From the NCBI GenBank assembly GCA_003244105.1, contig QHBK01000003.1, positions 1 through 64,000 of the forward strand: 64,000 nucleotides of DNA, written 5' to 3'. This document shows positions 1 to 64,000 of the stretch, in pieces. The notes beneath the pieces are model-generated. The model had not been told where the DNA came from, did not search any database, and saw nothing but the letters and a program-made list of their open reading frames with translations. Positions within the stretch are counted from its first letter, which is position 1, and every line of letters starts with the position of its first letter. A program made the position numbers and the translations under genes. This stretch comes from Candidatus Eremiobacter antarcticus. GTDB lineage: Bacteria > Vulcanimicrobiota > Vulcanimicrobiia > Eremiobacterales > Eremiobacteraceae.

Positions 1-41
1 AATCCAACTTTAGCCCGAATAACCTTGCGTTCGGTGGTCAT
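1..41 (-). CDS. Transposase N-terminus (IS481-like), partial
   Basis: An ATG at 41 on the minus strand is preceded by AAGGAG at good spacing and reads MTTERKVIRAKVG before leaving the window. From memory this matches the opening of IS481-family DDE transposases, which continue with a helix-turn-helix and an integrase core. Only 13 codons are visible, so the assignment rests on that short match plus the TGT-type end just upstream. Whether the full gene is intact cannot be seen. Confidence 0.5.
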   Translation of the reverse strand, partial: MTTERKVIRAKVG

Positions 42-132
42 GATCGACTCCTTCTCTCGAGAGCACGATCTGCGCTCCCGGATTGCCACCGATCTTTTTC
101 GCCAGGTGTCAGATTAAGTCTTAGCTAACACA
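1..132 (-). mobile_element. Edge of an IS481-like insertion sequence
   Basis: The first bases encode the N-terminus of a transposase running off the left edge. Outside it, on the minus strand, the sequence from about 132 inward begins TGTGTTAGCTAAGACTTAAT, and IS481-type elements usually begin with TGT and carry an imperfect terminal inverted repeat. I place the outer end near 130-132, only ten bases before the first codon of the neighbouring gene. The other end of the element and any target duplication lie outside the window, so the boundary is inferred. Confidence 0.45.
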
Positions 133-142
133 CGTTAGCAGT

Positions 143-800
143 ATGATCGTCTCTGCGGCTGCCGCCCTCGGGGCTCCCACGGTATCGGCAAGTCCAGACC
201 CGTATAAGGGAAACTGTCCGAAGACCATCATATTCATCGGAGCGATTACCGTCTCGACGCCTGGCCCGGTGAGTTATGCGTTTTCCTATACACCGCCAGG
301 GCGGAATATAGTAATTTTACCACTTGGTAGTACGGTGCACGCGAAAGTTGCCGGCACGGTTACGGTCACTTCAAGCGGAGTCGCGACGTACTCAGGAACT
401 GGGTCCGTCGAACTGGTTGAGATCGCCCCGATTAAAGCGAAGTCGCAGCCACTGGCCATTACGACGGTGTGCTCATCTTCCACTACTCCTAACTATCCGG
501 TAAGCAGGTCGACCAGCAGCAGCCCAGCCGCAACCAGCTTCGAGCATCCCCTCAACGGCGCAACCGCGCCGCCCGGCCAGATGCCACCGAACATCCATCT
601 GCACAAGCTCACGGCTGCGGAGTTTCAAAGAGACCTGCTTGAGTTGAAATCGCCGCCCGTTGCTAAGATGCACCTCGGCTTCGTAAATCCCGCGGCCTCC
701 ACCACGGATGCGGCGACATTGGGGGTCCTCAAAGCGCAGGTCCACGAAGCTCAGGGAACGTTGAGTAGGTTGCGAACGGCTTCGCGCGTGCGAGTTAGGG
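143..800 (+). pseudogene. 5' part of a frameshifted secreted protein
   Basis: This frame reads MIVSAAAALGAPTVSASPDP, which looks like the hydrophobic end and cleavage region of a signal peptide without the usual basic n-region. A beta-rich segment with two Cys follows, then a Ser/Thr/Pro-rich stretch and a helical segment. The frame stays open to 949, but beyond about 800 it is a shadow of the next frame, which carries clearly protein-like sequence. The stop in that other frame at 762-764 places the frameshift between about 765 and 804. There is no in-frame start further upstream, and the IS end lies ten bases away. The gene therefore probably lost its 5' end to the insertion as well as acquiring a frameshift. 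Confidence 0.5.
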
Positions 801-803
801 CCG

Positions 804-1718
804 ATGCCGACCCCCTCCATCGCCAACGGGCCGATGAAAACGCTCGACAGTGGGGGCAGCAGTACACCCGCGCCAGCCACGCCAACTGTCCCCCCGGTCA
901 ATGGTGGCCCCACCGTTGCGATGCAGCAGAAATACGGTTCGAAGAATGACGTGAAGCTTTGTAATCCTTACGCGTCAGACCCAATTATCGTGACCTACCC
1001 AAGAGTTTTGACGCCGGACAGTGCAAGCAATCTCTATTCGATCGGGGGCTGCTATTTCGGCGGCTCCGGGTCCAACGCGAAAGCATGGGTGTACGGACCA
1101 GGATTCAAGCGTGATTTGGAGTTGCGCTTTTGGACTGACAATGCCATCGTGGTCGCCTTAGATGCGAACATAACCGGTATAGGCGACGAAGGCAACCTCA
1201 AGCTCGTGGTGCAGCGTCAGGATGGCAAACAAGTCCAAGTGTCAGGAATCGTCTTTTACGCGGCGCGCGACACGATACAGCTTAATAGCGTCCCCGGGAG
1301 TTGGGTCAACCTTGGCCAGCCTTCGCCCAACAACTATGAGTCGCCATCGAAAACGCTATACAGCCACGGTCTCACCGTTGCCCTCTACCGCCAAATCCGT
1401 GCAAAACTTACGCCAGCGAGCGATTATTACGACCTCTCCGGTCTTCCTCCGGGATGGGTTGTCGACAAGCTCGATTGGATGCAATACGATGCTTTGTGCC
1501 CGGGCGTCGTGACGTACAAACAAGACTTCGGTTCGTGGGGCCCTCAATGGGATCCGGGGACCGGTAACTTCCACTTTCAATGGGGAGATACCACATGCTC
1601 TGGCTGGACTCCGTCGCCGTTTCCATGGATTGGATGGTATTCGAATATCACCAGTTCGGAATACTCGCTTCGAATTTGGGTTCGGGGGCCCCGAGGCACA
1701 AGGCCTTCGCTCCACTAG
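804..1718 (+). CDS. Secreted/surface protein with IPT/TIG-like domain (3' part of a frameshifted gene)
   Basis: Starts with a Pro/Thr-rich linker. An IPT/TIG-like beta domain follows at about residues 60-150, with an IGGCYFGGSG turn, FWTDNAIVVALD and a VVQRQDGKQVQVSG strand. The last 100 residues form a second domain ending in RIWVRGPRGTRP. IPT/TIG domains occur in extracellular adhesive proteins. As an independent gene from the ATG at 804 it would have no signal peptide, which is odd for this content. I therefore read it as the continuation of the frame starting at 143, joined by a frameshift. No function beyond a surface role can be given. The C-terminal segment resembles the C-terminus of the protein encoded at 3381-5078. 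Confidence 0.55.
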   Translation: MPTPSIANGPMKTLDSGGSSTPAPATPTVPPVNGGPTVAMQQKYGSKNDVKLCNPYASDPIIVTYPRVLTPDSASNLYSIGGCYFGGSGSNAKAWVYGPGFKRDLELRFWTDNAIVVALDANITGIGDEGNLKLVVQRQDGKQVQVSGIVFYAARDTIQLNSVPGSWVNLGQPSPNNYESPSKTLYSHGLTVALYRQIRAKLTPASDYYDLSGLPPGWVVDKLDWMQYDALCPGVVTYKQDFGSWGPQWDPGTGNFHFQWGDTTCSGWTPSPFPWIGWYSNITSSEYSLRIWVRGPRGTRPSLH

Positions 1719-1732
1719 TAACTATCCGCGCG

Positions 1733-1762
1733 TTGAGCCACCAGCCGTAGAAAAAGTATAAC
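1733..1762 (+). promoter_or_regulatory. Candidate sigma70-type promoter
   Basis: TTGAGC at 1733-1738 and TATAAC at 1757-1762 are separated by 18 bases. They lie about 65 bases before the start at 1828, which has GAGG eight bases upstream. Spacing and -10 match are good, and the -35 is moderate. Confidence 0.35.
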
Positions 1763-1827
1763 CTGCTGAGGAGAGGAATATGTTGATGTAGCTCAGGTTT
1801 CTAACAGATGGCATTCGAGGTAACCAA

Positions 1828-3000
1828 ATGCGTTCATATCGTTATTTCCTATGTTTGGTCGCGATCACGCTAGTCATGATGGTGCTTGCAGATACCCAAC
1901 CCGCATTTGCTCCAACGCCAGGAGAGGTCGGATCGCCCCACCCAAGCGCAGCATCGCCTAAACCTGCGGTTGGCGCACCGAACCCGATGTTGCACGCGCC
2001 GCCACCCCTCAAGAGCTTCATGGCCGCCCCAATCAACCTAATGAGCACGCTCGACCAACAGCAATGTAACAACCATGGCGGATTCGCGGGTGGCCTGGCC
2101 TGCAAAGCGGGATTGCCCAACGGCATGCTCGCCTTGGTTTGGAACTACTGCAAGGGGTGTCACGCGGACGGTTTTCACTTATATCGCGTCGATGGAGGCC
2201 AGCACACGCCTGTCTCCATCCCGGCCAACGGCACGTCGGTCACATTAGCGCTGCTTGATGTTCCTGCGGGGGGCTTCAGCGGCAAATGCTATGTCGTTAC
2301 CGCTTACAGCGGTCAGGCCGAGTCCGGCACAAGCGATGCGTACTGCATCGGCGGCGGCACCGTTATCGCAACCGCAACATTTGCTCCCCAACACGTGCGC
2401 AGTTCCGGAAAAAACGCCAACTACGATGGTATCGGGTCGGCGAGCACCACACAAGAGAGCTTAAGGCGACTCAAGGTGGGGTACTACCATAGCGTCACCC
2501 CCGTCGGGGCGCTTCACAACCCTGCGTGGGACAATTGGCTCTGGCGCGGAGCGGCCTATTTCGACGTATCGTCGCTCAAAAACAAGAAGATCTATAGTGC
2601 CCTTCTACATCTGCGCGTGCAAACATCATACATCTACCAGCGCCAAGGTACGAGCCACACATTCGATGAGAAGAATGTTATCAGTGACGATCACACCACA
2701 TCATGCGCAGCGAAGATTGGCACCGCTACTTCGTATTGGTGGACCTACAGCACCTGGATCGCATACTCGATTGTCTCATCGCATGGTCAATATGTCGGAC
2801 CGGATGTCGCTATGGATGTAACTGGGATAGTGAGAACCTGGGTGGGTGGCGCTCCAAACTACGGCCTCGTCCTTGCCGGAGAAACCGAATCAACCGACCC
2901 TCACCTCGGAGCGGATGGGGCGAATCTTAACTGGTTGCCTACCGTTTGTCAAACTGAATATACCAATGACATCTCACTCGAGGTCAAGTATTCGAGCTAG
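1828..3000 (+). CDS. Secreted protein with FN3-like and DNRLRE-like domains
   Basis: 390 residues. It begins with a clear signal peptide (MRSYRYFLCLVAITLVMMVL, cleavage after QPAFA near residue 28), then a Pro-rich linker. A roughly 95-residue fibronectin-like domain follows, with four or more Cys and the segment DGFHLYRVDGG. The C-terminal 200 residues resemble the DNRLRE type of extracellular beta domain: AYFDVSSLKNKKIYSALLHL and a C-terminal VRTWVGGAPNYGLVL are typical. DNRLRE domains occur in large secreted proteins of soil bacteria, often as structural modules. The start is fixed by GAGG upstream of the ATG. The 'YRVDG' domain recurs in the protein at 3381-5078. No catalytic residues were recognised, and the role is unknown. 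Confidence 0.75.
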   Translation: MRSYRYFLCLVAITLVMMVLADTQPAFAPTPGEVGSPHPSAASPKPAVGAPNPMLHAPPPLKSFMAAPINLMSTLDQQQCNNHGGFAGGLACKAGLPNGMLALVWNYCKGCHADGFHLYRVDGGQHTPVSIPANGTSVTLALLDVPAGGFSGKCYVVTAYSGQAESGTSDAYCIGGGTVIATATFAPQHVRSSGKNANYDGIGSASTTQESLRRLKVGYYHSVTPVGALHNPAWDNWLWRGAAYFDVSSLKNKKIYSALLHLRVQTSYIYQRQGTSHTFDEKNVISDDHTTSCAAKIGTATSYWWTYSTWIAYSIVSSHGQYVGPDVAMDVTGIVRTWVGGAPNYGLVLAGETESTDPHLGADGANLNWLPTVCQTEYTNDISLEVKYSS

Positions 3001-3380
3001 GACTACGCCCACATGTTTCAGCGATAGCGCTCTAGTTGGGGCACGAGCTCAGACGCGACCCTGCCTCCACAGACATGCCGCTGCCACGCAGGCAGGCGCA
3101 GTCACCGCGTCCTCTAGGCCGAAGTCGATTAATTGACGGTCAAAGTCGGGCGCCTTTGAACTCATTTAAACCTCCAATTTTCCAATCGCGAGGTGCTGCT
3201 CGAAATCTTCAAGCAAGTCTGCGCGATATTGCCCGCGCACATCTCTGGTCCGTTGCACCAAGTCGTCCGTCGCGAGACAGGCGTCTCAACCCAGAAGCCA
3301 GCCGAGTTAACGAAGAAGGCTCTTGAAACTGGACGAATGATTAGCGCCAAGGCGGTGTCGCTAGGCGCCTCCTCTTCGTT
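3001..3380. other. Intergenic stretch between two convergent secreted-protein genes
   Basis: No gene I can defend lies here. A plus-strand frame at 3193-3384 (63 codons from a GTG) is Lys/Ala-rich at its end but lacks a properly spaced ribosome site and has no recognised homologue. I saw no terminator hairpin with a T-run. Confidence 0.4.
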
Positions 3381-5078
3381 CTAGGTGTCACACGAGCCGG
3401 ACTTGGCTAAGGTTGAAATTGGCCGCTGGCCCACGGGTCCCGTGAGGTTCCATTCGAGCGTGTACGCCAAAGAATCGATACCGCTATAGTGCCAATGCAC
3501 GGCGGTCCTCATATCCGACGTGGGGGCTGTCGTCACGGAAGCGCCGCGCCATGTGTTGTCCGGCGAATAGTCAGTCGGCGTCGTGGTGGAGTTCGCACTG
3601 GTGATTTTGGCACTCGTCACCGTCCAACCCGGTTCCAGTGCGACGCTCACGCCAATAAGGTCGTCACCTGATGTCTGGTGGGACCAATCGCCTGACCCCA
3701 CTCGAGTCGTTGTCGGGTACTCGAGCGTTGCATTACTCGCGCCGATTCCATAAGTATTCGTTGAGACCGCGGGCGTCGCTAGGATGGTGAGATCCATCGT
3801 CGCTGATCCCGTGTCGGGATCAAGCACGACGCTGAACGCCGCAGTGTTAACGTTTCCCCAGGAAAGGCTAACCTGCGCCGGCTGCTGGTGTCCGACTGGG
3901 AGCGTCCCCACTATAGCGTATACATATGCGGCGGGTGGAACAGCCTTGAGAACCGGCAGATGCCAACCGCTGTTTTCTACTGGGTTGTCGCCGCGCCACG
4001 CAACCTGTAACGTGTACGGAGGAGCTTTTGGAACGCAATCCAGTGAGTAGTGTATGTCGCCCAGCGTGTACGTGTGATTCACGACAGGGTTGAGGGCCAC
4101 CTCACACTCCTGATCGCTACACAGCTGTTGTTGCAAGCTCACAAGAAAATAGTACCAGCCGCCCTTGTGCAGCTCAGGATTGTTACCGAGCCCATTTCCG
4201 TGATTGTCGTAGACTTTGAGGATGGCAGCTGGCGCGTGCATTAAACCATTGGGCATGGTTGCCCGCGCCCATTTGCTGCTTGGCGAAGACGTTGTAAAGG
4301 CTCCGGGGCCAACCACTTTTGTTGGCCCACCTTGGCTAGATTGCGTCTTCGCCAAGGGCAACGCCTCGACTACTTTTACTCTTAGCGTCCGAGCACGGTG
4401 CCGAGCAAGGTACGCCGCCTCCGTTTGACGGAGACGCGGCTTTAACTTTGCGCCGAGATTCGGATCGCTTGCATCGAGTCCTATAGCTCGCAGCCGGGTG
4501 ACGACGGCTGACGGAGGGGTGTGGGTGGTCATGCCGCCTAGCGGTGCCGGATTTCGCGCTTGCCCAGCTGACGCGGACGTAGGCGGTGGACCGCCGCTGG
4601 AAGGGTTGGGGATTCGCTTGACAGTCGGCACGATGCAATATCGGTTGCTATCGTGCGACTCGCTCGCATCTTGAACAGCCGCAACGACAAAGCATGCCAA
4701 GCCGGAACTATGAACAAACGCGAGTGTGCCGTCGTTGTGAATACCGTAATCCTGCCGCTGGCCATCGACGCGGTATACGTGGAAACTGTCCACGTGCCCG
4801 CTCCAATCCCAGATCAACGTCACATATCCCGGCGTCAGATGGCTGCACCCATAGGCCGCGTGCTCGAAGTAGCCTTGTCCTCCGTTGTAAACGTGAGTGA
4901 GACAATCCGCTGCGCTTGCTGGTTGACGCAGATTTGTTGGGGACGTCAGCCTGATTGGTGCTGAGATTGGTTGCGTTGCGGTGTGCGGTGTCGCGAGAAC
5001 CGAGGTCGCCGAACCAGCGATCAACAACGCAAGCACAATCACCCAGGCTCTGTAGTTTCCGGTGCCTCTTATACCCAT
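3381..5078 (-). CDS. Secreted modular protein with 'YRVDG' FN3-like domain
   Basis: About 565 residues from the ATG at 5078, which has AAGGTG upstream; an in-frame TTG at 5090 is less likely. The N-terminus is a signal peptide (WVIVLALLIAGSATSVLA). Residues about 55-150 form the same Cys-containing beta domain as in the protein at 1828-3000 (LIWDWSGHVDSFHVYRVDG). A low-complexity linker follows, then a middle segment listing Cys-rich strands, and a C-terminal domain ending YTLEWNLTGPVGQRP that resembles the end of the protein at 804-1718. The gene is convergent with its paralogue-like neighbour. It probably acts outside the cytoplasm in binding or structure, and no enzymatic motif is visible. 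Confidence 0.7.
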   Translation of the reverse strand: MGIRGTGNYRAWVIVLALLIAGSATSVLATPHTATQPISAPIRLTSPTNLRQPASAADCLTHVYNGGQGYFEHAAYGCSHLTPGYVTLIWDWSGHVDSFHVYRVDGQRQDYGIHNDGTLAFVHSSGLACFVVAAVQDASESHDSNRYCIVPTVKRIPNPSSGGPPPTSASAGQARNPAPLGGMTTHTPPSAVVTRLRAIGLDASDPNLGAKLKPRLRQTEAAYLARHRARTLRVKVVEALPLAKTQSSQGGPTKVVGPGAFTTSSPSSKWARATMPNGLMHAPAAILKVYDNHGNGLGNNPELHKGGWYYFLVSLQQQLCSDQECEVALNPVVNHTYTLGDIHYSLDCVPKAPPYTLQVAWRGDNPVENSGWHLPVLKAVPPAAYVYAIVGTLPVGHQQPAQVSLSWGNVNTAAFSVVLDPDTGSATMDLTILATPAVSTNTYGIGASNATLEYPTTTRVGSGDWSHQTSGDDLIGVSVALEPGWTVTSAKITSANSTTTPTDYSPDNTWRGASVTTAPTSDMRTAVHWHYSGIDSLAYTLEWNLTGPVGQRPISTLAKSGSCDT

Positions 5079-5289
5079 ATCACCTTGCAATCCACAGATA
5101 TTAAGACGAGCATGGCGCCAACGACCGCATCGATCATCAAACCGTCTCGCTGCAATGCATTCGGAAAGCGCTGAATAGAAGCCCTTGGTTTTTCCTTACC
5201 GGGCGCTTCCGATCGTGCGCCGCGCTGGGTTGCCACTTGCTTTGGCGAACGTTAGTTCGTGCTTGAAACTCTGCTGTGGAAAGCGATGT

Positions 5290-5850
5290 AAACACGCGGT
5301 CACTTGCGCTCTTGAGCTTTACGCTCCAGCCATCGCCGCTTACAAGTCCCTCGGAGATGAAACGAAACTCAGCACCGTTCTGGCAACCTTGCCGAGTTGG
5401 AATTCGAAGCGGTGAACCCTGATTGCGCTTGCTCATGCGAATGAAGCGTTCCACGACTTCGCGCAGGGCAAAAACGTCACATGCAGCCAACATACCAGAA
5501 CTACATCGCCCGTACACGCGTTGGGCAACCTCGATCGGGCTCGCCAGGCGGCACGCGAGGGACTGCGTTGGGTGCGCACAGCCGGAAATCCCGACTCGAC
5601 CCCCCGGGTCAACATCGTTGTCATCGCGGGCGCAACCCGGTGACGCAACAGGCCGCGCCAGATTGATGCGATTCTCAGATGCGGTCTATCTCAGCAACAA
5701 CCTTCAGCGCTTTTCACAGAACAATGGAGTCATGACGCGCTGAAGGCGGCGTTGCGCGAGAAGCTCACCGGCGCCGAGATCTCGCAACTCGAAGCCAAAG
5801 GCGCGGCCTGGTCAGAAGATCAAGCTGTCGAAGAAGCGCTCAAAGTGTGA
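5290..5850 (+). pseudogene. Decayed C-terminus of a TPR-containing regulator/ATPase
   Basis: Successive pieces in different frames give one coherent protein tail: AIAAYKSLGDETKLSTVL, then AELEFEA, then ALAHANEAFHDFAQGKNVT, then NLDRARQAAREGLRWVRTAG, and finally ALKAALREKLTGAEISQL ending in EDQAVEEALKV and a stop at 5848-5850. This is the pattern of the TPR tail of large predicted-ATPase or BTAD/LuxR-type regulators, as I know the family. At least two frameshifts separate the pieces, and no N-terminal ATPase or DNA-binding part is present. The flanking 5100-5290 shows nothing recognisable. It is a relic and is not expressed as a full protein. Confidence 0.6.
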
Positions 5851-5888
5851 GTTAGGGCTATCCCCCCTTAGAGGTCCACAGTTCTACG

Positions 5889-6911
5889 CTATTTGGTGCA
5901 CGTCAAGTCGATGCGGAAGTTCGGCGGGTTGCTCTTGAATTGTGGCCTATGCGTAGCCAACTTCTGTTTGGCGGCATCAAACGTCACTAAGAGTTTTACC
6001 GGTTTATCCGAGAGAGGAAACGGCAGCTGAATGAAACGCTGCTGGTACGTGAACGAGCTCCCAGGTGCGAACGTGTGAAACGCCATCTGGCTAAAGCTGC
6101 CGCTTGAGATAACGCCGGATGATGAGGCGAGGGTGTTACCGCTTGTGAGCACGAGCTGCTGGTCTGTGACATTGGTATCACCAGGCGAAAGGGACTGATG
6201 TGCGAGGCTGGTCCAGTCTTCTGTAATCGCCCAACCGTTCTGATTGCCTGAGAGGTCGTTGTTGGGTCCGACCGCGGTGACGCGCACGCGCCATATACCG
6301 TTGGACATCCGCTGGTGCACGCAGCCTTGGGTGCCCTTGATCTCGTACGATCCCCCCTGCGCAGCCGGTGCGCCGCTCGCGGTGCAGTCTAGTTTGATAT
6401 GGTAGTTGTACTGACTTGTGCTGAACTGGGGTTTCATCTTCATTTGTGCGAGCCGGTCGCCGTCGAAAGCTATTGTGAGGGCTTTCGGTTTTACCGCCGG
6501 ATTCAGTCCGGGTCCGGCGCTGCGAAACAGCTGCGTGTGCGTATATTGAGCGGCCGGAGCAAACGAATGGGAACCAACCCCGGACATGGACATCATACCC
6601 GTGTTGGTCGAGGATGCCGCAATCGAACTGCCATCTGCAAGTTCGAGCATTTGATCTTTCAACACGGAATCACTTGGCGAGATTTCCTGACTTGTGCCGT
6701 TGCGCCACAGTTCGGTCACTTGCCAGCCGACCTGCTGGGCGCCATCCATGAGCGGTTCCACCTTGGTCACTTGGACGCGCCAAATTCCATTGAACATCCA
6801 TTGACTCATGCAACCTTCGCTCGCGGTCCCGGCACCGATTGAATGGAGCGTGCCAGCCAGGATGAACAACACGATGATGATGAGCACCGATGGATTTGTC
6901 AAACGACGCAT
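5889..6911 (-). CDS. Secreted protein made of two copies of one unknown domain
   Basis: 340 residues from the ATG at 6911, chosen because GGAGG sits eight bases upstream; a longer frame to 6971 lacks this. The N-terminus is MRRLTNPSVLIIIVLFILAG, a signal peptide or anchor. The rest is a tandem duplication. Both copies open with GC(M/V)xQxMxNGIWRV and a GW(Q/A)(V/I)TExW strand, pass through an SPxD...LxLxxG segment and HxFAPxxxxTxxQ, and end in an (I/F)xxLxCT strand. Each copy has one Cys at its start and one at its end, suggesting a disulphide per domain. I do not recognise the family. The pattern suggests an extracellular beta-sandwich repeat. Confidence 0.7.
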   Translation of the reverse strand: MRRLTNPSVLIIIVLFILAGTLHSIGAGTASEGCMSQWMFNGIWRVQVTKVEPLMDGAQQVGWQVTELWRNGTSQEISPSDSVLKDQMLELADGSSIAASSTNTGMMSMSGVGSHSFAPAAQYTHTQLFRSAGPGLNPAVKPKALTIAFDGDRLAQMKMKPQFSTSQYNYHIKLDCTASGAPAAQGGSYEIKGTQGCVHQRMSNGIWRVRVTAVGPNNDLSGNQNGWAITEDWTSLAHQSLSPGDTNVTDQQLVLTSGNTLASSSGVISSGSFSQMAFHTFAPGSSFTYQQRFIQLPFPLSDKPVKLLVTFDAAKQKLATHRPQFKSNPPNFRIDLTCTK

Positions 6912-7004
6912 GCGAGAACCTCCGATAGAGCGCACCCTATGAGTGACGTCAGCAAGCACATCGCGTGCCAAAGGTTAACGCAGAGCTCGCGGAGCCAAAA
7001 AGCG

Positions 7005-7077
7005 TACCCCCAAGGGAATTCGAATCCCTGTCCCCGCCTTGAAAGGGCGGTATCCTAGGCCTCTAGACGATGGGGGC
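7005..7077 (-). tRNA. tRNA-Glu (anticodon TTC)
   Basis: 73 bases on the minus strand fold as a standard cloverleaf. The acceptor GCCCCCA pairs with TGGGGGT with discriminator A, the anticodon arm CCGCC/GGCGG encloses CTTTCAA (anticodon TTC), and the T arm has loop TTCGAAT. The 3' CCA is not encoded. It follows the CAT-anticodon tRNA by 16 bases and is probably cotranscribed with it. Confidence 0.93.
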
Positions 7078-7093
7078 GCGTAGCCGCCTCACT

Positions 7094-8934
<1,841 letters not shown>

Positions 8935-8982
8935 GCTTATTTTGCTTTGGGTGCGCCTAGCGTTTGTCCTGGAACGCTTGTT

Positions 8983-9819
8983 CTACGGCTGAAGGTAGAA
9001 GTTATTCCCCAGCACGAATTCGCGATGCGCTTTCTGATGGTGCAACAAATCGCGCGACTGCATGCCGGAGGCAAGCGACGCGCACACGACGATGATGGGA
9101 AACTGGCGGGCCCACAGCGTCAAGCGCTCTTCGTAGTAGGCCACGCTTTCGTGGTCGAAACACATGCCATCCGTCTCTGGATGGCCCAACATCCGAACGC
9201 TCTTCCAGCCGGCGGCAAGTATCATCCCAAGCAAGCCGTCGTACTGTTCTATTTGCCGATCCCAGCCTGCTCGGTTCTCAGCCTCGAACCACGTGAAGCA
9301 TAATTGTCTGCGTTTGAGCAGGTGATCGAGGTCGAAGCCTTCTTCCGAAATGATCTTCTCGAACATCATGCGATGGTCGGGATGCACCATGAGGACGCAG
9401 GCTTGGCTGCCGCGCAGCGCGTTGCCGATGTAGCTGCGAGCGAATGCGATGTACTCGTCCATGTCCTGCATCACCGCAAGCACGTGCCGGCCCGCCGAGA
9501 ACTCCGGTCCGGTGAGACCTAACTCGAGCGGCATGAATCCCACAGGCCGCTCTTCCAATTTTTGCCGGATAAGCGACAGCGAGTAGCCACGGCTTTTCAG
9601 TCTGTTGATCTCTTCCACTCGCGCGATCGCGGAAGCCTCATCGAACAGGTTGGTCCGCCCGGATACCGAGTCGACGTCCAAAAGGCCGCATTCGCCGTAT
9701 TTACGAAGCGTCGGTACGGAGATCCCCAGCTTGCTTGCCAGCTCTTTGATCGTGACCTTTTGGGCCGACCACGGCTGTTCGGGGTCTGATTGCCCTGCGA
9801 CGAGGCTTTCCACTGCCAT
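8983..9819 (-). CDS. MerR-type HTH regulator with MEDS (DcmR-like) sensory domain
   Basis: About 278 residues from the ATG at 9819. The N-terminal 70-80 residues after a short leader are a MerR-like winged helix: VTIKELASKLGISVPTLRKY, then SRGYSLSLIRQKL. Residues from about 110 to the end match the MEDS domain known from the methylotroph regulator DcmR and from methanogens: a Walker-like fold with AGRHVLAVMQDMDEYIAFA and VLMVHPDHRMMFE, and ending in an RDLLHHQKAHREF helix. The ligand is unknown. It is divergent from birA with about 20 bases between starts, so it may autoregulate and affect birA. That regulatory link is inference. Confidence 0.75.
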   Translation of the reverse strand: MAVESLVAGQSDPEQPWSAQKVTIKELASKLGISVPTLRKYGECGLLDVDSVSGRTNLFDEASAIARVEEINRLKSRGYSLSLIRQKLEERPVGFMPLELGLTGPEFSAGRHVLAVMQDMDEYIAFARSYIGNALRGSQACVLMVHPDHRMMFEKIISEEGFDLDHLLKRRQLCFTWFEAENRAGWDRQIEQYDGLLGMILAAGWKSVRMLGHPETDGMCFDHESVAYYEERLTLWARQFPIIVVCASLASGMQSRDLLHHQKAHREFVLGNNFYLQP

Positions 9820-9840
9820 CTGGCGTTTGTCTCTCCCTTG

Positions 9841-10626
9841 ATGCGGCTGCTTGACATGGCGTCCATCGCCGATCAAGTGTCCAAACTACCGCGGTTTGGC
9901 CGAATCGAGTACTTCCTCAGCGTCGCTTCGACAAACGCTCTAGCACTTCAACGGCTCTCTACTGATAATGATTGCCTTTGCATATCATTTGTTACGGAAT
10001 CACAGGAGAATGGCAGAGGTAGGTCAGGACGTAAGTGGCTGTCTCCGCCGGCCTCCGGCCTTTTGGTGTCAACGATCCTTCCCGGCGACCTACCAAGTAG
10101 GACGCTGCCGGCTATCGGTTTTTGGTCGGCTTTGGCGGTGAGAGCCGCATGCTTAGCGGCGACCGGAATCACCCTAGAGCTCAAGTGGCCAAACGATTTG
10201 TTGCTTGAGGGACGCAAGTGCGTGGGCATCCTGTCCCAGGGCCGCTCGGCTGGCGGGGCATCGCGGGTGGTCGTGGGCGTCGGCATCAACGTCAACCGCC
10301 CAGCCGCCGTGCCTCCTGAGATCTCCGAAACGGCATCATGGCTTTCTGAAAAACGGGGCGAAGTGGACCGCAACGCCCTGCTGGCCGCCTTACTGGGAAC
10401 CTACGAGCGCCGCTTCGAGGCTCTGCTGCAGCGGCCGGAGGCTGTGATCGAGGCCTGGGCGCGGCTCGCCCAACTCAACGGCAAGACCGTCAGCATACGG
10501 TCAACGGATCAGGACGCCGCTCGGACTGGAACGGTGAAAGAGATCGCGTCCGACGGCGCTCTCATACTCGAGGTCGATGGCAAGATCGCCAGAGTGACGC
10601 TAGGCGACGTCGACGTCCTACGGTGA
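9841..10626 (+). CDS. birA: Biotin--[acetyl-CoA-carboxylase] ligase
   Basis: Activates biotin to biotinyl-AMP and attaches it to the biotin carrier domain of carboxylases. About 261 residues from the ATG at 9841; an ATG at 9856 is an alternative, and neither has a good ribosome site. Motifs include the N-terminal SVASTNALAL, the biotinyl-AMP loop GRGRSGRKW, and LKWPNDLLLEGRKCVGIL with the active-site Lys. An SH3-like C-terminal domain covers the last 50 residues. There is no N-terminal DNA-binding HTH, so this is the monofunctional class. It sits next to the lipoate genes, grouping swinging-arm cofactor attachment in one place. Confidence 0.93.
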   Translation: MRLLDMASIADQVSKLPRFGRIEYFLSVASTNALALQRLSTDNDCLCISFVTESQENGRGRSGRKWLSPPASGLLVSTILPGDLPSRTLPAIGFWSALAVRAACLAATGITLELKWPNDLLLEGRKCVGILSQGRSAGGASRVVVGVGINVNRPAAVPPEISETASWLSEKRGEVDRNALLAALLGTYERRFEALLQRPEAVIEAWARLAQLNGKTVSIRSTDQDAARTGTVKEIASDGALILEVDGKIARVTLGDVDVLR

Positions 10627-10652
10627 ACCCGGCAAACCTGCAAAGACCCGGG

Positions 10653-11513
10653 TCAAAGCTTGGTGGCGAAAGCCTGTTCTGCGTGATAGGAAGAGCGCAC
10701 GAGCGGTCCCGACACGACTTGGTGAAAACCTAGCGGCTTGACTTCCCGCGCGAACCACGCGAACTTCTCGGGCGTCACGAACTCGACCACCTTGAGGTGC
10801 TTCTGCGTGGGCTGCAGATACTGGCCGAAGGTGATGATGTCGACGCCATGCAGGCGCAGGTCACGGGCGGTTTGCAAGACATCCTCGTCGCTTTCGCCCA
10901 AGCCAAGCATGATGCTCGATTTGGTGTAGAGGTCCGGGCGCAGCTTTTTGACGCCTTGCAGAACGGATAAGGACTGCTCGTAACCGCACCGTCGGTCGCG
11001 CACCTGACGCGTCAAAGTCCGGGTCGTCTCGATGTTGTGCGCGTAGACGTCGGGCTTGGCCTCGACCACCGTCCAGACGGCATCGAGGTCTCCACGGTAA
11101 TCCGATGTCAGGACCTCGACTTTGACATGCGGCGTGCGGGCTTTAATCGCCCGAATCGCTTGGGCCATCTGCGCAGCGCCCCCGTCCGGCAGATCGTCGC
11201 GGTCGACGCAGGTGATGACCGCGTAGTTCAGGCGCAACTCTTCGATCGATGCCGCAAGTTTGAAGGCCTCCAGCGGGTCGATCGCATTCGGCCGCCCCGT
11301 CTTGACGTTGCAGAACCGGCAACCGCGGGTGCAGGTATCGCCCAAGATCATGAAGGTCGCGGTGCCGACGCCCCAACACTCCGCGATATTCGGGCACATC
11401 GCTTCCTGGCACACCGTATGCAGGTTGCTGTCTTTCACGAGCGAGCGCAGCTTTAAATAGTTGTCGCCGCTCGGCAACTTCACTTTGAGCCACTCGGGCT
11501 TGCGTGCGATCAT
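10653..11513 (-). CDS. lipA: Lipoyl synthase
   Basis: Radical-SAM enzyme that inserts two sulphurs into protein-bound octanoyl chains. 286 residues. The auxiliary-cluster motif CQEAMCPNIAEC and the radical-SAM motif CTRGCRFC are both present, and the C-terminal FVTPEKFAWFAREVKPLGF region is typical. The start ATG overlaps the lipB stop (ATGA), so it is the last gene of the E1alpha-E1beta-E2-E3-lipB-lipA operon. The family's C-terminal Arg-Ser-Ser-Tyr sequence (LVRSSYHAEQ) is intact, which coordinates the auxiliary cluster through Ser. Confidence 0.96.
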   Translation of the reverse strand: MIARKPEWLKVKLPSGDNYLKLRSLVKDSNLHTVCQEAMCPNIAECWGVGTATFMILGDTCTRGCRFCNVKTGRPNAIDPLEAFKLAASIEELRLNYAVITCVDRDDLPDGGAAQMAQAIRAIKARTPHVKVEVLTSDYRGDLDAVWTVVEAKPDVYAHNIETTRTLTRQVRDRRCGYEQSLSVLQGVKKLRPDLYTKSSIMLGLGESDEDVLQTARDLRLHGVDIITFGQYLQPTQKHLKVVEFVTPEKFAWFAREVKPLGFHQVVSGPLVRSSYHAEQAFATKL

Positions 11514-12220
11514 GCGCTCTCCGCCGCAGGCTGCGGCTGTCGAGTGCAGCTGATCTCATACGCCGCCTCAAGCGACTGCAGCATGAGGGGCTCGACCTCT
11601 TGGACCGATATATCGTGACCGGAAGCTTGAGCCATTGACGTCACCGCCACGGTCGGCATGCCGCATGGATTGATGGCCTGAAAGGCGTTGAGGTCCGTAC
11701 GAACGTCGAGCGCGAAGCCGTGAAACGTGACGCCCGATCTGACGGCAGCTCCTATCGATGCGATTTTGGCGCCGCCCACGAAGACGCCCGGATGATCGGA
11801 GCGCCGTTCGCCTTCGATGCCGAACGCTTGCAGGGTTGCGATGATGGCAGACTCCATCTTTCGCACGAAGCCTTGAACTTCTCGCAGCCGAGGGAGTTTG
11901 AAGATGGGGTAGCCGACGAGCTGCCCGGGGCCGTGATAGGTCAGATCGCCGCCGCGTTCTACTTCGAAGTAGTCGATGCCGCGCCGCTTCAGCTCGTCCT
12001 TCGAGACCAGCAGATTCTGCGTCTGCCCAGATTTGCCCATGGTGATGACGGGCTCGTGTTCGCAGAAGAGCAGCGCATCCGATATTTCGTCCGCCGCGCG
12101 AGCTGCGTGCAGTTTGCGCTGCAATATCCAAGCTGACTCGTATCTGATGCGCCCGAGATCGTAAAAGCTGACGACGTGCGGCGCCGCCTCTTCACGTGGC
12201 GATGCGCTCGCTTGGATCAT
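11510..12220 (-). CDS. lipB: Octanoyl-[ACP]:protein N-octanoyltransferase
   Basis: Moves octanoate from acyl carrier protein to the lipoyl domain lysine, the step before LipA. 236 residues. Diagnostic motifs are GGDLTYHGPGQLVGYPI, the catalytic-Lys segment GGAKIASIG, and INPCGM with the catalytic Cys. The start ATG overlaps the E3 stop by four bases (ATGA), and the stop overlaps the lipA start, so translation of the three genes is coupled. An Ala/Pro-rich C-terminal tail (RQPQPAAESA) carries no motif. Confidence 0.96.
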   Translation of the reverse strand: MIQASASPREEAAPHVVSFYDLGRIRYESAWILQRKLHAARAADEISDALLFCEHEPVITMGKSGQTQNLLVSKDELKRRGIDYFEVERGGDLTYHGPGQLVGYPIFKLPRLREVQGFVRKMESAIIATLQAFGIEGERRSDHPGVFVGGAKIASIGAAVRSGVTFHGFALDVRTDLNAFQAINPCGMPTVAVTSMAQASGHDISVQEVEPLMLQSLEAAYEISCTRQPQPAAESA

Positions 12221-13641
12221 TTGACCACGGCCGGCGCCGCTGCCGGCGTGTTGGCGATGTGGATGGCGCGCCCGTGCAAGGCCTCAGCCGCCTCCATGAT
12301 GGGCTCAGCAAAGGTGGGATGCGGATGTATCGTCAGGCCGATGTCTTCCACGGTCGCGCCCATCTCGATCGCGAGCACCGCTTCTGCGACCATCGACTCC
12401 GCGGTGGGTGAGACGCAATGCACGCCCAGCACGAGGTCGGTCTTTTTGTCACCGATGATCTTCACCATTCCGTCCGTGATGTTGACCGTGCGCGCGCGGC
12501 CCAATGCAGCCAAGCGGAACCTGCCGATCGAGATCTCATAACCCGCGGCTTTGGCCTGCTCTTCGGAAAGCCCGGCAGTCGCCACTTGGGGATCGGTGTA
12601 GACGCAGTTCGGCACGGCCAGCGGGTCGTAAGCAGATGCCTGCCCCGCGATCACCTCCGCAGCAACGACGCCCTCTTTCATCGCTTTATGTGCCAGCAGG
12701 GGCGCGCCCGCGCAGTCGCCCACGGCGAAGATGTTAGAAACGCTCGTGCGTCGCTGCTCGTCCACTTGGACGAACCCTCGCTCAAGTTTGACGCCGACCT
12801 TTTCAAGCCCGACGGTGGACGTTCGGGGTCGCCGCCCGACTGCGACCAGCACCTTGTCGTAGTTGCGCTTCTCGTTGATCTCGCCTTCCAAGGTGGTGGT
12901 TGCCTTGCCGCCGTCGACGTTGACCTCGGTCGCCTTCGTCTTGAGATGCACGGGAATTCCTTGCTTCTTCAAGATGCGCAGCAAGAGGGTCGAGATCTCC
13001 AGATCCGTATCGCCCAACGCCCGATCGGCCAGCTCCACAACCGTGACGTCGGCGCCGAGCCGTTTGTAGATGGTCGCGAATTCCAAGCCCACGACGCCGG
13101 CGCCCATGATCAAAATGCTCTTGGGCAGGTCGGCCAGCGTGACCGAGTCGTCGGAGTTGAGGATCGTCCTGCCGTTGCGCGTGAAGCCGGGCAGCACGAC
13201 CGGTTCTGAGCCGGTTGCGATGACGATGTGAGGCGCGGAGAACGTGGTCGTGCCGCCGTCAGCCTTTTTGACTCGGACGCTCGTCGCATCAACGAGCTCC
13301 GCGGTCCCTGATATCGACTCCACCTTGTTGGCCTTGAACAACGTGCCGATGCCGTTGACCAAGTCGTCGACCATCTTGGACTTCCATTTGTTGAGAGCGG
13401 TCAGGTTGATCTTCGGTTCTGAGAACTCGACGCCGAGCGCTTTGATGTCGCGAGCGGCCGTGATCACCTCACCGACGTGCAACAGCGCTTTGGTCGGCAT
13501 GCAGCCCCAGTTGAGGCACACGCCCCCGAGCCGTTCCTGCTCAATGCAGAGGGTGCGCTTGCCGAGCTGGGCAAGCCGTATCGCCGCTGTGTAGCCGCCG
13601 GGACCGCCGCCGATGACGAGCGCGTCGTAGTGCGCTGGCAT
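12217..13641 (-). CDS. lpdA: Dihydrolipoyl dehydrogenase (E3)
   Basis: Flavoprotein that reoxidises dihydrolipoamide with NAD+. 474 residues. The FAD-binding GGGPGGYTAA is at residues 11-20, and the redox disulphide CLNWGC is at Cys42 and Cys47. The NAD-binding GAGVVGLEFA lies near residue 180, FAVGDCAGAPLLAHKA in the second FAD motif, and the C-terminal His-Glu pair in HPHPTFAEPIMEAAEAL. It lies three bases downstream of E2 and overlaps lipB by four bases. The last residues (NTPAAAPAVVK) are a short low-complexity tail. Confidence 0.96.
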   Translation of the reverse strand: MPAHYDALVIGGGPGGYTAAIRLAQLGKRTLCIEQERLGGVCLNWGCMPTKALLHVGEVITAARDIKALGVEFSEPKINLTALNKWKSKMVDDLVNGIGTLFKANKVESISGTAELVDATSVRVKKADGGTTTFSAPHIVIATGSEPVVLPGFTRNGRTILNSDDSVTLADLPKSILIMGAGVVGLEFATIYKRLGADVTVVELADRALGDTDLEISTLLLRILKKQGIPVHLKTKATEVNVDGGKATTTLEGEINEKRNYDKVLVAVGRRPRTSTVGLEKVGVKLERGFVQVDEQRRTSVSNIFAVGDCAGAPLLAHKAMKEGVVAAEVIAGQASAYDPLAVPNCVYTDPQVATAGLSEEQAKAAGYEISIGRFRLAALGRARTVNITDGMVKIIGDKKTDLVLGVHCVSPTAESMVAEAVLAIEMGATVEDIGLTIHPHPTFAEPIMEAAEALHGRAIHIANTPAAAPAVVK

Positions 13642-13644
13642 GCT

Positions 13645-15039
13645 CTAACCGCCTTCCATGAGCAGAAGATCAGGATGGGAGAGCGAGTCGGCGACATCTT
13701 TCACGAACAGCGCCGCCGTCGCACCGTCCACCACCCGGTGGTCGAACGAGATCGAGAGATACATCATGTGACGGATGACAATCTGGCCGTCGCGTACAAC
13801 CGGCCGTTGCAGGATCGAGTGCGTTCCCAGAATCCCGACCTCAGGATAGTTGATCACGGGGAACGTGAAGAGACCTCCCACCGATCCGACATTCGTGATC
13901 GTGAACGTTCCGCCCGTGATCTCGGCGTGGCTCAAAGAGCCGCTTCTGGCTTTCTCAGCAAGCTGCGAGATCTCGCCGGCCAGCTGAAAGATGGTCTTCT
14001 CTGCCGCGTTGTGGATGACCGGCACGACCAGCCCTTCGTCGGTGTTGGCCGCAATGCCGATGTTGTAGAACTGCTTCAACACGATCTCGTGTTTGTCATC
14101 ATCGAGCGACGCGTTCATGTAGCGATGCTTTTTCAGCCCGGCGCACACCGCTTTGACGAAGAACGGCAGATACGTCAGCTTGACGCCGCGCGCGAGCGCC
14201 TTTTCTTTCGCCCGCTCCCGCATTGCAACCAGTTCGGTGAGGTCGGCTTCATCGACGTGCAACGTGTGCGCCGCCGTGTGCTTGCTGTGCACCATGTGGT
14301 CGGCGATGACCCGCCGCAAGCCGCGCAGCGGGATGCGTTCGGTTTCCCCGGCGCTAGGTTGCGCCGCACCCGGCCCACGAGCGGCCGCCGGCGCTGCAGG
14401 CCGACCCTTCTTGCCGGCGTCGGAAACGCGTTGCACATCTTCGCGCCGTATGCGACCGCCCTCCCCAGAACCCCGCACCCGGAAGAGATCAACGTCCTGC
14501 TCGCGCGCGAACTTGCGAACGGCGGGCGCGGCGAGCGGCCGTCCGAAGGGACTCAAAGTAGCGCTCTCGTCGCCGGCGACCTCACCCTGCGGCTGACCGT
14601 TGCCGCTCGAACCGGTCGGGCGCGGCGCTTCCGGCATCGCACGGCGACCGCCGTCGGACCCGTCATGCGCCGGCGCTGCATCAGCCGGCGCTGCAGCCGA
14701 TGCGTCCGGTGCGGTGCCTGTTTCCGACACAACGTGCGGCATTGGCGCAGCGATATGTTCAAGCTCGGGCGCGGCGCCGGGCTTTTCTTCGAGTTTCTCT
14801 CCTTCTTTGCCGAAGATCGCTATCGGCTTGCCCACCGCCACTACCGCGCCTTCAGGCGCTACCTGTTTCAGCAAGATGCCCGCGTAGGGTGAGGGGATCT
14901 CGACCGTGACCTTATCGGTCATCACTTCAACGAGCGGCTGGTCCTGCGCGACGTTGTCGCCCTCTTTGACGAGCCACTTCACGATCTCGCCCTCGATGAC
15001 GGACTCGGCGAGTTCGGGCATCTCTAGTTCAACCGCCAT
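13645..15039 (-). CDS. 2-oxoacid dehydrogenase E2, dihydrolipoamide acyltransferase
   Basis: Core of the complex; carries the lipoyl arm and transfers the acyl group to CoA. 464 residues with one N-terminal lipoyl domain (lipoyl Lys43 in VMTDKVTVEIPS), then a long Ala/Pro/Glu-rich linker. A peripheral-subunit-binding domain follows at about residues 175-210 (AAPAVRKFAREQDVDLFRV). The catalytic domain from about 235 ends in SFDHRVVDGATAALFV, with the catalytic His. AGGAG lies upstream of the ATG. The E1 partners resemble the branched-chain type, so bkdB-like is most likely; pyruvate or another 2-oxoacid cannot be excluded. Confidence 0.92.
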   Translation of the reverse strand: MAVELEMPELAESVIEGEIVKWLVKEGDNVAQDQPLVEVMTDKVTVEIPSPYAGILLKQVAPEGAVVAVGKPIAIFGKEGEKLEEKPGAAPELEHIAAPMPHVVSETGTAPDASAAAPADAAPAHDGSDGGRRAMPEAPRPTGSSGNGQPQGEVAGDESATLSPFGRPLAAPAVRKFAREQDVDLFRVRGSGEGGRIRREDVQRVSDAGKKGRPAAPAAARGPGAAQPSAGETERIPLRGLRRVIADHMVHSKHTAAHTLHVDEADLTELVAMRERAKEKALARGVKLTYLPFFVKAVCAGLKKHRYMNASLDDDKHEIVLKQFYNIGIAANTDEGLVVPVIHNAAEKTIFQLAGEISQLAEKARSGSLSHAEITGGTFTITNVGSVGGLFTFPVINYPEVGILGTHSILQRPVVRDGQIVIRHMMYLSISFDHRVVDGATAALFVKDVADSLSHPDLLLMEGG

Positions 15040-15047
15040 TGATACTC

Positions 15048-16049
15048 CTAAAAGTTGATGGACTTCTTGATCGCTCGGCAGACGCGCTGAGCGTTCGGCA
15101 TGTACGCCTTCTCAAGAGCATAGGGAAAGGGCGTATCCCAGCCGGCCACGCGCACGATGGGACCTTCGAGATATCCGATCGCTTCTTCAGCGATGAACGC
15201 TGCGATTTCGCCTGCGAAGCCGCCGATGCGCGGCGCTTCTTGCAGCACCACGACGTGACCCGTCTTGCCGACGGTCTCCAGAATCGCTTCGCTATCGTAC
15301 GGCTGCAGCGTGCGCAAGTCCAAAATTTCCACCTCAACGCGTTCTTTTTGCATGATTTCGGCCGCTTCCAGCGCGACGTGCACCATGGCGCCGTACGTGA
15401 TCACGGAAACGTGCTTGCCTTCGCGTGTGATCGCGGCTTTACCGATCGGGATTTCATACGTCCCCGCCGGCACTTCGTTCTTCACTGCGCGGTAGATCTT
15501 CTTAGGCTCCATGAAGACGACCGGATCGTTGTCGCGGATCGACGCGATGAGCAGTCCTTTGGCGTCGTACGGATTGCTGGGAGCCACCACCTTGAGTCCG
15601 GGTGTGGCGACGAAGTACGCTTCCGGCGACTGTGAGTGGTAGCCGCCGCCGCGCACGCCGCCGCCATAGGGCGAACGGACGACCATCGGACATGCGAACT
15701 GACCGGCCGAGCGGTAGCGCATCTTGGCCGCTTCCGAGACGAGCAGATCAAAGCCCGGAAAGATGAAGTCGATGAACTGGATCTCGGCAACGGGACGCAG
15801 GCCGTAACATGCCATGCCGACGGCGGCGCCGATGATGCCGGCTTCGGCTAACGGGGTGTCGATCACGCGGTCCTTGCCGAAGCGGTCGATGAGGCCCTCG
15901 GTGATGAGGAAGACGCCGCCGCGCGGACCGATGTCCTCTCCCAGCAGCACGACGTTCTCGTCGCGCTCCATCTCCTCGAGCAGCGCTGAGCGCAGCGCCT
16001 GCACCATCGTCGACTGCGTTTGGGTCTTCGTGACTTCGGCTGTGGCCAT
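15048..16049 (-). CDS. 2-oxoacid dehydrogenase E1 component, beta subunit
   Basis: Contributes half of the thiamine diphosphate site in an alpha2beta2 E1. 333 residues, usual length. It opens with [27 protein letters not shown] and shows the transketolase-type pyrimidine-binding region [28 protein letters not shown], and [19 protein letters not shown]. The C-terminal domain has [26 protein letters not shown] precedes the ATG, and it sits 17 bases after E1alpha. The pairing with a separate alpha subunit is the arrangement of Gram-positive-type PDH and of BCKDH. Confidence 0.93.
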
Positions 16050-16066
16050 CTATTCCTCCGGGCGAA

Positions 16067-17164
16067 TCAAACGCCGAGTTCGGCGGCGAGCTCTTTGCGC
16101 TCCCATTCCAAATGCGGCGTCAGTTTTTCGTATGTGTGGTCGAGCACCGTCATCGGCTCCGGGACCGGGCTCTTCTCCGCTTCTTCCAGCGCCACGGCTA
16201 ACTCAGCTTTGACCTCGGCCAGCAGCTTCTGCTCCTTGTCATCGTTCCAAAGCTTCTGCTTTTCCAAGAACCTGCGGAAGCGCACCACCGGATCGCGCTC
16301 GTTGCGCCACATCTCGAGCTCGCCTTTGGGGCGGTAGCGAGTATCGTCGTCGGCGGAGGAGTGCGGCCCATAGCGATAGGTGTACGCCTCGATGAGGCTC
16401 GGGCCGTTACCGGAGCGCGCCTTATCGGCGCAGTGCTTTGAGACCGCATAGACCGCCAGCACGTCGTTGCCGTCGACCAAGAAACCGTCCATCCCGTAGG
16501 CCTTAGCTTTTTCCGCGATCGTCTTCGTGTGCGTCTGCTCTTGCAACCGCACCGAAATCGCGTACTGATTGTTCTGGCAAAAGAAAATGCACGGCGAGCC
16601 GTAGACGGCCGCGAAGTTCATGCCGACGTGGAAGTCGCCTTCGCTCGTCGCTCCGTCGCCGAAGTACACGATCGTGATCTCTTTGCGCTTCTTGATGCGC
16701 TGCGCCATCGCCGTTCCGACGGCTTCCGTGATCTGATTGCCAACCGTCGAGGAAGGCGGCACGATATGGAGATCGTTGCGGCCGGGGCCGTGCGGCATGA
16801 GGCGGCCTTGCGACGGGTCGAGCGAGCGGCCGAGCACGTGGGCGAACCACTCCGCCGCCCGCAGCCCTTTGACGAGCATGCTACCCTGCGAGCGGTGATC
16901 GCCATATAACCAGTCGTCTTTGGTCAACGGCAGCGCGCTGCCGATCTGCGAGGCTTCCTGACCTGCGATCTGGGCGTAAAATCCGGCACGGCCTTGGCGC
17001 ACGAGGATATAGCCACGATCGTCCACCGCCCGCGCGAGCACGAGCCAGCGGTAGATGGAGAGATATTCGTCCTTTGAGATGCCGAGCGAATCGAGGTTCG
17101 TGACCGGGCTGCCGTCATAGGCGAGCACTGAGATGGGCTGGCCGGTGAACGGTTTGATTTCCAT
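16067..17164 (-). CDS. 2-oxoacid dehydrogenase E1 component, alpha subunit (branched-chain type)
   Basis: Decarboxylates the 2-oxoacid using thiamine diphosphate. About 365 residues from the ATG at 17164, chosen because GGAGG lies seven bases upstream; the frame extends to 17194. The TPP motif runs from GDGATSEGDFHVGMN to CQNNQYAIS. The phosphorylation-loop region YRYGPHSSADDDTRYR resembles BCKDH alpha subunits (GPHSTSDD...YR) more than PDH, which is my reason for calling the complex branched-chain type. It is the first gene of the operon that ends with lipA, so control probably acts just upstream of it. Confidence 0.92.
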   Translation of the reverse strand: MEIKPFTGQPISVLAYDGSPVTNLDSLGISKDEYLSIYRWLVLARAVDDRGYILVRQGRAGFYAQIAGQEASQIGSALPLTKDDWLYGDHRSQGSMLVKGLRAAEWFAHVLGRSLDPSQGRLMPHGPGRNDLHIVPPSSTVGNQITEAVGTAMAQRIKKRKEITIVYFGDGATSEGDFHVGMNFAAVYGSPCIFFCQNNQYAISVRLQEQTHTKTIAEKAKAYGMDGFLVDGNDVLAVYAVSKHCADKARSGNGPSLIEAYTYRYGPHSSADDDTRYRPKGELEMWRNERDPVVRFRRFLEKQKLWNDDKEQKLLAEVKAELAVALEEAEKSPVPEPMTVLDHTYEKLTPHLEWERKELAAELGV

Positions 17165-17296
17165 GCCTGCCTCCGGAAAATGCTGAGTATTCACCTTATC
17201 GGTTCTTATGGATTCCGAACGTTACCTTTGGACAAGCATGACGCGAAGTCTGCAGGGCGCGCGACGTGTATTGCGACAATACTGTCTGCCCACCGG

Positions 17297-17995
17297 ATGC
17301 ATGCTTTCACTGCGCGATACGCGGCATGCCGGAGGAGGTGGATCATCAGGCTCGGGCCTTTTTCGTTTCTCAAACTTTCGGTCGGTCTCTACCGCGCCGT
17401 TCCTGCAGCGCCGGTATCCGCCAACGTACAGGGCGACCTGCTGCGCGAGCTGCACCGCGACTACCCGTCGCTGCAGCAGATACCGGGCGGCGTGCTCTTT
17501 TCCGACCCGCCGAAGGGCCGCATGCTGCTCATCGACCAGACCAAGGTCGAATCGGTCGAGAACAGCCCGAACTCGCCCTTCGAGGCCATCGACCGCATGC
17601 GGTCAGACTTCCATAAGAGCATCCCGCTGCTCGAGTATCCGCCGCCCTTCCACGTCAAAATCGAAGGCGCCGGTACCATCCAGGCAATGGAGGGGTTGAA
17701 TCCGACGCAAGTGCTGATGGAGCACGCGCCCCCACAGGAGTCGTGGACGATGCTCGCCGGCAGTTGCACGTTCGCCGGCATCCGTTACATCTTCCGAACA
17801 GAGGACGGCTTTCAAAGAGATGTCCACATCGAGCCGCTCTTCGCGCAGCCGGACAAGTTCTATGTCATGGTGCTGAGCATGGCGAGCGGCGCGGGCGCGG
17901 CCTCACTCGATCAGGCGATGGATCGCGCGCGGCAGGAGACCGAAGTGATCGAGCGTTTGAGCGACCGCGTTGTCTCGGACCTCTCGCAAAGCTGA
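17297..17995 (+). CDS. Conserved protein of unknown function, start uncertain
   Basis: Divergent from E1alpha. The part that looks like a real protein starts around 17345 (IRLGPFSFLKLSVGLYRAV) and runs 216 residues: an amphipathic N-terminal helix, LLRELHRDYPSLQQIPGGV, FHVKIEGAGTIQ, FAGIRYIFRTEDGFQRDVHI and an acidic C-terminal helix. No signal peptide, membrane span or catalytic motif is seen. The in-frame ATGs at 17180 and 17297 give an implausible Arg/Cys-rich leader. The only strong ribosome site, GGAGGAGG at 17331-17338, points to ATC codons at 17342/17345. Coordinates here use the ATG at 17297 as a compromise. I do not recognise the family. Confidence 0.6.
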   Translation: MHAFTARYAACRRRWIIRLGPFSFLKLSVGLYRAVPAAPVSANVQGDLLRELHRDYPSLQQIPGGVLFSDPPKGRMLLIDQTKVESVENSPNSPFEAIDRMRSDFHKSIPLLEYPPPFHVKIEGAGTIQAMEGLNPTQVLMEHAPPQESWTMLAGSCTFAGIRYIFRTEDGFQRDVHIEPLFAQPDKFYVMVLSMASGAGAASLDQAMDRARQETEVIERLSDRVVSDLSQS

Positions 17996-18016
17996 CTCAG
18001 GCTCACTCCCGAGCGG

Positions 18017-19501
18017 TTAGACGCCGAATGGGTTGAGCGGCTTCGCGCCCGTATACATCACGACGCCTTTGGTCTCCGTGTAGAGATCGAGCGTCTGCAT
18101 GGAGAGTTCGCGCCCGTACCCGGACTGCTTGTAGCCGCCGAACGGCACGCCCGGGAAGATCGAGTACGGCGTGTTGATCCCGACGCCGCCGGCCTTCAAC
18201 GCGCTCGCGAGGCGCTGAGCACGCGCGCCATCTTTCGTCCAGACCGACGCCGCCAAACCGTAGATCGAGTCGTTGGCCATGGCGATGGCTTCCTTCTCGT
18301 CCTTGAACGTCGAGACGACCGCGACCGGTCCGAAGATCTCTTCTTGCGCCACGCGCATGGAATTCTTTACCTCGTCCAGCACGGTCGGCGACAAGAAGTT
18401 GCCCTTCGCGAGTTCGCCGTCGGGCCGGCTGCCTCCGCATGCGAGATGCGCGCCTTCCTGTTGGCCGATGCCGATGTAGCCTTCGATTTTCTCCAGCTGG
18501 CGTTTGGAGATGATCGCTCCCACATGCGTCGACGGATCCATGGGGTCGCCGACTTTCAGTGCCTTGGCCTTCGCCACGAACCGCGCTACGAAGTCAGCAG
18601 CGATCTTCTCGTGCACCAGGATACGCGAACGCGCATCGCACGATTGACCGGCGTTGTAGAAGATCGCGTGCAGCGCGCCTGAGACTGCCGCCTCGATGTC
18701 CGCATCGTCGAAGATGACATTGGGCGATTTGCCGCCCAGCTCAAGGGTTAAGCGCTTAATCGTGCCTGCCGCAAGCTCCATGATGGTCCGTCCAGTCGCC
18801 GTTTCGCCCGTGAATGCGATTTTGTCCACGCCCGAGTGGCTGGCCAAGTGCGCGCCGATGATCGCTCCGGGACCGGGCAGCACGTTGACGACGCCAGGCG
18901 GACAGCCCGCTTCATGACAGATCTGGCCGAGCATTAAAGCGGTGATGGGCGTCGGCGTGGCCGGCTTGAGGATGACCGTACAGCCCGCAGCCAGCGCAGG
19001 CGCGACCTTCCAAGCCGCCATCAGCAAGGGATAGTTCCAGGGCACGATCTGCGCGCACACACCCACCGGCTCTCGCAGCGTGTAATTGAAGAAGCCGGAT
19101 GGAGACGGGATGGTGTTGCCCATCAGCTTGGTGACGGCGCCGGCGTAAAACTCAAAGTCTTCGATGACTTGTCCGATCTCGGCCTTGGCCGCGCCGATCG
19201 TCTTGCCGCTGTTCTGCACTTCCATCTGGGCAAGCTGGTCGATGCGCTCGCTGATCAGGGAGGCGATCTTCACGAGCACGCGGGCGCGGCGTGCCGGCGT
19301 CAAGGATGCCCACTTGCCCTGCAGCGCTTGCCTGGCGGCATCCACCGCCAGATCGGCGTCGTGGATGCTCGACGCGGCCACAGAGGCCAGCACCTCGTTC
19401 GTCGCCGGGTTGAAGGTCTCGATATACTCACCCGCGGCCGGTTTGACGAACTCGCCGTTGATGAACAAATCGTACGACTTTTGGGCGATTGCTGTTGCCA
19501 T
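18017..19501 (-). CDS. NAD(P)-dependent aldehyde dehydrogenase
   Basis: 494 residues, standard for the ALDH superfamily, closest in style to betaine/aminobutyraldehyde dehydrogenases. It oxidises an aldehyde to the acid. Visible features are the N-terminal SYDLFINGEFVKPAAGEYIE, the NAD-binding IVPWNYPLLMAAWKVAPALA, the catalytic Glu in LTLELGGKSPNVIF, the nucleophile Cys in NAGQSCDARSR, and EEIFGPVAVV. AAAGGA lies five bases before the ATG. It is 16 bases downstream of the thiolase and on the same strand, so the two are probably cotranscribed and may act in one degradative route. The substrate cannot be assigned from sequence. Confidence 0.9.
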   Translation of the reverse strand: MATAIAQKSYDLFINGEFVKPAAGEYIETFNPATNEVLASVAASSIHDADLAVDAARQALQGKWASLTPARRARVLVKIASLISERIDQLAQMEVQNSGKTIGAAKAEIGQVIEDFEFYAGAVTKLMGNTIPSPSGFFNYTLREPVGVCAQIVPWNYPLLMAAWKVAPALAAGCTVILKPATPTPITALMLGQICHEAGCPPGVVNVLPGPGAIIGAHLASHSGVDKIAFTGETATGRTIMELAAGTIKRLTLELGGKSPNVIFDDADIEAAVSGALHAIFYNAGQSCDARSRILVHEKIAADFVARFVAKAKALKVGDPMDPSTHVGAIISKRQLEKIEGYIGIGQQEGAHLACGGSRPDGELAKGNFLSPTVLDEVKNSMRVAQEEIFGPVAVVSTFKDEKEAIAMANDSIYGLAASVWTKDGARAQRLASALKAGGVGINTPYSIFPGVPFGGYKQSGYGRELSMQTLDLYTETKGVVMYTGAKPLNPFGV

Positions 19502-19517
19502 CTTTATCCTTTATTAG

Positions 19518-20744
19518 TCAGTTATTGTCGGTGCGCTCGACGATGGTGGCGATGCCTTGTCCGACGCCGATGCACATAGTGGCGAGGCCGCGTTTGGCTC
19601 CGCGCGCTCGCATCGCGTGCAGCAGGGTGACCATGATGCGGGCGCCGCTGCAGCCGAGGGGGTGCCCCAAGGCGATGGCGCCACCATTGACGTTGACGCG
19701 CTCAACCGGTATCTCGAGCTCACGGATGCAGGCCAATGATTGGGCGGCAAACGCCTCGTTCAACTCGATGAGATCGATGTCATCGATGCGCAACCCGGCG
19801 CGCAGCAGCGCCTTTTGAGTCGCCGGAATCGGACCCAACCCCATGCAGTTGGGATCCACGCCCGCGACCGCTGACGTAAGGATGCTCGCGAGCGGCGCGA
19901 TCCCACGGCGTTTGGCCTCCTCAGAAGTCATCAGCAGGACTGCAGCTGCCCCGTCATTGATTCCGCTCGAATTACCGGCGGTCACCGTGCCGCCTTCGCG
20001 GAACGCAGGCCGCAATTTCGAGAGCTGCTCCATGGTCACGTCGGGGCGAGGGTGCTCGTCCTTGCAGATCAGCTCCGTCTTCTCGGCCTTGGGCGCGCTT
20101 TTGCCGTTCAGCGGAACCGGCACGCCGAGGGTCTCTAGCTCGAAAGCGCCTGCCTTTTGCGCGTCACCCGTCTTATGCTGGCTTGCGTACGCGAACTCGT
20201 CTTGCTCTCTCCGCGAGATGCGGTATTGTTGAGCGACGTTCTCGGCTGTTTCTCCCATCGCCAGCGGCGGATAGCCGCGCTCGGTGAGGTGAGGATTGTA
20301 CATGCGTGCGCCCAGCGTCGTGTCGAACAACTGTGGCGCGCGAGCGAACTCGCTTTCGGGCTTGGGCATCACGTACGGTGCGCGCGTCATGCTCTCGACG
20401 CCGCCCGCGATGAAGATGTCGCCGCAGTCACAGGCGATCGCGTGCGCTGCGCTGTTGATCGCCTGTAACCCCGAGCCGCACAGACGGTTGACCGTCGCAC
20501 CGGCGACGCTCTCCGGAAAGTCGGCCGCCAGAACAGCCATGCGCGCCACGTTGCGGTTATCTTCACCCCCCTGGTTGCTGCACCCCCAGATGACGTCTTC
20601 GACGTCTGCCGGATCGACGTCGGCCCGCCTTGCGATCTCCCGCAGCACGAGCGCGGACATGTCGTCCGGACGCACGTGCCGCAAGGCACCGCCGTATTTG
20701 CCGATAGGCGTTCGCACCGCGGCGGCGATGACCACTTCTCTCAT
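19518..20744 (-). CDS. Acetyl-CoA C-acyltransferase (thiolase)
   Basis: 408 residues. Thiolases cleave 3-ketoacyl-CoA or condense two acyl-CoAs. The acylated Cys is residue 89 in NRLCGSGLQA, the catalytic His lies in NGGAIALGHPLGCSGAR, and the second Cys in MCIGVGQG. The N-terminus VVIAAAVRTPIGKYGGAL is typical. FPESVAGATVNRLCGSG resembles the degradative 3-oxoadipyl/3-ketoacyl thiolases (PaaJ, PcaF, FadA), but the exact substrate is open. AAAGG sits eight bases upstream of the ATG. The pairing with an aldehyde dehydrogenase suggests breakdown of an amine or aromatic-derived aldehyde, which is inference. Confidence 0.9.
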   Translation of the reverse strand: MREVVIAAAVRTPIGKYGGALRHVRPDDMSALVLREIARRADVDPADVEDVIWGCSNQGGEDNRNVARMAVLAADFPESVAGATVNRLCGSGLQAINSAAHAIACDCGDIFIAGGVESMTRAPYVMPKPESEFARAPQLFDTTLGARMYNPHLTERGYPPLAMGETAENVAQQYRISRREQDEFAYASQHKTGDAQKAGAFELETLGVPVPLNGKSAPKAEKTELICKDEHPRPDVTMEQLSKLRPAFREGGTVTAGNSSGINDGAAAVLLMTSEEAKRRGIAPLASILTSAVAGVDPNCMGLGPIPATQKALLRAGLRIDDIDLIELNEAFAAQSLACIRELEIPVERVNVNGGAIALGHPLGCSGARIMVTLLHAMRARGAKRGLATMCIGVGQGIATIVERTDNN

Positions 20745-20815
20745 GAAAGAAACCTTTGAAAGAAACCCTTGAACGAAGACCCAACCTTGGGAACTGCAGA
20801 AAAGGAGATTTCGCG

Positions 20816-21343
20816 GTGATCATTCACGGCACCCGCCGCGTCTTCGAAGGGCGAGTCATCAACGTGCGGGTCGACGACGTTGAGTTCGACAACGGCCACC
20901 GCACATCGATCGAAATCGCCGAACACCGGGGAGGCGTGGCCATCATCGCGCAACCGTCGCCGAATGAAATCGTGCTGGTCAAGCAATTCAGGCCGGCGAT
21001 CGGACGCTCTATGTGGGAAGTGCCCGCCGGCAAACTGGAAGCGGGCGAAGATCCCGAGACGAGCGCGCGCCGGGAACTCATCGAGGAGACGGGCTATCGC
21101 TGCGCCCGCTTGCACAAACTGTGGACGTTTTACACGGCGCCCGGTTTTTGCAGCGAGCTGTTGCACCTCTTCCTGGCGGAGAATATCAGCGCCGGCGCGT
21201 CCGCGCCCGAAGCGAGCGAGTCCTTTGAAGTCCGGTCATTCGACGTGGAAGAGGCTTGGCGCATGGTCATTGCGGACGACTTACCTGATGGGAAGACGCA
21301 GATCGCGCTTGCCTGGGCCCGGGAGAATCGGCGAGGTGGATAG
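20816..21343 (+). CDS. Nudix hydrolase, ADP-ribose pyrophosphatase type
   Basis: 175 residues from a GTG at 20816, chosen for the AGGAG eight bases before it; the frame opens at 20756. The Nudix box is complete: G-x5-E-x7-REL-I-EE-T-G in [20 protein letters not shown] at about residues 79-98. The upstream strand [22 protein letters not shown] and the downstream [17 protein letters not shown] match the ADP-ribose/nucleotide-sugar pyrophosphatase group (NudF-like). It hydrolyses nucleoside diphosphates linked to another group, using Mg2+. It ends directly against the convergent archaemetzincin-like gene. Confidence 0.9.
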
Positions 21344-21874
21344 TCAGCGGTTGGCGCGCACGCGTTTATCGCACGTGTCGCAGAAGTATGTGAGCTTCGC
21401 GTCCGTGTCGAACACCGAGTGGCTATAGTACATGGCGCAGCGAGTATTGTAGCAGTGCTTGAGGCCGAACGCATGGCCGAGCGCATGCACGCATTCCTTG
21501 AGGGTACGATTGAAGAACACCGCGTCATCGGGCTCTTCATTGTAAAATTCCGGCTTCAGCCGGAATGTTGACACGACAGCGACCCTATCGGTTTCGCTCG
21601 CGTCGCTGAAGATGAAGTTGTGCGACGTCTTATACAGGTCGCTCCCGATCAGGCCGAACAGAAGGCCGTCGCGCGCCGGATAGGCGGCAAGCAGCCGGTT
21701 GAAAACAGTGTTGAGAAAGAACTGCCGCCGGACGGAGTTTGCTTGGGTGGGCGAGAGGGTGAGCGGCTTTTCGACTGCGAATTTATGGAAGAATCGTTCT
21801 TCCAGGCATGGAGCGAGCCGTTCGCATATTTCCGGTGCGACGCCGTTGATGGGGACGAGGGTTATCTTTTCCAA
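21344..21874 (-). CDS. Archaemetzincin-like protein lacking the catalytic Glu
   Basis: 176 residues, the size of bacterial and archaeal archaemetzincins, which are zinc metalloproteases with HExxHxxGxxHC. Here the motif reads CVHALGHAFGLKHC: the three His (130, 134, 140) and the following Cys are kept, but the general-base Glu is Ala131 (codon GCG at 21482-21484). The Cys-rich tail CAMYYSHS...YFCDTC, including the Met-turn position, is also conserved. The protein should still bind zinc but not cleave peptides by the usual mechanism. The start ATG at 21874 has no strong ribosome site. It abuts the Nudix gene and is divergent from acpS. Confidence 0.88.
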   Translation of the reverse strand: MEKITLVPINGVAPEICERLAPCLEERFFHKFAVEKPLTLSPTQANSVRRQFFLNTVFNRLLAAYPARDGLLFGLIGSDLYKTSHNFIFSDASETDRVAVVSTFRLKPEFYNEEPDDAVFFNRTLKECVHALGHAFGLKHCYNTRCAMYYSHSVFDTDAKLTYFCDTCDKRVRANR

Positions 21875-21988
21875 GACACTGAAGCGCGCTGTCCTCCTCC
21901 GTCATGACGCGGTTCGATTCGTCACCGTTCAACCTGTCCGATGCAAGTCCTCCGGCATGGATGCAACGACGCGCGAGAAGAGAACGCA

Positions 21989-22407
21989 ATGATCATCGGC
22001 CTCGGCACCGACGTCGCAGAAGTGGAGCGCTTTCGATTCGATGATGAGAAGCTCGCGAAGTTCTCACGCAAAATCTTCACGCCGGAGGAGATAGCTCACG
22101 CACGGCGTCATCGTTACCCGCACGAGCGGCTCGCGGGCGCGTTCGCCGCAAAGGAAGCGACGCGCAAGGCGTTCGGCCATGCCATTCCATGGCGGCTCAT
22201 CGGTGTGCGTCACGAGGGCAGCGGCAAACCCTACGTCGCGCTGTTGGGTCGCGCTGCCCACCTCATCACCGCGCGCGGCGTCTGGCGCATGCACCTGAGC
22301 ATTTCGCACAGCGAGGTGAACGCGGTCGCCACGGTGATCCTTGAGGCGGACGATCAGGCGGGCGGCGTGGTCAGCCGGTCGTTGGACTCTGAGGAGATCG
22401 CCGCGAA

Positions 22408-22411
<4 letters not shown>
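21989..22411 (+). CDS. acpS: Holo-[acyl-carrier-protein] synthase
   Basis: Transfers 4'-phosphopantetheine from CoA to acyl carrier protein. 140 residues from the ATG at 21989. It opens with MIIGLGTDVAEVERF, where the Asp binds Mg2+. The second signature RLAGAFAAKEATRKAF holds the catalytic/metal Glu and Lys, and LSISHSEVNAVATVI forms the last strand. About 20 residues of tail follow. The stop overlaps the nnr start by four bases (ATGA), the classic acpS-nnr pair. Confidence 0.94.
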
Positions 22412-26425
<4,014 letters not shown>

Positions 26426-26438
26426 GACAGCTCGCGCG

Positions 26439-27230
26439 TTAGTTCGGACTCTGTCCCCAGAGCTTCACTTCGCCGATGTGATTGGCCCAATACCACAATC
26501 TGCCCAAACTCCAAGATACATAATGCCAGATGTACAGTTCAATGGCTCGCGTCTTCGGAAAGAGCGACAGGACGATCAAGATGACGATGATGTAGGTGCC
26601 GACCCCGAGCGAGCCCCAAAATCTCGTCGGCGCGTCGGCTTTGGAAACGCCCCGCAGCGGAGAAGGCTCGAAGTAGCGCCTCGGCTCGTCACTTGCTTGG
26701 GCCGCTCGCTGCTGGTACTCGATCGGCGGCAAGAACGAAGGCGCCGGTGCTGAGCGGAACGTTTGCGCCGGTACGAATGCCGGAGCGGTCTCGCCCGCGC
26801 CATTCGCAAATCCGGATGCCGGAAGGGACTCATCGGCACGCCGTCCGAGCAGGCGTTCGATTTTCTGGCGTGCGTCGTCGCTCAACTCGAGGAAGTCCGC
26901 AATGATCTCGTAGCCGCCGCCGCCGCCCAAATCGCGCTGTGACTTCACCTTGATCAGACCGCGCGCGGTCGCTTTGATGCTGCGCATGTCCAGCGTCGTG
27001 TAGAGAATAGTGTTCTCTCTCACTTCGGACTGCACCGTCGCCACGAGGCCAGAAGGGTCTAAACGAGCCGCTTTCCCGTTTTGATTCACACCCTGTTCGG
27101 CATTCCGGACAGTGATGTCGATGGGAAGCGGAAGCGCCGCCGGCAATCCGCCGGTACCAATCGCGTCGGGCATAGGTCCTTTCGGCACGCTGCTATCATC
27201 TGAAAGCTCAGCCGCCAGTATACTCATCAT
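26439..27230 (-). CDS. PilZ-like protein with C-terminal membrane segment
   Basis: Up to 263 residues. An ATG at 27173 with AAAGGA just before it would give 244 residues and may be the real start. Residues about 30-130 look like a divergent PilZ-type barrel (PIDITVRNAEQGVNQNGKAA, TTLDMRSIKATARGLIKV, FLELSDDARQKIERLL). A Pro/Ala-rich linker follows, then one clear membrane span, LGVGTYIIVILIVLSLF, and an aromatic C-terminal amphipathic stretch. The canonical c-di-GMP residues are not obvious, so binding is uncertain. It may serve as a membrane-anchored partner of the small PilZ protein next to it. Confidence 0.7.
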   Translation of the reverse strand: MMSILAAELSDDSSVPKGPMPDAIGTGGLPAALPLPIDITVRNAEQGVNQNGKAARLDPSGLVATVQSEVRENTILYTTLDMRSIKATARGLIKVKSQRDLGGGGGYEIIADFLELSDDARQKIERLLGRRADESLPASGFANGAGETAPAFVPAQTFRSAPAPSFLPPIEYQQRAAQASDEPRRYFEPSPLRGVSKADAPTRFWGSLGVGTYIIVILIVLSLFPKTRAIELYIWHYVSWSLGRLWYWANHIGEVKLWGQSPN

Positions 27231-27348
27231 CGGCCGTGTTGAGCGAGGAATTGACGGGCAGCGAGCCCCCGTCAGCCAAAAGCGTCACAAACCACAGACG
27301 CGCGCGGAGCCGACGCCGGGGCGTGTGCAGCCGCGCGCGGAGACGGGA

Positions 27349-30414
<3,066 letters not shown>

Positions 30415-30432
30415 CCTTTTCCGGGCGCGACG

Positions 30433-31167
30433 CTACGAATTCGAGAAGTGACGCGCAAGCACTTCGGGCAATTGTGCGATGGAAGAAATGACTGCCTCGG
30501 GCGGGCGGGCGCCGTCTGGGATCGTCTCATCACGGCACTTGACCCAGATCGCCCGCATCCCCGCTGCATGAGCGCCAACGACGTCTCTTTCGAAACGGTC
30601 GCCCACCATCACGCTTTCTTCCGGTCCTACGCCCGCGGCGTCCATGGCATGCCGGAAGACCGCCGGATCTGGCTTGACCAGTGCAAGCTCACCAGCCAAG
30701 ATCACACTGTCGAAGAAACGTGCGAGCTCGAGCCGCGCGATTTTTGCGTCATGCGTCTCGGCAAAGCCGTTGGTGATGATCGCCAACTTGTATCGGCCGT
30801 GCAGTTGTCGAAGCACCGGAAGCGTTCCCGGAAACAGCTCGACGCGCTCAAGGCGGTCGAGGTCGTAGCGGCGGGCCAGCCGCAGCGCCAGATCTGCGTC
30901 ATCGATCCCGTAGTTTGCCAAAGCCTTGCGCCAAATCGACGGCCGGATCGCGCCGCTGGCCGGCTTAGGCGAACCGGGCTCAAGAGTCTCCCAGAAGTCG
31001 ATGGCACAGTCCAGGTAGGCGCGGGCAAGATCCGATGGTTCAATACCGCGATCGCCTGCGAGTTCGCGCGCGACCGCTTCGGCACTGCGCTCGCTCGAAA
31101 CAGTGTCGTCGAGAAGCGTGTCGTCGAGATCGAAGAAGATCGCGCGAATATCCGTCAAGCGCTTCAC
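30433..31167 (-). CDS. HAD-superfamily hydrolase (HAD-IA, YjjG/NANP-like)
   Basis: 244 residues. Motif I is FFDLDDTLLDD with the nucleophile Asp, motif II is LAIITNGFAE, motif III is the Lys in ALVKPDPAVFRHAM, and motif IV is VMVGDRFERDVVGAHAAG. The helical cap between I and II places it among subfamily IA phosphatases, such as nucleotide, phosphoglycolate or N-acylneuraminate-9-phosphate phosphatases. The substrate is not deducible. It precedes uvrA by 18 bases and may share its transcript. Confidence 0.85.
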   Translation of the reverse strand: MKRLTDIRAIFFDLDDTLLDDTVSSERSAEAVARELAGDRGIEPSDLARAYLDCAIDFWETLEPGSPKPASGAIRPSIWRKALANYGIDDADLALRLARRYDLDRLERVELFPGTLPVLRQLHGRYKLAIITNGFAETHDAKIARLELARFFDSVILAGELALVKPDPAVFRHAMDAAGVGPEESVMVGDRFERDVVGAHAAGMRAIWVKCRDETIPDGARPPEAVISSIAQLPEVLARHFSNS

Positions 31168-31192
31168 TTTCCTGCCTTGCAGGCTCAGCTCG

Positions 31193-33343
31193 TCAATCGC
31201 CGATCAAAGCGGGCGGTACGATGAGGTGCGGTTCTCTTTCGAATGCGGCTTGCAGTTGCCGTAAGGCAGCATCCCCAAGTTTAGGATCGAGCGTGATGTC
31301 AAGCGATGGCAGCACGGGGCTTGCGTCGTCTGAACTGTAAAGAAGGCTACGTTGCCACGAGTCTCCCGGTACACCTCGTGGTTCATAGAAGGCGGAACGG
31401 ATTGAAAGCGTTGTCGCGCGCAGGGCCGCCCACAAGTTATCGTTGCCGGACGTAGCTCCGTCATCAGCAGCCTTGTCGATGCGCAACGCCAGCTGTTGGA
31501 AGGCGCTGACGCCCGGCTGGAGGGCTTCAGCGACGGTTGCGCGCCGCGCTTCCTGGTCGCGCGCGTTGGCGAAAGCATTCAAGTGGTGCTGCATTGCCCG
31601 GGCTAGCGCTGCCAGCCGCACGTCGGGGTAGGGAGCGTCCGCAAGGCGCAGCACCAGCAGGCTCGTCGCTCGTGCCGCCGCTTGTGCATAGCGCATGCCA
31701 GGATCGAAGATCTTCAAGCTGGCGAGATCGTCGTAAGCCGAATGATAGGTGCCGAAGATTCCGTAGTACGAAGCGCCCATCGCTGCCACGTTAGCGTGAT
31801 AGGCGAAGCTCTCGTGGTCGCTCCCGTTGCCGAGAGAGAGCACTTCGGGCTTGCGGTCTTGCGCGGTCCAGTATTCGTCGAGCGGCCTCGCATCGTGGCC
31901 GCGCGCCATCTTGGCGACCGAAAGCATCAAGCCGTGCAGATCATCAGTGCCGTATGCGGTGAACCGTGGGCCGACCGCGACTTCATCGGTGTTGATGTAG
32001 GCCCAGCATTTACTGGCGAGTTCGCGCTCGTGTTGGCGCACCCACGCATCGCTGCCCCATAGGCCGACCTCTTCGCCATCCCACGAACCGACGATGATCG
32101 TGCGGTAGGGTCTCCAACCCTGGCGACGCAGTTTTCCGAAAGCATCGCCCAGTTGCAAAAGGTCCACGGTACCGCTGATGGGATCGATCGCGCCGTAGGT
32201 CCAGGCGTCGCGATGGCCCCCGACGACCACCGTTTCATCCGGTGCATGCGCGCCTTTCATGACGGCGATGACATCCCAGATGGGACCGAAGAAGCGCCGG
32301 CTTCTGAGCACAAAGCGCGCGCGTTCTTCCGAGCCGCCAATGCGCATATCGCTGCGCAGATTGGTCTTCCATGAGGGCGGCACGACCGGTCCTCGGAGGT
32401 TGCGCGCGAGGTGGCGGGCGGCTGATGCGGTGATCGTGCTGAACGGTATCTGAGGCAGTTTGATCGCGCTCCACGGTTTGTGCGGCGTTCCCGGCAAGGG
32501 CACTCCGTTGACGGCCGTCGGATCGCCGGGTTCGTTCAAGAACGTCAGGGTGTTTCGAATCGCTGCGCCTGGCGGCCGGCCAGGGCCGGCCGGGTACGGT
32601 TTCGCCCGCAGCTTTGGGAAGTGTTCGTCTGGCGCACCGGGCTCCGGGTAGGTGAACATCGCCCGAGCACCCGCACTTGCGGCCCGCTCTGCTTTCAGCG
32701 TCGTGAGGTCCCGGCCGAACCGAGCGAGCAAAATCGCGCCACGCACGCGGATGCCCATTCTTGCGAGCGTTTTGAAATCGTCGGCGGTGCCATAGTTGAC
32801 GTAGAGCACCGGCCCCGTTACGTCGCCGTCGATGCTGTATGCTGAATACGGCTTGCCGATGGCCGCGTGGTCGTACGACCAGGAATCGCCGTGTACTGCA
32901 GGCTCGTAGAGGTCCACAGACTGGTGCAGCGGTGAGACGATCGTCAGCTCTTGTTTGACCGGCCACGCGATCGGCACGACATAGGTGACGATGTGCGCAT
33001 CCCAGCCACTGGCGGCTAAGCGATCGCGCACGTAAACGGCCGTGCGGTAATCGGCCGGCTGACCCATGCGGTGGACGTGGCTAGCCAGCGCGCGCTCATC
33101 GCGCAGTGCGGTCTGTGCGCTTGGGAAGGCGTCTACGCTTCGTTCAAACGCCGCTTCGGCTGGAACCATAGCCGAAGGAAAGCCGCGGATGTAGGGCATC
33201 GTCAGCGACTGCGCCGACGGTTGGGCACTGATGTGCGCTGCAGCGCCGGCGATGCTGCCGCACGACCAAATCGAAATCGCTGAAGCGGCGAACAGCCTGA
33301 GCGTTTGCGTCGCTTGCATCGCCTTGAGATTTCGTCGGCGCAC
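31193..33343 (-). CDS. Secreted M28 zinc peptidase, glutamate carboxypeptidase II-like
   Basis: 716 residues with an N-terminal signal peptide (LRLFAASAISIWSCGSIAGA). It has the three-part layout of the transferrin-receptor/PSMA family: an inserted PA domain (GPVLYVNYGTADDF...RGAILLARFGRD), the M28 catalytic domain and a C-terminal dimerisation-like helical domain. All zinc and catalytic residues are visible: His in VGGHRDAW, bridging Asp in AIDPISGTVD, catalytic Glu-Glu in SWDGEEVGLWG, Asp in YINTDEV and His in GTYHSAYDD. It should cleave C-terminal or small peptides outside the membrane. The GTG start at 33343 has AGGGGA upstream and directly follows the preceding gene's stop. Confidence 0.93.
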   Translation of the reverse strand: MRRRNLKAMQATQTLRLFAASAISIWSCGSIAGAAAHISAQPSAQSLTMPYIRGFPSAMVPAEAAFERSVDAFPSAQTALRDERALASHVHRMGQPADYRTAVYVRDRLAASGWDAHIVTYVVPIAWPVKQELTIVSPLHQSVDLYEPAVHGDSWSYDHAAIGKPYSAYSIDGDVTGPVLYVNYGTADDFKTLARMGIRVRGAILLARFGRDLTTLKAERAASAGARAMFTYPEPGAPDEHFPKLRAKPYPAGPGRPPGAAIRNTLTFLNEPGDPTAVNGVPLPGTPHKPWSAIKLPQIPFSTITASAARHLARNLRGPVVPPSWKTNLRSDMRIGGSEERARFVLRSRRFFGPIWDVIAVMKGAHAPDETVVVGGHRDAWTYGAIDPISGTVDLLQLGDAFGKLRRQGWRPYRTIIVGSWDGEEVGLWGSDAWVRQHERELASKCWAYINTDEVAVGPRFTAYGTDDLHGLMLSVAKMARGHDARPLDEYWTAQDRKPEVLSLGNGSDHESFAYHANVAAMGASYYGIFGTYHSAYDDLASLKIFDPGMRYAQAAARATSLLVLRLADAPYPDVRLAALARAMQHHLNAFANARDQEARRATVAEALQPGVSAFQQLALRIDKAADDGATSGNDNLWAALRATTLSIRSAFYEPRGVPGDSWQRSLLYSSDDASPVLPSLDITLDPKLGDAALRQLQAAFEREPHLIVPPALIGD

Positions 33344-35242
33344 TCAGTCCCCTGCTCGCGCCCTCAAGCGATAGACGTCGACCCCATTTTCGGAGAATAC
33401 CTTTTGCACAACGCCCGAGCGCTCGTCTTCTCTGAGAGCGCCGTAGTCTATGTTCACGAGCGTTCGATGCGTGTAGGCCGGATTGTTGTTGACCACCATA
33501 TAGCGGAATCCGTCGCGCAACAGACTGCCATAGCGGTTTGCCGGCGCCGCAGACCAGTCCAAACGCCGCCCACCTGGGTATGGAGAATTTCCCCACGTGA
33601 CGTTGGGTCCGAAATAGTAATCGCGAACATCGTCGAGCGCGAACACCCTGACGTCCCGGTCGTGCGCGGCGAGCCACATGCTGGCCGCGTAACTCTCAAC
33701 CCGATCCAGCAAATATTGCTGCCCCGACTCCTTAGCAAGAATATACCGATAGGCGGGCGCCAGGCTGTTGCTAGCCTGCGCCCGGAACGAGGGAACGACG
33801 TTGACGGATGCGCCTGCGAGGCACAGCACGATGAGCAGCGATGAGACGGCAAGCCGCAAGCGGGGCTGTAACGATTGCGCGAGAGCGGAGGCAAGAATAG
33901 CGACGATGCACATCGCCGGTATAAGGAAGCGCCATTGCTGCGCGCTGTAAAACCAAAAGGCGGTCAGCGCGACTGCGATCCAAAACCACACGCGCGATGA
34001 ACGCAACACAAACGGCGCCGCCACGAACAATGCTCCTCCCAGCACGAGACTCGGACCGGGATCACCGCAAAAAGACTTTGGATCGATCAGCAGCCGAACG
34101 GGCAACATGAGCGCGTCTTGCGCCGAGGTCCCGCCCCCGCAAAAATGTTGAGCCGGCGCAGCGCCGGCGCCGCGCGCAACCCCGGAGAGAAATGGATAGA
34201 CGGGATCGCCCGTCAGTATAAAGGTTCGCAGATACCACCCCGAGGCGAAAAGCGCAAAGCCGGCAGTGAACGCTGCCAAGCACGACGACAATTCTCGAAG
34301 CCGATTTTTGGTCTCCATTATGGCGGCTGATCGCCAAAGGATAGCGACCAGCGAACCCGCCGCGATGAGTGTCACGACTAGACCTGGATATTTGGTCGCC
34401 GCGGCGGCACCCGCGAAAGCACCGCTCAGAAGAGCGGCGTCTTTCAGCGACACATCGCTTCGAACAACAAAGGGCACCGCAAACCCACAGATCGCGAAGA
34501 GCGCGAACGGCACGTCAACATAAAACGATGGGGCGATCCACAACCACAGAGGCGATGTTGCGATCAGGGCTGTGGCCAGCCAACCGCCGCCGGCCAGCAC
34601 GGATTCAGCAACCATGCCGCATGCCAGTGTCAGCACGATGCCGGCGCCAAAGGTCATCATCGAGGCTCCAGCCGAGCCCACGAATGCGTAAGCGGGAAAC
34701 GCGGCCGCTTCGGCGAGCAGCGGAAACCCGCTTTGGGGAATGTCAGCGTTAAAGCTAAACGTCTGATGATGCTGAACCCAAGCGACGATCGGCAGATGGT
34801 AAGCAAGTGGATCCCAAAAGACCGCCGGAAGTGCAGCTGCCACAAGACCGATCACGAAGCCCAGCACTGTGACGCCGAGACAAGCCCTGTGCGTACCGTC
34901 CAGTGAGCGCATAGACACGCGGCACTTGGCAAGTACTCTCGGGAATGCGCGAAGGCGTTCGAGATACGTTCGAAGTCTGAACGCAAGCATGAGCACGACC
35001 AACGTACCAACGCCTAAGGCGTTCGCCTGATGGACGATGCCTAAGAGCCCGACAGCGCCCCCCAACACTGCGTAGCCCAAGGCCGCTCCCAGAACAGCTC
35101 TGCGAAACGAATTCATTGCGACCGTCAGCCGGTCCAAGATGCACAGACCGATATCTGACGCGACGATCCACAACAGACCGGCGGTCAGTGCGCCGGCGAT
35201 CAACCGCACCGTGAAGGGCCCATGATCAAGCTGTGGGATCAC
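33344..35242 (-). CDS. GT-C-fold membrane glycosyltransferase
   Basis: 632 residues with about 11-12 hydrophobic spans. The first luminal loop carries PAVFWDPLAYHLPIVAW, the acidic catalytic loop expected for GT-C enzymes that use polyprenyl-phosphate sugars. A further loop SFYVDVPFALFAI fits too. The C-terminal 130 residues are soluble and would lie outside the membrane. It is the last gene of the minus-strand glycan operon, following the GT2 gene by 27 bases. It likely transfers a lipid-linked sugar or completes a repeat unit at the cell surface. The family (GT39/GT83-like) is a guess. Confidence 0.75.
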   Translation of the reverse strand: MIPQLDHGPFTVRLIAGALTAGLLWIVASDIGLCILDRLTVAMNSFRRAVLGAALGYAVLGGAVGLLGIVHQANALGVGTLVVLMLAFRLRTYLERLRAFPRVLAKCRVSMRSLDGTHRACLGVTVLGFVIGLVAAALPAVFWDPLAYHLPIVAWVQHHQTFSFNADIPQSGFPLLAEAAAFPAYAFVGSAGASMMTFGAGIVLTLACGMVAESVLAGGGWLATALIATSPLWLWIAPSFYVDVPFALFAICGFAVPFVVRSDVSLKDAALLSGAFAGAAAATKYPGLVVTLIAAGSLVAILWRSAAIMETKNRLRELSSCLAAFTAGFALFASGWYLRTFILTGDPVYPFLSGVARGAGAAPAQHFCGGGTSAQDALMLPVRLLIDPKSFCGDPGPSLVLGGALFVAAPFVLRSSRVWFWIAVALTAFWFYSAQQWRFLIPAMCIVAILASALAQSLQPRLRLAVSSLLIVLCLAGASVNVVPSFRAQASNSLAPAYRYILAKESGQQYLLDRVESYAASMWLAAHDRDVRVFALDDVRDYYFGPNVTWGNSPYPGGRRLDWSAAPANRYGSLLRDGFRYMVVNNNPAYTHRTLVNIDYGALREDERSGVVQKVFSENGVDVYRLRARAGD

Positions 35243-35269
35243 GAGGTGAGTATGGCCGCCCGCGCCGCT

Positions 35270-36358
35270 TTACGGGGGATCGAAAGCAAGGTATCCCGAG
35301 TACCGCAGCAGATCGCTTCCACCGGCACTCTGAGCAGAGTACGTGCGCTTGCTCCGACACGCGGAGCGCCAGCTGCGAAAGCGTAAGCGCAAGGATTCAG
35401 CCGCCACCAGAATGGACCGTGCCGCCGAAACCTTCAGGCATACGGACAGGACAGCCGACAAGAGCCGCAGTTGAGCCGATGAGCTTTCTGTATGCCGCAG
35501 CATCATAAGGGCCTCGCGTGCGGTTTCATCGTGCCGGCGCACCGTCGACTTCACCGCGATCTCGAGAATTTTCAGCTGCAGTTGCTCGCCTAGACGAGCA
35601 GCCAGCATCGCCCGCGCGCCGGGCGCGAGAGACTCATCGTTTTCGAACCTGGCAATCATTTTGCGGTAGCCGGGTACCACGCTTGTATTCTCCGACGCCG
35701 AACCAGACTTGGAATGGCTGACGTACGCGCCACACGGATGATACGAGATAACGATTGGAAAGTGCGCAGCCACCCGCAATTCATAGTCAAGGTCTGAGGG
35801 CGCGCCGACTTGCCGATCCAATAGTCCGATGCGATCTATGACGACGCGCCGGAAGAGGATCGACGTCCAAGTCGGGTGCTTGTTGCCGAGCATTTGGAAG
35901 GCCGCTTCAGGCGGCAAGTATTCTCCCTCGCGAGGCCAGTGAGCGATGGGCGCGAACAGCAGCTTTCCTTCTGGAGTCACTTCAAGCGTTGAACCCGCGA
36001 ACATCATCGCGTCGGGGTGCTGCTCCAAAGCGGTCAACGCCAACGCGAAGAACTCGGGGAATACGACGTCGTCATCGGACAAAAAAGAGAAAAATGGCGT
36101 CTCCACCCTTTGCATCCCATACAACAAATTATCAACGCCGCCGATGTTGCTCGAGTGGCAGTGATACGTCACTCGCGGGTCCACAGCCGCGATGTCAGAC
36201 ACCACTTGCTCAGTGGCGTCGTGTGACGCATTGTCGTAGACACAAACACGCAGGTTCTCAAACGTCTGGCTCAGGACGCTTCTAATCGCCCGACGCAGCA
36301 TTTGTGGACGCCGAAACGTGGGGATGATGGTGGTGATGCAGGGAGCTACCGGAAGAAT
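35270..36358 (-). CDS. Family 2 glycosyltransferase without a canonical start codon
   Basis: GT-A fold transferase using a nucleotide sugar. Conserved parts include VLSQTFENLRVCVYDNASHDA and FFSFLSDDDVVFPEF, which holds the DxD-like metal site. The first beta strand ITTIIPTFRRPQ, a hallmark of GT2, lies in frame upstream of the first ATG (36301). Between that ATG and the preceding in-frame stop there is no ATG, GTG, TTG or CTG. ATT at 36358, ten bases after GAGG, or ATC at 36337 are the candidates, so I give 36358, about 362 residues. The gene overlaps the DegT stop, so translational coupling may allow the weak start. Confidence 0.75.
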   Translation of the reverse strand: MLPVAPCITTIIPTFRRPQMLRRAIRSVLSQTFENLRVCVYDNASHDATEQVVSDIAAVDPRVTYHCHSSNIGGVDNLLYGMQRVETPFFSFLSDDDVVFPEFFALALTALEQHPDAMMFAGSTLEVTPEGKLLFAPIAHWPREGEYLPPEAAFQMLGNKHPTWTSILFRRVVIDRIGLLDRQVGAPSDLDYELRVAAHFPIVISYHPCGAYVSHSKSGSASENTSVVPGYRKMIARFENDESLAPGARAMLAARLGEQLQLKILEIAVKSTVRRHDETAREALMMLRHTESSSAQLRLLSAVLSVCLKVSAARSILVAAESLRLRFRSWRSACRSKRTYSAQSAGGSDLLRYSGYLAFDPP

Positions 36359-37476
36359 GAAACGACGGCCTCGATCACACGCTCGACGAACTCTTCTCGC
36401 ATGTTGGAATGCAGCGGCAGCGTCAGAACCTCATCGACCACTCGCTCCGTGACGGAGAGATCGCCGTGGGCCGCTCCCGCGAAATATGAATGACGGTGCA
36501 CCGGTATGAAGTGGATACCGGCATCGATGTGATGGCTTCGTAAGTGCTCGATGAGGCGTTCACGACGGCCGTCCAGGACGCGCAGGCTATAGATGAAGGG
36601 GGAAACGTCGGAGAATCCGCTGGACGGGACCTTCACATCTTCGAGCCCAGCAAACGCTTCGTTGTACTTCTTGCAAACGGCTTGGCGGCTGGCGATGAAC
36701 TCTTGGATCCTTTTGATCTGTGAAATGCCGACGGCGGCCATGATGTTGGTAAGATGGTAGCGGTAGCCTTCGTCGACAACGTCGTACTCCCACGCGCGGC
36801 GGTTCTTATACCGTTCGGTTGTGTCGCGATCCACGCCCAACAAGCGGAGATGCTGCAGGCGCTTGAGCTCGGAGGGATCACGCCCTACGACGCATCCCCC
36901 GTCAATGGACGTTATGATCTTGACCGGGTCAAAGCTGAATATCGCAATGTCACCGGTGCTGCCGATCTTTTGGTCCGCACAAATGGTTCCGAATGCATGG
37001 CATGCATCCTCAATGATGCGCAGGCCGCGGGCTCCAGCAAGACGATACACACCCGCTCGGTCACATGGGATTCCCGCGAAATGGAGTGGCATGATCGCCT
37101 TCGTGCGGCGAGTTATAAGCGCCTCAGCCTTCTCGCAATCGATTCCGAGGTTGTCATCTCGAATGTCGCACATGACCGGGGCGGCCCCAGTCATGCGAAT
37201 GGCTTGATGGTCTGCCACATAGTTGAAAGACGGAGTGATGACTTCGTCTCCCGGTCCGACGCCGGCCGCCAGCAGCGCGATATGGATGGCGGACGTTCCG
37301 GTATTGGTAGACAGGACGAACCGGTCGGTCAGCTCGAGGAAGGCGGCAATTCGATCCTCGAATTCTTTTGTGAGGGCGCCCATCCCTAACCAACCCACAT
37401 CAAGCGCGTGTGCCAGATGCGCGAGGGTATCGCTGCCGACGAGGGGGACAAAGACGGGGATGGTCTCGGTCGCCAC
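36346..37476 (-). CDS. DegT/DnrJ/EryC1/StrS aminotransferase
   Basis: PLP-dependent sugar aminotransferase that aminates a ketosugar nucleotide. About 376 residues from the GTG at 37476, which overlaps the previous stop (TAGTG) and has AAGGG upstream; a TTG at 37491 is possible. The PLP Lys is in FSFDPVKIITSIDGG. IIEDACHAFGT, STNTGTSAIHIALLAAG and PSFNYVADHQAI are typical of the family. Downstream of CDP-glucose 4,6-dehydratase it most likely aminates C4 or C3 of a CDP-linked 6-deoxyketohexose, giving an amino sugar for the glycan. The exact position is inference. Confidence 0.9.
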   Translation of the reverse strand: MATETIPVFVPLVGSDTLAHLAHALDVGWLGMGALTKEFEDRIAAFLELTDRFVLSTNTGTSAIHIALLAAGVGPGDEVITPSFNYVADHQAIRMTGAAPVMCDIRDDNLGIDCEKAEALITRRTKAIMPLHFAGIPCDRAGVYRLAGARGLRIIEDACHAFGTICADQKIGSTGDIAIFSFDPVKIITSIDGGCVVGRDPSELKRLQHLRLLGVDRDTTERYKNRRAWEYDVVDEGYRYHLTNIMAAVGISQIKRIQEFIASRQAVCKKYNEAFAGLEDVKVPSSGFSDVSPFIYSLRVLDGRRERLIEHLRSHHIDAGIHFIPVHRHSYFAGAAHGDLSVTERVVDEVLTLPLHSNMREEFVERVIEAVVSFFR

Positions 37477-38207
37477 TAACCCTTGATGCAACGAAGGTAT
37501 CCCCCCGGCGCTGCGCTTATCAGCAGCTTTCGATCCAGTTCAGCGTCGATCTGAAATCTATCGTTGTGCTGAAGGAACGCTTGCACCGCCGTGTGCGGAT
37601 TATTGCCCGGCCCCCAGGGGCGATCCGGAAAGGCACTGGCCGGCATGACCTCGATGACCGTGTCGAATACGACGAGATAACTTCCGGTCTTCACCAAGGG
37701 CGCATACAGTTCGAGTTCTCGCAAAACGTGATCATGTGTGTGGTACGAGTCGAGAACGACCATGATGCGTTTATACGCGCTCGCCCGTTCGAAAACGGTG
37801 CGCCCGAGGCTCGAGTCGACAGATGACCCTTCCAGCAGATCGATTCGGCGCGCCAGGGGATGCGCTTCGATGGCCTCACGGTTGTGAGGGCGGATGTCAA
37901 TATCTATGCCGAGCACGCGTCCAGCGCCCAGCAGTTCCAGCATCGACGCATAGAAAACGAGCGAGCCGCCGTGCGCGACGCCGGTTTCCACAATCAAATC
38001 GGGCCGAATACGCCAGATGATCTCCTGCAAGGCGATGAGGTCCTGTGGATATTGAATCACGGGACGACCTAGCCAGGTGAAGTTATAGGAGTACTTCTGC
38101 TCGCAAGATTTCAGGAAAAACGTACGGGCCGCGTCCGCTAATTCCTTATCGGTCGCCGTCGTCTGCGTGGGGCGATTGTCGGCTTGGAACCCAATTGTTT
38201 CGCTCAT
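37476..38207 (-). CDS. CmcI-type SAM-dependent methyltransferase (cephalosporin hydroxylase family)
   Basis: 243 residues from the ATG at 38207, which overlaps the upstream stop as ATGA. The fold is Rossmann-like: DLIVETGVAHGGSLVFYASM (SAM loop), VLGIDIDIRPHNREAIEAHP, IDLLEGSSVDSS, VVLDSYHTHDHVLRELELY and a C-terminal WGPGNNPHTAVQAFL. Family members O-methylate sugars such as rhamnose despite the hydroxylase name. In this operon it probably O-methylates the deoxysugar or glycan. The metal-binding Asp/His of the family appear in DSYHTHDH. Confidence 0.85.
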   Translation of the reverse strand: MSETIGFQADNRPTQTTATDKELADAARTFFLKSCEQKYSYNFTWLGRPVIQYPQDLIALQEIIWRIRPDLIVETGVAHGGSLVFYASMLELLGAGRVLGIDIDIRPHNREAIEAHPLARRIDLLEGSSVDSSLGRTVFERASAYKRIMVVLDSYHTHDHVLRELELYAPLVKTGSYLVVFDTVIEVMPASAFPDRPWGPGNNPHTAVQAFLQHNDRFQIDAELDRKLLISAAPGGYLRCIKG

Positions 38208-38899
38208 CTCGACGCCGCAAGGCTCCTGCGCGCAGTGGCCGGATTTCCATACACGACCAAGCCGGGCCCCACATCCTTGGTGACGACTGCGCCTGCTCCC
38301 ACTATGACATCCGGTCCTATGGTGACGTTCGGCAGAACGACCGCGCCGGCACCCACGAGCGAGCATTCGCCGACGTGCACGCCGCCGGCGAGTGTAGCGC
38401 CTGGGCCGATATGGACCCCGTCTTCCAGCACCGCGTCATGATCGACGCCGGCCCGGCCGTTGACGATCACGGCTCGCCCAAGCGTTGCCTCAGCACCCAC
38501 GCACGCAAGCGCGAGTATCTGCGAACCTGGCCCGACCTTCGCTGAACCTGCAACAAAGGCTGTCGGATGTGCCAGCGTGGCCGCAGTCAAGCCTTCCGCT
38601 TCGAGGCGCCGTTGAAGCTCGCTGCGGTCTCGTCCGCGCGCCCCGCCGATTGCGATGCTGAAGGACACATTCGGATTGTCGCTGGTGGCCCGCCAGTTCC
38701 GAAAGCCATCAAAGCCATGATACAGCGGCACGCCTTTGATGAGCGATCGCAAGCTCTTATTGTTATCAAAGATCGCCACTAATCGATAACCCAGCGCTCC
38801 CAGGAACTCTGCCAGCACCTTCGCCTGACCGGTGCCACCCCACAAGACGATGTCACCGTTCGGTGCATTGTTGCGATCGGCTTGTTTGTCAGCGCTCAC
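38204..38899 (-). CDS. NeuD-like sugar O-/N-acyltransferase
   Basis: 231 residues from a GTG at 38899, which overlaps the previous stop (GTGA). A Rossmann-like N-terminal part (DIVLWGGTGQAKVLAEFL, RLVAIFDNN) is followed by left-handed beta-helix hexapeptide repeats from about residue 110, such as VNGRAGVDHDAVLEDGVHIG and VGAGAVVLPNVTIG. The catalytic His is expected in GVDHDAVLED. PglD/NeuD/PerB enzymes acetylate amino sugars on nucleotide carriers. Next to a DegT aminotransferase it probably acylates the new amine. Confidence 0.88.
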   Translation of the reverse strand: MSADKQADRNNAPNGDIVLWGGTGQAKVLAEFLGALGYRLVAIFDNNKSLRSLIKGVPLYHGFDGFRNWRATSDNPNVSFSIAIGGARGRDRSELQRRLEAEGLTAATLAHPTAFVAGSAKVGPGSQILALACVGAEATLGRAVIVNGRAGVDHDAVLEDGVHIGPGATLAGGVHVGECSLVGAGAVVLPNVTIGPDVIVGAGAVVTKDVGPGLVVYGNPATARRSLAASR

Positions 38900-40122
38900 G
38901 AGATAATTGTCAGAGCCGGGATAGGCAGCACGAACTTGGCGCCCCATCCTCTGACGGCGTCCATCTGCTCCACAATTTCGCCGGCCAGATTCCAAGGCAA
39001 GACCAGAACATAGTCGGGATTCCGCTCGTATATCGTTTCGGGTGGCTCAATCGGAATCCGCACTCCCGGGATATATTTTCCCTGCTTATGCGGATTTCGA
39101 TCCACAGTGTACGGAAGAACCGTTCGGTCGATTCCGCAGTAGTTGAGAAGGGTCGTCGCTTTGGCGGGGGCGCCGTATCCGGCCACGGCGCGATTTTCTC
39201 GCGATGCCATCAGCAAAAAATCCAGCAAATCGTCTTTCACCGTTTTTACACGTCCATCGAATTGAACGTATCCGTTTGGAGACTCCAGGCCCGCGGCGAC
39301 TTCTTGTTCCTCCAGTGAAATCACCGCTGGAGAGCCTGAAGGAGCGTCTTTCAGGTGCTTCGCAAAGATGCGCAGCGAGCCACCGTGCGTCGTCAATTCC
39401 TGAACATCGTATATGCAAAGGTTATGCGCTTGAAATATGCGCCGGACCACGCTCAGGGAAAAATAGCAAAAATGTTCATGGTAGATGGTATCGAATTCGG
39501 TCCGTTCGACGAGCCGCAACAAGTGTGGGAATTCCATCGTGATGATCCCGTTGGGCTTGAGCAGCGAGCACATGGCGGCGATGAAGTCGTTTAAATCGGG
39601 TACGTGAGCAAGCACGTTGTTTCCAACGATGAGATCCGCGAGTCCATACCTGGCCCGCAAGTCCCGTGATGTCGCAGAGCCGAAGAAGACGGCTTCGGTC
39701 GGCACACCGTTCGCGATGGCCGTGCGAGCCACGTTCTTCGCCGGCTCCACGCCGACCACGCCGATATCACGTTTTTGAAAGCATTCCAATAAGTGACCAT
39801 CGTTGCTGCCCAGTTCAACGACCAAGCTGTCGGACGACAGTGCCATCGCGTCGATCATCTCGCGTGCGTAAGCGGCGACGTGTTTCAGCCACGACGTCGA
39901 ATACGACGAAAAATAGGGGTATTCGCAGAAAATATTTTCAGCCGTCTCCAACTGTGGGAGCTGGACCAGCCAGCAGTTCTCACAGACGTACGGGCGAAGA
40001 GGATAGTAAACGTCTTCTCTTTCCAAATCACCGGAATTGACGAGAGCATTGGATAGGGGCGAGAGTCCAAGATCCGTGACCACATGCTGCAGCGGGGACG
40101 AGCAAAAACGGCACACATCCAT
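38896..40122 (-). CDS. Sugar-nucleotide C-methyltransferase (TylCIII-like)
   Basis: 408 residues from the ATG at 40122, overlapping the rfbG stop by one base (TGATG). Three parts are visible. An N-terminal zinc-binding domain (CRFCSSPL...CENCWLVQL) leads. The central SAM domain follows with VVELGSNDGHLLECF, VGVEPAKNVA and LIVGNNVLAHVPDLNDF, plus EFPHLLRLVERTEFDTIYHEH, whose Tyr/His/Glu are the proposed catalytic residues. A C-terminal Rossmann-like domain follows with AVAGYGAPAKATTLLNY. This is the architecture of NDP-hexose 3-C-methyltransferases that make branched deoxysugars. The likely substrate is a CDP-4-keto-6-deoxyhexose. Confidence 0.9.
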   Translation of the reverse strand: MDVCRFCSSPLQHVVTDLGLSPLSNALVNSGDLEREDVYYPLRPYVCENCWLVQLPQLETAENIFCEYPYFSSYSTSWLKHVAAYAREMIDAMALSSDSLVVELGSNDGHLLECFQKRDIGVVGVEPAKNVARTAIANGVPTEAVFFGSATSRDLRARYGLADLIVGNNVLAHVPDLNDFIAAMCSLLKPNGIITMEFPHLLRLVERTEFDTIYHEHFCYFSLSVVRRIFQAHNLCIYDVQELTTHGGSLRIFAKHLKDAPSGSPAVISLEEQEVAAGLESPNGYVQFDGRVKTVKDDLLDFLLMASRENRAVAGYGAPAKATTLLNYCGIDRTVLPYTVDRNPHKQGKYIPGVRIPIEPPETIYERNPDYVLVLPWNLAGEIVEQMDAVRGWGAKFVLPIPALTIIS

Positions 40123-41207
40123 CACGTGACGCCCGCGCATTCGTAGTCGTACAGCGATCGGTCCACCAAGGCGCCAGCCTTGCCGCCTGCTGCATACTCG
40201 CGATACCAGCCAGCTGTCTGTTTGATCGCCTCGCCAACATCAAGTCGAGGTGCCCAATCCAACAATTTCCCAGCACGCTTGCTATCGAGACGAAGTGCTG
40301 CCGACTCGTGGAAGCCCAGCAGGGCCGGAATGAACTCCCAGCGCGCTGTCTTCCCCCACGTCTCGACCAACATGTCCACGAGGGTTTCCACGCTGATTTC
40401 GTGGGACTCCGGAGGACCGAAGTTCCAGGCCTTGGCGTACTCCGCGCCTCCCTCGGCCAAGTGCTGCGCCAACAAGAGATATCCGCGAAGCGGATCGAGG
40501 ACGTACTGCCAGGGGCGTATCGACTTCGGGCTGCGCACGCAAAGGGCCAAGCCTTTTTGAAAAGCTGCGATCGCGTCCGGAACGAGCCTGTGTGGTGACC
40601 AGTCGCCACCGCCAAGGACGTTGCCGGCGCGGGCGGATGCGATCACCGCTTGTGCGTGTCCGTTTGTACGCTGCAAGAAGAAGCTCGCACCGTACGCTGC
40701 GGTGATGACTTCAGCGCAAGCCTTGCTGCTCGAGTATGGATCGCGACCGCCGAGCGCATCCTCTTCTGCATACCGTTCCCTGTTCGCGCCCAAATCGTAG
40801 CACTTGTCACTGGTCACGATCACCGCTGCTCGAGCCTCCGGGCACGCTCGTATCACTTCGAGAAGATGCGCGGTGCCAAGGGCGTTGGTTCTATAGGTAT
40901 CGAGCGGGTGTCTATAGCCTTCATAGACCAACGCCTGAGCGGCAAGGTGGAAGACGATGTCGGGCCGAGCCGAACGCACCGCCGCGGCAAGGGTTGCGAG
41001 GTCCGCGATATCCGCCTCCACCGACTTCATGGCGCCGCGAAGCTTGAGTGCCTCGAACAAACTGGGAAAAGTCGCTGGCGGTAAAGCGTATCCGCTGACA
41101 TCGGCACCCAAGCGAAGCAGCCACGCGCATAACCAGCTTCCCTTGAATCCGGTGTGCCCCGTGATAAACACACGCTTGCCGCGCCAAAAGTTTTGAGTTA
41201 CTTCCAA
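40122..41207 (-). CDS. rfbG: CDP-glucose 4,6-dehydratase
   Basis: Makes CDP-4-keto-6-deoxy-D-glucose from CDP-glucose with bound NAD+. About 361 residues from the TTG at 41207, which gives the family-like start EVTQNFWRGKRVFITG; a GTG at 41237 would add ten residues. The NAD motif is GHTGFKGSWL, the catalytic triad region is VTSDKCYDL and DPYSSSKACAEVI, and RAGNVLGGGDWSPHRLVPD and RPWQYVLDPLRGYL are diagnostic. It overlaps rfbF by ten bases. It follows rfbF as in O-antigen loci for dideoxyhexoses. Confidence 0.94.
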   Translation of the reverse strand: MEVTQNFWRGKRVFITGHTGFKGSWLCAWLLRLGADVSGYALPPATFPSLFEALKLRGAMKSVEADIADLATLAAAVRSARPDIVFHLAAQALVYEGYRHPLDTYRTNALGTAHLLEVIRACPEARAAVIVTSDKCYDLGANRERYAEEDALGGRDPYSSSKACAEVITAAYGASFFLQRTNGHAQAVIASARAGNVLGGGDWSPHRLVPDAIAAFQKGLALCVRSPKSIRPWQYVLDPLRGYLLLAQHLAEGGAEYAKAWNFGPPESHEISVETLVDMLVETWGKTARWEFIPALLGFHESAALRLDSKRAGKLLDWAPRLDVGEAIKQTAGWYREYAAGGKAGALVDRSLYDYECAGVT

Positions 41208-41968
41208 ACCTTCCAGGGCGCCTTTCCTGAAGCCCACAGCTCGTTGAGCAGCGTCTTATCCCGCAACGTGTCCAACGGCTGCCAGAAGCCATCGTGAATG
41301 TAAGCCGCGAGGTTGTTGTCGCGCGACAGATGTTCCATCGGTTCACCCTCCCAGGGCGTTTCGTCCCCCGCGATGTACTCGAGGACGCGAGGCGAGAGCA
41401 CGAAGTAGCCACCGTTGATCCAGCTTCCCCCGTTTTGGGGCTTTTCGTTGAAGCCCGCGATCCTCTGCCGGTCCATTGTGAGGACGCCGAATCGGCCGGG
41501 CGGCTGCGTCGCGGTTATGGTGGCAAGCGTCTTCTGGCTCTTGTGAAATGCTATGAGCGCGGTGATGTCGACGTCGCTGACGCCGTCGCCATAGGTGAAG
41601 CAGAAATCGTCATCGCCTATATAGCGGCTCACGCGCTTCAGCCTTCCGCCGGTGGCCGTCTCATCGCCGGTGTCGACCACCGTGACGCTCCACGCCTCCG
41701 CGCTGTTCTGATGGATGTGCATCGCGCTGCTGCGCATGTCGAACGTCACGTCAGACGAATGGAGAGCGTAATTCGCGAAATACTCCTTGATCATGTATCC
41801 CTTGTAGCCGCAACAGATGATGAAGTCGTTGATGCCGTACGCCGAGTACGTCTTCATGATGTGCCACAGCACGGGCTTCCCCCCGATCTCCAACATGGGC
41901 TTCGGCTTGAGGTGCGTCTCCTCGCTGATACGGGTCCCATAGCCGCCCGCCAGAATCACCGCCTTCAT
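41198..41968 (-). CDS. rfbF: Glucose-1-phosphate cytidylyltransferase
   Basis: 256 residues, usual length. It forms CDP-glucose from CTP and glucose-1-phosphate. Motifs are the nucleotide-binding MKAVILAGGYGTRISEETH with LKPKPMLEIGGKPVLWHIM, plus FIICCGYKGYMIKEYF and FCFTYGDGVSDVDI with the metal-binding Asp. It is the first gene of the glycan operon and lies 74 bases from the divergent GT2 gene. No clear ribosome site precedes the ATG. Confidence 0.95.
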   Translation of the reverse strand: MKAVILAGGYGTRISEETHLKPKPMLEIGGKPVLWHIMKTYSAYGINDFIICCGYKGYMIKEYFANYALHSSDVTFDMRSSAMHIHQNSAEAWSVTVVDTGDETATGGRLKRVSRYIGDDDFCFTYGDGVSDVDITALIAFHKSQKTLATITATQPPGRFGVLTMDRQRIAGFNEKPQNGGSWINGGYFVLSPRVLEYIAGDETPWEGEPMEHLSRDNNLAAYIHDGFWQPLDTLRDKTLLNELWASGKAPWKVWK

Positions 41969-42042
41969 ATGATGTTTGTATCGGCGCAGCCGGCCGATAA
42001 AAACAATGCGGACCCCTACCTATGCGGAGGAGAAAGGACTCG

Positions 42043-42966
42043 ATGCCAGCTTCCATCGCGATCGGCACGATGGCGTACAATGAGGAGGCCAACATCGGCC
42101 GGCTCCTCGACAGCATGCTTGCCCAAAGCGCTGGGGAGTTGATCCGACGCATCGTCGTGGTCGCCAGCGGCTGCACTGACCGCACCTGCGAGATCGTGCG
42201 AAGATATCAACTCAAGGATTCCCGCATCGAGCTCATCGCCGAAGCGAAACGAAGCGGCAAGGTCGCCGCCATCAATGAATTTCTCTTCTCTTCAACGGAA
42301 GAGATACTGATCGTCTCAAGCGCCGATCTCGTCTATGCGCCTCGCGCCTTGGAAGAGTTGATAGCACCGTTCGCTGACCCCGAGGTGGGCATGACCGGCG
42401 CCCATTCGATTTCCAGCGACGCACCGACGACGTTCTTCGGCTATGCTGCAACTCTCATGTGGCAACTGCACCACGAGATCTCGTTGCAGGCGCCCAAAAT
42501 GGGCGAACTCATCGCATTCCGCAATGTGTTCCGCCGTTTGAATCCAGCAATCATCAGCGACGAGCTTTCTGTTCACCAAGTCGTCGCATCGCTCGGGTAT
42601 AAGGTCGTCTATGTGCCGGATGCCATCGTCTATAACAAAGGCGCAGAAAACCTGGAAGATTTCCTCTCGCAGCGCATGCGCTGCATTGTCGGCAACCTGC
42701 AGATCATGCGCGACCACAATGTGCCTATCTCGACGATGCGCATCGTGCCGGTCATGCGCGCCGGCTTGCCCTACGTCTACCAAAACTGGCGGCGGTTCCA
42801 CTGGACGGCGGGCACGGCAGCCTTGGAGCTGTATTGCCGCCTGAAGGGCAGCATGACGTACCGCTCGCGCAAGTCGCATACGCGCTATAAGGTGTGGGAA
42901 CCCGCCAGCACGACGAAAACCTTGCCCGCCGATCTCGAGCCCACGACTCCCTTACGCCGGGGCTAA
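42043..42966 (+). CDS. Family 2 glycosyltransferase
   Basis: 307 residues from the ATG at 42043, chosen for AAAGGA five bases upstream; an ATG at 42022 overlaps that site. Motifs include ASIAIGTMAYNEEANIGRLL, VASGCTDRTCEIV, and VSSADLVYAPRALEELI, where SAD occupies the DxD region. Further along come HSISSD, SDELSVHQVVASLGYKV and QRMRCIVGN, which resembles the Q/RxxRW region of processive GT2 enzymes. No membrane span is clear. It is divergent from rfbF and convergent with uvrB. Confidence 0.85.
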   Translation: MPASIAIGTMAYNEEANIGRLLDSMLAQSAGELIRRIVVVASGCTDRTCEIVRRYQLKDSRIELIAEAKRSGKVAAINEFLFSSTEEILIVSSADLVYAPRALEELIAPFADPEVGMTGAHSISSDAPTTFFGYAATLMWQLHHEISLQAPKMGELIAFRNVFRRLNPAIISDELSVHQVVASLGYKVVYVPDAIVYNKGAENLEDFLSQRMRCIVGNLQIMRDHNVPISTMRIVPVMRAGLPYVYQNWRRFHWTAGTAALELYCRLKGSMTYRSRKSHTRYKVWEPASTTKTLPADLEPTTPLRRG

Positions 42967-42979
42967 AATCCGTCGCCGA

Positions 42980-45028
42980 TCAGAACAGCGCCGCTTCGCG
43001 CAGCGCTTGACCGAACACCTTAGGAGCCTTGCGGGAAAACGCCGGATCGCCGGCGTCAGGCAATTGCTTGCGCAACTCCCACAGCTCGTCACGCAGCGCC
43101 GCCGCTTTTTCGAACTCGAGATGGGCAGCGGCTTCTTTCATCTCTTTTTCCAGCTTGGCAGCCATGGCGATCAACACGTCGCGGGGGACGTCTTTGAGCT
43201 GTTTGGAGCGGCCGGCACGCTCTTCCGTCGAGGCGTATGCCTCGCTTAAGATATCGCGAACGGATTTCCGAATGCTTTGCGGATCGATGCCATTCTCTTG
43301 GTTGTACGCCAGCTGGCGAGTGCGTCTCCGCTCCGTCTCGTTGATGGCGCGCTCCATCGAGTGCGTGATGTTGTCGGCGTACATCAGGACCATGCCGCTG
43401 ACGTGGCGCGCCGCGCGGCCTATCGTCTGGATCAACGACGTCTCCGAGCGCAGGTACCCTTCTTTGTCGGCGTCGAGGATGGCAACCAAAGACACCTCGG
43501 GCAGATCCAAACCTTCGCGCAAGAGATTGATGCCGACCAGGCAGTCGAACGTGCCCAACCGCAAATCCCGCAAAATGGCGATGCGCTCCAGCGTTTCAAT
43601 CTCCGAATGGAGATATTTTGCGCGCACGTCCATCTCCAAGAGATAATCCGTCAGGTCCTCGGCCATCTTCTTCGTCAGCGTCGTCACGAGCACGCGCTCC
43701 TTGGCGGCGGCCCGTAAGCGCACTTCCTCCATCAAGTCGTCGATCTGACCCTTGGTGGGCCGCACGACGACCTGTGGGTCGACCAGGCCCGTGGGGCGGA
43801 TGATCTGCTCGACCACCTGCGTCGCGTGCTTGCGCTCGTATTCGCCCGGCGTCGCGGACACATAGACGATCTGCTTGACGTGCTTGTCGAATTCTTCGAA
43901 CGTCAGGGGCCGGTTGTCGACCGCTGAAGGCAGCCGAAATCCGAACTCTACCAGCACTTCTTTGCGCGAGCGGTCGCCATAATACATGCCGTGCACTTGC
44001 GGCAACGTCACGTGCGACTCGTCGACGAAGACGAGCCAGTCTTCGGGAAAGAAATCCAGCAGGCAAAACGGCGTCTGCCCCGGCGCGCGGCCGGTGAGAT
44101 GCCGGGAATAGTTCTCGATGCCGTTGCAATACCCGAACTCGCGAAGCATCTCGACGTCGTTGCGCGTGCGCATCTCCAGCCGTTGCGCTTCCAGCAGCTT
44201 GCCGTTGGCTTTGAAGTAGGCCAGCCGCTCATCCAATTCGGCTTCGATGCTCCCGACGGCGCGCAACAGCTTCTCTTCCGGCGTGATGAAATGTTTGGCC
44301 GGAAAGATCAGCACTTCGTCGAGATCGTCGATCAGCTCGCCCGTGATCTGATTCACGCGAGTGATGTGGTCCAGCTGGTCGCCGAAGAAGTCCAGCCGCG
44401 TGATGATCTCGTCGTCGACCGCCACGTACTCCAGCACGTCGCCGCGTACGCGAAAGGTCCCTCGAACCAGCGCGATGTCGTTGCGCGTGTACTGCATGTC
44501 CACAAGCTTGCGCAGCGTCTGGTCGCGGTCGTACTCTTCGCCGCGGCGCAGCTTCAGCGACATCTCGATATAGTCGGATGGTGAGCCTAAGCCGAAGATG
44601 CAGGACACCGAAGCCACGATGATCGTGTCGCGCCTCGTGAGCACCGATTGGGTGGCTGAGTGGCGCAGCCGCTCGATCTCATCGTTGATGGACGAGTCTT
44701 TTTCGATGTACGTGTCGGTCGTGGGGATGTACGCTTCGGGCTGGTAGTAGTCGAAGTAGGACACGAAATACTCGACGGCGTTGTTGGGAAAAAACTCCTT
44801 GAACTCGCTGCACAACTGAGCCGCCAGCGTCTTATTGTGGCACAAGACCAGCGTCGGCTTTTGCACCTGTTCGATGGTCCACGCCATGGTGGCCGTCTTG
44901 CCGCTGCCGGTGACCCCCAGCAGGGTCTGCACCGGGTCACCGCGTTCGATGCCGCCGGCCAGCCGCGAAATCGCGTCGGGTTGGTCGCCTGAGGGTCGAA
45001 ACGGTGAGATAACTTCGAAATTTGGCAT
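42980..45028 (-). CDS. uvrB: UvrABC excinuclease subunit B
   Basis: 682 residues from the ATG at 45028; the longer frame to 45094 adds an unlikely leader. Helicase-like motor of nucleotide excision repair. Walker [14 protein letters not shown], the beta-hairpin region [29 protein letters not shown] (motif II), [20 protein letters not shown] and IGRAARH (motif VI) are all present. The C-terminal UVR domain ([18 protein letters not shown]) binds UvrC. It is convergent with a GT2 gene and divergent from prs across about 100 bases. Confidence 0.97.
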
Positions 45029-45132
45029 CAGAGCAATGTAGCTTTCAAGGACTGTCTGCGATGCTTCGGAGAACGTGGCTGACGGCCTGCGCATTACGAC
45101 CGCCGGGCTACTTACTACGGGAGGCCGCTGTT

Positions 45133-46257
45133 ATGGCTACGGCAAAACCGGTCCTCTTCGCAGGCAATTCAAACCGTCCGCTTGCCGAAGAGATCGCTCA
45201 GAGGATGGGCTCTCATCTCGGCAACGCGCTCGTCACCACGTTCGCCAACGAGGAGTGCCGCGTCGAGATCCGCGAGAACGTCCGCGGCGCGGATGCGTTT
45301 GTCGTGCAGAGCCTCTGCAAGCCGCTGGACGGCAATCGTTCGGTCAACGATTCGCTCGTTGAGATGCTGCTGATGATCGACGCCTTGCGGCGCGCGTCGG
45401 CGTATCGCATCACCGCGGTCATCCCGTACTACGGCTACGCCAAACAGGATAAGAAGACAAAAGGCCGCGAGCCTATCACGGCAAAGCTGGTCGCCAATCT
45501 GCTGCAAACCGCCGGGGTGCAACGCGTGTTGACGGTGGATCTGCACGCCGCTCAAATCCAAGGCTTCTTCGACGAGCCGGTCGACAACCTGACCGCGAGC
45601 TTCATCCTGGCCAATTACTTGATGAATCACAAGAAGCTGAGCGGGCCGTCGTGCGTTGTGGTCTCGCCGGACGCTGGTGGTGTGGCGCGGGCGGAGACGT
45701 TTGCAAGAAAACTGCAGACGTCCGTCGCCATCGTCTTCAAGCGCCGGCCCAAACCCGACGTCAATGAGGTCAGCGAAGTCGTGGGCGAGCTCGAAGGCAA
45801 GACCGCGATCATCATCGACGACATGATCTCCACCGGCGGCACGCTCGTGAAAGCGGCCGAGGCACTGCTCAACCGCGGCGCCATTTCAATCGTCACCTGC
45901 GCGACCCACGGCATCTTCGCCGCCGATGCAGCGCAAAAGCTGATCGACTCGCCGATCACGGAGATCGTCGTCACCAACACGATCCCGGTGCCCGAAGCAG
46001 TGCGGGGGACCAAAATCAAAGTGCTGTCGGTCGGGAAGCTGCTCGCGGATACCATCAAGAGGATTTCGCTCAACCGGTCGGTGTCAGAGATCTACGAGCA
46101 GCAAGAGATCGAATTGGCGGAATCGCAGTCAGGCGCCGAGGGACCGCTCTTCCGCTCGGCGGGCATGGATGTCCCCGAGATCGAGAATCCTCCCCAGGTC
46201 GACCCGGTCGTCGGCGTCCCCGGCGACGGATTAGAACCCATCCATATCGTCTCATGA
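45133..46257 (+). CDS. prs: Ribose-phosphate pyrophosphokinase
   Basis: 374 residues from the ATG at 45133, chosen because GGGAGG sits eight bases upstream. It makes PRPP for nucleotide and His/Trp synthesis. Motifs include FAGNSNRPLAEEIAQRMG, the ATP loop YYGYAKQDKKTKGREPITAK, VDLHAAQIQGFFDEPVDN, SPDAGGVARAE and the PRPP loop AIIIDDMISTGGTL. The usual protein ends near residue 320; here about 50 extra acidic, Pro-rich residues follow and look disordered. It heads the prs-rplY-pth run. Confidence 0.96.
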   Translation: MATAKPVLFAGNSNRPLAEEIAQRMGSHLGNALVTTFANEECRVEIRENVRGADAFVVQSLCKPLDGNRSVNDSLVEMLLMIDALRRASAYRITAVIPYYGYAKQDKKTKGREPITAKLVANLLQTAGVQRVLTVDLHAAQIQGFFDEPVDNLTASFILANYLMNHKKLSGPSCVVVSPDAGGVARAETFARKLQTSVAIVFKRRPKPDVNEVSEVVGELEGKTAIIIDDMISTGGTLVKAAEALLNRGAISIVTCATHGIFAADAAQKLIDSPITEIVVTNTIPVPEAVRGTKIKVLSVGKLLADTIKRISLNRSVSEIYEQQEIELAESQSGAEGPLFRSAGMDVPEIENPPQVDPVVGVPGDGLEPIHIVS

Positions 46258-46270
46258 ACAGGAAAGCACG

Positions 46271-46924
46271 ATGCAGCAGAACACGGTAAAGGCGATTCCC
46301 CGTCCAACCAGCGGCTCGCGCGCAGCCAAACGCATGCGGCGCGACGGAGCAGTTCCCGGCATCGTGTATGGCCGAGGGTTCGGCGCGCCGCTCCCCATCG
46401 CACTGGACGCGCGCGACTTGCGCGTTGCCCTGCACGGTCACGGCAGCAGCACCGTGCTCAATCTTGAGATCAAAGGACGGCCAGCGACACCGGTGATGGT
46501 GCAAGACCGCCAGCACGACGTCGTCAGCAAGCGGCTGATCCACATCGACCTGCACGTCATCTCGCTGACCGAAGTGGTCGAGGCCAAAGTTCCCCTCGTG
46601 GCGGTTGGCGCCGCTCCAGGTGTCAAGGAGGGCGGCATCCTCGACTTCATTCTGCGCGAGGTCGCCATCAAGGCGTTGCCGACGGATATCCCCGACAGCA
46701 TCGAGATCGACGTCAGCGGCTTGAACATGTTCGACTCGGTGCATGCCAAGGATCTCAAACCGCCGGCCGGCGTGACGATTGATGAGGATCCGGACGAAAT
46801 GATCGTCTCGGTGCTGCCGCCATCGAAGGCGGAAGAGCCCGTCGTGGCCCCTGCCGGTGCAGTGGTAGCCGAGCCGGAGCTGGTGGGCGAAAAGAAGCCG
46901 GCGGAAGAAGGCGCTGCGGAGTAG
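46271..46924 (+). CDS. rplY: 50S ribosomal protein L25 (CTC-type)
   Basis: 217 residues, the long CTC form with an L25 domain (about 1-95) that binds 5S rRNA and a C-terminal beta domain (about 100-185). Typical segments are SRAAKRMRRDGAVPGIVYGR, RQHDVVSKRLIHIDLH and PTDIPDSIEIDVSGLNMFD. An acidic, Ala/Glu-rich tail closes it. AGGAAAG precedes the ATG. It is 13 bases after prs and 6 bases before pth, a common bacterial order. Confidence 0.95.
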   Translation: MQQNTVKAIPRPTSGSRAAKRMRRDGAVPGIVYGRGFGAPLPIALDARDLRVALHGHGSSTVLNLEIKGRPATPVMVQDRQHDVVSKRLIHIDLHVISLTEVVEAKVPLVAVGAAPGVKEGGILDFILREVAIKALPTDIPDSIEIDVSGLNMFDSVHAKDLKPPAGVTIDEDPDEMIVSVLPPSKAEEPVVAPAGAVVAEPELVGEKKPAEEGAAE

Positions 46925-46930
46925 TCGGGC

Positions 46931-47542
46931 CTGGCCAGCGACAGCGCCAGCCGAACGACGCTCGTCGTTGGTCTGGGAAATCCGGGCGTCGCGTACGAGC
47001 GCACCCGGCACAACGTGGGCTTTCGCTGCGTTCGCCGGTTGGCGCAACGTCGTGGGGCGACAGCCTGGCGATCCAAATTTCATGGGCGCTTTCTCGCGCT
47101 GCAGCCCTTGGGCGTGTTGCTGCTCTTGCCCGAGACCTTCATGAACGACAGCGGAGAGAGCATCGCCGCCTGCGCGGCCTTCTATCGCCTGCAGCCTGCA
47201 AGCGTGCTCGTCATATGCGACGACATCAATCTGCCGTTCGGGCGCTTGCGTCTCCGGCGCAGCGGCAGCGCGGGCGGCCACAACGGCCTCAAGTCCGTCG
47301 TCGCGGCGCTTCACACCACTGAGTTCCCGCGCTTGCGCATCGGGGTGGGAAGAACCGGGATGGACACGATCGGACATGTGCTTGCGCCATTCAACGCGGC
47401 AGAGGAATCGGTGCTGGGCGATGTCATAGAGCGCGCAGTGGACGGCACCGAGATCTTCCTGCAGCAAGGCGCAGATGCGGCTGTGGCGGCCGTCAATGCC
47501 AACGGAGGCGACGTGATTTGGGACGATGCGGACATCCCCTGA
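46931..47542 (+). CDS. pth: Peptidyl-tRNA hydrolase, apparently starting at CTG
   Basis: Releases peptides from stalled peptidyl-tRNA. The catalytic motifs are VVGLGNPG, RTRHNVGF (catalytic His), PETFMNDSGES, ICDDINLPFG and GSAGGHNGLKSV, and the length fits the family. The GLGNPG segment lies upstream of the first GTG (47015). Between it and the in-frame stop at 46922-46924 the only start-like codon is CTG at 46931, nine bases after GGAG. That gives 203 residues. Starting at the GTG would delete the active-site Asn and His. A CTG start, possibly helped by coupling to rplY, or a sequencing frameshift explains this. Confidence 0.9.
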   Translation: MASDSASRTTLVVGLGNPGVAYERTRHNVGFRCVRRLAQRRGATAWRSKFHGRFLALQPLGVLLLLPETFMNDSGESIAACAAFYRLQPASVLVICDDINLPFGRLRLRRSGSAGGHNGLKSVVAALHTTEFPRLRIGVGRTGMDTIGHVLAPFNAAEESVLGDVIERAVDGTEIFLQQGADAAVAAVNANGGDVIWDDADIP

Positions 47543-47616
47543 CCTGCGCATGCAGACGTACGTCCATCGTTTGCTGAGCCGATAACAAAAGCGATGGAAC
47601 GACACGTTGTACCGGC

Positions 47617-48339
47617 ATGAACGCCTTCACCGAAGCTGACGGGCAATCGCTGCCGACCGCCCAACCGTTCATCGGCCGTACCATCGTGATGAGCATCGAT
47701 GCCGCTAGCGTGGAGTCGTCCACCTTGGTGCAGGACCTGGTGTTCATGCGAAACCTGGGAGTCCGGCCGGTACTCGTCCACGATCCGGTCGACCCCGGCT
47801 GCGGACCGAGACTCACCGGTCTGATCAACCGCATCGGCGGTGAAGCAGTCGCGCTGGACGGAACCTCGGCCAGCACGATCATGGTGTCCGCGGATGAGAG
47901 CGGCGCAAATGTCGTCCGCAGCGTCAACGCGCAACTGCTGCTGCTGCTGCTCGAACAAGGTTACATACCCGTGTTCGCCGCGCAGGGCACGAGCATATCA
48001 GGGATGCCGGCTGCGGTCGACGCCGCCGAAGCAGCGCAAATACTGGCGGCCGCCATGCAAGCGGTGCGCCTGCTGTATCCCAGCGCGAGCGGTGGCATCC
48101 GCGCAAGCGGTGACGGCATCATCGATGAGCTGACATCGTCTGAGGCGTTGGCTTTGGCGTCAACGGGAACGCTCGCTCACGGTCTCTCGAAGCAATTGAA
48201 AGCTGCCGCCCTGGGCGTGCGTGCCGGCGTTGACGCCGCGCAGCTGCTGGATCTGACCGCATCGCACGCGTCGCTCGTCGAGTTGCTGACCGCGCAGCAT
48301 CTGGGAACGCAGATCGTCTCCAACATCGTCCTGTCGTAG
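47617..48339 (+). CDS. Degenerate amino-acid-kinase-fold protein (ArgB-like)
   Basis: 240 residues. The layout follows N-acetylglutamate kinase. VQDLVFMRNLGVRPVLVHDP stands where ArgB has its helix and VVHGGGP. A NAQLLLLLLEQGYIPVFAA strand follows, then DAAEAAQILAAAMQAVRLLY (compare DxxAxxIAxALxAxKL). GLSKQLKAAALGVRAGVDAA, ending in ASLVELLTAQHLGTQIV, stands where ArgB has the MxxKxxAxxxAxxxGV...LLxELFTxxGxGT end. The N-terminal Lys-x-Gly-Gly and the GGGP loop are missing, so kinase activity is unlikely. Alternatively it is a different kinase-fold regulator. It follows pth by 74 bases. Confidence 0.6.
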   Translation: MNAFTEADGQSLPTAQPFIGRTIVMSIDAASVESSTLVQDLVFMRNLGVRPVLVHDPVDPGCGPRLTGLINRIGGEAVALDGTSASTIMVSADESGANVVRSVNAQLLLLLLEQGYIPVFAAQGTSISGMPAAVDAAEAAQILAAAMQAVRLLYPSASGGIRASGDGIIDELTSSEALALASTGTLAHGLSKQLKAAALGVRAGVDAAQLLDLTASHASLVELLTAQHLGTQIVSNIVLS

Positions 48340-48388
48340 CGTACGCGCTTTCTGAAGCCGGCCGTGACACCGGCCGATACTGCTAGTC

Positions 48389-49879
48389 GTGACTAACCCG
48401 ATGACGATGCCAGGTGGGGCGCGAGCCGCGCAACGGCCGCGATTCGAACTGGCTGCGCAGCAACGATGGATGCTGGGGGCCATCGTAGCCGCCGCGTTTG
48501 CAGTGCGGTTGGTCGAAGCTCTCAGGCGGGCGATTCACACCGATGAACGCATCTCGCTTGAATGGGCGGCCAACTCCGGTGATCAGATCATTGAGATCCT
48601 GCGGGCCTACGACGCGCATCCACCGCTCTTCTTTCTTTTTCTGCACGTGTTTGGGCTGGCGCAGGCGCCGGAGTGGTTGCCGAGGATTGTGATGGTCGCT
48701 TTCGGCACTGCTTCCGTCGCATTGTTGTTCGCCGTCGTACGGTTATGGGTGACACCGCAGGCCGCTCTCGTCGCTGCTCTGTGCGCCGCCTTCATGCCCA
48801 GTTTGATCTTCTATGACACGTGGATACGGATGTATGTCGTCTCCGATTTCTTCGCGCTGTTGGCGTTCTTCGCGCTGTCGGTACTGCTCACCACAGATGA
48901 CCTCTCTGCGCGCCGGCGACGCTTTTGGTGGGGTGCCTGGACGCTCTGCACCGCGGTAGGCCCCTACCTCTTGTACATTGGATGGTTCTTCACAGCCGCC
49001 CAGGTCCTGTATGTTCTGACACTGCGCAGGCATGCGGCGGTTCGCGCGCTGACGGGCGCCAGTGCCGCCGCGCTGATGTGGCTGCCGCAATTGCCGACGT
49101 TTCTGCGTCAGACGCACGTCGGCGGCTTGAATTTCGCAAGCTATCAGCATCACGAACTGAGAGCGTTGGCGTTATTGCCCGGCCAAGCGACGTTTGTTCC
49201 CGAACTGGAAGGCTACGTGGCCGCGCTTGGCGCGATGCTGGCCTGGCTCGGCATCATTTTCTCCCTGTGGTGCACGCTGAAGATCGCACCTCGTTCCATA
49301 CTTCCTTGGCTTGGCGCGCCTGCGGTGCTGCTGTTGCTGTACAGCGCGGCGAGCAATAAGTGGATCTATCTCGACCGGTATTATCTGATGCTCGCCTATG
49401 GCGTTGCAGCCTGGGCGGGCTGCGTCTTTCAATGGGCGCTCAACGCCAACAAGCGGCCGGTGCTCGGAGCTTTGGCGGTGGTCCTGACTACGTTGCTGGT
49501 TCTCGGAACCCTGTATGGGGTAGACTCGGCATTCTATACCGCCGACTGGCCGGGCGTGCAATCCTTGCTGCTATCGGGATCACAACCGCGCGACCTTTTC
49601 GTCCTCGAGCAAGGGATGTCGAGGTGGGCTTTGATGCGGAATCCCACCATCAAAAGACATCCCTACATTCTCGTTTGGTTCCGGCCGGATGTCGAGAACA
49701 GCTGGCGTCTGCTCAAGCCTTACCGGCGAGTATGGCTTGTTGCTTATCAGCCGCGCGGAGTGGACCCGCAACTCGATTTGCTCTCTCATCTCCAGCACGA
49801 TTACCATCTCTCCCTCTTCCACGAATTTCAGAAGGTGATGCCGGCCGAAAGCGTCTCGGTCGGCTTGTTCGTGCGCTAG
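48389..49879 (+). CDS. GT-C-fold membrane glycosyltransferase (GT39-like)
   Basis: 496 residues with about 9-11 membrane spans. The first extracytoplasmic loop has IHTDERISLEWAANS and YDAHPPLFFLFLHVFGLA, the acidic Asp-Glu plus HPP signature of ArnT/Pmt-type transferases that use polyprenyl-phosphate sugars. The soluble C-terminal part after about residue 400 has no motif. Its target (lipid, protein or glycan) is unknown. It follows the kinase-like gene and overlaps the convergent pyrE stop by four bases. Confidence 0.78.
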   Translation: MTNPMTMPGGARAAQRPRFELAAQQRWMLGAIVAAAFAVRLVEALRRAIHTDERISLEWAANSGDQIIEILRAYDAHPPLFFLFLHVFGLAQAPEWLPRIVMVAFGTASVALLFAVVRLWVTPQAALVAALCAAFMPSLIFYDTWIRMYVVSDFFALLAFFALSVLLTTDDLSARRRRFWWGAWTLCTAVGPYLLYIGWFFTAAQVLYVLTLRRHAAVRALTGASAAALMWLPQLPTFLRQTHVGGLNFASYQHHELRALALLPGQATFVPELEGYVAALGAMLAWLGIIFSLWCTLKIAPRSILPWLGAPAVLLLLYSAASNKWIYLDRYYLMLAYGVAAWAGCVFQWALNANKRPVLGALAVVLTTLLVLGTLYGVDSAFYTADWPGVQSLLLSGSQPRDLFVLEQGMSRWALMRNPTIKRHPYILVWFRPDVENSWRLLKPYRRVWLVAYQPRGVDPQLDLLSHLQHDYHLSLFHEFQKVMPAESVSVGLFVR

Positions 49880-50442
49880 GAGCGACGGCTTCCGGGGTCT
49901 TCCAACGGCAGGCCTCGGCGGCAGAGCGGGCATGCATCGGGCTGATAATCAGCCAACGGCAAATCGAGCAGCGTGCTGACGGGGAAATCGAGCGTGGCAT
50001 TTCCGCGTTTTACGATCGTGCCGATCGCGCTGATGCGCGCGCCCTTTTGCTTGACGACCTCAACGACTTCCGATGTGGATTTTCCGGTCGTCATCACATC
50101 TTCCACGATGACCGCACGGTCGCGCTCGTCAAGGCTGAAGCCTCTGCGCAAGACGGGCGTCCCCGCCTCTTTCTCGACGAATATGTCGCGCACGCCCAAG
50201 CGGCGTGCGACGATGTAGCCGGGCAAGATGCCGCCGACCGCTGCCGAGACGACCACTGAGGCGTCTGCGGATCGCAACAGCTCTGCTAGAGCGCCGCAAA
50301 CAGATTCCGCGGTGGGCGGGTCTTCGAAGATGCGGAACTTTTGGATGAAGCGGTCGCTGTGCAATCCGCTCGAAAGTTTGAAATGTCCGGTCAGCAGGGC
50401 ACCGCGCTGCTCCAAAAGCGTCAGAACTTCCGCTGAGGTCAC
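49876..50442 (-). CDS. pyrE: Orotate phosphoribosyltransferase
   Basis: Joins orotate and PRPP to give OMP. 188 residues. The substrate loop regions are FKLSSGLHSDRFIQKF, the catalytic VEKEAGTPVLRRGF and the PRPP motif AVIVEDVMTTGKSTSEVV. The C-terminal CPLCRRGLPLEDPGSRR with a CxxC is common in this OPRT subgroup. The GTG start overlaps the pyrF stop by four bases (GTGA). It is the last gene of pyrK-pyrD-pyrF-pyrE. Confidence 0.95.
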   Translation of the reverse strand: MTSAEVLTLLEQRGALLTGHFKLSSGLHSDRFIQKFRIFEDPPTAESVCGALAELLRSADASVVVSAAVGGILPGYIVARRLGVRDIFVEKEAGTPVLRRGFSLDERDRAVIVEDVMTTGKSTSEVVEVVKQKGARISAIGTIVKRGNATLDFPVSTLLDLPLADYQPDACPLCRRGLPLEDPGSRRS

Positions 50443-51173
50443 ACGGTGCCCATGGACGCAGGCTTTTCGGCGTTTGCCTGCTCGATTTGCGCCATGATCG
50501 CCCGCACCGCCAAGCGCGGATCCGGCGCTTTTGTGATCGGCCGTCCAACCACGATGAAGTCCGCACCCGCCAGCACCGCTTCCGAAGGAGTGGCCGTCCG
50601 CTTCTGGTCGGCCGCCAGCTCACCCGAAGCACGGATGCCTGGGCACACGACCATGAACGGCGCCTCCGTCCGGAGCCGCACGATGGGCACATCGTCCACA
50701 GCGCACACGACTCCATCCAAGCCGCAGGCTTGCGCCAACGCCGAACGCATGCTCACCAATTGATGGGGCGTGTGGTCGATGCCGATCTCCTGAAGATCGG
50801 TCTGCACGAGACTCGTCAGCATCGTCACCGCGACGATCTTAGGAGCGCGGCCTGTGCGCCGAAGTTCGTCTCTGACCGCTGCTGCAGCGGTCAGCATCGC
50901 GCGTCCGCCGCCGGCGTGGACCGAGATGAGCGCCGCGCCGGAACGAGCGACGGTCCTGATCGCAGCGGCGACCGTGTTCGGGATGTCGTGCAGCTTGAGA
51001 TCCAAAAAGACGGACCGTCTGGCTTCGCGCAATTCCGTCAGGATCTGCTCGCCGTATGAGAAGTACGCTTGGTAGCCGACCTTGTACCATTGCACATCAG
51101 CGGCCGTGTGGCGGAAGACGTCGCGCGCGCGGTCCAGGGTGGGCTCGTCAAGCGCGATCATCAGCTGAGTCAC
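50439..51173 (-). CDS. pyrF: Orotidine-5'-phosphate decarboxylase
   Basis: Converts OMP to UMP. 244 residues, group I type with LMIALDEPTLDRA at the start, the catalytic DLKLHDIPNTVAAA (Asp-Lys-x-x-Asp), VTMLTSL and a C-terminal ADFIVVGRPITKAPDPRLAV. The GTG start overlaps the pyrD stop by four bases, and the stop overlaps pyrE, so the last three steps of UMP synthesis are translationally linked. Confidence 0.96.
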   Translation of the reverse strand: MTQLMIALDEPTLDRARDVFRHTAADVQWYKVGYQAYFSYGEQILTELREARRSVFLDLKLHDIPNTVAAAIRTVARSGAALISVHAGGGRAMLTAAAAVRDELRRTGRAPKIVAVTMLTSLVQTDLQEIGIDHTPHQLVSMRSALAQACGLDGVVCAVDDVPIVRLRTEAPFMVVCPGIRASGELAADQKRTATPSEAVLAGADFIVVGRPITKAPDPRLAVRAIMAQIEQANAEKPASMGTV

Positions 51174-52144
51174 TCGTGCGCACCTTCCAGATGAGTTTTC
51201 GGCCTAGCCACTGCAGCTTCGACGCTGCGCGAGCCGGCAAACCGCGGGTTGGCAAGCCCCGTCAACGATGTGACGCGTTCGCAGCCGCGACCTCGCATCT
51301 CTGCGACGATGCCTGCCAGCACCTCCATATGAACATCCGGCCGGCGAAAGTTTGCGGTGCCGATGGCCACGGCGCCGGCGCCTGCGAACAAAAATTCCAG
51401 AGCGTCGCGACCCGTCTCGATGCCGCCCATGCCGATCAGCGGTATGGTGACGGCTGAAGCGACCTCCCAGACGGCGTGCACCGCGATCGGCCGAATGGCC
51501 GGCCCCGTCAGTCCGCCAGTGACGTTGGCCAAAAGCGGAAGCGCGTTCTTCACGTCGATGGCTATGCCCCGCACGGCGTTGATCAGGGAAAGCGCATCGG
51601 CGCCCGCCTCTTGGGCTGCCTTGGCTATCGGCTTCAGGTCGCTCACATTCGGCATCAGCTTTGCGATCACCGGAAGGCGCGCGCGCTTCTTCACCGCTGC
51701 GACGACCGCAGCGATCGAACTCGGTTGGGCAGCGAAGCACTCGCCCTCGCGGTCGACATTTGGGCAGGAGACGTCCAGTTCAAGCGCTACGACATTTGGT
51801 ATGCCGTCCATGCGCTCGGCGACGTAGGCAAATTCCTCGACAGTGAAGCCGGCGACGCTCGCGATGACGGCGGTCGGCACGTGTGCAAGCGCCGGCGCAT
51901 CGGCCTTGAGGAAATATTCTATACCAGGACCCTGCAGCCCAATCGCGTTGAGCATGCCGGCGGGCGTCGACATGGTGCGCGGCATCTCGTTTCCAAGCCG
52001 CGGCTGACGGGTGACGCTCTTCAGCGTGATCGCGCCGTATTGTGAGATGTCGGTGACGCGCGAATATTCGGCGCCGCGGTTATAGCAGCCGCTGGCTGCG
52101 ATGATTGGGTTTTTCAACAACGCGCTGCCGATTCTGACGCTCAT
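51170..52144 (-). CDS. pyrD: Dihydroorotate dehydrogenase, class 1B catalytic subunit
   Basis: 324 residues from the ATG at 52144 (the frame opens to 52216, overlapping pyrK). FMN-dependent barrel with NPIIAASGCYNRG, NAIGLQGPGIEYFL and ELDVSCPNVDREG, whose Cys is the class 1 base. AKLMPNVSD and the C-terminal IPLIGMGGIETGRDALEFLF and GAGAVAIGTANFRRP also match. Class 1B enzymes pair with an iron-sulphur flavoprotein, PyrK, encoded immediately upstream, and use NAD+ as acceptor. Confidence 0.95.
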   Translation of the reverse strand: MSVRIGSALLKNPIIAASGCYNRGAEYSRVTDISQYGAITLKSVTRQPRLGNEMPRTMSTPAGMLNAIGLQGPGIEYFLKADAPALAHVPTAVIASVAGFTVEEFAYVAERMDGIPNVVALELDVSCPNVDREGECFAAQPSSIAAVVAAVKKRARLPVIAKLMPNVSDLKPIAKAAQEAGADALSLINAVRGIAIDVKNALPLLANVTGGLTGPAIRPIAVHAVWEVASAVTIPLIGMGGIETGRDALEFLFAGAGAVAIGTANFRRPDVHMEVLAGIVAEMRGRGCERVTSLTGLANPRFAGSRSVEAAVARPKTHLEGAHE

Positions 52145-52164
52145 GTCGAGCGCCGAGCTGGTGC

Positions 52165-53019
52165 TCAATGCAGCCACAGAACGTCGGACGCTCGAAAGAC
52201 GGTGCCGTCGGCGCACACGCGCGCGAAGTCGTAGTCGCGAATCTCCCGCGGCGCCTTAGGATACCCGGTGCCTTGCGGACAGCCACGACGCACGGGAACG
52301 ACGCAGCCCCAACACGTGCCGAGCGAGCATCCGAAGTTCTCTTCCATCGAGATCTGGCACTCGACGCCCGCTTCGTTTGCGTAGCGGCATAGCGCGCGCA
52401 GCATACCGGGAGGACCGCAGCCGTACAGGACGTCGCTCGGCGGGCGCGAGCGCACGCGATCGACGACGCTGCCGTGAAAGCCTTCGCTGCCATCGTCCGT
52501 GCAGATATCGATGTCGAAGCCGAGCGCGGCCAGCTCGTCTCTGCCGACGATCGATAGCTTGCTGCGCGCGCCCAACACGATGGTGGTGTGCGCACGGGCG
52601 GCTTTGAGATCGCGCGCGAGCAGCCAAAACGCCGCCACGCCCAAGCCGCCCGCCACGATGGTCGCGCGCTGACCTTCAGACGGCGCTGAGAACTGATTGC
52701 CGAGTGGGCCGATGCACGAAAGCGGTTCACCGATCGGCAAGTGCGCGAGCCGGCGAGTGCGATCGCCCCACTCTTGGAACAAAACGCTGAACTCTCCGTC
52801 GCGCGCGGTCCAGATGCCCAGTGGCAAGCGAACTGAAAATGTGCCCGGCACGTCGAGCGCGACGTATTGCGCTGCACGTGCGTCGCGCGCAATGCGCTCG
52901 TCACGCATCCCTATACACCAAAAACCGGGAGCTCTATACTCCCGGCTTGTGATGGTGACCCGCGTATGCAGCGGTGGCGGTATCGGCATTTGAGTTTGGG
53001 TTCGCGTACTCATACGCAT
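52165..53019 (-). CDS. pyrK: Dihydroorotate dehydrogenase electron-transfer subunit
   Basis: 284 residues. A ferredoxin-reductase-like FAD barrel (residues about 20-110) is followed by the NAD-binding domain (ATIVAGGLGVAAFWLLARDL, VLYGCGPPGMLRAL). The 2Fe-2S site is C-x4-C-x2-C in ENFGCSLGTCWGCVV, plus a fourth Cys in YDFARVCADGTVF. It passes electrons from PyrD to NAD+. AAAGG lies upstream of the ATG at 53019. It heads the pyr operon, and pyrB, pyrC and carAB are not in the window. Confidence 0.95.
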   Translation of the reverse strand: MRMSTRTQTQMPIPPPLHTRVTITSREYRAPGFWCIGMRDERIARDARAAQYVALDVPGTFSVRLPLGIWTARDGEFSVLFQEWGDRTRRLAHLPIGEPLSCIGPLGNQFSAPSEGQRATIVAGGLGVAAFWLLARDLKAARAHTTIVLGARSKLSIVGRDELAALGFDIDICTDDGSEGFHGSVVDRVRSRPPSDVLYGCGPPGMLRALCRYANEAGVECQISMEENFGCSLGTCWGCVVPVRRGCPQGTGYPKAPREIRDYDFARVCADGTVFRASDVLWLH

Positions 53020-53078
53020 GTGACCTTTGGAGTGCGCGTCGTCATAAACCGTTTGGTCTAGTATATCTATGGGACAAC

Positions 53079-53091
53079 AAATGTAACATTT
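53079..53091. promoter_or_regulatory. Perfect 6-1-6 palindrome between pyrK and a small gene
   Basis: AAATGTAACATTT is an exact inverted repeat in the 116-base divergent spacer. On the minus strand TATACT, about 15-20 bases downstream of it, could be the pyrK -10 element. The position is that of an operator covering one or both promoters. No known operator consensus was matched. Confidence 0.35.
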
Positions 53092-53135
53092 CGCCGTGAT
53101 TTGCCGTTATATGTACGTAGGAAGTAGGTCTTCTC

Positions 53136-53273
53136 ATGCAAGGGTTACTCGTTCTCGAATCGATGGCCGAAGCAATCGCCAGAGGCTTTGAATTCTTCGA
53201 CCGCACGTCCGACGGTTACATCGTTCGCAAGAAAACGCCGGCCGGATACATGCTCGCACTTGTCCGCAAGTAG
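53136..53273 (+). CDS. 45-residue protein of unknown function
   Basis: An ATG at 53136 with AGTAGG eight bases upstream opens a 45-codon frame ending in TAG at 53271-53273. The product begins MQGLLVLESMAEAIARGFEF and ends with RKKTPAGYMLALVRK: a short amphipathic helix, then a Tyr/Lys-rich strand-like part. There is no signal peptide or membrane span. Support for it being a real gene comes from the ribosome site, the isolated position between divergent and convergent neighbours, and the strong terminator 60 bases later. I do not recognise a family. The second half resembles a small beta-hairpin of nucleic-acid-binding size, but that is only an impression. Confidence 0.6.
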   Translation: MQGLLVLESMAEAIARGFEFFDRTSDGYIVRKKTPAGYMLALVRK

Positions 53274-53333
53274 AGAACGAAGATCAGGTTGAGGTAACGC
53301 GCGGCAGCAGACGCGGTCCCTATAACACAGTCA

Positions 53334-53361
53334 CCGGAGCTCATGCTCCGGTTTTGTTTTT
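53334..53361 (+). terminator. Intrinsic terminator after the 45-aa gene
   Basis: A perfect seven-base-pair GC-rich stem, CCGGAGC (53334-53340) with GCTCCGG (53345-53351), encloses a TCAT loop and is followed by TTTTGTTTTT. It ends the plus-strand transcript just before the convergent SIMPL gene stop at 53379. Confidence 0.85.
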
Positions 53362-53378
53362 CCTGGATCTCCGCCCGT

Positions 53379-54161
53379 CTAGCGAATGCGAAAGACGATG
53401 TACACCGTGGCGGTCATGCTGTCCGTGCCGGGTAGCACCGCCGCCTGCGCCATTCTCTTGGCTCCGAACGAATCGGCCAGCGCCACAGGGCTTCCCTCAC
53501 CGACCGTGCTGATGGATTGGATGCCCGCGATGCTGACATGCGCCGAGGCGGCAATGGCTTGAGCGCTCGCACGCGCCGATTCGACCGCCCGCCCCAAGGC
53601 CGCGCGGTACAATCCATCGGCGTTGCTCGACTGATAGGAAAGACCGAAGCTCTCGTTCGCGCCCGCGCCGATTGCGGTGTCGAGGACCATTCCGGCAGAA
53701 CGCACGGGAACGGTCACCTGCAAGACTTCTGAGGCCACATATCTGCCGGCGGCGACCGGCCGGCGCGCAACCGACGCTTCGCCCGCCGACGCCGGCGACA
53801 CGCTTTCTTCCGAGCGCAAGGGCACGGGGGAAACAGGCGACGGCGGGGGCGGCGGCTCGCGATATTCGAGATTGTAGCCCGACGTCTTCATGGAGCGGTC
53901 GCTGATGCCGGCTTTGCGCAAGGCTGCGATCACTTGCTGTGCCTGCTGGTTCAGAGCCGCGGCGGCGGCTTGCGCCGTGGCGGCCTCAGTGCGAATGCCG
54001 ACAGAAAGTCTGCTGGTGTCCGGCACGTAATCGACGCTGCCCGTGGCGCTGACGGTGATCGTAGGCGCAGCTGACGTCGAGGCTGGATCAGCGCCTGCGA
54101 CCGACTGCCCGGCCGCAAGGCATAGGACGAGGAAAAGGCTGGAAGCTGCACGTTGCGACAT
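53379..54161 (-). CDS. Secreted SIMPL-domain (DUF541) protein
   Basis: 260 residues from the ATG at 54161, with AAGGAG six bases upstream. The signal peptide is SLFLVLCLAAGQSVAG. The SIMPL domain covers the rest: ITVSATGSVDYVPDTSRLSV, QAQQVIAALRKAGISDRSM, TSGYNLEYREP, then YQSSNADGLYRAALGRAVE and a closing MTATVYIVFRIR strand. A Pro-rich insertion sits at about residues 110-150. Related periplasmic proteins form oligomeric shells or channels and reduce oxidative stress, but no mechanism is established. It stands alone, convergent with the 45-aa gene. Confidence 0.85.
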   Translation of the reverse strand: MSQRAASSLFLVLCLAAGQSVAGADPASTSAAPTITVSATGSVDYVPDTSRLSVGIRTEAATAQAAAAALNQQAQQVIAALRKAGISDRSMKTSGYNLEYREPPPPPSPVSPVPLRSEESVSPASAGEASVARRPVAAGRYVASEVLQVTVPVRSAGMVLDTAIGAGANESFGLSYQSSNADGLYRAALGRAVESARASAQAIAASAHVSIAGIQSISTVGEGSPVALADSFGAKRMAQAAVLPGTDSMTATVYIVFRIR

Positions 54162-54288
54162 CGGTGCTCCTTCGTGCAATGACGCCGCATTCGCGGGGTG
54201 CGGCACGCGACGCGGCGTCTAGTCGCATAACGAGACGCATGCCGCCGGTGTTACGGCGTCGGCGCCGAATCCGCATCGTTTGCATCGC

Positions 54289-54822
54289 TTATGAGAACGG
54301 CGCCCGCTGTAGTGCTATGTAACGAGTTGTTTGCCCTGCCGGAACGGATCGATACAGCGTCAGCCCGGTCATCTCAACCTTCGCCGTATGAGCCAGCGGT
54401 GGAAGCACAACGGCGGCGCTCCCTTTCAAGCGGCAGATGGTGACGTGCGGATGAGCCTTCCTGTCGAGGAGCCAGCCCAAAGCGGAGTATGCATTTTGCA
54501 CCTGCACGGCGCACTCGTCGAAGCCGGCGGAGGGTTGCGATGGGCCGATCCAAAGCACGCGAGGCCGTCGCTCGTTGGGAAATGCTCCGAACGAATCCAA
54601 GTCGAGCGAAAACGGCCGGCACTTTGCCGCAGCCTCGTGCAACGACTTGGTTACGTCTGCGAGCCGATCGTCCGACACGGAGCCCAGAAACGCCAACGTC
54701 ACGTGCAGCTTCTCCCTCGCTTCCAAGCGGCCGCCCACGCCTCGCTCCGCCAGCATCGTCATCGCGGCCATCGCACAGTTGCGTGCGGCTTCATCGAGGT
54801 CGAGCGCTACGAACAAACGCAT
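54289..54822 (-). CDS. thpR: RNA 2',3'-cyclic phosphodiesterase
   Basis: 177 residues with the two HxTx motifs of the 2H phosphoesterase superfamily: LHVTLAFLG near residue 43 and HPHVTICRLKG near residue 128. The N-terminal MRLFVALDLDEAARNC matches the LigT/ThpR group. These enzymes open 2',3'-cyclic phosphates on RNA ends and can ligate tRNA halves in vitro. It lies 127 bases from the SIMPL gene on the same strand and is probably expressed on its own. Confidence 0.92.
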   Translation of the reverse strand: MRLFVALDLDEAARNCAMAAMTMLAERGVGGRLEAREKLHVTLAFLGSVSDDRLADVTKSLHEAAAKCRPFSLDLDSFGAFPNERRPRVLWIGPSQPSAGFDECAVQVQNAYSALGWLLDRKAHPHVTICRLKGSAAVVLPPLAHTAKVEMTGLTLYRSVPAGQTTRYIALQRAPFS

Positions 54823-55011
54823 CGGCTTCTACCTCACAGCCGGCCGTTCAACGAGGTCACAATCCCCAAGCACATGACGCAAAAGAGGCCCTTCTCATTG
54901 TGACTTAATGAAGCGCGACGGCACTGCCGAGTATGCTAATAGCAAGACGCCAAGCACGTGTCCATCGAGTGCTGACCACCGGTCGTCGGAAACGACGGGA
55001 GCACCGCCATC

Positions 55012-55710
55012 ATGACAGTCGAACAGGCAGTCCCTGGTAGCCCGCCCAAGCAAAAGATCCTGGTCGTCGAAGACGATATCAACATCGCCCGCGTCTTGCA
55101 ATTGGAGCTCGAGCACGAGGGCTTCGCGGTCGAAGTCTGCGGCGACGGCGTCACCGCCATAGAGCGCGCCCTCAAGCAGCCTGACCTCATCATTCTGGAC
55201 ATCCTGATCCCCCGCATCGACGGGCTCGAAGTCTGCCGCAGGGTTCGCAAGCAATCGAGCGTGCCGATCATCATGCTCACCGCCAAGGACGCCGTCCCCG
55301 ACCGCATCACCGGCCTCGACACGGGCGCGAACGACTATCTGAGCAAGCCATTTTCCATCGAGGAGTTGCTTGCCCGCGTTCGCGTGCAGCTGCGCGAGCG
55401 GGAACCCGGCCCAAGAACCTTGGCGGCGCGCGATCTGACGCTCAACCGCGACACGCGCGAGGTGACGAGGAACGGCCGCCGCATCAATCTCACGGCCAAG
55501 GAATTCTCGCTGTTGGAGTTTTTGCTCATGTACCCGAATAAGGTGCACACGCGCGATGAGATCTTCAACAGCGTTTGGGGCTCGGATTTCTTGGGCGAAT
55601 CGAATCTCATCGACGTCTATATCCGGTACTTGCGCAACAAAGTCGACGTCGAAAGCGAAGAGAAATTGATCCAGACAGTGCGTGGGGTCGGCTATTCGCT
55701 CAGGACCTGA
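55012..55710 (+). CDS. OmpR-family response regulator
   Basis: 232 residues. The receiver domain (about 15-128) has the acidic pair in VVEDDINIA, the phospho-acceptor Asp63 in IILDILIPRIDG, Thr in IIMLTAKDA and Lys in YLSKPFSIEELLARV. The C-terminal winged helix (about 140-232) shows ARDLTLNRDTREVTRNGRR, LTAKEFSLLEFLLMYPNKV and IDVYIRYLRNKVDVE. It regulates transcription when phosphorylated by the kinase that follows, whose frame overlaps it by 29 bases. Confidence 0.95.
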   Translation: MTVEQAVPGSPPKQKILVVEDDINIARVLQLELEHEGFAVEVCGDGVTAIERALKQPDLIILDILIPRIDGLEVCRRVRKQSSVPIIMLTAKDAVPDRITGLDTGANDYLSKPFSIEELLARVRVQLREREPGPRTLAARDLTLNRDTREVTRNGRRINLTAKEFSLLEFLLMYPNKVHTRDEIFNSVWGSDFLGESNLIDVYIRYLRNKVDVESEEKLIQTVRGVGYSLRT

Positions 55711-57199
55711 GCAGCCGGCAGTTCTGACGAGCCACCCCAAAGACGACGGCGTTCCTTTTTTCTCCAGCCTGCGCTGGCGGATAACGTTCGCGTATGCCGG
55801 GGTGCTGGCGGCGTTGTTCGTCGTGTTCGTTGCGCTTATCTATGTCGGAACCAAGCGGGTGCTGTTCACCTCCGCCGCGGAGCGCAGCGCCGGCGCAGCC
55901 CATCAAATCTCTGGACAGATAGCAACGTTGAAAGACAGCCCTTTCGGGCCGGTTTCTTTGCGTACCGCACTTTCGGACCAGAGCTTCTTGGATGAATTCG
56001 CCGGAAGCGGGCTGTTTGTGGAAGCGTTCAACGAATATGGCAAGCCGATCGGGAAGAGCAACAATCTGGCGACGAGCGACTTGCCCACGAGCGGCTACGA
56101 GGCTTGGAGTCCGCCCTTTCCGACGCCGGGCATTGAGTGGGGTATCGCGACTGTCAAAGACGCGCGCATGCTTGTCAGCCGCCAGACGTTCCCCAGCGGC
56201 CGCACGCCCGAGGCCACGATCTACATCGGGCAGTCGCTCGTCGGCATGGACGGCATCCTTCACAACTTCCGCAACCTGTTGCTCACCGGGCTCTTAATCG
56301 CGTTTCTTTTCATAATATTGGCCAGCATCTCGCTCGCGAGGGCGGCGCTCGGTCCCATCGGGCACATCACCAAGGCAGCGCGCGAGATCAGCGGAGAGCA
56401 GCTCGGCAAGCGGTTGAACTGGAAGGGCAGAAGCGACGAACTGGGAGCGCTTGGACGGACGTTCGACGAGATGCTGTCGCGCTTGGAGCACGCGTTCGAA
56501 CGCGAGCGGCGCTTCATCGCCGACGCGTCTCACGAGCTGAAGACGCCCCTGACGGTCATCAACGCCAACTCGCAGATGCTGACGCGGTGGGGCGCGCGTG
56601 ACGAGAAGGTGCTGCGAGAGGCGCTGGTGACGATCGAAGCCGAGAGCGCGACCATGGCTCGCGTGATCAACGCGATGTTGACGTTGGCCAAGACGGATAA
56701 CCCCTCGGCGCTCACCATGGAGGCGGTCGATGTGGGCGATGTAGTCCGCGACGTCGGAACGGCGTTGCAGGCGTCTGCTCAGTCTAAAGGACTAACCCTC
56801 AACGTGATCGCGGAGCTGGGCGCCTATGTCCACGGAGAACGGGGCTTGCTGCGCCAGTTGGTCATCAATCTCGTGGAGAACGCGATCAAGTTCACGGAAG
56901 CCGGCTCTGTCACGCTCGCCTTGCGTCCTGCTGCCGACGGCGTGGTGCTCACGGTGCAGGACTCAGGTCCGGGCATCTCAGGCGATTCTCTGCCTCACAT
57001 CTTCAACCGCTTCTACCGGGCCGATCCGGCACGGTCGCGCACCGTCGAGGGGACGGGCCTCGGGCTTGCGGTTGTGGAGAACATCGTCAGAGTGCACGGC
57101 GGCCGCATAGAGGTGACAAGCCAACCCGGTGAAGGCACGACCTTCACCGTGAGGCTGCCTTCAGATGCGAGCCTTCCGCCGGCGCAACCCGCGGCCTGA
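55682..57199 (+). CDS. Sensor histidine kinase, partner of the OmpR-family regulator
   Basis: 505 residues from the GTG at 55682. Two membrane spans (about 33-55 and 197-218) flank a 140-residue extracytoplasmic sensor. A HAMP linker (LARAALGPIGHITKAAREIS) leads to HisKA with the phospho-acceptor His284 in ADASHELKTPLTVI. The ATPase domain follows with NLVENAIKF (N box), VQDSGPGIS (G1), FNRFYRADPARS (F box) and GTGLGLAVVENIV (G2). Its stimulus is unknown. The gene downstream encodes a DUF4097-like envelope protein, which may be a target. Confidence 0.94.
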   Translation: MGSAIRSGPEQPAVLTSHPKDDGVPFFSSLRWRITFAYAGVLAALFVVFVALIYVGTKRVLFTSAAERSAGAAHQISGQIATLKDSPFGPVSLRTALSDQSFLDEFAGSGLFVEAFNEYGKPIGKSNNLATSDLPTSGYEAWSPPFPTPGIEWGIATVKDARMLVSRQTFPSGRTPEATIYIGQSLVGMDGILHNFRNLLLTGLLIAFLFIILASISLARAALGPIGHITKAAREISGEQLGKRLNWKGRSDELGALGRTFDEMLSRLEHAFERERRFIADASHELKTPLTVINANSQMLTRWGARDEKVLREALVTIEAESATMARVINAMLTLAKTDNPSALTMEAVDVGDVVRDVGTALQASAQSKGLTLNVIAELGAYVHGERGLLRQLVINLVENAIKFTEAGSVTLALRPAADGVVLTVQDSGPGISGDSLPHIFNRFYRADPARSRTVEGTGLGLAVVENIVRVHGGRIEVTSQPGEGTTFTVRLPSDASLPPAQPAA

Positions 57200-57368
57200 T
57201 GTGGACGCCCGAGCGAACTTCACTCGCCTCCATGCGCGCGCCAGGCGCTTTTCTCACCAACCATTCATCTGAACCTTACGCCCGGCTCATGCGCCCCCGC
57301 GCTTGGTGCGCTATCATGGAACTCTCTCGAGGGCGACGCCGGCTCGGTCACTTAGCCCCTTCTTAAAG

Positions 57369-58310
57369 ATGCGAAATCACGTGCGCGTTCGCTGCATTCT
57401 GACATCGGTATCTTGCATCATCGCGGCAATCGCCTTGATGGGTTTGCAGGCGCGCGCCGATGATGCGGTGTCGACCGCATCTCCACCTGTCGTGTCCGTG
57501 CGCTCCAACGGCGGCGTGATCAGGGTCTCGGGCAGTCCCGACGGCTTCGTCCGCGCGGCGGGCCTGCAAAAGATCAAGCTGAGCCGCTTCGCGCTCGATC
57601 GCGCTGCCATCTCTCGCATCATGCTACCTGCCACCCAAGGGCAAGCGGTGTTCGGTCCGCGGCGCCGCCGCTTGCGGCTGCCGGCTCGCCAGTTCTTGGT
57701 GCCTAACCCACGAGGCGGAGATGACGGAATCCTTATCGAGAATCCGGGCGGCGACATGTCGATCCAGGTCCCGAACCGCGTGGGCGCGCTCTTCATCAAC
57801 GCCCAAGCGGGCGACGTCACGTTGGTGCGCATTCGCGGGCCATATGTCGTTTCGACCGCCGACGGCGAAGTGCGCATGCGCAACGTCCTAGGCAGAGGCA
57901 TGATCCGTACGCTCTCGGGGAACATCACTCTCGATCGAGTCGGCGGGGATGTGCACATCCAAACCGCCGGAGGCCGCGTCCTGGCGCTGTCGAGCTTCGC
58001 CGGACGGGCGGACGTCGAGACCGGGGGCGGCGCCATCGATTGGAACCTCACGGGCGTAGAGGCCGGCGCTTACCGGTTCCGCTCGGATGAAGGTACCATA
58101 CGATTAGGCTTTGGGGCTGGAGTAGCTGCACTGGTCGATGCCCAAAGCGATGGAGGCAACGTGCAAAATCTATTCCAAAAGGGAGCGGCCGACGTCCGCT
58201 ACTCGTCGCCGCACGCGCTATCCATCGCGATCAACGGCGGAGGGCCGGAAATCACCGTGGTCAGCAAAAGCGGCGACATCAGCTTAGAACCGGCAGGCCC
58301 GAGGAAGTAG
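57369..58310 (+). CDS. Exported DUF4097-like beta-repeat protein
   Basis: 313 residues from the ATG at 57369; the frame opens at 57303. A signal peptide (ILTSVSCIIAAIALMGLQA) is followed by a Ser/Arg-rich stretch. A series of short repeated strands follows, each with a Gly-x-x turn: GGDMSIQVPNRVG, AGDVTLVRIRG, DGEVRMRNVLG, SGNITLDRVGG, GGRVLALSSFAG, GGAIDWNLTG, EGTIRLGF, GGNVQNLF, SGDISLEP. This matches the putative-adhesin DUF4097 beta-helix family, often found next to two-component systems or anti-sigma factors. Position after the kinase (170 bases) suggests coregulation, by inference. Confidence 0.8.
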   Translation: MRNHVRVRCILTSVSCIIAAIALMGLQARADDAVSTASPPVVSVRSNGGVIRVSGSPDGFVRAAGLQKIKLSRFALDRAAISRIMLPATQGQAVFGPRRRRLRLPARQFLVPNPRGGDDGILIENPGGDMSIQVPNRVGALFINAQAGDVTLVRIRGPYVVSTADGEVRMRNVLGRGMIRTLSGNITLDRVGGDVHIQTAGGRVLALSSFAGRADVETGGGAIDWNLTGVEAGAYRFRSDEGTIRLGFGAGVAALVDAQSDGGNVQNLFQKGAADVRYSSPHALSIAINGGGPEITVVSKSGDISLEPAGPRK

Positions 58311-58316
58311 CCACGG

Positions 58317-59159
58317 ATGCTTGAGGCTCTGGAGCATCCTGCCAGCAGGCTCATCCGCGTCGATGGGATCGACCTCCATTACCTCGACGTCGGCTCCGGC
58401 ACGCCTTTGCTGCTGGTCCACGGCCTGGGGCATTCGGCGGTCTCGTGGCATCGCAACTTGGATGCGCTCAGCTCCAAATTTAGAGTGCTCGCGCTCGATC
58501 TACCCGGCTATGGGCTCAGCGCGTGTCCGCCTGATGCAGCCTACGACCCGCCGTTTTTCGCCTCCATCGTTGCGAGCTTCTTGCAGCAGCTCGGCGTCGA
58601 GGATGTCAACGCGGTCGGTTGCTCCGCCGGCGGTCTCGCTGTCTTGCTGGCCGCCTTGGAACATCCGAGCCTTTTCCGGCGCATCGTGCTCGTCGACTCG
58701 GTTGGCTTCACGCCGGCCCCCGGCAACCTCTGGGGCGATGCGCTGCTCAACACGGTCGGGCTTTGGCTTTCGCTGCCACGCGCGCGGCCTCTCATCAAGT
58801 TCTGGTATGGCGTCGGTTTTTACGACGCGGCCGCAATCGACGAGGAAACCGTTTCTGAGATCTACGCCAGGCGCGTGCATTCCGCGTCGATGCGCGCTGC
58901 GCGGCGTGCGCTGACAGAGTTCTTTAATTTCTCTCGCAATCTACAGCCATTGCACGACCGCTTGCCGGAGCTGGAGACGCCCGTGCTCGTCATCTGGGGC
59001 AAGAACGATCGTATGTTTCCGGCGAAGCACACCCAGGTAGCGAAGCGGCTGCTGCCGACGACGCGCATCGAATGGCTGGATCGCTGCGGTCATTGCCCGC
59101 AGCTGGAGCAGCCTGCGGCGTTCAACAGCCTAGTCTTGGACTTTTTGAAGGCTTCGTGA
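58317..59159 (+). CDS. Alpha/beta hydrolase
   Basis: 280 residues. The catalytic triad is visible: nucleophile Ser in VGCSAGGLAV, Asp in VIWGKNDRMFPAKH and His in DRCGHCPQLEQP. LLVHGLGHSAVSWHRNLDAL gives the oxyanion strand. A helical cap of about 80 residues lies between the Ser and Asp. No signal peptide is present, so it is cytoplasmic. It starts six bases after the DUF4097 stop. The substrate (ester, epoxide or C-C bond) cannot be told. Confidence 0.88.
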   Translation: MLEALEHPASRLIRVDGIDLHYLDVGSGTPLLLVHGLGHSAVSWHRNLDALSSKFRVLALDLPGYGLSACPPDAAYDPPFFASIVASFLQQLGVEDVNAVGCSAGGLAVLLAALEHPSLFRRIVLVDSVGFTPAPGNLWGDALLNTVGLWLSLPRARPLIKFWYGVGFYDAAAIDEETVSEIYARRVHSASMRAARRALTEFFNFSRNLQPLHDRLPELETPVLVIWGKNDRMFPAKHTQVAKRLLPTTRIEWLDRCGHCPQLEQPAAFNSLVLDFLKAS

Positions 59160-59213
59160 CCCCGGCCGCTCAAGCGCGCGGCGCAGTGGGCGCAAGGATT
59201 CTTTTCCTCTAGC

Positions 59214-59969
59214 GTGCGTATCCGCGATCTCTCGCACGTCCGCATCGAACCAGTGGATTTTTCAAGCGCGGGCGGCACCGTGCGCGGCCTTCTCTACCAT
59301 GCGGGCGTTGAGGCAACGTGCGTCGTGCTGTGCCACGGGTACTCGTCGAGCAAGCACAACGTGGACCCGCTGGCCTTCGGTCTCGCTGCCGACGGATTCG
59401 CCGCGCTGGCGTTCGATTTTCAAGGGCATAAACTGGGAGCAAGCTCCTTGCCCTTGCACTCCGCTTACGATTTGCGCAACAACGCGCTGGATGCCGTCGC
59501 GCACGCGCGCACCTTCCCGTTCGTCGAACGAGTGCTGCTGGCGGGTCACAGCATGGGAGCCGCTGCTGCAATCGGCGCCGCCGTGGAGAACCCGGAGGTA
59601 GCGGGCGTGATCGCCATGTGCACCGCTCTCGGGCGCAATCGCAGCTTGCAAGCCGGCGGCATGCTGGGCGGGCTGCAGAATCGCGCGAGTTATGTCGACG
59701 GCCCAAGCCCAGCTGAGATGACCCGGGCGATGGACGGGTTCACGCAAAGAATCGGCGAGATCGCTCCCCGCCCGCTGCTCGTGATCGCTGCGTCCAAAGA
59801 TGCGTTGGTTGCTCCCTCAGCGGTGCGCGAGCTCTTCGATGCGGCGGGAGAGCCGAAAGAGTTTGTCACCGTGGAAGCGACGCACACCGATTGTGCGGAG
59901 CGATCGAAATTCGTCATCGTGCGCTGGCTACGCGAGCGAGGCTTCTCCGCACCGCAGTCGAACGGGTGA
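59214..59969 (+). CDS. Alpha/beta hydrolase (serine aminopeptidase/BAAT-like type)
   Basis: 251 residues from a GTG at 59214. The oxyanion region is CVVLCHGYSSSKHNVDPLAF, the nucleophile Ser lies in LLAGHSMGAAAAIGA, the Asp in VIAASKDALVAPSAV and the His in ATHTDC. There is only a short cap. No export signal is visible. It lies 55 bases downstream of the other hydrolase, and the two share only the fold. They are probably on one transcript with the oxidoreductase-like gene that follows. Confidence 0.85.
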   Translation: MRIRDLSHVRIEPVDFSSAGGTVRGLLYHAGVEATCVVLCHGYSSSKHNVDPLAFGLAADGFAALAFDFQGHKLGASSLPLHSAYDLRNNALDAVAHARTFPFVERVLLAGHSMGAAAAIGAAVENPEVAGVIAMCTALGRNRSLQAGGMLGGLQNRASYVDGPSPAEMTRAMDGFTQRIGEIAPRPLLVIAASKDALVAPSAVRELFDAAGEPKEFVTVEATHTDCAERSKFVIVRWLRERGFSAPQSNG

Positions 59970-60004
59970 CGCCGTAATGGGCACGTCACATGAGCGGAGG
60001 CCAA

Positions 60005-60694
60005 ATGCGTAGACATCTTTGGGCGTTTGGAGTCGTCGTCGGCGTCGTCGTGGTTTTTGTGCTCTCGCAGACGCCGCAGTTCCGTTCCGGTGCCAGCGCG
60101 AGTGCTGCCGAACCGACGCCGGCGGTATCCGTGACGACGCTGCCTGCGCTTGCGACCACCGCTCCGCAGACTAGCGCATCGCCGGGTCAGGTGAACCCGT
60201 TCCCGACAGCGACGCAAGCGCCGCCTCCCGTCTACTCCACCATGTCGCCGCAAGACATGGCGGCCCACTCCATCATCCAGGTGAGCGGAGAAGTGGATAA
60301 GCCGCTGACGCTTGCGCTCAAAGACCTCGAACACATGAAACCGACGTCGTTCACCCAGCGCGTCGTCGATCCCGACGGCAAGCGCCGCGTGCACACATTC
60401 ACAGGCGCCTCATTAAGCGATGTGGTCACTGCCGCCCATCCACGCTTTCCGAGTGACATCGCCACACTAGCGCGCAAGTATGTGCTGGTCACCGGCGTGA
60501 GCGGCGCGACGGCGATCGTGGCCTTTCCGGAATTCGAGCCCCAGTTCAACGGCAAGGTCGTCATCCTCGCATACCTTGTCGACTTCAAGAACTTCGCCGG
60601 CCCCGGCTTTGCCATGCTCGCCGTGCAAGAGGACGCCACCACCGCGCGGTTCTTGCCGGTTGCCCGGATCACCGTGGCAGGTCCCTCTATCTAG
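60005..60694 (+). CDS. Membrane-anchored oxidoreductase-molybdopterin-like domain lacking the cofactor Cys
   Basis: 229 residues from the ATG at 60005, with GGAGG four bases upstream. An N-terminal anchor or signal peptide (LWAFGVVVGVVVVFVLS) leads into an Ala/Thr/Pro linker of about 60 residues. A sulphite-oxidase-fold fragment follows: IIQVSGEVDKPLTLALKDLE, RVHTFTGASLSDVVTAA, YVLVTGVSGATAIVAFPE, with a final strand before the stop. Genuine molybdopterin enzymes have a Cys ligand; here there is no Cys anywhere in this region. It is therefore likely a binding or structural version outside the membrane. Confidence 0.72.
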   Translation: MRRHLWAFGVVVGVVVVFVLSQTPQFRSGASASAAEPTPAVSVTTLPALATTAPQTSASPGQVNPFPTATQAPPPVYSTMSPQDMAAHSIIQVSGEVDKPLTLALKDLEHMKPTSFTQRVVDPDGKRRVHTFTGASLSDVVTAAHPRFPSDIATLARKYVLVTGVSGATAIVAFPEFEPQFNGKVVILAYLVDFKNFAGPGFAMLAVQEDATTARFLPVARITVAGPSI

Positions 60695-60764
60695 AATCTG
60701 CCTCGGGGAAGCTCAAGCCGGGAGACCATCGGCAAGCCGCCGTAGAAAACAGCTCATTATTCGT

Positions 60765-60837
60765 GGGGATGTAGCTCAGCTGGTAGAGCGCTTGCTTCGC
60801 ATGTAAGAGGCCAGGGGTTCGAGTCCCCTCATCTCCA
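60765..60837 (+). tRNA. tRNA-Ala (anticodon CGC)
   Basis: 73 bases: acceptor GGGGATG pairs with CATCTCC (one G-T) with discriminator A. The D arm is GCTCAGCTGGTAGAGC, the anticodon arm CTTGC/GTAAG encloses TTCGCAT (anticodon CGC), and the T arm is AGGGG/CCCCT with loop TTCGAGT. The 3' CCA is not encoded. CGC is normally a minor alanine isoacceptor, present in higher-GC genomes. Confidence 0.95.
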
Positions 60838-60943
60838 CATCTGATCCGTAAAGCTTAGTGGTGCGAGATCCGGTCACTGTTCTAACAAATCAGAACGATT
60901 TGAGCGCTCGGGGTAATGTGGCAAAGATTACAAACGTACCGGA

Positions 60944-61234
60944 CTAGAGCTTGAAGATCGCGACTGGGGCGAAAGCGACGACAAGAGCTGCAGCCTGGAG
61001 CGCGAGCGTTCGAGCCGCCCGACCTGCCTTGCTCCAGTCGGCGGTGGCAATGAAAGCCAAAATGAATGGCGCCTGCGCGACGATCAAAAGGTGGAAAACG
61101 TGCGCCGGAGTTCCTTCATCCGGGTCACCCTTGTCCCAACCGGTCGCAACGGCAACGATCACCAGCGCACATGCTATTGCCGACAAGACAATCGGTATGG
61201 TCCCGCTGACGGCGTTGAATCTCTTCCTTTCCAA
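60944..61234 (-). CDS. Small three-span membrane protein
   Basis: 96 residues with three hydrophobic segments: TIPIVLSAIACALVIVAVAT, HVFHLLIVAQAPFILAFIA and ALQAAALVVAFAPVAIF. A charged loop GWDKGDPDEG lies between the first two. AAGGAAGAG directly upstream of the ATG is a good ribosome site. No family recognised. Its size and topology recall small accessory membrane proteins, and it is divergent from the next small membrane gene. Confidence 0.7.
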   Translation of the reverse strand: MERKRFNAVSGTIPIVLSAIACALVIVAVATGWDKGDPDEGTPAHVFHLLIVAQAPFILAFIATADWSKAGRAARTLALQAAALVVAFAPVAIFKL

Positions 61235-61432
61235 GAATCAGCCGCCTCCCTCCAGCGCCACCGTGGCAACGATAGCTTTGTACTACAAAGTAGTTAGAAA
61301 ATCCTCGTTCAACCGGTCCAACAACCTACGCTGTTGGCTGACCGGCCCAGCCCCGAGCGCGTGCTTTGACGCTACAATAACCGAACAACCGGAGGACAGC
61401 CCTTGAAGGGCCGCTCATGAAGAAAATATCAC

Positions 61433-61771
61433 TTGTCGCCATCACTCATCGGTGGCGTCGTGGATCTTGTCGGCACGGGTCTGTTCGCAATTCCGCTCAT
61501 CATGTACATGATCAAGTTCAACCTGGTGCACGCCGCACAAGCGCAATTTCAAGCTGTTATGACGGCAGAGATGCACGCAAACCTGTGGCTCACAATCGTT
61601 CAATCGCTGCCGGGGGCGGCCGGCTCGATTCTAGCCGGGTACGCTGCAGCATGGTTCGCCAAACACGATGAGCTGCTCAACGGAGCATTTTCGGCGTGTT
61701 TTTGCGTCGCGCTTGGTCTTTATGCGTTGCTCGTGGTGCCCACACCGATCCCTTTGTACGACACGTTCTGA
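61433..61771 (+). CDS. Small membrane protein, 5' end probably frameshifted
   Basis: The hydrophobic, protein-like frame reads LIGGVVDLVGTGLFAIPLIM, a loop VHAAQAQFQAVMTAEMHANL, LTIVQSLPGAAGSILAGYAA and FSACFCVALGLYALLVV: about four spans in 112 residues, starting formally at a TTG (61433) without a ribosome site. The well-placed AAGGG plus ATG at 61417 reads MKKISLVAITHRW in another frame and is soon lost. A one-base indel near 61430 would join the ATG to the membrane frame. Function unknown. Confidence 0.55.
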   Translation: MSPSLIGGVVDLVGTGLFAIPLIMYMIKFNLVHAAQAQFQAVMTAEMHANLWLTIVQSLPGAAGSILAGYAAAWFAKHDELLNGAFSACFCVALGLYALLVVPTPIPLYDTF

Positions 61772-61957
61772 TGTTTGTTTTGAGCCCTTCCTTAGGGATG
61801 TTCGGCGGCCACCTGAGGCTTGTGCAAAACCGTCGTAGAGTCACGGTTCTTCGACCCGCGTAAGCAGCTCACCAAGACCCGCGGTGTGATTCAAGTCACG
61901 GCACTTTTCATTCGACGTTCATGAATCGCCGCGCAGGCCGATGCTACGATTAATCAC

Positions 61958-63079
61958 ATGCGAGCACCGAAGATAGGCATCCTGGCTGTTGGCATTTGCG
62001 CGGCGTGGCTGACGGCCTGTGGCGGCGGGTCGAGCGCTGCACTGATCTCACCGCCGGCGCCAAATCCCACGCAATCAGGCGGCAGCCCCTCATTTGTTGC
62101 GACGCCGTTGACGCAGATGGGCGTCTCCGCGACATACCAGGGCTTCCACGGCGGCCTGTATGAAAACGGCAGCAACACTGTCCCACCAGATCACGCTTCC
62201 GCCGGTACGTCGTTCGCGGCAGCCGTCAAACCACGCGACGCGAACGGAAACCCGACTCCCTCCGGCAAGTTCGTGCTGCTGTCCATCGGCATGTCCAACA
62301 CCACCAACGCATGGTGCATCGGACCTCCCCCACATACCACGCCGCTGCCGCCAAGTGGCTGCTTCCCCTACACCTTCATGGGCCAGATTGCGAACGATGC
62401 GAGCATCAACCACACGACGATGGTGATAAAAAACGGTGCGGCGGGCGGGCAGACCGCCGACGTCTGGACCCAAGCCACGGTCTGCCTCCCGAACTACAGC
62501 CCTTGCAACGAGTACGACCGCGTTCGCGACGCTGTTCTGGCCCCAGCAGGTTTGAGCGAGAAACAAGTTGAGGTCGCTTGGCTCTCTGAAGCCGATGCCC
62601 AGCCTGCGGTCTCTCTTCCAGCGAGCGATGCAGACGCATATCAGCTGGAGACGTACCTCGCGGGGGATCTGCGCGCCATGAAGACGCGTTATCCGAATCT
62701 CCTGCTGGTGTTCGTCAGCAGCCGCAGCTACGGTGGATACGCCTCCACCACGCTCAATCCGGAGCCGTACGCCTATGAATCCGGGTTCGCAGCCAAGTGG
62801 CTGATCCAAGCGCAGATCGACCAGATACGCAACGGCGGAGCGGTCGTGGATGCCAAAGCGGGCGATCTGAACTACAACACGGGCGTCGCGCCCTGGATCG
62901 CTTGGGCACCATACACGTGGGCTGACGGCTCAACGCCGCGCGCCGACGGCCTCTTTTGGCTCTCCTCCGACTACTACACGGATGGCACCCACGAATCGCA
63001 GGCTGGAATTCAAAAGCTCGTTGGGCTGCTGATCCCTTTCTTCAAGCAATCGCAATTCACGTCGCCGTGGTTCCTTTAG
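61958..63079 (+). CDS. SGNH/GDSL-like hydrolase lipoprotein
   Basis: 373 residues with a lipoprotein signal: hydrophobic ILAVGICAAW, then the lipobox LTAC with Cys21, followed by a Gly/Ser/Pro-rich linker. The hydrolase core shows FVLLSIGMSNTTN, where GMSN stands for the GDSL nucleophile block. It continues with VIKNGAAGGQTADVWT (block II/III Gly), and DGTHESQAGIQKLVGLL with the Asp and His of block V. Three Cys-x-P segments suggest disulphides. It should be an esterase on the outer side of the membrane acting on acylated polysaccharide or lipid. It stands alone with a 186-base upstream gap. Confidence 0.8.
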   Translation: MRAPKIGILAVGICAAWLTACGGGSSAALISPPAPNPTQSGGSPSFVATPLTQMGVSATYQGFHGGLYENGSNTVPPDHASAGTSFAAAVKPRDANGNPTPSGKFVLLSIGMSNTTNAWCIGPPPHTTPLPPSGCFPYTFMGQIANDASINHTTMVIKNGAAGGQTADVWTQATVCLPNYSPCNEYDRVRDAVLAPAGLSEKQVEVAWLSEADAQPAVSLPASDADAYQLETYLAGDLRAMKTRYPNLLLVFVSSRSYGGYASTTLNPEPYAYESGFAAKWLIQAQIDQIRNGGAVVDAKAGDLNYNTGVAPWIAWAPYTWADGSTPRADGLFWLSSDYYTDGTHESQAGIQKLVGLLIPFFKQSQFTSPWFL

Positions 63080-63116
63080 AGGATTCGACCCGAATACGAT
63101 CAGCGGCGTCACATGG

Positions 63117-63430
63117 TCAGGGTGAGACTCTGTAGCGCGCTTTCATCCCATCCATCAAATGATCGTTCACGGTGCAGTTAAAAACCCGAATACCTGGATC
63201 GTCCGGCACCATGTCGACGATGGCGTGTCGCCATGTCAATCCAATGGAGTCCACGCGGTTGCCCTGTGACAAGACCGTCTGCTCCTCCCACATCGGTGCG
63301 TGGAAGTCGTAGGCGTTCGACGTGCTGAGCAGATTGCCGCGTATTGATTTTCGGATCGCGCATATTCATCGTGAAATAACGACTCGCGCTTTCGTCGAGC
63401 CACCGTGCCGCCCGCGTACCACCGTAGCCT
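63117..63430 (-). pseudogene. C-terminal remnant of a multicopper oxidase
   Basis: On the minus strand one frame reads LLSTSNAYDFHAPMWEEQTV, then VLSQGNRVDSIGLTWRHAIV, then VFNCTVNDHLMDGMKARYRV and a stop at 63117-63119. This resembles the last copper domain of multicopper oxidases, where the T1/T3 motif is HCHxxxHxxxGM. Here it is NCTxxxHxxxGM, missing two ligand His. The adjoining N-terminal piece YFTMNMRDPK lies in another frame, separated at an AAAA run near 63360. There is no start and no upstream copper domain, so it is a relic. Confidence 0.5.
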
Positions 63431-63812
63431 CTAGGTGGCCGCGCCAAACGAGTTGCGCGCCTGCTTCGAGACCCTCCATTCGTCCAGGAGATCAGCCGTG
63501 CGGAACACGACGGCGAGTGGCCGGCCTTTCAGCCGGCACTTCAGCGCCGGCACGCGCGGCGCACGGCCAGGTGATAGGGTAACAGCGTCGGCCCAAACCG
63601 CAAGATTGGCGCTGCCATGAACTCCGAACGGCGCCAGGCCGCGTTCCTCGTGCACATGTGGTCGGCCGATGATGGAGCGGACTAGAGGGGCTGTCCAGGA
63701 AATCGCGTCGGGAAAACGGCTCTTCACACGGGGAACGTGCGACATCGCCGACTCAGCGCGACGTTCCTCACTGCTCTCAACACTGAAAGTCGGAAATAAG
63801 GAGACTGAAAGT
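63431..63812. other. Spacer with no defensible gene
   Basis: A minus-strand frame covering 63431-63907 is open but crosses the clear start of the plus-strand gene at 63813. Its middle part (FGVHGSANLAVWADAVTLSP) could be more of the decayed oxidase or unrelated. I see no promoter pair, hairpin with T-run or RNA gene. Confidence 0.35.
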
Positions 63813-64000
63813 ATGATCATGCGCAACCTAGCAGTCGCTCTTGCGTTTGTCGCGCTCGCGGCGGCGTCGGCAACTGCCGCGCCCACGCCCGTGCCCGGCG
63901 GCGCCAATCAGGTCAAGGCTTTATCCGGAAAGGTCGGAGACACGATCTTCAACGGTGTCCTGCGCATCCAGATCTCCGAGCTGCGAGATGCTACGGCCGA
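63813..64000 (+). CDS. Secreted protein N-terminus, cut by the right edge
   Basis: AAGGAG nine bases before the ATG at 63813 starts a frame reading MIMRNLAVALAFVALAAASA, then TAAPTPVPGG: a signal peptide with cleavage near residue 22-23, followed by NQVKALSGKVGDTIFNGVLR and an IQISELRDA strand. The 62 visible codons run off the window. The mature part looks like the first strands of a small beta-rich domain; no family is recognised. Confidence 0.75.
   Translation, partial: MIMRNLAVALAFVALAAASATAAPTPVPGGANQVKALSGKVGDTIFNGVLRIQISELRDATA

Follow-up and report, generated by a model that had tools for sequence, protein, structure and literature searches.

An archaemetzincin-like protein with HALGH in place of HExxH in Candidatus Eremiobacter antarcticus: a probable pseudoprotease beside acpS

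What is an archaemetzincin selected for when the glutamate of its HExxH motif has been replaced by alanine? The question is raised by a gene of peptidase family M54 in a window of 64,000 nucleotides (positions 1 to 64,000 of contig QHBK01000003.1) from Candidatus Eremiobacter antarcticus, whose product reads HALGH at the active site. In metzincins this Glu polarises the zinc-bound water (PMC3427221). AMZ-tk, an M54 member, cuts casein, and its E183Q mutant is described as having minimal activity (PMC4681839); some M54 members are therefore real proteases, and from the part played by the Glu and the E183Q result loss of proteolysis in a HALGH protein is strongly expected. The natural substrates of archaemetzincins have been called unknown (PMC3427221), and losses of the active site within one group of orthologues are a natural experiment on what the family does. 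We consider it likely that the window protein is a pseudoprotease, an archaemetzincin without proteolytic activity that has kept its metzincin fold and, most probably, its two zinc sites. The original prediction had read the letters in the same way, as a pseudoprotease with a selected non-proteolytic role, and on comparison with related sequences this interpretation is supported and right in substance.

The gene, its zinc ligands and its predicted fold

The gene (Table 1) is the single M54 match (E <= 0.001) in a genome of 2.64 Mb in 19 contigs, and the homology of its product to the M54 family is far above chance: Pfam PF07998 (Peptidase_M54) is matched with 69 bits against a gathering score of 24.4 (E=7e-19), and the NCBIfam archaemetzincin model NF033823 with E=7.2e-42 and 143.2 bits, less than 2 bits short of its cut-off of 145. 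In the 14 genomes searched from the same family no further M54 match reached E <= 0.001, which speaks against an active M54 paralogue elsewhere in the genome. Residues 130-140 of the protein read HALGHAFGLKH, and after them comes the archaemetzincin tail, C-x4-C-x-M...C-xx-C. His130, His134 and His140, the cysteines 141, 146, 165 and 168, and the Met-turn Met148 are all present, and the Cys4 signature HCx4CxM...CxxC is complete; the catalytic Glu of HExxHxxGxxH is absent and Ala131 stands in its place. The two observations from which the study started, HALGH instead of HExxH in an archaemetzincin and an intact set of zinc ligands with the Cys-rich tail, were thus borne out (M54 match; codon GCG at 21484-21482; three His and four Cys present and invariant in the clade described below). 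The codon itself had been placed two bases away from GAG, wrongly: a single base differs, the middle one.

Table 1. Features of the M54 locus, in positions of the window
Feature	Positions	Strand	Remarks
M54 archaemetzincin-like gene	21344..21874	-	176 aa, TTG start; ORF, Pfam and NCBIfam matches, fold model
HALGH, residues 130-134, degenerate HExxH with first two His ligands retained	21473..21487	-	
Ala131 codon GCG replacing the catalytic Glu	21482..21484	-	GCG in 14/14 family genomes
His140, predicted third zinc ligand (catalytic-type site)	21455..21457	-	
Cys141-x4-Cys146-x-Met148, first two Cys of the Cys4 zinc site, with the Met-turn	21431..21454	-	Cys4 in 109/109 class genomes
His152	21419..21421	-	His in 13/13 clade proteins; Asn in 69/71 Glu-bearing class proteins
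Cys165-xx-Cys168, last two Cys of the Cys4 zinc site	21371..21382	-	
Intergenic region separating the divergent M54 and acpS genes	21875..21988	.	114 bp
acpS, holo-ACP synthase, divergent neighbour	21989..22411	+	TIGR00516 above cut-off
NAD(P)H-hydrate epimerase/dehydratase (nnrD/yjeF type), after acpS	22408..23979	+	TIGR00196 and TIGR00197 above cut-off
Nudix hydrolase, convergent with the M54 gene	20756..21343	+	ORF and family search

An AlphaFold2 model computed with the window protein and 23 relatives has a pLDDT of 95.4. The best-matching solved structures are archaemetzincins (3ZVS/4AXQ, 2X7M and 3LMC; Z 24.4-25.0) and the next metzincins follow at 14.9; 3zvs_B is matched with E=1.3e-16 and 3zvs_A with Z 24.9 (rmsd 1.5 over 158). 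The window protein is thus predicted to have an AmzA-like metzincin fold.

Active-site states across the class, and selection

The relatives compared come from 198 genomes, M54 being present in 134, and from 30 loci on named contigs, of which 17 bear the title Candidatus Eremiobacterota or Eremiobacteria; the resulting 174 loci encode 143 distinct proteins. A wider search gave an M54 match in at least 166 of 388 genomes (the initial 198 included), and 24 further proteins were read among the matches listed. Loci are numbered with L and genomes with G below. Two of the loci, L033 and L045, lie on contigs titled Proteobacteria and Rhodospirillales; since their M54 genes and the neighbouring genes place both in the Eremiobacterota class of the window genome, these public labels look wrong.

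HALGH stands in a stop-free frame in every one of the 14 genomes sampled from the window's family, and in all of them Ala131 is encoded by GCG. An error of sequencing or assembly at 21482-21484 is for this reason rejected as very unlikely, and the close relatives that might all have read HELGH do not. The invariance of GCG does not point to a specially selected codon: GCG is the most frequent Ala codon of the 13 clade genes, making up 109 of their 200, and four of the 29 invariant four-fold columns use one codon only, so that there is nothing unusual in it. The metzincin Gly is kept in 11 of the 14 genomes (10 of 13 distinct proteins) and is Ala in the other three. The 13 distinct HALGH proteins form one clade, with an SH-aLRT of 100 in a tree of 130 rows from which the motif columns were excluded (13 distant or short rows omitted), and with support of 100/100 in a more careful tree, for which 19 long-branch rows were omitted and the remaining 111 thinned to 97, 12 of them HALGH, and whose bootstrap had not settled. 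The closest full-length Glu-bearing relatives (L038-L041) share 57-59% identity with the window protein. The exchange of Glu for Ala in this family would most simply be one change at the family root. A distant M54 protein with HALGH occurs on a long branch in another family of the same phylum (L093, genome G131), where it apparently arose independently.

Purifying selection on the HALGH protein is about as strong as on its Glu-bearing relatives. Under the GY codon model omega is ~0.06 for the 13 HALGH genes and ~0.06 for 17 HELGH genes from another family of the same class, which makes decay unlikely. Pairwise NG86 (Nei-Gojobori) dN/dS values, which are rough because many pairs have dS above 0.8, have a median of 0.128 in the HALGH clade, slightly higher than in four Glu-bearing sets (0.077, 0.094, 0.119 and 0.124), which we count against the pseudoprotease reading; the medians are 0.152 for a group with HDLGH and 0.058 for a lineage without any zinc His. 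None of the three His, the four Cys and the Met varies among the 13 distinct HALGH proteins, although 86 of the 176 columns overall are likewise invariant, and the invariance of the His by itself is modest evidence. The two parts of the original proposal, that HALGH would define a clade with dN/dS well below 1 and that the protein is not decaying, both agree with these values. An unneeded protease that erodes slowly, with the Glu as its first visible loss, would fit the slightly raised pairwise median and the absence of His ligands from several sister lineages as well; it is very improbable, and already close to refuted, in view of an omega about equal to that of the Glu-bearing set, of stop-free frames in all 14 family genomes, and of a still lower dN/dS in the very lineage that has no His left.

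The class as a whole extends this picture. Among 117 class genomes searched, eight gave no M54 match and the gene was read in 109, the three genomes with two loci (G062, G094 and G102) being counted with one locus apiece. Of these 109, 37 have no catalytic Glu: 14 have HALGH, ten have Asp, one has Asn, and 12 have also lost two or three of the His; one further genome retains the Glu and has lost the second His. All three His are gone in ten genomes, eight of which belong to one genus (g22; L075-L082) where the three His and Glu positions read Y-A-R-S, with the Cys4 site kept; this is the lineage with the dN/dS median of 0.058. The Asp form, HDLGH or HDIGH, is a clade of ten genomes with support of 97/84 (L020, L025, L026, L029, L120, L133, L152, L160, L166 and L167). 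On the 97-row tree at least six changes of the Glu state and four of the His triad are needed, and none of the Cys4 site; on the 130-row tree the minimum for the Glu state is nine. The statement that everything except the general base is conserved therefore holds for the window's family and not for the class, where the His are lost too (12/109) next to the Glu (37/109). What the whole class keeps is the fold and the four-Cys site, which is intact in 109 of 109 genomes. Outside the class, 32 loci have Glu in 24 cases, Gln in five, and Ala, Lys and a gap in one case each, and Glu is found in 22 of the 24 further distant proteins; the Cys4 site is not universal there, at least one Cys being lost in L003, L086, L097 and L177. 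Two distant-family matches, L197 (G305) and L198 (G374), lack HExxH and keep the four Cys, and L198 is also without the Met.

Taken together, the repeated loss of the general base and of the His triad, the retention of Cys4 in 109 of 109 genomes, and an omega of ~0.06 in a Glu-bearing as well as in the Glu-less HALGH set, the two of seven sets for which it was read, point to a job that does not require the cutting of peptides. Proteolysis is probably dispensable for the job of this orthologue across the class, which would explain the repeated loss of the active site with Cys4 kept.

The HALGH family could instead have an altered enzyme, in which the HALGH site is still catalytic by means of another residue or of a metal-bound hydroxide. 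The candidate for a base, or for a fourth zinc ligand, is His152 of the S1'-wall segment: six alignment columns sharply split the HALGH clade from the 71 Glu-bearing class proteins, residues 131 and 152 among them, and the 13 distinct family proteins all have both Ala131 and His152, with the three His ligands retained. In the column of His152, A. fulgidus AmzA has Asn138, which together with Met78 occludes the cleft and shifts on ligand binding (PMC3427221). Its tie to the loss of Glu is loose, however: His152 also occurs with an intact Glu in L142 and L192 and in the Glu-less L159 and L198, Tyr takes its place in L093, the distant protein with HALGH, and the two changes fall on one family branch, which makes them a single coincidence. 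As His152 is also found beside an intact Glu we treat it as a lead, and an altered enzyme of either kind as unlikely.

The acpS neighbourhood and the possible job of the protein

The M54 gene lies divergent from acpS, with the starts less than 400 bp apart, in all 109 class genomes in which it was read, and a NAD(P)HX repair gene is present at 104 of these loci; the gap between the M54 gene and acpS measures 39-141 bp (136 loci, duplicates included). At the 32 loci outside the class no acpS was detected by tblastn with the protein of the window in ~1-2 kb of flank, a search that a diverged acpS could escape. The linkage being class-wide and unseen outside the class, the M54 genes of the class are best taken as orthologues. 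A Nudix gene, searched for in the same way, was detected solely at loci of the HALGH family; in the window its stop codon and that of the convergent M54 gene touch at 21341-21346, with zero bases between. A promoter shared by the M54 gene and acpS found no support: no sigma-70-like site was matched in 21800-22050, where 0.1 would be expected, a result that says little for this phylum.

For a pseudoprotease the following way of working can be suggested. Without the Glu, the zinc-bound water would stay unactivated and no peptide would be cleaved; the fold, stabilised by the Cys4-bound zinc, may then act as a binding or scaffold protein, and by analogy with CarG, the archaemetzincin homologue of Myxococcus xanthus, the former substrate cleft with its His3-bound zinc would be the likely docking surface. 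Zinc binding and inactivity of the HALGH protein are both points that we infer. Several sister lineages have lost His ligands, so zinc at the His3 site may be of no importance.

The sole lead to a partner is the acpS-nnrD locus, and the linkage could also be plain synteny. As a tentative and rather doubtful extension, the M54 protein encoded next to acpS-nnrD throughout the class might have a selected function that never needed proteolysis, as a partner, stabilised by its Cys4-bound zinc, of this locus or of its products; in the HALGH family the zinc site would then persist in remodelled form, with Ala131 and with His152 perhaps as its fourth ligand, and in other lineages it would have been given up altogether. 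If this were true, an intact HExxH in a bacterial archaemetzincin would be no evidence for a protease. What makes the locus interesting is that the active site has been lost repeatedly, and across whole lineages, in a single syntenic group of orthologues that keeps Cys4 throughout; the class offers matched sets of proteins for testing: HALGH, HDLGH, HELGH, and those with no His. In the literature, no paper containing both 'Eremiobact' and 'archaemetzincin' was found among the matches listed, most subscription papers not being searchable, and a term search of the 2024 pseudopeptidase review PMC11266112 gave no occurrence of M54, CarG or archaemetzincin.

Comparison with AmzA, AMZ1 and CarG

The structurally known relatives are the AmzA proteins of A. 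fulgidus (3ZVS/4AXQ) and M. kandleri (2X7M), which have the fold in common with the window protein (Z 24.9-25.0) at 31-35% identity. The three zinc His, the Cys4 residues and the Met-turn are likewise shared with the M54 family (AmzA, AMZ-tk), from which the window protein differs by Ala131 for the Glu and by His152 for the equivalent of Asn138; unlike AmzA and AMZ-tk it is bacterial, and it is fixed beside acpS in its class. AfAmzA and MkAmzA have an intact HExxH and yet are reported as inactive in standard assays (PMC3427221), so that the loss of the Glu may change less than is apparent. A degenerate zinc site is also described for vertebrate AMZ1, where the third His has been replaced (PMC3427221), whereas the window protein lacks the Glu and has every ligand in place.

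The sole characterised non-proteolytic bacterial archaemetzincin met in our literature search is CarG, which has Gln for Glu, is described as having no protease activity, coordinates two zincs and plays a regulatory role (PMC8156234); it binds CarD in a regulatory complex (PMC8156234, PMC4374960), and its Cys mutants fail to complement (PMC3427221). The window protein resembles it as an archaemetzincin homologue with the Cys4 site present and the catalytic Glu replaced, and one may ask whether it too is a transcription co-regulator that binds a CarD-like RNA polymerase-binding protein. The common fold and a match to NF033824, the model for non-proteolytic archaemetzincin-like proteins, with E=1.6e-21 speak for this, but the match reaches 76.9 bits where the cut-off is 250, and the CarD-CarG pair has been reported from myxobacteria only. 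The CarG motif is HQx2Hx2Ex2HC, with Gln for Glu and Glu for Gly (PMC8156234), and the window protein, with HALGHAFGLKHC, does not match it. The single CarD-domain match of the window genome lies in a protein like the transcription-repair coupling factor, TRCF (helicase, UvrB-interaction and TRCF domains), and in the 14 family genomes, two of which are 72% and 81% complete, such matches occur solely in open frames of 720-1265 aa; as frames were counted from stop to stop, a long one might still hide a short CarD gene. In the control genome G176 a CarD-domain frame of 344 aa lies ~1 kb from the CarG-type gene L087, and there is one of 200 aa too; a second good CarD-domain match, in a frame of 666 aa, was seen in G022, from a Glu-bearing family (f3). 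G176 has two M54 proteins without the Glu: L087 fits the published CarG motif, and L088 is a second, different form with Gln for Glu and Tyr for the third His. Model score, motif and neighbour all failing, the window protein is not a CarG; with NF033824 below its cut-off and no CarD partner found, the CarG-CarD mechanism has no support, and a CarG-type co-regulator is an improbable reading of the HALGH protein.

Inactive archaemetzincins are already known, and the HALGH lineage would add a new form to them. Like CarG, the window protein is presumably non-catalytic; carG adjoins carD, and the window gene adjoins acpS and a Nudix gene instead.
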